Positions 1 through 41,430 of a stretch of DNA of 41,430 bases are shown in pieces. How positions within the stretch are numbered: the stretch's first letter is position 1; each line of letters starts with the position of its first letter. Both the position numbers and the translations under genes were made by a program. The DNA is from Opitutaceae bacterium. Lineage in GTDB: Bacteria; Verrucomicrobiota; Verrucomicrobiia; Opitutales; Opitutaceae. The stretch is from assembly GCA_018667915.1 (NCBI GenBank), contig JABIRI010000107.1, positions 1 to 41,430 on the forward strand, in the 5' to 3' direction. Under the pieces are notes generated by a model. That model made no database searches. It was given only the letters and a program-made list of their open reading frames with translations, and was not told where the DNA came from.

Positions 1-2815
1 CGATCGCCGACGTGCGCGTATTGCGCCGGGTCAGAATCTTTTTCGCCCAACCATCCACTTCCTTAAGCGTGATCTCGTCGACCAGTCCTGCATGCAATGC
101 CACCAGCTCTTCGACCGATTCCGGGCGCTCCTGAGCTCGCAGGAGACTGCGCACCAGATAGCCATTATCCTCCCAAGCACGTCGAATTTGGCTCGAAAGA
201 ATTCCCCGCGCGCCACGGAATTCACCTTCATCCACACCGCGGCGCGATAGCTCAGTCGCAATATCCTCGACCATGCGCGCAATGCGGGTCGCCTCGCTCG
301 AGGCACAGTCCACCGAAGCGGTCAACATACTGAATTCTGAAAAACCATTATAAGCTTCGTAAGATGCCGTCGGACTGTAAGCCAACCCAAGGTCATTACG
401 AATTTCGGACCGGATGTGCAGCTCGAGAATCTTAGCCAGCAGATACACCGCTCCCCGATCACGGGTGGATAATTCTTCCTCGACGGGCCAATGTCCCATA
501 ACCACCGCGAGGTGATCTTCGCCCACAAATTCAATACGCTTAAAGCCGGGCGGCGCACTTATCTTAACCGGCTTAGGCGTCGTGCGTGGTTTTTTCTCCT
601 CCGCCCGAGGACTCAATGCACCGAGCGTGCGCTGCACGCCCGCCAGCGCCTCCTCGATCGAAATATCGCCCACAATCGTGACCTCGGTGTAACCTTCGGA
701 GAGCGGTTCTTGGAGCCATCGTTTCACGTCGATCGAGCTTAGTCCGACATAGTCTACAAAATTGCCCCAAGTGAATCGGGCATCTCCATCGAACAAGTAG
801 TCCGTCAGGTCCCGCATGCCTTCTGCCATTCCCGAAGCCGTCGACGCTCGGGTCATGGTGGCTTGCATCTTTTGCGAACGGTGCACGTAAGTGCCAAATT
901 TCGGTTTGTAAAGGAACTCAGTAACAACTCCTAGAAAAGCGGTGAGGTCATCCGGCTCCGCGACGCCGGTAAAAGTGAAGGCATCATGCTCCTTTACTCC
1001 AAAATCGAAATTCAGGAACTGAGATCCGATTATTTTACTCATTTCATCCGACATGTAATGCGTCGTGCCACTGGCGAACAATGTTCTCAATCCAAACTCC
1101 TTCAACGCCGGTTTGTTGCCCGGCATATCGACCAACCCCGAACCGATGCGGGCCACCGCATGCACCACACCGGGCTCATACGGGGTCGAAACGATATTCA
1201 CCCGCACGCCGTTCTCCAGCCGGTAGAGTTTCGCTCCGATTTCAGGGAGTTCGCGCACCAATTCATAATCGCCCGATTCGCCCCAATCCTTCAGTTCAAA
1301 TCGATGTTCTTTGAGCGCCGAAAATTGTAGTTCTTCGGCTTCAATTTCTCGGTGTTTTTGCCATTCCGCCAATATATCGGCCGGCTTCAGCTCTGCTTCC
1401 AAGTCGCCGCTGAAGTGCACGACCATTCGATCCAATTGCCAAAGTCGACGGAACGTCGCCAGCAGTTGATTTCCATCCAAACTCGCGAGCCACGCCAAGC
1501 GCCACTGCATCTCCACCTCAGGTCCGACAAATACGCGGTGTTCCACGATCGAATCCAACAGCATCTGCGAAACTTCATTCGGATCACTTCGCGGAATCAG
1601 ATCCGTCATCAACTCCCCCATTCGCGTCATCCGATCCCGGGCGGAGGCAATTTCGTCGGTTTTAAATCCGTAGCGATGCGTCGCACGGATCAATTCATCG
1701 AGCGACTGCAGGTGCTTCCGCCAAGCCTCGCCGCCCGTCGTCATCATGGCCATCGCGGCCCGATTACCGACCAATCGTTCCAAGCGGGCCGAACCACCGG
1801 GCACATTGGCTAAACCCCGGCTGAGGCGTTCGCTCAGTAGATTCTGCACAAAATTCTCGGCATATGCTTCCACCCGAAGAGCCCGTGAATCCGGCACCTC
1901 CGGAGGAGTCGGCACCGCACCCAACACAACTTGGACCGCACCTACATTGCTGATGCGGAACGTATCTGCGCGCAGGGAGTCCCCTTGTGCAAGTTCACCG
2001 ACCTCACGCTGGGGAATCGGTTCCGCGGGCCGAACCATGGATCCAAAATGCTTCTCCACGAGGACCGCCATCTCGGTCACATCGATGTCGCCCGCTCCCA
2101 CCAAAACCATGAGATCCGGACGATAGAAGCGCCGGTAAAATCTCTCGAACTGCTCCAAGGTCAGCGCCGCCACACTTTCGTAGGATCCGCCAGGCGAGCG
2201 TTTCACAAATTTGAGTCCATCAAAAAGGGCCTCCAACGAATTATACTGTCCCTTGGCGCCAATATTATCGCGGCCGCGCAACTCGCTTAGAATAACGCCG
2301 CGCTCTTGTTCAATATCCGACGGTTCGAAGACCACGCCATCGGCGAAGCTGCGAAACAGCGCGAGACCTCGTTCCAACAACGGCGTCTTGGCCTCCCGAA
2401 AATCTAGCGTGTAGGCGGTATGGTCGAATGCCGTCACCGCATTGATATCACTGCCAAACTCGATGCCCAATTCTTGGAAAAATACCTCCATTTCATCGAC
2501 AGGGAACGACTGATTTCCTCGGAACGCCATGTGCTCCATAAAGTGAGCCAAGCCGCCCTCGCCGTCCGCTTCATCCAGAGACCCCGCCAGAACCAACAAT
2601 TGCAGCGTCGCCGCCTCCGGAACGCCATCATGAGGCATCAACGCATAACGGAACCCGTTGTCCAATTGCCCCCACTGCACTGCTGCATGAGGCGACAGAT
2701 CACTTGTCTCGTGCGCCCACTCGCCTTGGCGCGACCCATTTTGAGCCAACGATCCGAAAGCAGTGAACACGCCGACCATCAGCGCAATAAGACTCCTGAG
2801 TTTGGGGGAACGCAT
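1..2815 (-). CDS. M16 family zinc metallopeptidase (insulinase/pitrilysin-like), 3' end outside window
   Basis: The frame is open from ATG at 2815 to the left edge, about 938 codons with no stop, so the C-terminus is missing. Residues 1-24 form a signal peptide (hydrophobic core LIALMVGVFTAFG, likely cut after SLA), so the enzyme is exported, probably to the periplasm. The inverted zinc motif HxxEH is HFMEH at residues 91-95 (E94 is the catalytic base), and the third ligand is expected at E171 in EQERGVILSE. In the family, clan ME peptidases degrade peptides and usually carry two or four M16 domains; the length here fits the long PqqL-type form, with a second domain reaching the window edge. 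The gene is divergent from the sulfatase at 2955, with 139 bases between them. The substrate cannot be told from sequence. Confidence 0.93.
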   Translation of the reverse strand, partial: MRSPKLRSLIALMVGVFTAFGSLAQNGSRQGEWAHETSDLSPHAAVQWGQLDNGFRYALMPHDGVPEAATLQLLVLAGSLDEADGEGGLAHFMEHMAFRGNQSFPVDEMEVFFQELGIEFGSDINAVTAFDHTAYTLDFREAKTPLLERGLALFRSFADGVVFEPSDIEQERGVILSELRGRDNIGAKGQYNSLEALFDGLKFVKRSPGGSYESVAALTLEQFERFYRRFYRPDLMVLVGAGDIDVTEMAVLVEKHFGSMVRPAEPIPQREVGELAQGDSLRADTFRISNVGAVQVVLGAVPTPPEVPDSRALRVEAYAENFVQNLLSERLSRGLANVPGGSARLERLVGNRAAMAMMTTGGEAWRKHLQSLDELIRATHRYGFKTDEIASARDRMTRMGELMTDLIPRSDPNEVSQMLLDSIVEHRVFVGPEVEMQWRLAWLASLDGNQLLATFRRLWQLDRMVVHFSGDLEAELKPADILAEWQKHREIEAEELQFSALKEHRFELKDWGESGDYELVRELPEIGAKLYRLENGVRVNIVSTPYEPGVVHAVARIGSGLVDMPGNKPALKEFGLRTLFASGTTHYMSDEMSKIIGSQFLNFDFGVKEHDAFTFTGVAEPDDLTAFLGVVTEFLYKPKFGTYVHRSQKMQATMTRASTASGMAEGMRDLTDYLFDGDARFTWGNFVDYVGLSSIDVKRWLQEPLSEGYTEVTIVGDISIEEALAGVQRTLGALSPRAEEKKPRTTPKPVKISAPPGFKRIEFVGEDHLAVVMGHWPVEEELSTRDRGAVYLLAKILELHIRSEIRNDLGLAYSPTASYEAYNGFSEFSMLTASVDCASSEATRIARMVEDIATELSRRGVDEGEFRGARGILSSQIRRAWEDNGYLVRSLLRAQERPESVEELVALHAGLVDEITLKEVDGWAKKILTRRNTRTSAI

Positions 2816-2954
2816 CGCTCTCAAAGAATACCAACCTTTCCGTGAGGTAAAGCCCCGTGCCCAGTTCGCCGGCGGAACCTCTCGCCCACCGTAAATTGAG
2901 ATCGTGCACATGCCTCGCGCCATTCAGCATGACCGCCTCTTTCCCCTCCCCAAG

Positions 2955-4445
2955 ATGTCATTCTTCCAATCATTCCTCGCTTCTGTCTCTCGATTTGCCC
3001 CCACGGTTCCATTTATCGCTTCACTCGCGATGGCGGATGCCCCCCAACGGCCCAATTTCATCTTCTTCCTCGTCGACGACCTCGGCTGGGCAGATTTGGG
3101 CATGAATGGCAGCACGTATCACGAAACGCCTCATATCGATGCGCTCGCTGCTTCCGGCATGCGTTTCACATCGGGCTACGCCGCCGCATCCATCTGTTCT
3201 CCCACCCGCGCCAGCATCATGACGGGCCGCCATCCCGTCCGCGTGAACATCACCGACTGGCTTCCCGGCATGGGACACGACCGCGCCTACAACCCACGGT
3301 TCCTACACGTCGACGACGCCAATGAAATGGCCTTGGAAGAAGTCACCATCGCCGAAGTGCTCAAGGAATCCGGCTACGCCACCTTCTTCGCCGGCAAATG
3401 GCATCTCGGTTCAGAAGGGTTCCTCCCGACCGATCAGGGCTTCGATATCAACATCGGCGGCCACGATCGTGGTTCTCCCCCCGGTGGCTATTACGCACCT
3501 TGGACCAATCCATATCTCAAAGCGAAAACCGAGAATGAATATCTCACCGAACGCCTTACCGCGGAATCGATTGATTTCCTAAAAACGCAAGACGGCGACG
3601 AACCCTTCCTCCTCTACCTCTCCTATTACAATGTGCACACCCCGATTCAGCCTTACCAAAAGCGCGTCGGCCACTATGAAGCCAAAGCGGCCAAAATGTT
3701 TGCAGGGGGAACCCCAACCATCGCCGAACGTCGCGGAACTTCGCGAGGACGGCAGGACAACCCGGACTACGCCTCCATGGTTGCTGCGGTGGATGACAGT
3801 GTGGGTGAAATCCTGAATTCCCTTTTTGACCTAGGCCTCGACGAAAACACCGTGGTGATTTTCTTCTCCGACAACGGAGGCCTTACTACCCTCGGCGGCC
3901 GGCTCGCGCCCACCAGCAACCTCCCCCTCCGCTCCAGCAAAGGCTGGCTCTATGAAGGCGGTATTCGTGAACCCATGATCGTCCGCGCCCCCGGCGTGAC
4001 GGTCCCCGGATCCGTGGCCGACACTCCGGTCGTCAGCATGGACTTCTTTCCTACCATGCTCGATCTCGCGGGCCTCCCCCGTCGCGGCGACTTGCATGCC
4101 GACGGCGAAAGTCTGCTCCCCATCCTGCGCGGCGAACAGACCAGCCAAACCGACCCCATCGTCTGGCACTACCCGCACTATCACGGCTCCACCTGGACCC
4201 CCGGGGCAGCCATTCGCGACGGTGACTGGAAACTCATCGAGTTCTACGAATTCGACGAAGTGGAACTCTACAACTTGCGCGAAGACATCGGTGAACAAAA
4301 CAACCTCGCCGCCACCCATCCCGGCAAGACCGCCGAACTCCGGACCAAACTCCGCAACTGGCAATCCGTTATGAACGCCCAAATGCCCCAGCCCAACCCC
4401 GCCTACGATCCAGCCACTCCTTTCCTCCCTCCCGATAAAAAATAA
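2955..4445 (+). CDS. Secreted type I sulfatase (Cys-type), arylsulfatase A-like
   Basis: Hydrolyses sulfate esters, probably on a polysaccharide, outside the cytoplasm. With the ATG at 2955 the protein has 496 residues and a signal peptide ending near MADA (residue 29). An upstream in-frame ATG at 2910 and a GTG at 2904 exist but put a charged stretch before the hydrophobic core, so 2955 is preferred. Metal ligands D41-D42 (FLVDDLGW), the formylglycine motif CSPTR with C81, GKWH with K148 and H150, H228 (NVHTPI) and SDNGG with D306-N307 are all present, so it should be active after Cys-to-formylglycine conversion. No maturase (FGE or anSME) is in the window. Unlike the four sulfatases at the right end, it has no heptamer repeat in its signal-peptide codons. 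It is convergent with gatB. Confidence 0.93.
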
Positions 4446-4475
4446 ATAGAAAGCAGCCTTTCCGACTATTATTCA

Positions 4476-4523
4476 TTAGTTTACATAATTATGTCACCAT
4501 TATGGTGACATACGTGTAACTAA
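4476..4523. repeat. Imperfect inverted repeat between convergent genes
   Basis: The core TATGTCACC (4490-4498) and GGTGACATA (4504-4512) are perfect inverted arms around a 5-base spacer. They extend outward imperfectly to TTAGTT at 4476 and AACTAA at 4518-4523. It lies between the sulfatase stop and the gatB stop. There is no U-run, so a factor-independent terminator is not well supported; a decayed mobile-element end or an operator are alternatives. Confidence 0.6.
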
Positions 4524-4540
4524 CGGCGAGTCGAGGAGAA

Positions 4541-4550
4541 GGGGGGGGGG
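4541..4550 (+). repeat. Homopolymer run of ten G
   Basis: Ten consecutive G in the non-coding gap between the convergent sulfatase and gatB genes. It is outside any gene I can support, so phase variation of a protein is not indicated. It is also a place where assembly length errors are likely. Confidence 0.6.
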
Positions 4551-4652
4551 CGGCAGCGGACCTGATCTGGGAGGACGAAACGCGCTTGGTCAGGGAGAGC
4601 TAAAAGGACCTGGCCGGACGGGAGAACCGACTTGGGGCCGGTGCTGATCGGC

Positions 4653-6104
4653 TTACTCCGCTAACAGTCGGCGGAGGGTTTCGTCGACGAGCTTCGGGTT
4701 GGCCTTGCCGCGGGAGGCTTTCATGACCGGGCCTTTCAGCGCATTGATGGCACCGTCTTTGCCGGCGAGAAATTGCTCGCGAGCCTTTTCGTTGCCTGCG
4801 ATTGCATCGCGACACCATTGCTCGAGTTCGTAGGAATTGGTGTCGTCCTTAAGCCCCTTGCGCTCGACCACGGCCGTCGGGGTTTCGCCCGAGCCGAAAG
4901 TCTCGGCGAAGACTTCGCGCGCAATTTGTTTTGTGATAGTGCCAGCCTTGATGAGGCCCACCAGTTCAGCGAGGTGAGCTGGCATCAGTTTTGAATCAGC
5001 GAGCTCGATCTGAGCTGCACTCAACTCGCGCAGGAGATCGTTGGCGATCCAGTTGCCTACCGCTTGAGCCTGGGCTTTGCCAGCAATTGCCACCACAGCC
5101 TCGAACCAATCACTCAGGTCGCGATCCGGGACGAGCACCGAGGTGATTGTGTAGGGCAGATCGTATTCCTCCATGAACCGGCGCTGCTTATCGAATGGCC
5201 GTTCGGGGCATTCGGCGGCGATCCGTTCCTTCCATTCCCGATCAACACGGACGGGCATCAAATCAGGATCGGGGAAGTAACGGTAATCGTGCGCGTCTTC
5301 CTTCGTACGCAGTGACTGGGAAGTGCCGGTTATGCCGTCGAAATCGCGGGTTTCCTGCACAATGATGCCACCCTTTTTGAGCACGCTCATTTGGCGCTTA
5401 ATCTCATGGTTGATCCCGTCTCGGACGTAGGAAATGGAGTTGAGGTTTTTGAGCTCCACTTTGACTCCCAACTCTTCCTGCCCAACGGGGCGGATCGAGA
5501 TGTTGGCGTCGCAACGCATTTGTCCCTTCTCCATGTCACAGTCTGAGATGCCGGCGTAGACCATGGTGGTGCGAAGTGTGGTCAGGTAAGCGTAAGCCTC
5601 TTCGGCGGATTGCAGCGCCGGATCGGAAACGATCTCCATCAATGGCGTGCCGGCCCGATTGTAGTCCACCAACGATTCGTTCGTCCCGTGGTTCAACTTG
5701 CCGACATCTTCCTCTAAATGAATGCGTGTGAGGGGAATTTTTTTATGTTCACCCATGATGTTGCGCGCCTCACCGGGGAGCTCGATTTCGACATAACCGC
5801 CGTTGCAGATCGGCTGATCAAATTGGGAGATCTGATAATTCTTGGTTGAGTCCGGATAAAAATAGTTTTTGCGGTCCCATTTGCACACCTCGGCGATCTC
5901 ACAATCCAGCATCAGTCCTGCTTTGATAATCGCATCGAGGGCGGCCTTGTTCATGACCGGCAGCGCGCCGGGTAAAGCGAGCACGACCGGGTCGGTCAGG
6001 GTGTTTTCATCGAACCCATATCCCTGCCCTACGCGGGTAAAAATTTTGGATGCAGTCTTAACCTGCACGTGGACCTCAAGTCCGATAACAGCTTCGTAAT
6101 TCAT
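4653..6104 (-). CDS. gatB: Asp-tRNA(Asn)/Glu-tRNA(Gln) amidotransferase subunit B
   Basis: Subunit of the GatCAB amidotransferase, which turns misacylated Glu-tRNA(Gln) (and Asp-tRNA(Asn)) into the correct amide form. GatB holds the kinase/transamidase site and binds the tRNA. The start is taken at ATG 6104, giving MNYEAVIGLEVHVQ, the usual GatB N-terminus, and 483 residues. A longer in-frame reading to 6161 runs into the heptamer repeat and gives a non-family leader. Family stretches include YFYPD (about residue 85), HEEDVGK-like HLEEDVGKL, YNRAGTPLMEIVSDP, and a C-terminal YqeY-like tail domain. Gene order gatC-gatA-gatB is on one strand, but a 103-base repeat block separates gatA and gatB. 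No Shine-Dalgarno is visible. Confidence 0.97.
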   Translation of the reverse strand: MNYEAVIGLEVHVQVKTASKIFTRVGQGYGFDENTLTDPVVLALPGALPVMNKAALDAIIKAGLMLDCEIAEVCKWDRKNYFYPDSTKNYQISQFDQPICNGGYVEIELPGEARNIMGEHKKIPLTRIHLEEDVGKLNHGTNESLVDYNRAGTPLMEIVSDPALQSAEEAYAYLTTLRTTMVYAGISDCDMEKGQMRCDANISIRPVGQEELGVKVELKNLNSISYVRDGINHEIKRQMSVLKKGGIIVQETRDFDGITGTSQSLRTKEDAHDYRYFPDPDLMPVRVDREWKERIAAECPERPFDKQRRFMEEYDLPYTITSVLVPDRDLSDWFEAVVAIAGKAQAQAVGNWIANDLLRELSAAQIELADSKLMPAHLAELVGLIKAGTITKQIAREVFAETFGSGETPTAVVERKGLKDDTNSYELEQWCRDAIAGNEKAREQFLAGKDGAINALKGPVMKASRGKANPKLVDETLRRLLAE

Positions 6105-6204
6105 TTTTTGAAGGAGCGAGTAGTGAGTAGCGGGGAGCGAGTAGCCCATAATATGAAACATGGTAAATCATGCTCACTACTCGCTACTCGAAGCTCGCTA
6201 CTTT
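6105..6204. repeat. Inverted pair of heptamer-repeat blocks without a gene (empty cassette)
   Basis: The left block (6105-6145) reads as GAGTAGT, GAGTAGC, GGGGAGC, GAGTAGC heptamers. The right block (6169-6204) reads the same unit in reverse (CTCACTA, CTCGCTA, CTCGAAG, CTCGCTA). About 23 bases separate them. The first 23 bases of the right block (6169-6191) are identical to the right block beside the four-helix gene (10846-10868). The left edge shares CATTTTTTGAA with the pheT edge. It fills almost the whole gatA-gatB gap. Confidence 0.85.
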
Positions 6205-6207
6205 TAC

Positions 6208-7671
6208 TCATAGTTCAGGCAGCCGACTGTTCCAGTCGTGGGTGGAATCGTAGGTGTTCGCGATGGCGAGGAGGTCGGCTTCTTGATAGGGCTGACCGAT
6301 GAGTTGCAAGCCGATGGGCAATCCCGCCTCACTGAATCCGGCGGGGATCGAGATACCGGGCAGGCCCGCGAGATTCACGCTGACCGTATAGATATCCTGC
6401 AAATACATGGCCAGTGGGTCCGCCGTTTCCCCGATCTTGAATGCCGGTGTTGGCGTAGTCGGTGTCAGCACCGCGTCGACCTTTTGGTAGGCGTTGAGGA
6501 AATCCTGACGGATGAGGGTGCGGACTTTCTGTGCTCTTAAGTAGTAGGCGTCGTAGTAACCGCTGGAGAGCACGTAGGTGCCGAGAATGATCCGGCGTTT
6601 TACCTCGGCGCCAAAACCTTCGGCGCGCGATTTGAAGTAAACATCCTCTACCGTCTTCGCATCAGCCGATCGGTGAGTATAACGCACACCATCGTAGCGG
6701 GCTAAATTCGACGACGCTTCCGCTGTCGCGATGATGTAGTAAGTGCTCAGGCAATACTCCGTGTGAGGCAGCGAAACCTCTTTGATCTCACATCCCTGCT
6801 CACGGTAAAACGCGATCGCTTTTTCAACGGCGGCACCCACCTCCGGATCGAGTCCTTCGCCAAAATATTCCTTCGGAATGCCCAGCTTCCACGGTCCCTT
6901 CTTTTCGGCCAACGCGGCTCGATAATCCGGGATGGGGGTCTTAAACGAGGTTGAGTCACGATCATCGTGACCGGCAATCGCGCCGAGCATGATCGCGGCA
7001 TCTTCAACGGTCCGCGTAAACGAACCAATCTGATCCAAGGACGACGCGTAAGCGGCCAACCCATATCGAGAAATTAAACCGTAGGTCGGTTTCAACCCCA
7101 CCACGTTACAGAATGCCGCAGGCTGGCGAATCGAACCGCCGGTGTCGGATCCGAGCGTGGCGATAGCTTCACCGGCCGCGAGGGCGGCTGCGCTGCCGCC
7201 AGAACTTCCACCGGGAACGCGGGACAAGTCATAAGGATTTGCCGTGGTCTTGAACGCAGAGTTCTCGGTCGACGAACCCATGGCGAACTCGTCGCAATTG
7301 GCCCGGCCCCACAGCACGGCTCCCGCGTCCTTCAACTTAGTGGTTACGGTCGCATCATAGGGTGACACGAATTTCTCCAGCATCTTACTGCCCGCCGTGA
7401 GGGGTTGATCGCGCACGGCGATGACATCCTTCAGGGCAATCGGCACCCCATCGAGCGGGCCAAGTAATTCGCCGACGGCACGACGTTGGTCGGCGGCGGC
7501 GGCCTGAGCCAAAGCATCCACCGAGTCCGTGGAAATGAATGCATTTACGCGGTCTTCCACGGCTTGAGTTTGGTCGATCACCGCCTGGGTGAGTTCGACG
7601 GACGACACCTGCCCCGCCGCGAGTTGATCGGCGACTTGGGTGAGGCTTTGAAATGGGAGTGAGTGGGCCAT
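6208..7671 (-). CDS. gatA: Asp-tRNA(Asn)/Glu-tRNA(Gln) amidotransferase subunit A
   Basis: The glutamine amidohydrolase subunit of GatCAB, cytoplasmic; it releases ammonia for the amidation carried out on GatB. The 487-residue protein is normal length and has the amidase-signature triad at the positions expected for GatA: K81 (ALKD), cis-Ser S156 in GGSSGGS and nucleophile S180 in DTGGSIRQP. Start ATG 7671 follows the gatC stop (7678-7680) by only six bases, so translation is probably coupled. The stop codon (6208-6210) lies just beyond the edge of the heptamer-repeat block that separates it from gatB. Confidence 0.98.
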
Positions 7672-7677
7672 GCGCGT

Positions 7678-7968
7678 TTACTCCACCACCTTGGGCACGG
7701 CGATCATGTTGTCGCGTTGGGCCGGAGCGTTTTGCAGCGCGGCTTCCGCGGTCAAACCCGCTTGGGCCACATCGTCGGCCCAGACGTTTTCCACCGCAAA
7801 AGCGTGAGCGCTGGGTTCGACGCCGGAGACGTCGACTTGTTTGAGTTGTTCGATGTGTTTGAGCACCTCGCCCAGCTGCGCGGAATACTCCGCTTTTTCG
7901 GCGGGAGTGAGAGCGATACGGGCAAGTTCCGCTACGCGATCAATATTCAATTCTGGAGTTTCAGACAT
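7678..7968 (-). CDS. gatC: Asp-tRNA(Asn)/Glu-tRNA(Gln) amidotransferase subunit C
   Basis: Small stabilising subunit of GatCAB, 96 residues, the usual size. The N-terminus MSETPELNIDRVAELARIALTP-type helix matches the family's VAxLARLxLxxEE pattern, and the C-terminus has the expected proline- and aspartate-rich strap. It lies 18 bases after pheT and six before gatA on the minus strand, which places it in the translation block as the first gat gene. Confidence 0.95.
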   Translation of the reverse strand: MSETPELNIDRVAELARIALTPAEKAEYSAQLGEVLKHIEQLKQVDVSGVEPSAHAFAVENVWADDVAQAGLTAEAALQNAPAQRDNMIAVPKVVE

Positions 7969-7986
7969 GACGGAAAATTAAGTGAA

Positions 7987-10440
7987 TCACTGCCGGATTT
8001 CGTAGCCGTCTTTGGCGGAGATTTTTTCGAGTAACGCGGTGAAGGTTTTGTTCACTTCTTCATCCTTGAGGGTGCGGTCGGCAGCACGGAACTTGAGGCT
8101 GAAGGCCAAGCTTTTGGTTCCTGCGGGCAACCCTTTGCCTTCGTAGACATCGAACAAGTTCACGTCTTCGAGGGCGAACGACTTCGGCGTCACATCGCGG
8201 GCAACTTTCGAGAGATCCTTCAGCACGTCTCCGGCGGTTGCACTCTGCGGCACGATCAACGCCACGTCGCGAAGTGCGGCCGGCTGAAGCGAGAACGGTT
8301 GGAAGCGTTTACGTTTGCCGCCGCTCTTGAGGCGCTCGGGCAGGATAGCGAACACTCCAGCGAGCACTTTACCCTCGATCCCGCGCGACTTCAGACCTGC
8401 CAAATCGAGCATACCAAAGCGTGCTTTCCAGCCATAACGCATGTCCCCTTGGAGCGTGTGTTGCCCTTCCTGCCAGCCGGAGCTCGCTGGACTCTCGTCG
8501 GGCAGATGGGGTTGGCGCGACAGATCTACCCCGGCCTGAGTTGCCAGGGTTTCGATCAAACGTTTGGTGGTGTAGAAATCACTCGCTTCGCGCTCTTTCC
8601 ACGCGGCGGTGCTATCGGTCGCGATCACAAACCCGACTGCCGCGCATTCGACGACGACGTCTTTTTGCGGAATGAATACCCGGCCGGTTTCGAACAAATG
8701 GGACACCGCATTTCCCCGGGATTGATTAAGTTTCAACGTATCGAGCAATCCACTGATCATGGTAGACCGAAGATGGGACTGATCCTCTACAAATGGGTTA
8801 TCCAACGCGAGGGGAGCCACGGCCGCTTCGCCGGACCAGGTGGCAATTTCGGCTCCCGATCGCAGGGAATAGGTCACGCATTCGTTAAAATTCTGACCTA
8901 TCAGGTAAGATCCTGCCCGGCGATTATATTCCGCTACGGGATCATCATTCGCCAGCAGTCCCGGGCCGGTAACGGTCGTCTCGGGAATTTTCGCCGTGCC
9001 GTGAACGCGCAGGACCTCTTCCACCAGATCGATCGGGCGATCCAGGTCATTCCGCCAGCTCGGGATGCGCACCGTCCACTCTACCCCGGCTTCGCCTTCT
9101 TTTTCGCGAACGATCAAGAGGTCCAACGCTTCGAGCGCGCTGCGTTGATCTTCATTCGCAACATCGAAGCCCAAGCGGGAACGCACCCACGAAGGGTTCA
9201 CCGTCACTTCACGTTCCCACGGCACGTCGCTGCCAACGCGCAAGGTCGGTCCGCAGAGGGTGCCACCGGCAGTTTCCAAAATGAGCGCAATGGCGCGACT
9301 GGTCGCTTCGGGAACAGCGTGGGCATCAATCCCGCGTTCGAACCGGTAGGAAGAATCAGAACTCAGTCCCAGTGCCCGCGAGGTCGCCCGAACCGAGAAG
9401 CGACGAAAGACCGCTACTTCGAGCACCAGGTCGGTGGTGGACTCATCAACGCCCGAGTTTTCACCGCCCATGATACCGGCGACGACCACAGACTTCTCGG
9501 CGTCCGCGATCACCAACATGTCGGTGGTCAGGTCGCGTTCCTTTTCATCCAAGGTGGTGAGCTTTTCACCTTCGTTCGCGCGACGCACGATAATCGAAGG
9601 TCCCGCCAATTTCTTGGCATCGAAGGCGTGCATCGGTTGGCCATATTCGAGCATCACGTAATTACCCACGTCCACGAGGTTATTGATTGGACGCACGCCA
9701 ACGGCAGAGAGGCGTTCCTGCATCCAGCTCGGGCTGGGGCCAACTTTCACACCGGCGATTACTGATCCGGTATAGAGCAGGCAATCTTCCGCGTGATCGA
9801 CGCGCAGGTCCCTGAGCAAATCAGGACGCGTATCTTCAGCGGCCGCATGGTTTACATTCGGATAAGTCAGTTCACGACGGAACCATGCCGCGAGTTCGCG
9901 GGCCACTCCGAGGTGACTTTGGCAGTCGGGACGATTGGGCGTGATCTCGATATCGAAGACGATATCTCCATCAGGTAATGCGTCATTGATCGGGGTGCCG
10001 ATTTCCGGACGATCCGTTAAAATCATCAGGCCCGAATGATCTTCTCCGATTTGTAGTTCTTTCCCGGAGCACATCATGCCCTCGGAAGCTTCGCCCCGGA
10101 TTTTGGATGGCTTGATTTTAAAGTCACCCGGCAGCACCGCACCGATCAATGCGACGGGAACGCGGTCACCGGCTTGGTAATTTTGAGCACCGCAAACGAT
10201 TCGCTTTGTATCGCCGTTGGCTTCACCGACCGCGACACTACAGATCGAAAGCCGATCGGCATTGGGATGCTGATCACGGGACAAGATCTCTCCCACCACA
10301 ACGTTCTCAAGCTGAGGTGCGCCGGTTGATTCGATGCCCTCGACCTCGAACCCGAGGAAGGTAATCGCTTCAGAAATTTGTTCATCAGAAAGACCCGTCA
10401 GGTCGACGTAGTCTTGGAGCCAATTGCGGGAAATTTTCAT
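7987..10440 (-). CDS. pheT: Phenylalanine--tRNA ligase beta subunit
   Basis: Beta chain of the (alpha-beta)2 PheRS; it binds tRNA-Phe and edits Tyr-tRNA(Phe). 817 residues. Domains in order: N-terminal B1; a tRNA-binding OB fold (about 40-155, with the VVVGEILSRDQHPNADRL stretch); the B3/B4 editing region; the B5 region; the catalytic-like core; and a C-terminal FDX-ACB anticodon-binding domain (about 715-817, beginning near FQPFSLQPAALRDVALIV). Start ATG 10440 begins MKISRNWLQDYVDL, the typical PheT start. It is separated from pheS by an inserted four-helix-bundle gene and heptamer repeats, whereas pheS-pheT are usually adjacent. A 488-codon antisense frame over this gene (8299-9765) is a shadow. 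Confidence 0.98.
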   Translation of the reverse strand: MKISRNWLQDYVDLTGLSDEQISEAITFLGFEVEGIESTGAPQLENVVVGEILSRDQHPNADRLSICSVAVGEANGDTKRIVCGAQNYQAGDRVPVALIGAVLPGDFKIKPSKIRGEASEGMMCSGKELQIGEDHSGLMILTDRPEIGTPINDALPDGDIVFDIEITPNRPDCQSHLGVARELAAWFRRELTYPNVNHAAAEDTRPDLLRDLRVDHAEDCLLYTGSVIAGVKVGPSPSWMQERLSAVGVRPINNLVDVGNYVMLEYGQPMHAFDAKKLAGPSIIVRRANEGEKLTTLDEKERDLTTDMLVIADAEKSVVVAGIMGGENSGVDESTTDLVLEVAVFRRFSVRATSRALGLSSDSSYRFERGIDAHAVPEATSRAIALILETAGGTLCGPTLRVGSDVPWEREVTVNPSWVRSRLGFDVANEDQRSALEALDLLIVREKEGEAGVEWTVRIPSWRNDLDRPIDLVEEVLRVHGTAKIPETTVTGPGLLANDDPVAEYNRRAGSYLIGQNFNECVTYSLRSGAEIATWSGEAAVAPLALDNPFVEDQSHLRSTMISGLLDTLKLNQSRGNAVSHLFETGRVFIPQKDVVVECAAVGFVIATDSTAAWKEREASDFYTTKRLIETLATQAGVDLSRQPHLPDESPASSGWQEGQHTLQGDMRYGWKARFGMLDLAGLKSRGIEGKVLAGVFAILPERLKSGGKRKRFQPFSLQPAALRDVALIVPQSATAGDVLKDLSKVARDVTPKSFALEDVNLFDVYEGKGLPAGTKSLAFSLKFRAADRTLKDEEVNKTFTALLEKISAKDGYEIRQ

Positions 10441-10483
10441 TTTTTGAAAAGTAGTGAGTAGCGGGTAGTGGGTAGCGAGTAGA
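10441..10483. repeat. Heptamer-repeat block, pheT side of the four-helix cassette
   Basis: After TTTTTGAA come five degenerate units AAGTAGT, GAGTAGC, GGGTAGT, GGGTAGC, GAGTAGA. The block abuts the pheT start codon and is the inverted partner of the block at 10846-10878. Confidence 0.85.
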
Positions 10484-10491
10484 CGCGAAAC

Positions 10492-10848
10492 CTATCGCTT
10501 CATGCCGTTGATATAACCTTGGAGGATTCGAGAGACCTCCTCCAAGTCAGCCTGCAATGCCGTCGTATCTGCGTAGTTCAAATCGTGGGCCAAAATGAGG
10601 TGATAGAGACATTCGTCGGCTGAAGCCTCCGCCATATTGTAGAAACGAACTTTGTCGGGGACGGTGCGCTTCCGAAATCCCTCGACAAAATTCGCGGGAA
10701 TACTCGCGGCGGCTCGCCGCAATTGGGATATGAGTCCGAACGATTCGTGGGACGGTAAAGCATTAGTTAATGCGTAAATCGCTAACGTGAATGCATGGGC
10801 CTTTTGCCAGACAACAACCTCACGAAATGACTGTGACGGGTTTTCCAT
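10492..10848 (-). CDS. Four-helix-bundle protein (23S rRNA intervening-sequence / S23-like family)
   Basis: 118 residues from ATG 10848. It matches the small four-helix-bundle family first met as ORFs in 23S rRNA intervening sequences: N-terminal SFREVVVWQKAHAF, then LISQLRRAAASIPANFVEG, then a FYNMAEASADECLYHLILAHDL helix and a final helix ending in ILQGYINGM. The molecular role is unknown; proteins of this family form pentameric bundles. A GTG at 10854 is in frame, but ATG 10848 gives the standard start. That ATG lies inside the last heptamer unit (GAGCATG) of the flanking repeat. The gene splits pheS from pheT and is flanked by inverted heptamer blocks, which marks it as an inserted cassette rather than an original operon member. 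Confidence 0.93.
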   Translation of the reverse strand: MENPSQSFREVVVWQKAHAFTLAIYALTNALPSHESFGLISQLRRAAASIPANFVEGFRKRTVPDKVRFYNMAEASADECLYHLILAHDLNYADTTALQADLEEVSRILQGYINGMKR

Positions 10849-10878
10849 GCTCACTACTCGCTACTCGATGCTCGCTCC
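10846..10878. repeat. Heptamer-repeat block, pheS side of the four-helix cassette
   Basis: Read on the minus strand it is GAGCATC, GAGTAGC, GAGTAGT, GAGCATG; the last unit supplies the ATG of the four-helix gene. Its first 23 plus-strand bases (10846-10868) are identical to 6169-6191 in the gatA-gatB gap. Confidence 0.85.
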
Positions 10879-10884
10879 TGTTTC

Positions 10885-11928
10885 TCAGGCGAATTGCCGG
10901 AGAAACCTCAGGTCGTTTTGGTAGAAGTAGCGGATGTCATCGATGCCATACATCATCATGGCGATGCGCTCGATCCCCATGCCGAAAGCGTATCCACTCC
11001 ACACGGACGAATCATAACCCACGTCGTCGAACACGGCGGGATCCACCATGCCACAGCCCATGATCTCGACCCACTCCTTGTTCACCTTGGGCAAATGTTT
11101 GGCGGAGAGATCCACCTCAAAACTTGGTTCAGTGTAGCCGAAGTAGTGCGGCCGGAAACGCACCTTGGTGTCGGAACCGAGCAGAGACTTGAGGATGTAA
11201 TCGAGCAACGCCTTCAGGTCCTTCACCGTGACATTTTTGTCCACGTAGAGACCTTCGAGCTGATGGAAATTGGCCGAGTGGGTAGCGTCGACCGTGTCGC
11301 GCCGATATACCCGACCAGGTGAAACGATGCGAATCGGGGGCTCGCCTTTCAACATGGTGCGGATCTGCACCGAGGAGGTGTGGGTGCGGAGAAGGTATTT
11401 CTCGTTCTCCACCTTTTTGGCGACGTTACTGAAATTCGCTTTCTCCGGAAAATAGAAGGTGTCCTGGGGATCGCGGGCCGGATGGGTCGCGGGCGTATTC
11501 AGAGCGTCGAAACAGTAATATTCAGTTTCGACCTCGGGACCTTCGACCACGGTGAACCCTACTTTCTTGAGGATGGCGTTGAGCTCCTCGCGCACGAGGG
11601 TGAGCGGATGGCGCGTGCCGGCGATCGGATCAGGAGAAGGTAAAGTCGGGTCTACCGCTGAGCCCAACTGCGAAGCCAGCTCGGCGGCCTCAATTCGGGC
11701 TAAGGACTCATCGAGTAACGCCTGAAGGGTGGTTTTGGTCTCGTTGATGAGTTTCCCCATGGCGGGGCGGTCTTCTTTGGCCACGGTCCCCATCTGCTTC
11801 ATCAGACCGGTGAGTTCCCCCTTCGGCCCCACCAAGGAGGCTTTGAGCGACTCGAAATCGGGTCGCGAAGAAATGTCAGGTAGTTCGGATTTCGCCCGGT
11901 CAACCAGGGCGGCGAGTGAGTCTTGCAT
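10885..11928 (-). CDS. pheS: Phenylalanine--tRNA ligase alpha subunit
   Basis: Catalytic chain of PheRS, 347 residues, cytoplasmic. It has an N-terminal coiled-coil arm (about 1-90, including GPKGELTGLMKQMG) and then the class II core: FRPHYFGYTEPSFEVD, the motif 2 region with FHQLEGLYVDK, and motif 3 GYAFGMGIERIAMMMYGI near the C-terminus. The start is ATG 11928, directly preceded by CTCCTC rather than a Shine-Dalgarno. A hairpin with a U-run ends only about a dozen bases upstream of this ATG, so expression is likely controlled by termination or readthrough, as pheST operons often are. Followed by the four-helix cassette. Confidence 0.98.
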   Translation of the reverse strand: MQDSLAALVDRAKSELPDISSRPDFESLKASLVGPKGELTGLMKQMGTVAKEDRPAMGKLINETKTTLQALLDESLARIEAAELASQLGSAVDPTLPSPDPIAGTRHPLTLVREELNAILKKVGFTVVEGPEVETEYYCFDALNTPATHPARDPQDTFYFPEKANFSNVAKKVENEKYLLRTHTSSVQIRTMLKGEPPIRIVSPGRVYRRDTVDATHSANFHQLEGLYVDKNVTVKDLKALLDYILKSLLGSDTKVRFRPHYFGYTEPSFEVDLSAKHLPKVNKEWVEIMGCGMVDPAVFDDVGYDSSVWSGYAFGMGIERIAMMMYGIDDIRYFYQNDLRFLRQFA

Positions 11929-11939
11929 GAGGAGGGCTT

Positions 11940-11981
11940 AAAAAAAAGAGGACGGTGCCCCGATCAACGGGACCCGTCCTC
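11940..11981 (-). terminator. Factor-independent terminator or attenuator before pheS
   Basis: On the minus strand GAGGACGG (11981-11974) pairs with CCGTCCTC (11955-11948). An inner CCCG/CGGG stem and ATCAA-type loop complete the hairpin, which is followed by eight U (11947-11940). It lies between rplT and pheS, with the pheS ATG 12 bases after the U-run. It may end the rpmI-rplT transcript, attenuate pheS, or both. Confidence 0.8.
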
Positions 11982-11996
11982 CGGAAAGAAGGAAAC

Positions 11997-12012
11997 GAGC
12001 CCGCCCGGGCTC
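11997..12012 (-). promoter_or_regulatory. Second hairpin upstream of the pheS terminator
   Basis: GAGCCCG (11997-12003) and CGGGCTC (12006-12012) form a GC-rich stem just after the rplT stop, followed on the minus strand by a pyrimidine-rich stretch. Together with the terminator at 11940-11981 it makes a tandem-hairpin leader. No Phe-rich leader peptide was recognised between them. Confidence 0.5.
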
Positions 12013-12025
12013 GCGTTGGGAGGAG

Positions 12026-12409
12026 TTAGGCTTTGGCCGCAGCGGCAGCCTTGTTCTTCAACGCGTCTTGGGCTTGTTGCACAATAGCGGTAAAGGCGAC
12101 CTCATCGCGAACGGCGAGATCAGCGAGAACCTTGCGGTCCAATCCGATGTTGGCGGCGTGGATGCCTTCGATGAAGCGGGAGTAGCTCATTCCTTGGGCC
12201 CGGACAGCCGCGTTGAGGCGGACGATCCAGAGGGCACGAGCGGTGCTCTTCTTCTTCTTCCGGTCACGGTAGGCGTATTGCCAAGCATGCTCGACCGCGT
12301 CCTTAGCGTAGCGGTAGAGCTTGGATTTACGGGCGTAATAGCCCTTGGCGTGTTTGAGGAGCTTCTTGCGCCGCTTGTTGGCGGCGGGAGCGTTAGTGGC
12401 ACGAGGCAT
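12026..12409 (-). CDS. rplT: 50S ribosomal protein L20
   Basis: 127 residues, rRNA-binding early assembly protein of the large subunit. The N-terminus MPRATNAPAANKRRKKLLKH is followed by the family stretch AKGYYARKSKLYRYAKDAVEHAW and later LWIVRLNAAVRAQGMSYSRFI, with ANIGLDRKVLADLA near the C-terminus. The alanine/lysine-rich tail is a little longer than in many L20 proteins. It follows rpmI by 83 bases on the minus strand, the normal order. Confidence 0.98.
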   Translation of the reverse strand: MPRATNAPAANKRRKKLLKHAKGYYARKSKLYRYAKDAVEHAWQYAYRDRKKKKSTARALWIVRLNAAVRAQGMSYSRFIEGIHAANIGLDRKVLADLAVRDEVAFTAIVQQAQDALKNKAAAAAKA

Positions 12410-12492
12410 GTTTTATATATGTTTGGTTTTGGCGCCGTCGGGTCGTCTCGTTAAGAATCACCCAGACAGCGAATTGCGGATTGTTGCGCAGC

Positions 12493-12690
12493 TTACTTAA
12501 GGCCGTGGGGAAGCCCACGCATTAGGTTAGCCGTGCGGCCGGGCGACACATGTTTGTCCTGAGAGGCGCGACGCTTTTGCTTCGAGCTCTTGGTGCCTAA
12601 CAAGTGACGAAAACCGGGAGTGCGGCGCATCAACTTGCCCGTTCCGGTCAATTTGAAGCGCTTGGCGATGGATTTTTTAGTCTTCTGCAT
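12493..12690 (-). CDS. rpmI: 50S ribosomal protein L35
   Basis: 65 residues from ATG 12690: MQKTKKSIAKRFKLTGTGK, then RRTPGFRHLLGTKSSKQKRR and a C-terminal LMRGLPHGLK, the full L35 pattern. A longer in-frame extension to 12807 has no family similarity and is rejected. The usual upstream neighbour infC (IF-3) is absent; the next features upstream are tRNA genes on the other strand. The ATG is directly preceded by CTCTCCTC, with no Shine-Dalgarno. Confidence 0.97.
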   Translation of the reverse strand: MQKTKKSIAKRFKLTGTGKLMRRTPGFRHLLGTKSSKQKRRASQDKHVSPGRTANLMRGLPHGLK

Positions 12691-12953
12691 GAGGAGAGTT
12701 GTCGAAAACAGAGTGCGCCTCCCCCCTTGGCAAGGGGATTTTTGGAGAAAGCTTCGGACTGATATTTCGAGGACCTGAGGGAACAAGCGTTTTGCTCGGC
12801 ACCACAAGAATACTTAAAATCAGGGAGATCGCGGTGCGGGAATCTTCGGGCAAAACTGCGATGAATCGTTTGTTCATTCAAAAGCCGCTCAAAAGCAAAG
12901 AAGTTGGTTGACAACACCAGAGCCAGAATGAGCAACTCGCCGTTCCATTGTAT
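12691..12953 (-). other. Leader/promoter region of rpmI, no gene
   Basis: 263 bases between rpmI and the divergent tRNA-Lys. On the minus strand it must carry the rpmI promoter and a long 5' leader. A short hairpin CCCCTT-GGC-AAGGGG (12723-12737) lies about 33 bases upstream of the rpmI start. No convincing -35/-10 pair was found for rpmI. On the plus strand TTGACA at 12908-12913 is suitably placed for a tRNA-Lys promoter but lacks a good -10. Short frames here resemble no known protein. Confidence 0.45.
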
Positions 12954-13028
<75 letters not shown>

Positions 13029-13159
13029 AATTTCAGCTTTCGATTTGTTCTCAGCTAGAGGCCCGAGACCATTTCCCGTTCTTTCAAGCACATCCCTCCT
13101 TTGAACAATCGCAGCGAATCCGCTGTAACCGGCTGCCAATACTAGTCTTCCCAATTTCC

Positions 13160-13234
13160 GCCGGCGTAGCTCAATGGTAGAGCACCTGTTTTGTAAACAG
13201 GCGGTTACAGGTTCGATTCCAGTCGCCGGCTCCA
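13160..13234 (+). tRNA. tRNA-Thr(UGU)
   Basis: Acceptor GCCGGCG pairs perfectly with CGCCGGC. D stem is GCTC/GAGC; anticodon stem CCTGT/ACAGG has loop TTTGTAA (anticodon TGT). T stem ACAGG/CCAGT has one internal A-A mismatch. Discriminator is T, with encoded CCA at 13232-13234. Confidence 0.92.
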
Positions 13235-13265
13235 TTTCTCAAATTTCAAATTTGAGAACCCTCAA

Positions 13266-13339
13266 TGCCCGATGGTGTAATGGTAGCACCGCAGACTCTG
13301 ACTCTGCTTGTCTAGGTTCGAGCCCTAGTCGGGCAGCCA
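13266..13339 (+). tRNA. tRNA-Gln(CUG)
   Basis: Acceptor TGCCCGA pairs with TCGGGCA. Anticodon stem GCAGA/TCTGC has loop CTCTGAC (anticodon CTG). T loop is TTCGAGC, discriminator G, and CCA is encoded at 13337-13339. The gatCAB genes needed if Gln-tRNA is made by transamidation are in the same window. Confidence 0.95.
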
Positions 13340-13665
13340 TTTGAGGTTTTTTCTGAGCGGTCTATTTACGTTTTAAGTCGAACGACGTTGACAGATTCAA
13401 TCGTTACCGAGACCTGTGCTTCCCGTTGTTTTCGATTTACCCGCATTAGACTAATCCCCTTAAACCTAATCTTTCCCACCCACTCTTTTTCCACAAACAA
13501 CGCATCCTGTTCGATGTCATGGAATAATTAGCGATTATCTGGAATTGCACCTCAATTCAAGTTGCTAGCCGCCCCTTTAATGGACGAAATAACAGCCCCC
13601 TTCCTCCAATCTCAATTTTCTTACTAATAACCTCCAACTCTCCTCTTAACTCATAACTAGATAAC
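13340..13665 (+). other. Intergenic region upstream of the exbB operon
   Basis: 326 bases between tRNA-Gln and exbB with no convincing gene. TTGACA is present at 13388-13393 without a recognisable -10 at 16-18 bases. The last 100 bases are pyrimidine- and A/T-rich (CTCTCCTCTTAACTC) and lead into the exbB ATG without a Shine-Dalgarno. The operon promoter presumably lies here. Confidence 0.4.
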
Positions 13666-14331
13666 ATGACCTCACTCTCCCTACCGATCGCTTTCTTGAT
13701 GGGCCTGTCTCCAATGGAGTTCTTCATCCATGGCGGATACATCATGTGGCCGCTCATCGTTCTTTCCTTCGTCATTTTGACGGTGGTTATCGAACGCGTC
13801 ATCTTCACCATCCGCGAGTCCGCTAACCGCGATCGCGATTCCGTCGAGAAACTGCTCGAGCGCGTTGAAGCCGGTGATTTCGAAGGTGCGATCAACATCG
13901 GCAAGAAATCCAAGGATTTTCTCGCCCGCATTCTCGTTTACACCCTGACCCACCGCGAAACCTCGATGGCCAACGCCTTCGCTCGCGCATCCAACCAAGA
14001 GATGCAGCGCTACAATCAAGGTATGCCGACCATCGATACGATCGTTACTGCCGCCCCTTACGTGGGTCTGCTCGGAACGGTTACCGGTATGATGGCGACG
14101 TTCGCCGCTCTCGGTGAAGGTGGCGACATCGGCGCCAACGCCGGTGCGATTACCGGAGGTGTGGGTGAAGCTCTTATCGCTACCGCTTGCGGTCTTGCGG
14201 TCGCTATTTTCGGTCTGTTCCCGTTCAATTACATGAACGCCAAGATCGCTCAGGCTAAGCACGACATCTCCGATGCGTCCAATGCCCTCGAGTTGATCAT
14301 GAGCAAGACTGAGAGCAACACTGCGGCCTAA
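13666..14331 (+). CDS. exbB: ExbB/TolQ/MotA-type proton-channel protein
   Basis: Inner-membrane proton-channel subunit that, with ExbD, powers TonB- or Tol-type work at the outer membrane. 221 residues with three membrane segments at about 25-45, 127-147 and 168-188. The family signature APYVGLLGTVTGMM (about 130-143) precedes segment 3, and GVGEALIATACGLAVAI contains the conserved threonine (T173). The short N-terminus before segment 1 is ExbB/TolQ-like. It is the first gene of a seven-gene run on the plus strand, with 41 bases to exbD. By sequence alone ExbB and TolQ cannot be separated; the TonB gene downstream favours ExbB. Confidence 0.93.
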   Translation: MTSLSLPIAFLMGLSPMEFFIHGGYIMWPLIVLSFVILTVVIERVIFTIRESANRDRDSVEKLLERVEAGDFEGAINIGKKSKDFLARILVYTLTHRETSMANAFARASNQEMQRYNQGMPTIDTIVTAAPYVGLLGTVTGMMATFAALGEGGDIGANAGAITGGVGEALIATACGLAVAIFGLFPFNYMNAKIAQAKHDISDASNALELIMSKTESNTAA

Positions 14332-14372
14332 CCCGCTCCGTTGTAATATTTTAACTCTAGCTCACCCATAAC

Positions 14373-14801
14373 ATGGCAAGCTCTGGAGGCGGCACAAATC
14401 CCGACGGGACCAAGAAGGCGCGTATTGAGGTCATCCCCCTCATCGACGTCATCTTCTTCCTACTCGCGACGTTTGTGCTCTTTACGCTCTCCTTGAACAA
14501 ATCGGAAGGCGTCTCGGTATCACTCCCCGAGACCTCTACGAGTTCAGCTCGTGATCCCGCCGGCACCTACACCATCAGCATCACTGCTGAAGGCACGCTG
14601 GCGTGGAACAAGGACATGATCTCTCTCGATGAATTCTTGGAACGACTCGACGTAGTCTATTCGCAGGAAGGCAAAGAGGCCCAGTTTTTGATCAACGGCG
14701 ATCAAGCGGCCTACTTCAGCCAAGCGCGCTACGTTTTCGACGAAGTTCGCAAAACCGGCTTCCAAAAGGTAAAAATCGAAACTCGGGTTATCCAAGACTA
14801 A
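14373..14801 (+). CDS. exbD: ExbD/TolR family protein, first copy
   Basis: 142 residues: a short cytoplasmic N-terminus, one membrane helix (about 20-42) with the proton-carrying aspartate D25 in PLIDVIFFLL, and a periplasmic ExbD/TolR domain (about 45-142). It works with ExbB. Residues 16-42 are identical to residues 18-44 of the second ExbD, while the periplasmic domains share little; this one carries an acidic ISLDEFLERLD stretch. It lies between exbB and the second exbD with short gaps, so it is almost surely co-transcribed. Confidence 0.93.
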   Translation: MASSGGGTNPDGTKKARIEVIPLIDVIFFLLATFVLFTLSLNKSEGVSVSLPETSTSSARDPAGTYTISITAEGTLAWNKDMISLDEFLERLDVVYSQEGKEAQFLINGDQAAYFSQARYVFDEVRKTGFQKVKIETRVIQD

Positions 14802-14847
14802 GATTTTCGCGCCTAATTAACCTTAAAACTGCACGTATACACTTATT

Positions 14848-15306
14848 ATGGCCGGTAGCAGCAAAGTAAAAAAACTTACCGAAGAGCACGTAAAACAAGC
14901 ACGTATTGAGGTTATCCCCCTCATTGACGTTATCTTTTTCCTGCTCGCGACGTTTGTCCTGTTCACCCTCTCCCTGAATCGCATTCAGTCGATCGACATC
15001 AATCTCCCGCAGGCGGTTCCGCCTAAGCCGCAGGATAATGATGATGATAAGCCTGTAACACTTCAGGTTTCCGACAACGGTAACTACTACTGGAATCAGG
15101 AGCTTATCTCGCTCCCCGAAATCAGCTACCGATTGACTAACTACGTCAATGACGAGCCAAACCCGCGCGTGCTTCTCGCCTCCGATGATTTGGCCAAATA
15201 TGGTGACGTTATCGTGGTATTGGACGCGGTTCGCAGTGTCGAAAAAGACAACCCGACCAAAGTTCAGGTCTCCTTCGAGACCGTTTACCGCCCCACTGGC
15301 CGCTAA
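14848..15306 (+). CDS. exbD: ExbD/TolR family protein, second copy
   Basis: 152 residues with the same membrane helix as the first copy, including aspartate D27. Its periplasmic domain is different: a proline-rich linker (PQAVPPKPQDNDDD), then NYYWNQELISLPEI and an ASDDLAKYGDVIVVLDAVR segment matching the usual ExbD D-x-x-x-Y/F-x-x-V-x-x-v-d pattern. Two unlike ExbD proteins on one ExbB pentamer could give a heteromeric stator; this is inference. Confidence 0.93.
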   Translation: MAGSSKVKKLTEEHVKQARIEVIPLIDVIFFLLATFVLFTLSLNRIQSIDINLPQAVPPKPQDNDDDKPVTLQVSDNGNYYWNQELISLPEISYRLTNYVNDEPNPRVLLASDDLAKYGDVIVVLDAVRSVEKDNPTKVQVSFETVYRPTGR

Positions 15307-15324
15307 CTCGAAAGCAACTCTATC

Positions 15325-15990
15325 ATGACCAAAGACTTATTTGTTGGCTTGTTGATTTCTGTCACTCTCCATGTGGGTTTTCTTTTCGGAGAAAAAATAT
15401 TCCCCAAGGATGAAGTGGTAGCCGCCGTCGTCGAAGAAGAGGAATTCACCATCGAACTGATGGAAATGCCTCCCCTCGAACCGGAACCAGAAGATATTAT
15501 CGATGTGACGGACGAAGCACCACCCGAGGAAATCGAATTCGCCCCACCAATGAACGCCGATGTGCCTTCCGTGGTGCTCGACTCCGCCTTCCAGCAGAAA
15601 CTGCAACCTCCTCCTCCTCCTGGTCTGGATCGTCCGACTGGAGTGATCTCTATTCCTAAGACCAGCGCCTCGCGTGCCATCGGAAAAGGAATGAGCGACC
15701 TCTTTGATCTCAAGAACCTAGACCAGGCTCCTTCACCTCGCTTCCAATCCAAGCCCAACTATCCCTTCGAAATGCGCCGGGCCGGTATCGAAGGTCAGGT
15801 ATTGGTCGGATTTATCGTAGATTCGCGTGGCACCGTCCGCGAAGCCTACCCTATTAAATCCACTCATCGCGAATTTGAATCAGCGGCGGTTCAAGCCGTC
15901 TCTAAATGGCGCTTCCGTCCCGGTAAAAAAGGTGGCCGAGAAGTTAATACCCGCATGCAGGTCCCAATCGTGTTCAGCATCACCGATTAA
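15325..15990 (+). CDS. tonB: TonB family energy transducer
   Basis: 221 residues. The N-terminal signal anchor (about 5-21) contains the SxxxH pattern (S12 to H16) that couples TonB to ExbB-ExbD. The periplasmic part has an acidic proline stretch (PPLEPEPED, 49-57) and a QPPPPPG run near 94-100. The C-terminal TonB domain (about 140-221) has YPFEMRRAGIEGQVLVGFIV and WRFRPGKKGG. It is compact for TonB, with a short spacer rather than long EP/KP repeats. No TonB-dependent receptor is encoded in the window. The start is 18 bases after the exbD stop, and the stop is two bases before the next ATG. Confidence 0.93.
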   Translation: MTKDLFVGLLISVTLHVGFLFGEKIFPKDEVVAAVVEEEEFTIELMEMPPLEPEPEDIIDVTDEAPPEEIEFAPPMNADVPSVVLDSAFQQKLQPPPPPGLDRPTGVISIPKTSASRAIGKGMSDLFDLKNLDQAPSPRFQSKPNYPFEMRRAGIEGQVLVGFIVDSRGTVREAYPIKSTHREFESAAVQAVSKWRFRPGKKGGREVNTRMQVPIVFSITD

Positions 15991-15992
15991 TC

Positions 15993-17384
15993 ATGATTCG
16001 AACCACTTTCATCACTCGCCTGCTCAAAGCTGGTGTTATCGCCCTCAGCATCATCGCTGTATCTCCCGTAACTTCGTTTGCGCAAAACACCGAAGCTCCC
16101 AAGAAGGAAATCTCGGATAAGGCTTCAGAAGCGCTGACTAAGTTACAGCCTCTCACTGACGAGAAAAAATGGGATGAGGCCTTAAATCTGATCAACACCA
16201 CGTTAGTGGGGGTTACCCCGGTCTCTTATGACACGATGGTATTGAATCAAATTAAGGTTCAAGTGCTTCTGACGCAGGAAAAATATCCAGAAGCTATCCC
16301 ACCCATGGAAATAGCTATCCGGCTCGGAAGCACTTACGACTTCATGGAGAAGAAGCAGTTTTTAGAATTTAATCAGATTCTTTCCCAACTCTACTTCCAG
16401 GAAGCTAACGAAATTAAGGGCACCAGCCCTGCTGATAAACGCCAACGTGGAGATTACTTGTCCAAAGCCTATCAGGCGATTCAAGTTTACCTCCGCGAAA
16501 ACGAAAATCCAACAGAGGACTCTCTATCCTACGCCGCCACGATGATTTACACCCAGGCGACCATGGATGATGACCAAACCGATCTTAAGCTTCTTAACGA
16601 AGCACGCACGATCGCCGAAAAAGGTATCCTACTGAGTTTGAAGCCCCGTGAGACCTTCTACGTGCTGATTCTCGCCGCTTTACAGCAAGACGAAAAAAAC
16701 GTCGAAGCTTCTGAGATCCTCGAGTTACTTGTCGCGCAAAAGCCTACCAATAAACAGTATTGGCAACAGCTTCAAGCGACCTACCTCGCCTTGGCCAACG
16801 ATGCCACTGAAGGATCACGTGAAGCCTTGGAATGGAATTTCCGCACCATCCACACCATCGACCGCGCCCAAAAACTCGGAATTTTAGATGAACCTCGGGA
16901 CTACTTCAATCGCGTTGGTATTCTGATGAATATCCAGCAGTTTGACCAAGCGATCAAATACCTCCGAGAGGGGATCGAAATTGGAAAAATCGAAGATACG
17001 CAAAAAAATTGGGAATACCTCGCGACCTCCTATCAACAGGTGAACAAGGAATTCGAAGCTATCGATGCACTAAGCACTGCGGCCAAGAAGTTCCCGACCG
17101 AAGGGGAAATCGATTTCCGAATCGCGAATCTCTACTACGTCTTAGATAAACTCGAAGATGCTTACAAGAGCGGCACCACGGCACTTAAAAAAGGTAATCT
17201 CAATAACCGTCCCGCTGTGCTGATGTTCGTCGCCTACATGGGCTATGAACTAAAGAACTTCGAAGAGGCCCTCCCCCTCGCCGAAGAGGCTAAAAATCTG
17301 GGTGCTGAACGCGCAGAGGGTCTTGTTACCGCAATTCAAAACTCGATCGAAGAGCGCAAAATCGCCCTCGAAGCTGATATTTAA
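15993..17384 (+). CDS. Periplasmic TPR-repeat protein of the exbB-tonB operon
   Basis: 463 residues with a signal peptide cut near SFAQN (about 30). The rest is helical with degenerate TPR units, for example EKKWDEALNLINTTL, NIQQFDQAIKYLREGIEIG and LKNFEEALPLAEEAKNLGAE. It starts two bases after the tonB stop, so it is translationally linked. A TPR protein in this place may scaffold the TonB complex, much as YbgF/CpoB accompanies Tol-Pal, but that comparison is inference; no enzyme motif is visible. Confidence 0.85.
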   Translation: MIRTTFITRLLKAGVIALSIIAVSPVTSFAQNTEAPKKEISDKASEALTKLQPLTDEKKWDEALNLINTTLVGVTPVSYDTMVLNQIKVQVLLTQEKYPEAIPPMEIAIRLGSTYDFMEKKQFLEFNQILSQLYFQEANEIKGTSPADKRQRGDYLSKAYQAIQVYLRENENPTEDSLSYAATMIYTQATMDDDQTDLKLLNEARTIAEKGILLSLKPRETFYVLILAALQQDEKNVEASEILELLVAQKPTNKQYWQQLQATYLALANDATEGSREALEWNFRTIHTIDRAQKLGILDEPRDYFNRVGILMNIQQFDQAIKYLREGIEIGKIEDTQKNWEYLATSYQQVNKEFEAIDALSTAAKKFPTEGEIDFRIANLYYVLDKLEDAYKSGTTALKKGNLNNRPAVLMFVAYMGYELKNFEEALPLAEEAKNLGAERAEGLVTAIQNSIEERKIALEADI

Positions 17385-17404
17385 AACTAAACCCCTTACT
17401 TAAA

Positions 17405-17944
17405 ATGAAGAAAGCTTACTTCCTCGTCCCCGCCATTGCGTTGGTCATCTTTTACTTCTTCTACGCTGATGCCAGAGGGCACTACAAAGCTGAAGCTGAA
17501 GCAGCCGCCCAGGCCGCAAAGGACAAATTCAGAGCAGAACAACTTCAAGACGCTGAAAATCGAAAAATCGCCATTGAAGCGGCTCTCGCAGAAAACGCCA
17601 AACGCAAGGCAGCCCGTGAAGCCAAAGAAGCTGCCGAACTCGCGAAGAAAGAGGCCCGCCAAGATGCAGTTGATGCTCTTGATTTAGCTCGAGGAGAACG
17701 TGACCGCCTTCGCGATAAGGTTCGCGATCTCGAGGGTAACATTCAGACCGTCAAATCCGAAATCGATAAGACCAAAGCTGAAAAGACCCGACTATCCGAT
17801 GAAGCCGAATTCCTCCGGAGTTTCGTTACGGTTGCTCAGAACAACGAAAAGAAGTTCCGAGCCGTGCTTCTCGACATTCAACAGGCCGAAAAGGCGCACG
17901 CCGCCGCTCTCGTAGCCGCTGCCGCTGCTGAAGCTAAGAAATAA
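17405..17944 (+). CDS. Membrane-anchored coiled-coil protein, first of two paralogues
   Basis: 179 residues. The N-terminal membrane anchor MKKAYFLVPAIALVIFYFFY is followed by a long charged Ala/Glu/Lys coiled coil (about 28-175) with LEGNIQTVKSEIDKTKAEK heptads and an alanine-rich end. No known domain. It resembles the next gene in layout and anchor sequence (KKAYFLVP versus NKSYIFVP), so the two are paralogues. It is in the operon 20 bases after the TPR gene. A role as a periplasmic spacer or partner of the TonB complex is inference only. Confidence 0.8.
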   Translation: MKKAYFLVPAIALVIFYFFYADARGHYKAEAEAAAQAAKDKFRAEQLQDAENRKIAIEAALAENAKRKAAREAKEAAELAKKEARQDAVDALDLARGERDRLRDKVRDLEGNIQTVKSEIDKTKAEKTRLSDEAEFLRSFVTVAQNNEKKFRAVLLDIQQAEKAHAAALVAAAAAEAKK

Positions 17945-17971
17945 CCAACCGCCCAACCCTACCCTTCAAGC

Positions 17972-18505
17972 ATGAATAAATCTTACATCTTCGTTCCGTT
18001 GATCGCATTGGGCATCTTCGTTTTCTTCCACAACGATTTCTCGAAAAAGGACGCTGTTAAAAAAGCAGCTGAAATGGTTGAGAAACGGGCTGAGGAACAG
18101 CGTAAGGCCGAAGAAAAAGCCGAAGCCGAACGTATTTCCAAAGAAGAAGCGGCCAAACGCACCGCCGAACGTGAAGCTGCCGAGGCTGCTAAAATCGCCG
18201 AACGCGAGGCCAAATGGAAAGCCCAAGGCGATGAGATCGCTCAATACACCGCCGAAGCCAAAGCCGCTTCCGACGAGCACCAAGCTAACATCAACAAACT
18301 TGAGCTCCAGCTCACGGGATTACGCAAGGATCGCGAAAACCTGAAGCAGGAAGCTTACGATGCCATGAAAGGCGTCGAAGCTGCTCGTATCGCAAAGCGC
18401 AATGCTGAGCTCGAAGTTCAGCGTATGGCTCAAATGGTCACACAAAAAGCGGAGACCAGCGTATTGGTGAAAAAGCCCATCCTTCCTCCACCTCCTTCGA
18501 AATAA
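17972..18505 (+). CDS. Membrane-anchored coiled-coil protein, second of two paralogues
   Basis: 177 residues. Anchor MNKSYIFVPLIALGIFVFFH, then a long coiled coil (about 25-160, rich in AEE/AEK repeats and with LELQLTGLRKDRENLKQEAY), ending in the proline tail VKKPILPPPPSK. The proline tail is missing from the paralogue and could bind another envelope protein. It is the last gene of the operon; a strong terminator begins 24 bases after its stop. Confidence 0.8.
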   Translation: MNKSYIFVPLIALGIFVFFHNDFSKKDAVKKAAEMVEKRAEEQRKAEEKAEAERISKEEAAKRTAEREAAEAAKIAEREAKWKAQGDEIAQYTAEAKAASDEHQANINKLELQLTGLRKDRENLKQEAYDAMKGVEAARIAKRNAELEVQRMAQMVTQKAETSVLVKKPILPPPPSK

Positions 18506-18528
18506 ACATAGGTTAGGAATTCTCTTTC

Positions 18529-18560
18529 AAAGCCCGGTCGATTATCGACCGGGCTTTTTT
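18529..18560 (+). terminator. Factor-independent terminator of the exbB-tonB operon
   Basis: A 13-base stem AAAGCCCGGTCGA (18529-18541) pairs with TCGACCGGGCTTT (18545-18557) around loop TTA, followed by further T to 18560. Confidence 0.95.
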
Positions 18561-18817
18561 GTGTCCCAAATTATTTCCAAAAAGAATCAATGAGAATGGA
18601 TTACCTAACGAAACGAAGCTGCGGTTTCTGCGAGAATACGACATATACCGTCGTCCAACGAAAGCCAAACACGCTAGGGCTGTGATTGCCCAGTGGGTGG
18701 TTCGACCGGCCTCGGCTCCAACCATAAGTCTAGCCTGCCGTTGTAGGCCGGACCTCACTGCCCTACATAGCTATTTTGCTCTGCTTTTGGCCCATTCGAA
18801 ACCTTCGAGGACCACTA
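18561..18817. other. Intergenic region between convergent transcripts, no gene recognised
   Basis: About 257 bases after the operon terminator. Short frames on both strands (to 80-106 codons) have no recognisable domain and overlap each other. Near 18740 a GTAGG...CCTAC pair looks like a decayed palindromic repeat. Nothing else is supported. Confidence 0.4.
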
Positions 18818-19762
18818 CTAGCTCGCATCCACCGCACGATACGACTCGATCAACTTGGCCTCACCTTCCGGTCCATTGATGGAAATCCCGTGTTCCATTC
18901 CCACCACACCGTCGTAGCCCCGATCTTTGAGCCATTGGAATATGTGCTGGTAGTTGATCTCACCCGTGGTCGGCTCTTTGCGACCCGGCACGTCACCAAC
19001 CTGAATGTAGGCGATCTCGTCCCAAGCATCGATCATGTTAGTAATCAAACTCCCTTCCGTGATCTGTTGGTGATAAAGGTCATCTAAGATTTTGACCGAT
19101 GGACTATCCACCATCTTGCACACTTGGTGGGCCTGACCCACGCGTTGAAGAAAACAGCCCGGGTGATTGATTCGATTAAGTGGCTCGAGAACAGCCACAA
19201 TTCCGTGGGGCTCCAAAATGTCCGCACAGCGCTTCAGTATCTCCACTACATTCTGGGTCTGATACTCATCAAGCAGGCTTAAATCTACGGCCCCCGGCAC
19301 GATGGTTGTCCACGTCGCTCCCAGGCGTTTCGCCACATCGACGGCTTCTAGCATCTTGGTTTCAACCATTTCCCTCACCGCCTGGGGATCACGTTTCCGT
19401 TCGTCGATGCGCATTCGGTGCCCCGTTAAGGTGGGGTTCTTAAAATCGGCGTAGGAAACAAAAACGCCCATGGTCATGCCCAGCTGTTCGAGCAGTTTTC
19501 CCATCGCTTGCTGTTCCGCAACTGGCCGCCGCGGAGCCCGATTGTCTTCCCATGCGGTAAATCCTTGATCATGCGCGTAACGGATCTGATCCAAAACATC
19601 ATCTCCAGCCGCATGTTTGAAATGTCCGGCATGAGGACCAAACTTCATCGTGAATTTCTCGCCCTGAGAACCCTGATGTTGGGCGGCATGGCCAGTAGGA
19701 GCCAGGCCGGTAGCGATTAGTGAAGCCGCAGAGGCTGATTTTAAGAAGTCACGACGTTCCAT
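18818..19762 (-). CDS. Tat-exported TIM-barrel protein, hydroxypyruvate-isomerase-like
   Basis: 314 residues. The N-terminus MERRDFLKSASAASLIATGL is a twin-arginine signal, so the folded protein is exported. The rest matches the xylose-isomerase-like TIM barrel (AP endonuclease family 2), closest in pattern to hydroxypyruvate isomerase: VLEPLNR with E193, LDDLYHQQ with D228 and H231, IQVGDVPGRKEPTTGEINY (253-271) and GMEHG with E290. These are the expected metal and substrate residues. Known relatives isomerise or epimerise small keto-acids and sugars. It is divergent from the heme dehydrogenase at 19911, suggesting joint use in periplasmic sugar oxidation. The ATG is directly preceded by AACTCCTC. 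Confidence 0.88.
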   Translation of the reverse strand: MERRDFLKSASAASLIATGLAPTGHAAQHQGSQGEKFTMKFGPHAGHFKHAAGDDVLDQIRYAHDQGFTAWEDNRAPRRPVAEQQAMGKLLEQLGMTMGVFVSYADFKNPTLTGHRMRIDERKRDPQAVREMVETKMLEAVDVAKRLGATWTTIVPGAVDLSLLDEYQTQNVVEILKRCADILEPHGIVAVLEPLNRINHPGCFLQRVGQAHQVCKMVDSPSVKILDDLYHQQITEGSLITNMIDAWDEIAYIQVGDVPGRKEPTTGEINYQHIFQWLKDRGYDGVVGMEHGISINGPEGEAKLIESYRAVDAS

Positions 19763-19910
19763 GAGGAGTTAAATTCTGGAGGGAGTAAACAGGGTGGAAA
19801 TCCGAGTTGGACCGCGATCATACTTAACGCCAAGAGTGGACCTTGCAATCCCGAGCACGCCACACGTCAATAAAGTGATCGGGATACCCCGATTCTTACC
19901 CCTACCATCC

Positions 19911-22595
19911 ATGAAACGCTCCTCAATCGTTGCCGCTTCCTTGTTAACCGCTTCCGCCATAATCGGAACCCTTGACGCCGAGGAATCCGTGCCTACTCAA
20001 GTGCCTCTCGATCTCTTCAATGTGCCGGACGGCTTAGAAGTTACCGTCTGGGCCCACACGCCGATGCTCCGTAACCCCACCAATATGGACATCGATCGCG
20101 AAGGTCGTATCTGGGTGGCCGAGGGCGTAAACTACCGGAAACACGCCGGCCGTGATCCGCTCGGTGATCGCATCACCGTGATCGAAGACACCGATGGTGA
20201 TGGCGTAGCAGACTACTCCCACACTTTTGTCCAAGAACCCTTTCTCGGCGCCCCTCTCGGCGTCGCGGTGATTGATAACAAAATCGTAGTTTCCAACTCG
20301 CCCTACTTGATCGTCTATACCGACGTCGACCGTGACCTGCGGTTCGACGCCAATGTCGATAAGCGCGAAATTCTCCTCTCCGGCTTCGATGGCATCAATC
20401 ATGACCACTCGACCCACTCCGTAACCGTCGGCCCCGACGGCCTTTGGTATTTTAATCAAGGCAACGCCGGTGCGTTCTTCACGGACCGCTCGGGCAAAAC
20501 ATGGCGCTTCGGCAGTGCTTACGATCCTGTTCCCTCGGGCCGAGGCACCCACATCTGGGGCCCCCGTCCACCGGACTACGCCAGTGCCAAGAGCGATGAC
20601 GGCCACGTCTACAACGGTGGAGTCGCCATGCGCATGCATCCCGACGGGACCAACGTAGAGCCCATTGGACATGGTTTCCGCAACAGCTACGAACAGACCG
20701 TCACCTCCTTCGGTGATGTATTCCAAAACGACAACGACGACCCACCCGCTTCGCGCACGTCCTATCTGCAAGAATACGGGAATTTCGGCTTCTTCTCCCG
20801 CGATGGCACCCGCCACTGGACTGCTGACCGTCGCCCCGGTCAGGATATTCCTACCGCCGAATGGCGTCAGGAAGATCCCGGAATCATCCCCTCCGGCGAC
20901 ATCTATGGCGCCGGCGCACCCACCGGTATTGTTTACTATGAAAATGGCGCCCTGGGCGACGAATGGCGTGGCCTACTTTTGAGCTGCGAAGCCGCCCGCA
21001 ACGTCGTCTTCGGGTATCAACCGCAACCCGTAGGTGCCGGCTTCTCCCTGGATCGCATGCAATTCCTAACGCCTAACCCCGAGCAAGAACTCTCTGGCGT
21101 CGATTCCTTGCGCGGAGCGATGAACAACCAGCTGGTGACCCAATTCCGTCCCTCCGACGTTTCCGTCGGCCCCGATGGTGCGATTTACGTCAGCGATTGG
21201 TTTGACGCCCGGGTCGGTGGCCATGCCGACCACGACGAAACCATAAGTGGCACAATCTACCGTATAGCACCAAAAGGATTCACTCCAAACGTGCCTCAGT
21301 TCGACCTCGATACCACCGCCGGACAAATAACCGCCTTGCGCAGCCCCGCGGTGAATGTGCGCTCCTTGGGAGTCACCCGACTACGCGCGGCTGGTGACGC
21401 ATCCGTCGCTGCGTTGAAGCCCCTTCTGGCTGACGAGAACCCCTACATCGCCGCTCGCGCGATCGCCATCCTGCCTCACCTCGGCCCCAATGGCCGCGCC
21501 GCCACGCACCAACTTCTAAAACACGACAACGAACAATTCCGCATCGCTGCGTTCCGCGCGTTGCGTCGCGCCAAAGCTCCTCTGGAGCAGGCTTCCCAGT
21601 TGTTGGTGCGCGATGCCTCGCCTGCGGTTCGTCGCGAAGTCGCCGTATCGCTCCGTGATACCGACACCACGTCCGCTATTCCGTTTCTAGTTGAGCTCGC
21701 CGCTTCATATGATGGCCAAGATCGCAACTACCTCGAAGCCTGGGGAACCGGTGCAACGGGCAAAGAAGATGCGGTTTTCGCCGCCATCGAAGCCTCAACA
21801 GACTCGCGATTCCAACGCGACTCCTCCCGCTACATTGACCTAGCTTGGCGTCTCACACCCAAGACCTACGTCGCCAAGTTCGCCGCCCGGGCATCTGACA
21901 AAAACCTGACCGATGCGACGCGACTTCAGTCACTCACCGCCCTCGGCTTCATCTCCACTCAGCCCGCCGCCGATGCGGTGCTGTCGGTCTATGAAAACTC
22001 GGACGGAATCGTGCAGGAAACCGCTCTGTGGTGGATGCTCAATTACATGAATCTACGCTGGGCTGACACCGATCTCGCGGCTCAGATCAAAGCCAAGGGC
22101 ATCTATGATCCAGCCACCGTTACCGTGACCCCCAACACCCACCAGAAGGCCGATCCGGACAAATTGATCCCGGTCGCCAGCGTGCTCGCCCTCACCGGGG
22201 ATGCTTCCCGCGGTGAATCCAAGGCCGCCGCGTGCCGGTTGTGTCACAACTTCGCTGGGGCAGGTCCTAACTATGGTCCCGCTCTCGACGGATGGGTAAG
22301 TCGCCAGGGAGTCGAGCAAGCGATTCTGGCCATCGTTGATCCCGCGAGCGACGTGGCTCATGGTTTCGAAGGCAGCCGTATTGAACTTAAAGACGGCGGC
22401 GAGATCTTCGGTATCGTTTCCGCCAACGGTGATCCCACCGTGATCAAATCCCTGGGCGGCGTAAGCCAATTAGTGCCCAAAAGCCGCATCAAGAGAGTAA
22501 ACCGCTACCGTGAAACCCTGATGCTCAGCGCCGATCAACTCGGCCTCAACGCGCAAGACGTAGCCGACATCGTGGCCTACCTGCAGGGACAATAA
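19911..22595 (+). CDS. PVC-type heme-containing membrane-bound dehydrogenase (beta-propeller, HEAT repeats, cytochrome c)
   Basis: ATG 19911 gives 894 residues with a signal peptide (MKRSSIVAASLLTASAIIG). An in-frame start at 19794 adds a non-signal leader and is rejected. Domains: a beta-propeller dehydrogenase region (about 25-500) with WVAEGVNYR, EDTDGDGVADY, HSVTVGPDGLWYF and DVSVGPDGAIYVSDW; HEAT-like repeats (about 500-720); and a C-terminal heme domain with CRLCH at 775-779 and a C-terminal cytochrome-type helix. This architecture is known from Planctomycetes and Verrucomicrobia, and its substrates are mostly undetermined. It probably oxidises a sugar or alcohol outside the cytoplasm and passes electrons to a c-type cytochrome. 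Confidence 0.9.
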   Translation: MKRSSIVAASLLTASAIIGTLDAEESVPTQVPLDLFNVPDGLEVTVWAHTPMLRNPTNMDIDREGRIWVAEGVNYRKHAGRDPLGDRITVIEDTDGDGVADYSHTFVQEPFLGAPLGVAVIDNKIVVSNSPYLIVYTDVDRDLRFDANVDKREILLSGFDGINHDHSTHSVTVGPDGLWYFNQGNAGAFFTDRSGKTWRFGSAYDPVPSGRGTHIWGPRPPDYASAKSDDGHVYNGGVAMRMHPDGTNVEPIGHGFRNSYEQTVTSFGDVFQNDNDDPPASRTSYLQEYGNFGFFSRDGTRHWTADRRPGQDIPTAEWRQEDPGIIPSGDIYGAGAPTGIVYYENGALGDEWRGLLLSCEAARNVVFGYQPQPVGAGFSLDRMQFLTPNPEQELSGVDSLRGAMNNQLVTQFRPSDVSVGPDGAIYVSDWFDARVGGHADHDETISGTIYRIAPKGFTPNVPQFDLDTTAGQITALRSPAVNVRSLGVTRLRAAGDASVAALKPLLADENPYIAARAIAILPHLGPNGRAATHQLLKHDNEQFRIAAFRALRRAKAPLEQASQLLVRDASPAVRREVAVSLRDTDTTSAIPFLVELAASYDGQDRNYLEAWGTGATGKEDAVFAAIEASTDSRFQRDSSRYIDLAWRLTPKTYVAKFAARASDKNLTDATRLQSLTALGFISTQPAADAVLSVYENSDGIVQETALWWMLNYMNLRWADTDLAAQIKAKGIYDPATVTVTPNTHQKADPDKLIPVASVLALTGDASRGESKAAACRLCHNFAGAGPNYGPALDGWVSRQGVEQAILAIVDPASDVAHGFEGSRIELKDGGEIFGIVSANGDPTVIKSLGGVSQLVPKSRIKRVNRYRETLMLSADQLGLNAQDVADIVAYLQGQ

Positions 22596-22613
22596 TTCCT
22601 ATCAGAAAACGCC

Positions 22614-22642
22614 CCGCCCGTTAGCGACCCGGCTACGGGCGG
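22614..22642 (+). terminator. GC-rich hairpin after the heme dehydrogenase
   Basis: CCGCCCGT (22614-22621) pairs with ACGGGCGG (22635-22642) around a 13-base loop. There is no T-run directly after it. It lies between two convergent genes and could serve as a terminator. Confidence 0.45.
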
Positions 22643-22657
22643 TCCATCAATAAAGAA

Positions 22658-22690
22658 TCTTTATCTTTATTCTTTATCTTTATCTTTCTC
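22658..22690. repeat. Hexamer tract TCTTTA
   Basis: Five near-perfect TCTTTA units with one inserted T, ending in TCTTTC, in the gap between the heme dehydrogenase and the octaheme gene. A similar but different hexamer tract occurs at 34245-34274. Confidence 0.7.
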
Positions 22691-22768
22691 CCGCGGTCGG
22701 AAGAGCTCGTCTACAGGACGGCCCCGATCGCTTCTTTCTGAAAACAACCTGGTTCGACCCCCGCGCCC

Positions 22769-25102
22769 TTACTGCAACATCCGGCGCGCCGGCGCGTAAC
22801 CCGGATTGATGGCGAGCGTGCGCTGTGCCGCCGCTCGGGCTGCCGTCCGATCGCCACTCTGCCAATGGATGGTTGCCGCCGCATAGGGGTAGTCCGGCAC
22901 GTTTGGTCCGGCAGCCTCGGCTTTACCAAGCGCCTCCAACGCGCCGGCGATGTCGCCGCTCTGATTTTTGAGAAGCCCCAAGTTATACCACGCTCGGTGA
23001 TGATCGGATTGTCGCTTCACTGCCGAACTGAGCGCGGTCGTTGCTTCTTCCATTTTGCCCGCTTCGGCAAACGCCAATCCCGCCCGGAACATCGCTTCGC
23101 CGCTTTCCGGCTGTAGTTGAGCCGCTCGGTAAAATGCATTGGCCGCCTCCGGCATGCGCCCCGCCGCCTGTAACACCAAAGCATGCGTTTCGTGGATCCC
23201 CGGAGAATAACGATCCCATTGGGTGGCCAGTTTGATTTCTTCAACCGCCTCCGTCATGCGACCGGTATTCGCGAGATACTGGCCCTTGCGGAGACGCCCA
23301 CCCGGTTGGTCCAAGGTGAGATTGAGATAGTCCAAGAACTCCTTGGCCAACGCAGCATTGGACGTGGCCTCACCGGACAGCCCCCAAGCCGCGTCCAGCC
23401 GCACCAAACGCACTGGGTCGTCAAAGCTTGCCCGAATCACATCTTCTTGCCCCGGTATACCGGTGAGCGCCTGTATCGCGGACCCACGCACCATCGGATC
23501 TTCATCAGTGGCAGCCTCGCGCGCCAGTGCTACAATCTCGGGATGATGATCCGCGTGACTCGCCAAGAGCTGCAAGTAAGTCGCCCGCCATGCTGGAATT
23601 TCTTCGTCTTCCCAAAGTGTCATGAGTGCCGCGACCGCCGACTCTTCACCCGCCTGCGCCGACGCAACTGCGCGAGCCCGAGCCCGTTGCCGCGAGTCCA
23701 TTTTGGCGCCATACCATGCCGTGGTGTGCTCAATCGCCCAATCGACGGATTCGTCGCCATGGCACGAGCTACACGCGTTGGGAATTCCCAGCTCCTTGGT
23801 CATCAGTGGGTCTGGTTTTAGCCAGCCGTGGTCATGTCGCGGCGAACGCATCATGTAACTCGTCGTTGGCATATGGCACGAAACGCATTGGTTCCCCGTT
23901 GAGCCTTCGGCGTGACGGGAGTGCGCCGTGGGATCAATCACCGGCGCAACGACCTCAGTCAATGGCATCTGCCGGCCCGGCGCGGTATGACACTGCATAC
24001 ACAACGCGTTATTTTCCACCGGCAGGATTGTCTCGCTGGTATGCGGATCGTGGCAATCCATGCAGGCGACCCCAGCGTGGTGCATTCGACTCAATTTGAT
24101 CGAAGTCCAATTGAAATCCTCGTCGAGCATCTGCCCATCGGGGTAAAACACGCCTTCCTGCACCGGCAGCGTCAGTCGGAAGTGGTCGTGGTAGTCTGCT
24201 CCGGGAGGAAACTCGGGCGTAAGCTGTTCGTTACGGGCGTGGCAATAGGCACACGTCTGCTCCGCCTGCTGACGGTCACGAATCCAACCTAACTCGCTAT
24301 CACCGGTGTTCGTCCCATGTCCTTCTGGCACCGGCCCGTGGCATTGGATGCAGCTAATACCTTCCTCGATCCAACTCGATCGATACAGGTCTTCCCCAGC
24401 GTCGTAATTTTTCTGGTATCCCGTCATATGGCAGTGCGCACACATGGAATTCCAATTCATCCCCCGGCCCGTCCAGTGTCCCCATTCACCCGGGTAGCGG
24501 TTTTCATCACCAAACACATTGAACCACTCCTCTTTCGCCGGATCCCAAGCCATATCCGTAGGCTGAATACGACCGGTCTCCGTCTCGACCAGCATTTGCC
24601 GCGAGGGTTTTTGGCCCAATGCCGCATGCACGGGATAAGCCGTCTCACTGCCATCCCGATTCAAATTGATCATCGTCGGCACGCCATCGCGCACTTCGAG
24701 CCGGAACGTCGAGCCCCCCTCTGTCACCTGTTCTGCCGCCGCGAACGCTGCCTCGAGCTCGGCGATATCCACCGGCTGGTTGGCATTTGCATGGTCGGTG
24801 CCTTCCCATTTTTCAAAAATCTCCGCATGGCATGCACGACAGCTCTGCGCAGTCTGTTCGGGGGCACCAGATGGCAGTTTGGGGTGCCTTGCCTCAGGCC
24901 CATGCACCACCTCCACGTGAGATTCGGATTCGGGTGCTTCCGCCTTACGACACGCCGAGACCCCGAGCAGCAGGAGTCCCACGCCCCACCATAGACCGAG
25001 AATTATACTCAGTTTTTTCAACCATGATGTTTTTGCGAAACGGGTTCCGAGGGGACGCACCGAAATACCCAAGCGCGCCAATCCATGGCCGACAAGCTCC
25101 AT
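22769..25102 (-). CDS. Octaheme c-type cytochrome lipoprotein with HEAT and TPR repeats
   Basis: 777 residues from ATG 25102. A TTG at 25021 would start the protein just before the hydrophobic core and give a standard 24-residue lipoprotein signal ending in GVSAC, so the true start may be 25021; C51 (numbered from 25102) is the likely lipidated Cys. Eight CxxCH heme sites lie at C88, C221, C251, C284, C347, C368, C406 and C444, in a cytochrome c554-like layout. Then come HEAT-like repeats (about 470-580) and TPR units (about 590-777). It is anchored outside the cytoplasm and carries electrons; whether it is a reductase cannot be told. It is divergent from an HMA protein and outer-membrane barrel. 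Confidence 0.9.
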   Translation of the reverse strand: MELVGHGLARLGISVRPLGTRFAKTSWLKKLSIILGLWWGVGLLLLGVSACRKAEAPESESHVEVVHGPEARHPKLPSGAPEQTAQSCRACHAEIFEKWEGTDHANANQPVDIAELEAAFAAAEQVTEGGSTFRLEVRDGVPTMINLNRDGSETAYPVHAALGQKPSRQMLVETETGRIQPTDMAWDPAKEEWFNVFGDENRYPGEWGHWTGRGMNWNSMCAHCHMTGYQKNYDAGEDLYRSSWIEEGISCIQCHGPVPEGHGTNTGDSELGWIRDRQQAEQTCAYCHARNEQLTPEFPPGADYHDHFRLTLPVQEGVFYPDGQMLDEDFNWTSIKLSRMHHAGVACMDCHDPHTSETILPVENNALCMQCHTAPGRQMPLTEVVAPVIDPTAHSRHAEGSTGNQCVSCHMPTTSYMMRSPRHDHGWLKPDPLMTKELGIPNACSSCHGDESVDWAIEHTTAWYGAKMDSRQRARARAVASAQAGEESAVAALMTLWEDEEIPAWRATYLQLLASHADHHPEIVALAREAATDEDPMVRGSAIQALTGIPGQEDVIRASFDDPVRLVRLDAAWGLSGEATSNAALAKEFLDYLNLTLDQPGGRLRKGQYLANTGRMTEAVEEIKLATQWDRYSPGIHETHALVLQAAGRMPEAANAFYRAAQLQPESGEAMFRAGLAFAEAGKMEEATTALSSAVKRQSDHHRAWYNLGLLKNQSGDIAGALEALGKAEAAGPNVPDYPYAAATIHWQSGDRTAARAAAQRTLAINPGYAPARRMLQ

Positions 25103-25284
25103 TCGTCACCTCGATCAACCTTCGCGCGGATCCCTCATCGGACCGCCAGCCCAGAGCAAAATTCCTCTTACGGGGTCAACCCAAGGAAAGTTAATCCCCT
25201 CAGTCTCTTGAGTTGAGACGTTTTCCGTCTAACAATCCTTAGATTCATCCGTATTATGAGATGAACCACTGACCCAATTTTACC

Positions 25285-25734
25285 ATGACTGCATCCGCTA
25301 ATCGCTATTTCCGTATTCTCGCACTCGCTATCGCGGGATTGATGCTCTCTTTGTCCGCCTCCGCTCTCGGTGAGGACGTCAATCCAGAGGTCAGCGAAGA
25401 CATCCGGATCAAGTCTGCCCAAGAGAAGTTGGCCGCCACCCCTTCGATCGTCGTGCTCTACGCCGAAGGACTTTGCTGCCCCTCCTGCGCCATCGGCGTG
25501 CGCAAGAAGGTAAGCCGCCTTTCTTTTGTGGATCGCAAGCGCTTCAATAACGGCGTCGATCTCGACGCCAAGACTCAGCTTGTCTCCGTGGCGGTAACCG
25601 CGTCATTGGACGAGTCTGGCATCGCCTCGTTGAGCCAGTCGGTATGGGACGCGGGATACACTCCGGTGCGTTCCTATACGATGGCAGGCGATGAAGTGAT
25701 TTCCACACCCCTTCCAGGCGAAAACACCAAATAG
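25285..25734 (+). CDS. Exported HMA-like (heavy-metal-associated) domain protein
   Basis: 149 residues with a signal peptide (hydrophobic ILALAIAGLMLSLSASALG, cut near residue 29). The metal-binding loop GLCCPSCAIGVRK (C64, C65, C68) matches the GMxCxxC loop of HMA domains such as MerP, with an additional Cys. The domain spans about 55-140. It probably binds a soft metal ion in the periplasm. It is followed after 14 bases by an outer-membrane barrel, so the two form an operon, divergent from the octaheme lipoprotein. Delivery of metal to or from the barrel is inference. Confidence 0.8.
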   Translation: MTASANRYFRILALAIAGLMLSLSASALGEDVNPEVSEDIRIKSAQEKLAATPSIVVLYAEGLCCPSCAIGVRKKVSRLSFVDRKRFNNGVDLDAKTQLVSVAVTASLDESGIASLSQSVWDAGYTPVRSYTMAGDEVISTPLPGENTK

Positions 25735-25748
25735 AAGGGGTTCACCCG

Positions 25749-26576
25749 ATGCATGGTTTGAACTGGCGTAGTGGCCTCGGGCTCACCGTGGCACTCACGA
25801 CCGTTATAACGGTATCGGCCGATCAACCGGTCTTCAATGAAATGCCGCGCTGGGACAACGGCTGGGGCGTGCAGTTCGTCGCCGAACAACGGCGGGAAAA
25901 GGACCTGATGTCCGGCGGGCGGGTGGTCTCCGCGGGCTTTTCTGAAGAGGTGGACCTCATGCATGTGGAAGGTGTCTACACGTGGGATAAATCCATCCGC
26001 ATCACCGCCAAACTTCCCCTCGTGATGGATGCCCAACGGGAGTTTCCCGACGGCCTGGGCGGCAAACGGATCGAACATGATAAAGGCGTTGGCGACGCCA
26101 CCTTGGCCCTGCCTCTGAAACGCTATTTCAATCTCGATGGCCGGAGCGGATCCTGGACCCTCGCACCTCAAGTCCGCGTGCCGATGGGCGCCAAGGACAA
26201 TTACACGGTCTATCATCGCGATTGGGGCACCGGAATATCTGCGGGCTACGAAACGGAAACCTACCGCTATCTCCTCTCGATCGGCGTAGACGGTTGGATT
26301 TTCGAAGGCGACGCCCCCGCCCTAGCATCGGGCCACATCGACCTCGGAATTAATTTCAACCTAGGTAAGTTGTCCGGACACGTGAAGTGGGAGACAGACT
26401 ACCTCGCCAAGGAAGACGGCACGGAGAAGCTGTATATCGGCCCGCACCTTTATCTGAAACTCACGGATACCGTGCACGCCCAGCTCATGTATAAACGAGA
26501 AGCCCACGCCCGCCGCAATCAACTCGACCACGGCAATGGCACCCTCACGAAGCTCGGCATAGCGTTTGTTTTTTGA
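25749..26576 (+). CDS. Outer-membrane beta-barrel protein, transporter-like
   Basis: 275 residues with a signal peptide cut near VSADQ (about 25). Alternating hydrophobic strands with aromatic girdles (ITAKLPLVM, WTLAPQVRVPMG, YRYLLSIGVDGWIF, GHVKWETDYL) and a C-terminal Phe (GIAFVF) are typical of outer-membrane barrels. The pattern is like the phenol-degradation/MetA-type barrel family, whose members are annotated as transporters without proof. It follows the HMA protein, which hints at a metal-linked role. Confidence 0.75.
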   Translation: MHGLNWRSGLGLTVALTTVITVSADQPVFNEMPRWDNGWGVQFVAEQRREKDLMSGGRVVSAGFSEEVDLMHVEGVYTWDKSIRITAKLPLVMDAQREFPDGLGGKRIEHDKGVGDATLALPLKRYFNLDGRSGSWTLAPQVRVPMGAKDNYTVYHRDWGTGISAGYETETYRYLLSIGVDGWIFEGDAPALASGHIDLGINFNLGKLSGHVKWETDYLAKEDGTEKLYIGPHLYLKLTDTVHAQLMYKREAHARRNQLDHGNGTLTKLGIAFVF

Positions 26577-26612
26577 GGACACCCCGAACCCGATCATGGT
26601 CTCGGGATGCTG

Positions 26613-27596
26613 CTACGGATACGGCTTAAGCTGCTCAATCGAATCCAGCTCGGGGCTGCCGCCTCGATTGCCACTGCCGCTGCAGGTGTAGAGCGAACCC
26701 CGGTGGAATATTATTCCCGCGCCATGACGCCCTCGCGCAAATTGCGGCAACTCACTCCAAGTCTCGGCCAAAGGATCAAACGCATGGATCTGAGCGTGAG
26801 CCGTTTGTTGGCGATCACTCTCTCCGCCCGCTACTAAGTAGCGGCCGTCGACAGCAATCGAAAAACTACCCGCCCGCGGTTCCGGCAGCAGCGCCGCGGC
26901 CGTCGACCATGTCTGTGCATCGATGTCGTAAATATCGAGGGCTGGTTCGAGCAGCTTAAAGGTTTCCTTGGTTTTGGCCGATGAACGCCGGCCGCCTCCA
27001 GCGTATATTTTGCCATCAATAACCGAGGACTGGAAATGGTCCCGCATATTCGGCGCGTCCGGGAGCTCCGTCCACTTTCCGGTTTCGAGATCGAACGCAT
27101 CCAACCAAGATACGTGACCGTCCCAGTGGCCGTTGATGATTCCTGCAACCAGGTAGAGTTTTGCGTCGGCAATCACCGCGCCCGCTCCACCTCGACGGCG
27201 TCCTTCCGGGAGCTCCGCCCCGTAGGTCCACTCGTCCGCCGCCGGATCATAGATCACCAAACGCGGCAACGCGGTCTCATGCGGATATTTGCCGGTCATG
27301 GCCCCCGCCAGAATGATGCGATTGCGCCATACCACGGGTTGAAAGTGATGAATTTCCACCGGGGGTTTTTTACCCACCGACCAGGAATTCGTTTTCGGGT
27401 CATAGATATCGACCGGCTGAATGCGGCGACCACCCAACAGATAGAACTTTCCATCACACTCCACAAACGCCGCTTCATGCCGGGGATGCGGCCGACCTTC
27501 GGGATCAAGGGTCTGCCACGTGCCTTCCGTCCCGGCAACGGCGGCCAACGAAACGCAGAGAAAAAGAAGCCAACGGGTGCAACGAAGATATTTCAT
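26613..27596 (-). CDS. Exported Kelch-repeat beta-propeller protein
   Basis: ATG 27596 gives 327 residues with a signal peptide (MKYLRCTRWLLFLCVSLAAVAG). An in-frame start at 27764 reads through the shared promoter region and is rejected. About six Kelch units follow, each with the xxGG then Y/W pattern, for example KFYLLGGRRIQPVDIYDPKTNSW-type, KLYLVAG, KIYAGGGR, RYLVAGGE and LYTCSGSG. Exported Kelch propellers include sialic-acid mutarotases and sugar oxidases, but no catalytic residues were recognised. It is divergent from araB with 177 bases between the starts. Confidence 0.85.
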   Translation of the reverse strand: MKYLRCTRWLLFLCVSLAAVAGTEGTWQTLDPEGRPHPRHEAAFVECDGKFYLLGGRRIQPVDIYDPKTNSWSVGKKPPVEIHHFQPVVWRNRIILAGAMTGKYPHETALPRLVIYDPAADEWTYGAELPEGRRRGGAGAVIADAKLYLVAGIINGHWDGHVSWLDAFDLETGKWTELPDAPNMRDHFQSSVIDGKIYAGGGRRSSAKTKETFKLLEPALDIYDIDAQTWSTAAALLPEPRAGSFSIAVDGRYLVAGGESDRQQTAHAQIHAFDPLAETWSELPQFARGRHGAGIIFHRGSLYTCSGSGNRGGSPELDSIEQLKPYP

Positions 27597-27660
27597 AGGA
27601 TCGAATGATGAAGCGCGCAAAATTTGGCTTAATTCGCAGGCGAAGTAAATCCCCGCGCAG

Positions 27661-27677
27661 GGCAATATTGCGTTGCC
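27661..27677. promoter_or_regulatory. Possible operator between the Kelch gene and araB
   Basis: GCAATATTGC (27662-27671) is a perfect palindrome inside a wider GGCAA...TTGCC inverted pair (27661-27677), in the shared upstream region of two divergent genes. No regulator gene is in the window. Confidence 0.35.
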
Positions 27678-27773
27678 GTTAAACTTCCTGTCAGTCTCCC
27701 GATTCGATTCCTTCGTTAATAAGTTAAGCGCGACAATGATTTCGTCGCCGATCAATTCCCTCAAAATCCCCTC

Positions 27774-29438
27774 ATGAGCTTCACCCTTGGACTAGACTAC
27801 GGCACAAATTCAGCCCGCGCTTTGATCGTGCGGTGCGCCGACGGCAAAGAATTCGGTTCCTGCGTGGTCGACTATCCCAGTGGCCATCAAGGTATCCTGC
27901 TCGATGCCAAGGATCACAACGTCGCCCGGCAAAGCCCCCTCGACTACCTGCACTGCCTCGAAGCCGCCACCCAGGGCGCCCTGAAAGAGGCCGCCAAAAA
28001 ACGGGGATTCAAACCCGACAAAGTCGTAGGCATCGGAGTCGACACCACCGGTTCGAGCCCGATCCCCGTCGATGCCAAAAATCGGCCGCTAGCTGCCCAG
28101 AAGCGTTTCGCCAAAAACCTCAACGCCCAGTGCTGGTTGTGGAAGGATCACACGTCCTGGCGCGAAGCCGAAAAAATCACCTCTCTCGCCGCCAAACATA
28201 ATCCCGAATACATCGCCAAATGCGGAAACATCTACTCCTCGGAGTGGTTCTGGGCCAAACTCTGGCGCTGCCTCAACGTCGACCCGAAGGTCTTCAACGC
28301 CGCGCATTCGTGGGTGGAAATGTGCGACTGGCTCCCCGCCGTGCTCGGCGGCATCAAGGATCCCAAAAAGGTGAAGCGCGGAATCTGCGCCGCCGGTCAC
28401 AAAGCCCTCTACGCCGAAGAATGGGGCGGCCTACCCGACAAAAAATTCCTCAAACGCCTTTCGCCCAAACTTGCCGCCCTGCGTGACCGTCTTTACGACC
28501 GCGCCGAAGACGCCAGTGCTTTGGCCGGAAACCTCTGCGCCGAATGGGCAACCACACTGGGCCTACCCGAGGGCATTCCTTTGGCCATCGGAGAATTTGA
28601 CGTTCACTACGGCGCCATCGGTTCTGGTGTCGCCGAAGGCACGCTGGTCAAAGTGATCGGCACGTCGACCTGCGACGTAGGTGTCGTTTCGGCCGACAAG
28701 GAAATTGCCGACATTCCCGGTATCTGCGGCATCGTCAAAGGCGCCATTCTCCCCGGCTACTACGGCATCGAAGCCGGTCAATCCGCCGTCGGCGACATCT
28801 TCAAATGGTGGGTCGAGGTCGTCTGTGGCGGTGATGAAAAGACTCACGTCAAATTCACCAAGGATGCCGCTAAACTTGCGCCCGGTGAAAACGGTTTGCT
28901 CGCTCTGGATTGGAACAACGGCAACCGCACCATCCTCGTGGACCAACGCCTCACCGGCCTCATGCTCGGAACGACGCTGCACACCTCCGCACCGGAAATC
29001 TACCGCGCCTTGATCGAAGGCACCGCCTTCGGCGCCCGGGCGATCATCGAACGTTTGCGCGAATACGGTGTGCCCATCCGCCGTGTCGTTTGCGCCGGCG
29101 GTATCGCCGAGAAAAATCCCTTCCTGATGCAGACCTACGCCGACATCACGGGCTGCACCATGTTGGTCGCCGGTTCCAGCCAGGCCTGTGCACTCGGTTC
29201 GGCCATCTCCGCGGCCGTCCTCGCCGGCGAGCACGCCGACTTCGCGGCGGCTGAGAAGAAAATGACCTCGCTTAAGGACGTGGCCTACAAACCCAACCCC
29301 GCCGTCCGACGCACTTACAACAAGCTCTACAAACTCTATCGCCAGCTCCACGACAGCTTCGGCGGCCTCAACGCTTCGGGCGATCACGGCAACGTCATGA
29401 AAGACCTGCTCACGATCAAGGAATCCGCCCGCAGCTAA
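27774..29438 (+). CDS. araB: Ribulokinase
   Basis: 554 residues, FGGY-family kinase; phosphorylates L-ribulose to L-ribulose 5-phosphate in the cytoplasm. The N-terminus [18 protein letters not shown] carries the phosphate-loop aspartate, followed by [26 protein letters not shown] and [10 protein letters not shown], all typical of Ara[10 protein letters not shown] and the C-terminal [21 protein letters not shown] (about 440-460) are the second-domain motifs. araD follows after ten bases. No L-arabinose isomerase (araA) is in the window, so the pathway is completed elsewhere or L-ribulose comes from another source. Confidence 0.95.
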
Positions 29439-29448
29439 CCCTTTCGTC

Positions 29449-30150
29449 ATGCTCGAAGAACTTAAACGTGAGGCCTATGAGGCCAACATCGCTCTGCCTC
29501 AACAGGGTCTGATCAATCTAACTTTCGGCAATGCTTCCGCCATCGATCGTGATCGTGGAATTTTCGCCATCAAGCCATCCGGGGTAGACTACGATGAACT
29601 CACTCCCGAGCAGATGGTGCTCGTCGATCTCGAGGGCAACCAAGTCGAGGGCGACCTGCGTCCCTCCTCCGATACGCCCACACATCGACGGCTGTTTCTC
29701 GCCTTCGCCTCCATCGGCGGCGTCGTGCACACCCATTCCACCCGGGCGACTTCCTTTGCTCAGGCAGGCCGCGAGATCCCTATATTTGGCACCACCCACG
29801 CCGATTACTTTTATGGCGATATCCCGGTGACCCGTAAAATGACGCACACCGAAATCAGTGGCGGCGAATACGAATGGGAAACCGGCAACGTCATCGTCGA
29901 ACGTTTTGCCGAACTCGACTCGGCGGACTTTCCCGCCGTGCTCGTGAATCGCCACGCGCCCTTCACCTGGGGCAAGACCGTCGCGAAGGCAGTCGAAGTC
30001 GCCGTCGCTGTAGAATGCATCGCCGATATGGCACTCAGTTCCCTCCAGCTCGAGCCCAACTTACCCATCATCGAAGAGGCCCTGCTCAACAAGCACTTTA
30101 AGCGCAAACACGGCCCCGGAGCCTACTACGGCCAAACCGGTAGCTGCTGA
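29449..30150 (+). CDS. araD: L-ribulose-5-phosphate 4-epimerase
   Basis: 233 residues, class II aldolase/adducin fold; converts L-ribulose 5-phosphate to D-xylulose 5-phosphate. Zinc ligands H94 and H96 (VVHTHST) and H169 (VNRHAPF) are present, as are K42 (IKPSGVDY) and D75 (PSSDTPTH), close to the E. coli AraD positions. Start ATG 29449 follows the araB stop by ten bases. The C-terminal [12 protein letters not shown] is typical of AraD. Confidence 0.96.
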
Positions 30151-30190
30151 GATCGGAGAACCTCTCGAAAGCTCCGGAAACGACCGCAGG

Positions 30191-30277
30191 TTTCACAGAA
30201 GGCAACAAAGCGAGGAACTCGGAGAGTCTTCTGAGCAAGCTCGGTAAGCTTAGTTTTCTTTGTTTCCTTCTTTTAAA
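30191..30277. repeat. Imperfect inverted repeat downstream of araD
   Basis: A 20-base arm (30191-30210, starting TTTCACAGAAGG) and the reverse complement of 30258-30277 agree at 16 of 20 positions. The 47 bases between are purine-rich GAG/CTC repeats. There is no gene here. It resembles in layout the inverted heptamer blocks found elsewhere in the window but has a different unit. Confidence 0.55.
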
Positions 30278-30392
30278 ATTGCCCCCCACCGAGTGTAGTT
30301 CGTCGTTCACTTTTCGGCGGCACTCAACCAACTTCGATTCTACCCCTCGTTCGGAATCCCCATCCGAACGCTTAGCCCACTCCCTATCCGTC

Positions 30393-31700
30393 ATGAATGC
30401 CGCTGCCTCCAAGATGAATCGTCGCTTCTTTTTGCGAGCCACCGGCCTTTCACTCGCCTTGCCGTTGCTGGAGTCACTCACGCCGCGGGCCCTTGGTTCA
30501 GGGATCGCTCTCGGTAGCCAAGCGGGCAATGCCATCACCGCCACCCGACCGCGCCGCATGGTGTGCATCGGCAACATGCTCGGGTTTTATCAACCCGAGT
30601 TTTTTCCCACTGAAGCGGGCCGAGGTTACACCCTGCCATCGCTACTCCGTCCCCTCGCAGCACACCAAAACGACTTCACGTTATTTTCCGGACTCGACCA
30701 CGGTCTCAAGGGCGGCCATTTCGCCATCCACTCCTTTCTCAGCGGTATCCGCAGCATGGATGCCAAGTCCATGCCGGAGGGAAACATCAGCATAGATCAA
30801 CGTGCGGCCGAAACCATTGGAGGATCCACCCGCTTCCCGTCGCTCACCATCGGTTCTCAGGACGGCATTCATGGTGGCTGTATGATGTCATGGACCCGCA
30901 GCGGCACCCGTGTGCCCCCCATCTCCACCCCCAACGCACTTTTTCGGAAACTCTTCCACACTGAAGACTCCGGCGACGTCGCCCAGCGCAACGACCAGTT
31001 TGATCTGCAGTCTTCGATCCTCGACGCCGTGCACGGTGACGCCAAATCCCTCACCCGAAAACTCGGCAATCAGGACCGCGACAAACTCGACGAATATTTC
31101 ACTTCCGTGCGCGACGTGGAACGCCAGATTGCCCAACGGCGCCAGTGGGCAGATGTGCCCAAACCTACCCCGGACATGGACGAACCGCAGGATACCGGAT
31201 TCGTCTCCGACTTACCCGTGCTCTACGATCTGATTGCACTCGCTCTACAGACCGACTCGACCCGCATCGCCACGCTGGAAATTGGCGGCGACTTCGAATC
31301 ACGTGCACTCGGTATTTCAAAAGGTTATCACGCCCTCTCCCATCATGGAAAAGTTCAGGCCAACATCGATAACCTACTTAAACTCGAGCACTATCAGATG
31401 GTGCAATTCGGCCGGTTTCTTACCAAGATGAAATCAATCCAAGACGGCGAATCCCACCTGCTCGATCACACCCAGATCCTGTTCGGAAGTGGCATGGGCA
31501 ACGCCAATGCGCATACCAATTCGAATCTCCCCCTCATTCTAGCCGGCGGAGGTTTTGGTCACGGGGAATATCGCGAATACCCACTCAAAGGACACCACCG
31601 CGTGCCCCTCTCCAATCTCTACCTCACCATGCTACAACACTTCGGGGTGGAGACCGATCGCTTCAGCGTGAGCAGCGGAACCATCCGCGACTTCGCCTAA
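30393..31700 (+). CDS. DUF1552 family Tat-exported protein
   Basis: 435 residues from ATG 30393; an ATG at 30414 (MNRRFFLRATG) is also possible and both keep the twin-arginine signal RRFFLRATGLSLALPLLES. The body follows the DUF1552 pattern: RMVCIGNMLGFYQPEFFP near residue 55, LFSGLDHGLKGGHFAIHSFLSG, RFPSLTIGSQDG, ILFGSGMGNANAHTNSNLP and a C-terminal HFGVETDRFS. Function is unknown. The family is common in Planctomycetes and Verrucomicrobia and usually sits beside DUF1592 cytochromes, as here (eight bases to the next start). Confidence 0.92.
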   Translation: MNAAASKMNRRFFLRATGLSLALPLLESLTPRALGSGIALGSQAGNAITATRPRRMVCIGNMLGFYQPEFFPTEAGRGYTLPSLLRPLAAHQNDFTLFSGLDHGLKGGHFAIHSFLSGIRSMDAKSMPEGNISIDQRAAETIGGSTRFPSLTIGSQDGIHGGCMMSWTRSGTRVPPISTPNALFRKLFHTEDSGDVAQRNDQFDLQSSILDAVHGDAKSLTRKLGNQDRDKLDEYFTSVRDVERQIAQRRQWADVPKPTPDMDEPQDTGFVSDLPVLYDLIALALQTDSTRIATLEIGGDFESRALGISKGYHALSHHGKVQANIDNLLKLEHYQMVQFGRFLTKMKSIQDGESHLLDHTQILFGSGMGNANAHTNSNLPLILAGGGFGHGEYREYPLKGHHRVPLSNLYLTMLQHFGVETDRFSVSSGTIRDFA

Positions 31701-31708
31701 TTCTCGCC

Positions 31709-34204
31709 ATGCGATCGTCACGCATGCGCACGGTAGCGCTCATCGCATGGGGCCTTTTGGCCACGAACAGTGGCACGGCTGCAGAATCGTTCTCTCACCC
31801 CGCAGAGCTCGAACAATTTTTCGGAGACTACTGTATCTCATGTCACGGCCCGAAAAAGCAGAAGGGGGAACGCCGTCTCGACCAGTGGCAATGGCCGGTC
31901 ACCGACCATGATACCTTAGTCGCGGTCCAGGAGGTCATCGATATGCTCACCCTCGAGGATATGCCACCCGAGGATGCTAAAAAACAGCCGCCCACAGAAG
32001 CCGTGCGGGCCATGATCGACCAACTCACCAATCTCGCGGCCGACGGCCACGCCCACTTAGCCAGCACCGGCGGTGAGGTCGTGCTCCGCCGACTCAATCG
32101 CGAGGAATACCTCAACACCGTCGGCGATCTTTTCGGCATCAATATGATCATGTTCGACCCGACCACGGCCTTCCCCCGTGATCAGACAGTCGAACATCTC
32201 GACAATATCGGCGACACCCTACGCACCTCCGGGTATTTGCTTTCCCAATACTTGGAAGCCGCCGATGCCGTGGTGGAGAAAGCCCTGCGCGACGAACCTC
32301 CGCCCGCCGAACAGACGTGGCGCTTCACCGACAATTTCTACCAGCAACCCGAGCTCCGCTACTCGCACACCAAGGTCCATGACAATCAGTTCATCGGTCT
32401 CTACGAAGGCAAGGAGTCGATCCGGCACGAGGGAGGTTATGGCCCGCTCTACGAGTTCGCCGAGGGCGTCCCGGCCGATGGCTACTACGAGATCAAGATC
32501 AACGCCGAGGCCATGAACCGCGAGCATCCTTATGCTCAAAAGATTTTCCGCTCCGACCCCGCCAAACCTTTTCGGGTCGGAATCCGTCCCGGCCAAAACT
32601 GGATCGGTCCGCTCCATGAGCCTCAACCGATCGAACCGCTGTTGGGTGAAGTCGTGCTGCAAGATGGACCCGCCGATTGGTATACCTTCCGCGTCTGGCT
32701 AGATCAGGGGTTCACCCCTCGATTCACATTCCCCAACGGCGCGCTAAGTATCCGCAATACCTACGGGCGCGTGCTCCGGGACTACAACGACCAGTTCCCC
32801 GAGGAAGTGCGAGACACCAAGGGTATCGTAGAATTTCGCGCCGTCGTCATGCGCCACGGCTTCCTGCCGCACATCCGAATCCATGAGGTCGAGATCCGTG
32901 GTCCGCTTGATTCGCAATGGCCTTCCCGCAGCCAAAACCTGATCTACGGCAACGAGTCATTCGATCGCGACGGCATCCGTAATATGCTCACCCGCTTCGC
33001 CACCCGCGCCTACCGTCGACCCGTCACCGATGACGACGTCGATCGACTCATGCAGGTGGTGGATGTCCGCCTCGCCGCCGGCCATGATCCACGACAAGCG
33101 CTGAAGGATGGCTTGAAGGCAGCGCTCTGTTCACCCGCGTTTCTCTATCTCATCGAACCCGTCGATGCCGATGCTCCCACCCGCGAACTCGATGCCTATG
33201 CGGTGGCCAATCGACTTTCCTACTTCCTTTGGGCGACGATGCCCGACGAGGCTCTCAGAGCGAAAGCCGCAGATGGATCAATTCTCGAACCTGCGGTTCT
33301 TCGTAAAGAGACGCGCCGCCTCCTCGCGGATCCTAAATCGGAACGCTTTGTCACGCGCTTTACCGATGCTTGGCTGAACCTACGCAGTCTCGGCGACATG
33401 GCGCCTGATCGAGACATGTTCGCCGAATACTACGCCGAAAACCTGGAGTCGGCCATGAAACAGGAATCCCGCCTCTTCACCAAAGATCTACTGGATCGAA
33501 ACGACAGTGTGATCCGATTCATCGATGCAGACTACACCTTCGCCAACCGGTCACTGGCCCGACTCTACGATGCCCCCGAGGCCGTCCCTGCGGATCTTGG
33601 CCATCAATTCCACCGCATCAAACTCACCGATACCAAACGTCACGGTCTACTGGGGCAGGGCAGCGTATTAACCGTCACCGCAAACGGCATCGAAACCTCT
33701 CCGGTCACACGCGGGGTTTGGGTATTGGAAAATCTTCTCGGCACGCCTCCCGCTCCGCCACCCGATGACGTTCCCGCGATCGATCCCGACGTGCGCGGTG
33801 CAAGTTCCATCAGCGAAATCCTCGCCAAACATCGAGACACCCCGGCGTGTTACGACTGCCACCGTCGGATCGACCCACCCGGTTTTGCGCTCGAACACTT
33901 CGACCCCATCGGTCGGTGGCGGGAACACTATCCCAATAAACAACGGATTGAATTCGCATCGGATCTCCCCCCCGGCGACGCCTTCTCCGATGTTGCCGAA
34001 CTCAGCGCGCATCTCCTGGAGCGAAAGGATCAGTTCGCGCGCATGCTCGTCGAACGGCTGATGATGTTCGCCTGCGGGCGCCGTATGGAAGCCCTCGATC
34101 GTCCCGCCCTAGACTCAATCTTAGCCGCCACCGAAGACAACGAATACCGCTTCCGTGACCTAATCGAACAAATCGTCCTCAGCCCTCCTTTCCAAAACAA
34201 TTGA
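31709..34204 (+). CDS. DUF1592 family exported cytochrome-like protein (PSCyt1, DUF1587/1592/1588/1585)
   Basis: 831 residues with a signal peptide (about 1-25). A first heme site CISCH is at 42-46 in a planctomycete-type cytochrome domain. DUF1587-like LRRLNREEYLNTVGDLFG follows near residue 125, then a carbohydrate-binding-like central region (about 200-400), DUF1595/DUF1592 (YRRPVTDDDVDRLM; NRLSYFLWATMPDEAL), DUF1588 with a second CxxCH (CYDCH, 714-718) and DPPGFALEHFDPIG, and DUF1585 at the C-terminus. Exported and heme-binding; the reaction is unknown. It forms a two-gene unit with the DUF1552 gene. Confidence 0.93.
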   Translation: MRSSRMRTVALIAWGLLATNSGTAAESFSHPAELEQFFGDYCISCHGPKKQKGERRLDQWQWPVTDHDTLVAVQEVIDMLTLEDMPPEDAKKQPPTEAVRAMIDQLTNLAADGHAHLASTGGEVVLRRLNREEYLNTVGDLFGINMIMFDPTTAFPRDQTVEHLDNIGDTLRTSGYLLSQYLEAADAVVEKALRDEPPPAEQTWRFTDNFYQQPELRYSHTKVHDNQFIGLYEGKESIRHEGGYGPLYEFAEGVPADGYYEIKINAEAMNREHPYAQKIFRSDPAKPFRVGIRPGQNWIGPLHEPQPIEPLLGEVVLQDGPADWYTFRVWLDQGFTPRFTFPNGALSIRNTYGRVLRDYNDQFPEEVRDTKGIVEFRAVVMRHGFLPHIRIHEVEIRGPLDSQWPSRSQNLIYGNESFDRDGIRNMLTRFATRAYRRPVTDDDVDRLMQVVDVRLAAGHDPRQALKDGLKAALCSPAFLYLIEPVDADAPTRELDAYAVANRLSYFLWATMPDEALRAKAADGSILEPAVLRKETRRLLADPKSERFVTRFTDAWLNLRSLGDMAPDRDMFAEYYAENLESAMKQESRLFTKDLLDRNDSVIRFIDADYTFANRSLARLYDAPEAVPADLGHQFHRIKLTDTKRHGLLGQGSVLTVTANGIETSPVTRGVWVLENLLGTPPAPPPDDVPAIDPDVRGASSISEILAKHRDTPACYDCHRRIDPPGFALEHFDPIGRWREHYPNKQRIEFASDLPPGDAFSDVAELSAHLLERKDQFARMLVERLMMFACGRRMEALDRPALDSILAATEDNEYRFRDLIEQIVLSPPFQNN

Positions 34205-34244
34205 AAGTAAGAATCCCCTCCAACCGCCTCACCCCAAGCCAATC

Positions 34245-34274
34245 GTTCTCGTTCTCGTTCTCGTTCTCTTTCTC
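34245..34274. repeat. Hexamer tract GTTCTC
   Basis: Four perfect GTTCTC copies (34245-34268) followed by one degenerate TTTCTC, 40 bases after the DUF1592 stop. There is no coding function. Confidence 0.8.
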
Positions 34275-34381
34275 CGTTTCACCCAACTAGGTTTCCTTCT
34301 CTAAATGCAGCGCCTACCTTTCAGCAACCCACCCTTGCCATTCTTCGTTGAACAATCGTCCCGATCGATTCCTCTAAATTG

Positions 34382-35010
34382 ATGCAGGTTCACGCACCGA
34401 TTTCCAAAGAGTGGCGCAAGCGCATGATTTTCATGGGCTTCATGATCTGGGGCTCCGCCCTCTGGTTTGCCTACGACGGATACATCGCTTGGCCGGCGGA
34501 AGAAGAACGTTACCAAACCCTCGTCACCCTGACCGCCGACATTGTCGAAGAAGGCGACAAAATCACGGAGAAGAACCCCGACGTAAAACGCGCCTGGCAG
34601 ACCTACGCCGGGGAAAACGATCTCAAATCCAAAGTTCCTAAACATCGTTCGGAAGGTGACCTTTCCGGCCAACGAGGCATTGCTGGAGTTGGCGCCCTCA
34701 TCGGCCTAATCTTTACGGTTTGGTTCTGGCTACAACACCGCAAAAGCGTGCGCGCTGACGGTGAAATCATTACCGGCGCCAACGGTGAAAAGGTCGGGTT
34801 CGACAGCATCATCGAAACCGATCGGCGTAAGTGGGAAACCAAGGGTATCGCCTACGCGATCTACGAAAAGGACGGCAAAAACGGCGTCTCTGTCTCGACG
34901 ACCACAAGTTTATCGGCGCTGAAAAGATTCTCCTCGAAGCTGAACGGCGCATCAAAGCCCGGGCAGATACGGCGAGCGATGGCGAGACCGAGGTCACCAA
35001 CGACGCTTAG
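34382..35010 (+). pseudogene. Two-helix inner-membrane protein with an apparent -1 frameshift
   Basis: From ATG 34382 (MQVHAPISKEWRKRM) there are two membrane segments (about 15-35 and 98-118) and a soluble end. Near 34879-34885 the reading changes: in the starting frame the protein becomes low-complexity (SVSTTTSLSALK) and runs to 35203, 82 bases into the next gene. In the -1 frame it continues as LDDHKFIGAEKILLEAERRIKA and stops at TAG 35008-35010, giving about 209 residues. The second reading looks like real protein. Causes could be a lost base, an assembly error, or slippage at AAAAAC. I do not recognise the family. Confidence 0.65.
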
Positions 35011-35121
35011 GCCCTGCCAAATTACCCCAGAATTCCCGCGTGTAAAAACGTCGGTTGAATGTGTGCGCGTTGGTCTGGCCACCTTCGAAAGAACCCCACA
35101 TGGTCGGAATCCTACCCTATC

Positions 35122-36528
35122 ATGCGCCAGTTCTTGTTACTTGTTACTTGCTACGTGTTACTTCCGTTTAGCGGTTTTGCCGCCGATCGGCCCAACATCC
35201 TGATCTTCTTCATCGACGACATGGGTTACGGCGATCCGAGTTGCTTTGGCAACGAACTCGTCGAGACACCTCACATCGATAGCCTCGCCGCCGAAGGTCG
35301 CCGATTCACCAACTTCTACGTCAACTCGCCGATCTGTTCTGCCTCCCGGGTCGCCTTGAGCACCGGTCAGTATCAACAACGCTGGCGCATCCAATCCCAC
35401 CTCGCCAGCCGCAAAGCCAACGCAGAGCGGAAGATGGCGGACTACCTTGATCCTGCCGCGATCCACACCGCTCAGATTTTCCACGACGCGGGCTACCGCA
35501 CGGCTCATTTTGGCAAATGGCACATGGGCGGCGGACGCGACGTCGATGACGCGCCCCACCCCGCCGCTTACGGTTTTGAGGAGGCGCTGGTTTCCTTCGA
35601 AGGTCTTGGTGATCGCCTCCTCTTTGGCACCGGCAACTTGGACAAACAGAGCGCCGCACTCGGCCAGGGAAAAATCACCCAAGTCGAAAAACGCACCGCC
35701 ACTCAGCGCTACGTGGACCGCGCCCGGGAGTTCATCAGTCGCGAGGATGATCGCCCCTTTTACCTCGAACTGTTTCCCAACGACGTGCACGACAGGTTCA
35801 TTCCCACCGACGAGGCTGCTGCGAAATTTTCAGCCGTGACCGACAATCCCGAAGAACAAAAATTCTTCGCCGTGTTGACCGAGATGGATCGCCAAATCGG
35901 CCGCCTACTTGCACAGTTAGAAACCAACGGTCAGGTCGAAAACACCATCGTAATTTTCACCAGTGACAACGGCGCCACCGACTGGCCTCGCTACTACAAA
36001 GCGGGCATTGAACCACCCGGCTCCTCCGGGCCTTTCTTTGGCCGCAAGTGGAGTCTCTATGAAGGCGGTATCCGCATGCCCTTCATCATTCGATGGCCCG
36101 GCCACGTGCCCGCGCAAACGACCGACAACATAAGTGTCGTCGCCGCCTTCGACATCCAACCTACCTTGCTCGCCCTCACTGGAACACCCACGCCAAAAGG
36201 GAAACTCTACGACGGTCGCGATCGATCCGCCGTGCTCCTCGGCGAACCCGCGTTACGCGACTCCCCCGTCTTTTGGGAGTATGGCGCATATGGTAGCCTC
36301 GCCCCCGGCAAGGCCGAGCATGCCAGCCCGTATCTCGCCATGCGCCTCGGCAACTGGAAGTTCCTCATCAACCCCGATGGAACCGACCCGCAACTCTATG
36401 ATCTCTCCACCGACATCCGCGAGCAGCACAACCTTGTCGCCACTCACCCTGCCCTCGTCAATTTCCTCACCGAACGCACCCTAAAATGGTGGTCCGAAAT
36501 GAGCGCACACTATGCGCCTGATCTCTGA
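35122..36528 (+). CDS. Secreted type I sulfatase (Cys-type, CSASR)
   Basis: 468 residues from ATG 35122 (MRQFLLLVTCYVLLPFSGFAAD); an in-frame start at 35059 precedes the signal peptide and is rejected. The signal peptide core is encoded by heptamer repeats. Metal ligands D32-D33 (FIDDMGYGD), formylglycine motif CSASR with C72, GKWH with K132 and H134, and SDNG are present, so it should be active. The usual NVHTP histidine region reads NDVHDRF. It is the first of four sulfatases in a row on the plus strand and differs from them in the core motif. The stop is 22 bases before an inverted heptamer block. Substrate unknown; probably a sulfated polysaccharide. Confidence 0.93.
   Translation: MRQFLLLVTCYVLLPFSGFAADRPNILIFFIDDMGYGDPSCFGNELVETPHIDSLAAEGRRFTNFYVNSPICSASRVALSTGQYQQRWRIQSHLASRKANAERKMADYLDPAAIHTAQIFHDAGYRTAHFGKWHMGGGRDVDDAPHPAAYGFEEALVSFEGLGDRLLFGTGNLDKQSAALGQGKITQVEKRTATQRYVDRAREFISREDDRPFYLELFPNDVHDRFIPTDEAAAKFSAVTDNPEEQKFFAVLTEMDRQIGRLLAQLETNGQVENTIVIFTSDNGATDWPRYYKAGIEPPGSSGPFFGRKWSLYEGGIRMPFIIRWPGHVPAQTTDNISVVAAFDIQPTLLALTGTPTPKGKLYDGRDRSAVLLGEPALRDSPVFWEYGAYGSLAPGKAEHASPYLAMRLGNWKFLINPDGTDPQLYDLSTDIREQHNLVATHPALVNFLTERTLKWWSEMSAHYAPDL
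35131..35166. repeat. Heptamer-repeat block inside sulfatase signal-peptide codons
   Basis: Units CTTGTTA, CTTGTTA, CTTGCTA, CGTGTTA, then CTTCCG. Its reverse complement matches 36551-36586 at 32 of 36 positions, with the same number of units. Confidence 0.85.
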
Positions 36529-36550
36529 TCGCGCTAAGGAACAAACCTAT

Positions 36551-36586
36551 CGGAAGTAACAAGTATCAGGTATCAAGTAACAAGAA
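36551..36586. repeat. Inverted heptamer block after the sulfatase gene
   Basis: CGGAAG, then TAACAAG, TATCAGG, TATCAAG, TAACAAGAA: the inverted partner of 35131-36166-side block at 35131-35166. The pair encloses nearly the whole sulfatase gene. Confidence 0.85.
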
Positions 36587-36685
36587 AACCACTCCAACGC
36601 ACCGGGCTCATCCAACTTCGCCAAGGCGCCGTCGGACAAGCCGAGCCCGACTACAAACCAAACATTTTCCCGCAAATCGATGTAG

Positions 36686-36704
36686 CCGGGGTCGCTGACC
36701 CCGG
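36686..36704. repeat. Perfect palindrome, REP-like
   Basis: CCGGGGTC (36686-36693), loop GCT, GACCCCGG (36697-36704), preceded by TGTAG. There is no T-run. It is part of a 358-base non-coding gap (36529-36886) that also holds a second palindrome and two degenerate direct repeats. Confidence 0.7.
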
Positions 36705-36736
36705 TCCCCATCTTTACCTCCACCACTCCGACGTGG

Positions 36737-36755
36737 GTCGGGCTTTACGCCCGAC
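36737..36755. repeat. Second REP-like palindrome
   Basis: GTCGGGC (36737-36743), loop TTTAC, GCCCGAC (36749-36755), 33 bases after the previous palindrome. Together they look like extragenic palindromic repeats rather than terminators. Confidence 0.7.
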
Positions 36756-36772
36756 ATCCCCCTGCCCCTCCG

Positions 36773-36880
36773 TTTCGTGTCCTTCGTGTAATGTCAGGCC
36801 ATTCACTCCGTTCATAGACGTGGTTAATAAATCAATCCTGCCTCAACGAATCTGAGTCCATCTGTGAAATCTGTGGTTAA
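36773..36880. repeat. Two degenerate direct-repeat stretches upstream of a sulfatase
   Basis: TTTCGTGTCCTTCGTGTA (36773-36790) and three ATCTGxGxx units (36850-36880) ending six bases before the sulfatase ATG. Neither encodes a protein. The second stretch forms the 5' leader of the gene. Confidence 0.5.
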
Positions 36881-36886
36881 AATTCT

Positions 36887-38299
36887 ATGCTGCCCCTCCA
36901 TCTTAAACCCCTGCTACTTGCTACTTGCGGCTTGTTCTTCCCGATCGTCGGCTTCGCCGCCGATCGGCCGAGTATCGTTCTCATCGTGGCCGACGATCTA
37001 GGTTACGGCGACGTCGGTTTCCACGGAAGCGACATCCAGACGCCGAACCTCGACCAACTCGCCGCGACCGGTGTCAGTCTTGAACAATTCTACGTCGCGC
37101 CCATGTGCTCCCCCACCCGCGCGGGCCTCATGACCGGACGCTATCCCCTGCGGTTTGGCATGATGCGCGCGGTCATCCCGCCCCAACGCGATTTTGGGCT
37201 CGATCCCACGGAGACCATTTTGCCTGAGTTCCTGCGCGACGCGGGTTACGCCCATCGGGGCATTTTCGGCAAATGGCACCTCGGCCATGCTCAGCAAAAA
37301 TGGCGCCCAACGTCGCAGGGATTCACGATATTCGAAGGTTGTCTGAACGGCGCCGTCGATTACTTCACCCAAGACCGCGAAGGCGAACGCGATTGGCATC
37401 TCAACAACGGCACCAGCCCCCGCACCGGTTACACCACCGATCTGATCGGCGATGCCGCGGTTGAGTTCATCGCATCGATTCCGGCCGACGAACCCTACTT
37501 CGCATACGTGCCGTTCACGGCTCCCCATTCTCCCTTTCAAGCCAAACCCGAAGACCTCGCCAAATATCCCGATCGGCCGGAGGGCAGAGTCCGCACCTTC
37601 GCCGCCATGGTCGATTCGATGGATCAAGCGATCGGTCGCATTCTAAAAACGGTCGAAGATCGCACGGATGCCGCCAATACGATCGTGCTCTTCATGAGCG
37701 ACAATGGCGGGGTCAACAAAGTCGGAGACAACGGCCCCCAACGCGGCGCCAAACTCACTGTCTATCAAGGCGGCATCCGCGTCGCCGCAGTCGCTCGCTG
37801 GCCCGCAGGTGGCATTGTGGGCGGGGGCACTTCAAACGCCCGCATCGGTTACATCGACATCCTGCCCACGCTCCTTTCCGCCATCGGCCACCATGCCTCT
37901 CCCCGGAAACCAATCGACGGCGTGGACGCATTGGCTGCCATCCGTGGTAATGCGACCTTACCCGACCGGGCTTGGCTCACCTATTTGGATCAAAACGACG
38001 ATGCACGCGAGCGGTTCGCGTTGAACCACGACAACTACAAACTCGTGGTGCAACGGGATGCCACCGACGCGACCCTAAGCCGCCCCGCCCAGATCGAGCT
38101 TTTCGATATCTCAGATGACCCCTCGGAATCGAACAATCTCGCCAACACCGACGCCCCAACGCTCGCCGAACTGAATTCTGCGTTGGAGAATCTGATGAAA
38201 CTGAAGTCTACCTCGCAAGTCAGCCGCTTCCGCGAAGGTCGAGACGGATTCAAAGCTCCGGCCGATTGGCAGATACCGAGCGCTGCGCGCTCGAAGTAA
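36887..38299 (+). CDS. Secreted type I sulfatase (Cys-type), arylsulfatase B-like
   Basis: 470 residues with signal peptide MLPLHLKPLLLATCGLFFPIVGFA cut near residue 25. Ligands D36-D37 (VADDLGYGD), formylglycine motif CSPTRAGLMTGRYP with C74, FGKWHLGH, APHSPF histidine, and SDNGG are all present; YVAPMCSPTRAGLMTGRYP is the pattern of arylsulfatase B-type enzymes. The signal codons carry a decayed heptamer block (36911-36943), and the stop codon TAA (38297-38299) lies inside the downstream heptamer block. A long hairpin with a short T-run follows at 38364. Confidence 0.93.
   Translation: MLPLHLKPLLLATCGLFFPIVGFAADRPSIVLIVADDLGYGDVGFHGSDIQTPNLDQLAATGVSLEQFYVAPMCSPTRAGLMTGRYPLRFGMMRAVIPPQRDFGLDPTETILPEFLRDAGYAHRGIFGKWHLGHAQQKWRPTSQGFTIFEGCLNGAVDYFTQDREGERDWHLNNGTSPRTGYTTDLIGDAAVEFIASIPADEPYFAYVPFTAPHSPFQAKPEDLAKYPDRPEGRVRTFAAMVDSMDQAIGRILKTVEDRTDAANTIVLFMSDNGGVNKVGDNGPQRGAKLTVYQGGIRVAAVARWPAGGIVGGGTSNARIGYIDILPTLLSAIGHHASPRKPIDGVDALAAIRGNATLPDRAWLTYLDQNDDARERFALNHDNYKLVVQRDATDATLSRPAQIELFDISDDPSESNNLANTDAPTLAELNSALENLMKLKSTSQVSRFREGRDGFKAPADWQIPSAARSK
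36911..36943. repeat. Heptamer block in signal-peptide codons of the third sulfatase
   Basis: Units CTTGCTA, CTTGCGG, CTTGTTC, then TTCCCG; more decayed than the block at 35131. Confidence 0.65.
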
Positions 38300-38330
38300 C
38301 AATTTCCAAGTATCAAGTCACAAGTCACCA
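38292..38330. repeat. Inverted heptamer block at the stop of the third sulfatase
   Basis: CGAAGTAACAA, then AAGTATC, AAGTCAC, AAGTCAC. The sulfatase stop codon is the TAA of the first unit. Confidence 0.75.
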
Positions 38331-38363
38331 AACGTAAACTTACCCCCGGGATCATATCGTTAG

Positions 38364-38407
38364 AAAGTTAGTTACGTCCCGCCTTGCGGGCCGTAACTAA
38401 CTTTTTC
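38364..38407 (+). terminator. Long hairpin after the third sulfatase
   Basis: AAAGTTAGTTACG (38364-38376) pairs over 13 bases with CGTAACTAACTTT (38392-38404). Inside it CCCGC/GCGGG (38378-38382 and 38386-38390) pairs around loop CTT. It is followed by TTTCC. It works as a terminator on paper, but its length and its TTAGTTAC ends also resemble a small palindromic mobile repeat. Confidence 0.65.
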
Positions 38408-38499
38408 CGACCTACCCCCTTCCAACCGCGTCCGCTCCCCCTCCCGGCACCCTACCACCCCTCCCAATCGCCTTCCCCTACCTGCCCAGGCCTCTACCC

Positions 38500-39879
38500 A
38501 TGCTATCCCATCGTTCTAAAATCCTGATACTTGTTACGTGCTGCTTGTTACTTCCGCTCTGCGGCAACGCTGCTGAGCGGCTGAATCTCGTCGTAATCCT
38601 CGCCGATGATTTCTCGCACAGCGACGCCTCCCTCTACGGCGGCCAAGCCGCTACCCCGCACATGGAGCGACTGGCCACCGAAGGTATGACGTTCTCACGG
38701 ACATTTCAGTCCGCTCCGATGTGCTCGCCCACGCGCCAAGCCCTCTACACCGCACTTCATCCGGTAAAATCCGGAGCGTGGCCCAACCACGCCTACGTCT
38801 ACGATCACGTCCGCAGCGTTCCTCACTTCCTTCTGGAAAGCGGCTACCGCGCCGCTCTTTCCGGCAAGACCCACTACAACCCACACGAAAACTTTCCCTT
38901 CGAACGCCTGCAGGGAGAAAAATGGACCAACAATCCAAATTTTGGCGAGGTCGACAAATTCCTCAGCGAGTGCGTCACCAACGATACGCCCTTCGGACTT
39001 TTTCTCACATCCAACGAACCGCATACGCCTTGGAATAAAGGCGACGCGTCAGCCTACCCGCCGGACGAACTCGTGCTCCCCACGCCGCTTGTCGACACGC
39101 CCAAGACCCGCACCGATTTTTCCGCCTACCTCGCTGAGATCACTTACTTCGATTCTCAGGTGGGCGAAGCACTCGCGGCGCTCGAAAAACACGGCCTCGT
39201 CGATGATACGATTGTCATCGTGCTAACCGAACAGGGGAACGCGTTCCCCTTTGCCAAATGGACCTGTTACGATATTGGAATCGGCTCCGGCATGGTAATC
39301 CGCTGGCCGGGAAAAGTCGCCGCTGGCTCAACAAGTGATGCCCTCATCGAATACGTCGACATCGTGCCCACGTTCTTGGACGCCGCCGGCTTGCCGATCC
39401 CTGACGGACTCGATGGCCAATCCTTCCAAGCGGTGCTGACGGGGAAATCCACCACGCACAAAGACTACGCCTACGGCCTGCAAACCTCCACCGGCATCAA
39501 CGAGTTTCCGGGCTACTACGGCATCCGCACCGTGCGCGATGAACGCTACCGCTACATCCGCAACCTCACGCCATGGGTCTCGTTTCGAAACGCCGTTTTC
39601 CGCAACGACTACTGGAACGAATGGGTAGACGCAGCCGCAGCTGGAGAACCCGAAGCCATGTTCGCCGTCCGACGCTACCAACACCGCCCCGCCGAAGAAC
39701 TCTACGACTGCATGGCCGACCCCTGGAACCGACACAACCTGATCGACGATCCGGCTTTCGCATCTGTGAAGGCCCGCCTGTCCGGCAAGCTCGAAGCGTG
39801 GATGGAAGAGCAAGGCGACCAAGGCCACGCCACCGAGATCGAAGCCTTCCACCGCATCTGGAAAAACCGAGAAAAGTAG
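38500..39879 (+). CDS. Secreted type I sulfatase (Cys-type), EQG variant
   Basis: 459 residues with signal peptide MLSHRSKILILVTCCLLLPLCGNAA. Ligands D36-D37 (LADDFSHSD), formylglycine motif CSPTR with C75, GKTHYNPH with K123 and H125, EPHTPW with H175. The usual SD(N/H)G calcium site reads TEQGN (E244-Q245), followed by FPFAKWTCYD with K253. The same change occurs in the next sulfatase, so it is a subfamily trait, not damage. It is a close paralogue of the gene at 40023 (shared PMCxPTR, ALHPV/GLHPV, NHxxVY, EPHTPW/QPHTPW, FPFxKWTCY). The leader before the ATG is strongly pyrimidine-rich. Confidence 0.92.
   Translation: MLSHRSKILILVTCCLLLPLCGNAAERLNLVVILADDFSHSDASLYGGQAATPHMERLATEGMTFSRTFQSAPMCSPTRQALYTALHPVKSGAWPNHAYVYDHVRSVPHFLLESGYRAALSGKTHYNPHENFPFERLQGEKWTNNPNFGEVDKFLSECVTNDTPFGLFLTSNEPHTPWNKGDASAYPPDELVLPTPLVDTPKTRTDFSAYLAEITYFDSQVGEALAALEKHGLVDDTIVIVLTEQGNAFPFAKWTCYDIGIGSGMVIRWPGKVAAGSTSDALIEYVDIVPTFLDAAGLPIPDGLDGQSFQAVLTGKSTTHKDYAYGLQTSTGINEFPGYYGIRTVRDERYRYIRNLTPWVSFRNAVFRNDYWNEWVDAAAAGEPEAMFAVRRYQHRPAEELYDCMADPWNRHNLIDDPAFASVKARLSGKLEAWMEEQGDQGHATEIEAFHRIWKNREK
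38524..38556. repeat. Heptamer block in signal-peptide codons of the fourth sulfatase
   Basis: Units CTTGTTA, CGTGCTG, CTTGTTA, then CTTCCG. The 21 bases 38545-38565 are identical to 40047-40067 in the next sulfatase. Confidence 0.75.
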
Positions 39880-39910
39880 CCCCTGCCTCTCAACTCAAAG
39901 ACCGCCCGCC

Positions 39911-39973
39911 GGGGTCAGGTCGTAAACAAGTTCTACGAAGCAACGTGAAGTAAACTTGTTACGACCTGACCCC
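39911..39973. repeat. Long inverted repeat, REP/MITE-like hairpin
   Basis: A 22-base arm (39911-39932, beginning GGGGTCAGGTCGTAA) and a 21-base arm (39953-39973) are perfect reverse complements except for one extra A in the first arm. A 20-base loop separates them. It lies in the 143-base gap between two sulfatase genes. Arms beginning GGGGTCAGGTC are, as I recall, common in REP elements moved by REP-associated tyrosine transposases; no such transposase gene is in the window. Confidence 0.8.
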
Positions 39974-40022
39974 TTCCAAAACCAGCCGCTCCCCACCACC
40001 GCGCAATCCACGGTCACCACCC

Positions 40023-41429
40023 ATGCTGCCACACCGTCTAAAAGCTTTGTTACTTCCGCTCTGCGGCTTGTTATCTCCGATCCACGGCAGCGCCGTGGAT
40101 CGGCCCAACTTCCTCGTCTTCATGGCGGACGACATGACCTACCATGATCTAGGCAGCGTCGGAAACCCCGACGTCCACACGCCTCATCTCGATAAGTTCG
40201 CCGCCGAAGGCACCACCTTCACACACGCTTACAACTCGTCCCCCATGTGCGCCCCCACGCGCATGAGTCTCTACACCGGGCTGCATCCGGTGCGCCACGG
40301 CGGTTACCCCAACCACTCCAAGGTCTACCCCGCAGTGCGCACGCTCCCACATCTGCTCGGAGACCTCGGTTACGACGTGGCTTTACTCGGCAAACGACAC
40401 GAAGAACCTGCCTCCCAATTTCCCTTCAATGTATTGGGTGGCAAACACGGCGACAAGGGCGAAGGCCTCGATCTAGACACGGGTAAAGTCGGTGACTACC
40501 TCGCAACGCATTCCGACGAATCTTGGTGTCTCATTGTTACATCGAACCAACCTCACACCCCTTGGAATCGAGGCGACGCCTCCGCTTACGATCCTTCCCT
40601 TCTCAAGCTGCCCCCCTACCTCGCAGACACGCAGGTCACCCGGAAAGCACTCGCCGCCTACTATGCCGAAATAACCTATCTCGACGAACAGTTTGGCCAT
40701 GTCATGGCCCAACTCGAAGAGCACGGTGAAGCCGAAAATACATTGGTGATTTTCCTCACCGAACAAGGCTCTAACTTCCCGTTCTGTAAGTGGACCTGTT
40801 ACGAGACCGGATTACGTGCCACCGCCATGATGCGCTGGCCCGGCCAAATCCCAACCGACGAGGCGCGCGAAACCCTGATCCAATACGTCGACATCACGCC
40901 CACCTTGGTCGACCTCGCTGGTGGGCTGATAGAAAAGAATCAATTCGACGGCTCCTCCCTTGCACAAGTCATCGGCAACCGCGAATCACCCGCGCCACAC
41001 CAATACGTCTTTGGCCTCCAAACCACCCGTGGTATTTACCACGGTTCCGAAGCCTACGCCATCCGTTCCGTGCGCGACGACCGCTACCGCTTGGTGTGGA
41101 ATTTGAATCACCACGAAAAATTCCAGAACTCGGTCACGCGAAATTTCCCGACCTACCAAAGCTGGAAATCCGCAGCCGAATCGGGGAACCACTTCGCCAC
41201 AACACGACTCCTCGACTATACCACTCGACCCGAATTTGAGCTCTACGACCTAGAACGAGATCCCTGGTCTATGACCAACCTCGCAGCCGACCCCAAACAC
41301 GCCGAGCACGTCCATCTGCTTCACGACGTGCTTCAAAAATGGATGATGCAACAGGGCGACGAGGGCATCCTCACCGAACTCGCCGCCCTCGATCGCATCC
41401 CACCGCGCGGCGAATCACGAGCGCAGTAA
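40023..41429 (+). CDS. Secreted type I sulfatase (Cys-type), EQG variant, last gene of window
   Basis: 468 residues with signal peptide MLPHRLKALLLPLCGLLSPIHGSA. Ligands D36-D37 (MADDMTYHD), formylglycine motif CAPTR with C76, GKRHEEP in place of GKWH, QPHTPW histidine, and TEQGS in place of SDNG, followed by FPFCKWTCYE. Tandem paralogue of the gene at 38500. The signal codons contain heptamer units (40047-40078). The stop TAA (41427-41429) lies in AGTAAC, one base before the window ends, and could open a downstream heptamer block. The four sulfatases share direction but have 140-360-base gaps, so separate promoters are possible. Confidence 0.92.
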   Translation: MLPHRLKALLLPLCGLLSPIHGSAVDRPNFLVFMADDMTYHDLGSVGNPDVHTPHLDKFAAEGTTFTHAYNSSPMCAPTRMSLYTGLHPVRHGGYPNHSKVYPAVRTLPHLLGDLGYDVALLGKRHEEPASQFPFNVLGGKHGDKGEGLDLDTGKVGDYLATHSDESWCLIVTSNQPHTPWNRGDASAYDPSLLKLPPYLADTQVTRKALAAYYAEITYLDEQFGHVMAQLEEHGEAENTLVIFLTEQGSNFPFCKWTCYETGLRATAMMRWPGQIPTDEARETLIQYVDITPTLVDLAGGLIEKNQFDGSSLAQVIGNRESPAPHQYVFGLQTTRGIYHGSEAYAIRSVRDDRYRLVWNLNHHEKFQNSVTRNFPTYQSWKSAAESGNHFATTRLLDYTTRPEFELYDLERDPWSMTNLAADPKHAEHVHLLHDVLQKWMMQQGDEGILTELAALDRIPPRGESRAQ

Positions 41430-41430
41430 C

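Follow-up and report, generated by a model that had tools for sequence, protein, structure and literature searches.

A dispersed heptamer repeat has probably been domesticated as a signal peptide in a sulfatase gene cluster of an Opitutaceae bacterium

The sulfatase cluster and its repeats

The window analysed here, a stretch of 41,430 nucleotides from contig JABIRI010000107.1 in the genome of an Opitutaceae bacterium (genome G000; 4.28 Mb in 361 contigs), carries four neighbouring sulfatase genes, all transcribed rightwards and listed with their repeats in Table 1. We refer to them as sulfatases 1 to 4 and to their counterparts in genome G005 as G005_1 to G005_4. All four products match PF00884 above the Pfam cut-off (E 2e-34 to 6e-49), and in their mature parts they are typical of the large family of PF00884 sulfatases with Sec signals. 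About 150 sulfatase-domain matches are present in the 4.3 Mb of this genome. Signal peptides and start sites were called by simple rules, with a hydrophobicity rule for the signals. By sequence and hydropathy the features of a Sec signal are present, namely a short basic n-region, a hydrophobic core and small residues ahead of the cleavage site, and the four sulfatases are predicted to be exported.

Sulfatases 1, 2 and 3 contain five-unit heptamer arrays within their first 25 codons, and the signal core of sulfatase 4 is built on a decayed copy, in agreement with an earlier sequence-only reading of this DNA, which had proposed that the signal cores of all four neighbours are built on the repeat. 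That reading had also placed the sulfatase near position 2955 outside the pattern, and there is no array there. The array-coded N-terminus of sulfatase 1 is part of the open reading frame, because the next methionine is residue 34 and sits inside the catalytic-core motif DDMGYGD.

Other dispersed intergenic repeats lie in the window at 36727-36755, 39914-39972 and 34243-34274. They are the hairpin GTCGGGCTTTACGCCCGAC, with approximately 30-40 copies in 1.35 Mb, an inverted repeat (GGGGTCAGGTCGT...ACGACCTGACCCC) and an array of the hexamer TCGTTC.

Table 1. Sulfatase genes and heptamer-repeat copies of the window
Feature	Position	Strand	Remarks
Inverted CTACTCG-dialect array pair, gatA-gatB gap	6110..6204	.	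minus arm 6110-6151, plus arm 6170-6204
Inverted CTACTCG-dialect array pair, pheS-pheT gap	10448..10881	.	arms 10448-10482 and 10847-10881, 23S_rRNA_IVP-family gene between them
Sulfatase 1 (PF00884), 468 aa	35122..36528	+	signal MRQFLLLVTCYVLLPFSGFAA, then DRPN; Pfam E 5e-46
Repeat core in signal peptide 1	35132..35164	+	29/33 to consensus; hairpin CCGTTTAGCGG next, 35164-35174
Antisense repeat core, ~25 bp past sulfatase 1 stop	36553..36585	-	32/33 to consensus
Sulfatase 2 (PF00884), 470 aa	36887..38299	+	signal MLPLHLKPLLLATCGLFFPIVGFAA; E 6e-49
Repeat core in signal peptide 2	36909..36941	+	22/33; CCGATCGTCGG next
Antisense repeat core spanning sulfatase 2 end	38293..38325	-	AAGTAAC unit gives TAA stop 38297-38299
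Sulfatase 3 (PF00884), 459 aa	38500..39879	+	signal MLSHRSKILILVTCCLLLPLCGNAA; E 2e-34
Repeat core in signal peptide 3	38522..38554	+	27/33; hairpin CCGCTCTGCGG next
Sulfatase 4 (PF00884), 468 aa	40023..41429	+	signal MLPHRLKALLLPLCGLLSPIHGSAV; E 3e-37
Decayed repeat core in signal peptide 4	40044..40080	+	21/33; CCGCTCTGCGG internal

Sequence and placement of the dispersed element

The survey of the repeat covered 101 stretches of the own genome with 1082 called genes (1.35 Mb, 32% of the genome); the genomes of relatives were sampled in small parts. In the own-genome sample the consensus is a fixed element of ~33 bp, TCTTGTTACTTGATACCTGNTACTTGTTACTTC, often trailed by a GC hairpin. The core is pyrimidine-rich, with about five heptamer-like units per copy (NTACYTG and CTACTCG), and in the TTACTTG dialect it reads TCTTG-TTACTTG-ATACCTG-NTACTTG-TTACTTC, ~33 bp in all. 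A GC hairpin often lies within the ~20 bp that follow a core of this dialect, and 30 of 54 intergenic cores are followed by a stem of 4 bp or more, as compared with 11.2 in shuffles. The whole of G000 contains 152 matches to the pattern YTACTYG taken three times with up to three mismatches, versus 5 for the reversed-pattern control, and a period-7 scan detects six arrays in the window where shuffled windows give none or one. Among the genomes compared, most of those in the genus are rich in arrays, and their occurrence elsewhere in the family and order is patchy.

Placement is strongly oriented relative to genes. With both dialects pooled, the own-genome sample has 48 antisense and 2 sense copies near 3' ends, versus 23 sense and 7 antisense copies near 5' ends. 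The CTACTCG dialect often forms close inverted pairs (seven within 130 bp, with the minus arm always before the plus arm), and the TTACTTG dialect has few close pairs, with the hairpin beside the core instead. Our guess is that intergenic copies act at transcript 3' ends or as protein-binding sites. In a number of genes, 16 of them listed, an antisense copy provides or touches the stop codon, some of these copies being only adjacent, and sulfatase 2 is a further case (Table 1). The stops that lie inside antisense copies suggest that the repeat also resets C-termini. Such stops were seen at L150 10451, L049 2045, L056 1737, L064 13690, L069 5041 and L072 2815.

In the pheS-pheT gap a gene of the 23S_rRNA_IVP family (a four-helix bundle; 10492-10848) lies between the arms as if inserted into the loop, and the idea that arrays mark 23S_rRNA_IVP genes was rejected, there being only nine such genes genome-wide, far below the number of arrays. 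In the gatA-gatB gap the gatB reading frame is mechanically lengthened upstream by the array (MGYSLPATHYSLLQK-MNYEAV). Here the array is a leader that merely holds the frame open upstream of the true start, the opposite of the sulfatase case, and genes of this kind are a warning for annotation.

Repeat copies within coding sequence

The coding copies in the sulfatase cluster stand out among the 469 signal-peptide-like genes of the 1.35 Mb sample. Only sulfatases 1, 2 and 3 reach an array score of at least 17, the number expected from codon shuffles being 0.18. Ranked by matches to the 33-bp core, sulfatases 1, 3, 2 and 4 head the 469 genes with 29, 27, 22 and 21 of 33 positions (median 14), the last being tied with one other gene. 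Sulfatase 4 is weak by array score, but its signal DNA shows homology with the signals of sulfatases 2 and 3 (z 18 and 9.5). The full architecture of the element (NTCYTG, three units and a final unit, allowing substitutions) is seen in the eight clear coding copies, and a stem of 4 bp or more comes directly after the core in 9 of 10, where codon shuffling predicts 3.0. In a count with the longest open reading frame masked, at least two 12-mers of dispersed repeats were present in the signal region of 5 of 440 signal genes (0.3 expected from codon shuffling); these are two array genes of the cluster, a decamer case on contig C55 and two more genes, one of which has an uncertain start. Array-coded signals as a common feature were rejected, with 3-4 cases among the 469 genes.

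It is very improbable that signals rich in Leu, Val, Thr and Cys merely happen on TTACTTG-like codons, unconnected with the intergenic element. Signal peptides are Leu-rich, TTA, CTT, TTG and GTT are ordinary codons, and heptamer scores of 10-12 are indeed hardly commoner than in codon-shuffled controls, but coincidence of this kind accounts poorly for the three highest scores, for coding copies that show both the unit number and the hairpin of the element, and for the finding of such copies in element-bearing genomes.

Separate histories of signal and enzyme

The signal DNA of sulfatases 2, 3 and 4 and of G005_4 aligns over 75 gap-free columns at 65-76% identity (codon-shuffle z 9.5-23), and the signal cores of sulfatase 1 and G005_1 join this set, whereas the mature parts of these paralogues share only 33-45% identity. 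Signal peptides usually evolve faster than mature enzymes. Orthologues with the same gene order show the reverse pattern, with sulfatase 2 and G005_2 (mature parts 80% identical) and sulfatase 3 and G005_3 (75%) having unrelated signals (z 1.7 and -0.8 respectively).

The nearest orthologue of sulfatase 1 is G005_1, at 80% protein identity; the two have the array in common, and their differences preserve the hydrophobicity of the segment. No array is present in the orthologues from G002 (~75%), G019 (62%) and more distant phyla, whose signals are unrelated. Homologues of the mature part with unrelated signals, which the sequence-only reading had suggested looking for, were thus found among orthologues outside the own/G005 pair, and a search among distant orthologues for the same signal residues encoded by non-repetitive codons found no case. 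The closest named relative found for sulfatase 1 is from an Opitutales MAG (61%). The idea that the signal of the G002 orthologue is another dispersed repeat (CTCTGTGG) was rejected, because this word does not recur as a dispersed repeat in 157 kb of that genome.

If an ancestor of the cluster had the signal and its descendants simply inherited it, all copies would be expected in the same frame and register, as they are, and an array common to sulfatase 1 and G005_1 would follow. Such inheritance alone is nonetheless improbable in view of signal DNA that is better conserved than the enzymes behind it, the two orthologue pairs with unrelated signals and the outgroups without arrays. Part of the homology between paralogue signals could reflect an old duplication with unusual conservation. 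Taken together, the discordant signals and the array-free outgroups indicate that the own/G005 lineage acquired or exchanged the module independently of the enzyme, and the separate history of their signal-peptide DNA distinguishes these genes from ordinary PF00884 sulfatases.

Recurrence in relatives

A sequence-only model of the signal module was searched in 24 genomes. The full module is present only in the own genome (4) and G005 (2), and the search of the own genome gave no full module beyond the four window genes. Partial matches are mostly intergenic repeat copies, and among those read, four in other species lie at gene starts in sense orientation. These encode the signals of sulfatases in G004 (MHRKRSFLILVTCYLLLGGLAAAAA), G007 (MRLSRLLLLVPCYLLLSLGGAAA) and G002 (MPLVRVLLLVTCYLVLAGPPAHAA), and of a further G002 gene that is not a sulfatase and has no Pfam match (SVRFLILVICSLALPAAAFAA). 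The own and G005 orthologues of the G002 sulfatase (69-71%) are array-free and have a different signal with the decamer repeat TTTTTGTGCC, a kind of repeat that also has intergenic copies; the other G002 gene has an 84% orthologue in G007 without a recognisable array.

A second oriented leader family, with units of ~10 bp (TTTCGTGTNN...GTGGTTAAAAA, ATCTGCGNNA...GCGGTTAAAA), occurs upstream of start codons at 36766-36886 in the window and at L078 126-238, L049 2227, L062 10866 and other sites. Its units seemingly extend into the signal peptides of sulfatases in C55 of the own genome and C100 of G005, and of the gene at L060 10005. Illumina Nextera adapter sequence is present at the ends of some G005 contigs, at both ends of L220 (C141), the low end of L221 (C9) and the high end of L222 (C100).

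Reading frames of the repeat

A pure TTACTTG array encodes LLVTCYL, in rotated form, in all three frames and meets TAA on the opposite strand, and a pure GCTACTC array reads SLLATRY, just as the sequence-only reading stated. Its further proposal, that the element gives a hydrophobic, export-like peptide in any frame and could easily create secreted proteins, is not supported by real copies. These consist of mixed units, and three open sense frames are found in just 6 of 53 intergenic copies, while an uncharged hydrophobic segment is obtained from only 2-5 of the 53 in each frame. The eight array-coded signals compared all read the element in a single frame, and in several of them another frame is closed. 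If the five gene groups (the own/G005 cluster, G004, G007 and two in G002) were independent, the chance of one common frame would be ~(1/3)^4, and either frame selection or common origin is therefore at work. The GCTACTC dialect is not export-like, because SLLATRY places an Arg every seven residues; its mean Kyte-Doolittle value is 0.3, compared with 2.3 for LLVTCYL. Easy creation of secreted proteins is not supported either, the event being rare and its hosts coming from a family that already bears signals, so that the element replaces a signal and no cytoplasmic protein is made secreted. The part of the proposal that survives is that the repeat probably became signal peptides, as the signal DNA matches the dispersed element including its length and trailing hairpin.

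Relationship to known repeats

Direct repeats of the heptamer TAACTGA are known in Beggiatoaceae, Cyanobacteria and Bacteroidetes (MacGregor 2015, PMC4679880). One of their strands has stops in every frame and the other encodes an open peptide, and a few copies lie inside open reading frames, mainly in peripheral positions, with one near the start of a permease (PMC4679880); that report makes no mention of signal peptides, Verrucomicrobia or Opitutus-like taxa. The element described here resembles them as a short tandem heptamer (2-6 copies) that is dispersed, mainly intergenic and biased in orientation relative to gene starts, but it differs in its units (NTACYTG and CTACTCG), in having a core of fixed length with a hairpin, in using both gene edges and in coding copies that are signal peptides. 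It works like the TAACTGA-type repeats, yet we do not class it as a member.

The best known in-frame repeat insertions are the Rickettsia palindromic elements (RPEs), of ~150 bp, which occur in many unrelated metabolic genes (PMC10969869); the words "signal peptide" are absent from that article. As with RPEs and MITE-like elements, a small dispersed and putatively hairpin-forming repeat survives in frame within coding sequence. The present element is shorter, at about 33-55 bp, and all coding copies found lie in signal peptides, those of a few proteins predicted to be exported.

Origin of the array-coded signals

The element may have reached these genes without any insertion into coding DNA. 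In this alternative it would be a leader or RNA feature with a function at gene starts, and a shift of the start codon to an in-frame ATG upstream would have captured it as a signal. We regard this as possible but rather unlikely. Intergenic copies near 5' ends are already mostly in sense orientation, the gatB array keeps a frame open upstream of the true start, and the decamer leader family also extends into some signal peptides, all of which fit such an extension. Homologues, however, have a signal at the same position already, so extension must include loss of the old signal, and in sulfatase 1 the array occupies the h-region, its spacing from the mature start being the usual one. This alternative differs from the explanation we favour in its first step only and otherwise overlaps with it.

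We think it probable, judging from sequence comparison, that a gene-edge repeat has occasionally been domesticated as a signal peptide and that the resulting module has been shared locally. The short element, with its ~33-bp core of five heptamer-like units and frequent GC hairpin, occupies gene edges in the genus, and its sense strand in one particular frame can yield FLLLVTCYLLLP. In the sulfatase cluster, copies at 5' ends, presumably inserted as the first step, would have turned into the hydrophobic core of the signal peptide, with the trailing hairpin encoding the stretch ahead of the cleavage site. The module from start codon to cleavage site would then have passed between adjacent paralogues, with gene conversion or repeat-mediated recombination as the likeliest route, and selection would have retained one frame and purged codons giving Asp or stop.

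Implications

A broader proposition, which we consider unlikely, is that the repeat is a genus-wide exchangeable N-terminal module, with sense copies at 5' ends donating export signals, antisense copies at 3' ends donating stops, and signals being swapped between members of large groups of secreted enzymes such as the ~150 sulfatases. The second, decamer repeat family may do likewise. To our knowledge, the origins of signal peptides, and their faster turnover than that of the proteins they export, are poorly documented at the DNA level. In this case the source sequence can be recognised, the genome itself contains its intergenic relatives, and some orthologues have the element while others lack it, so that the step from non-coding repeat DNA to targeting signal is directly testable.
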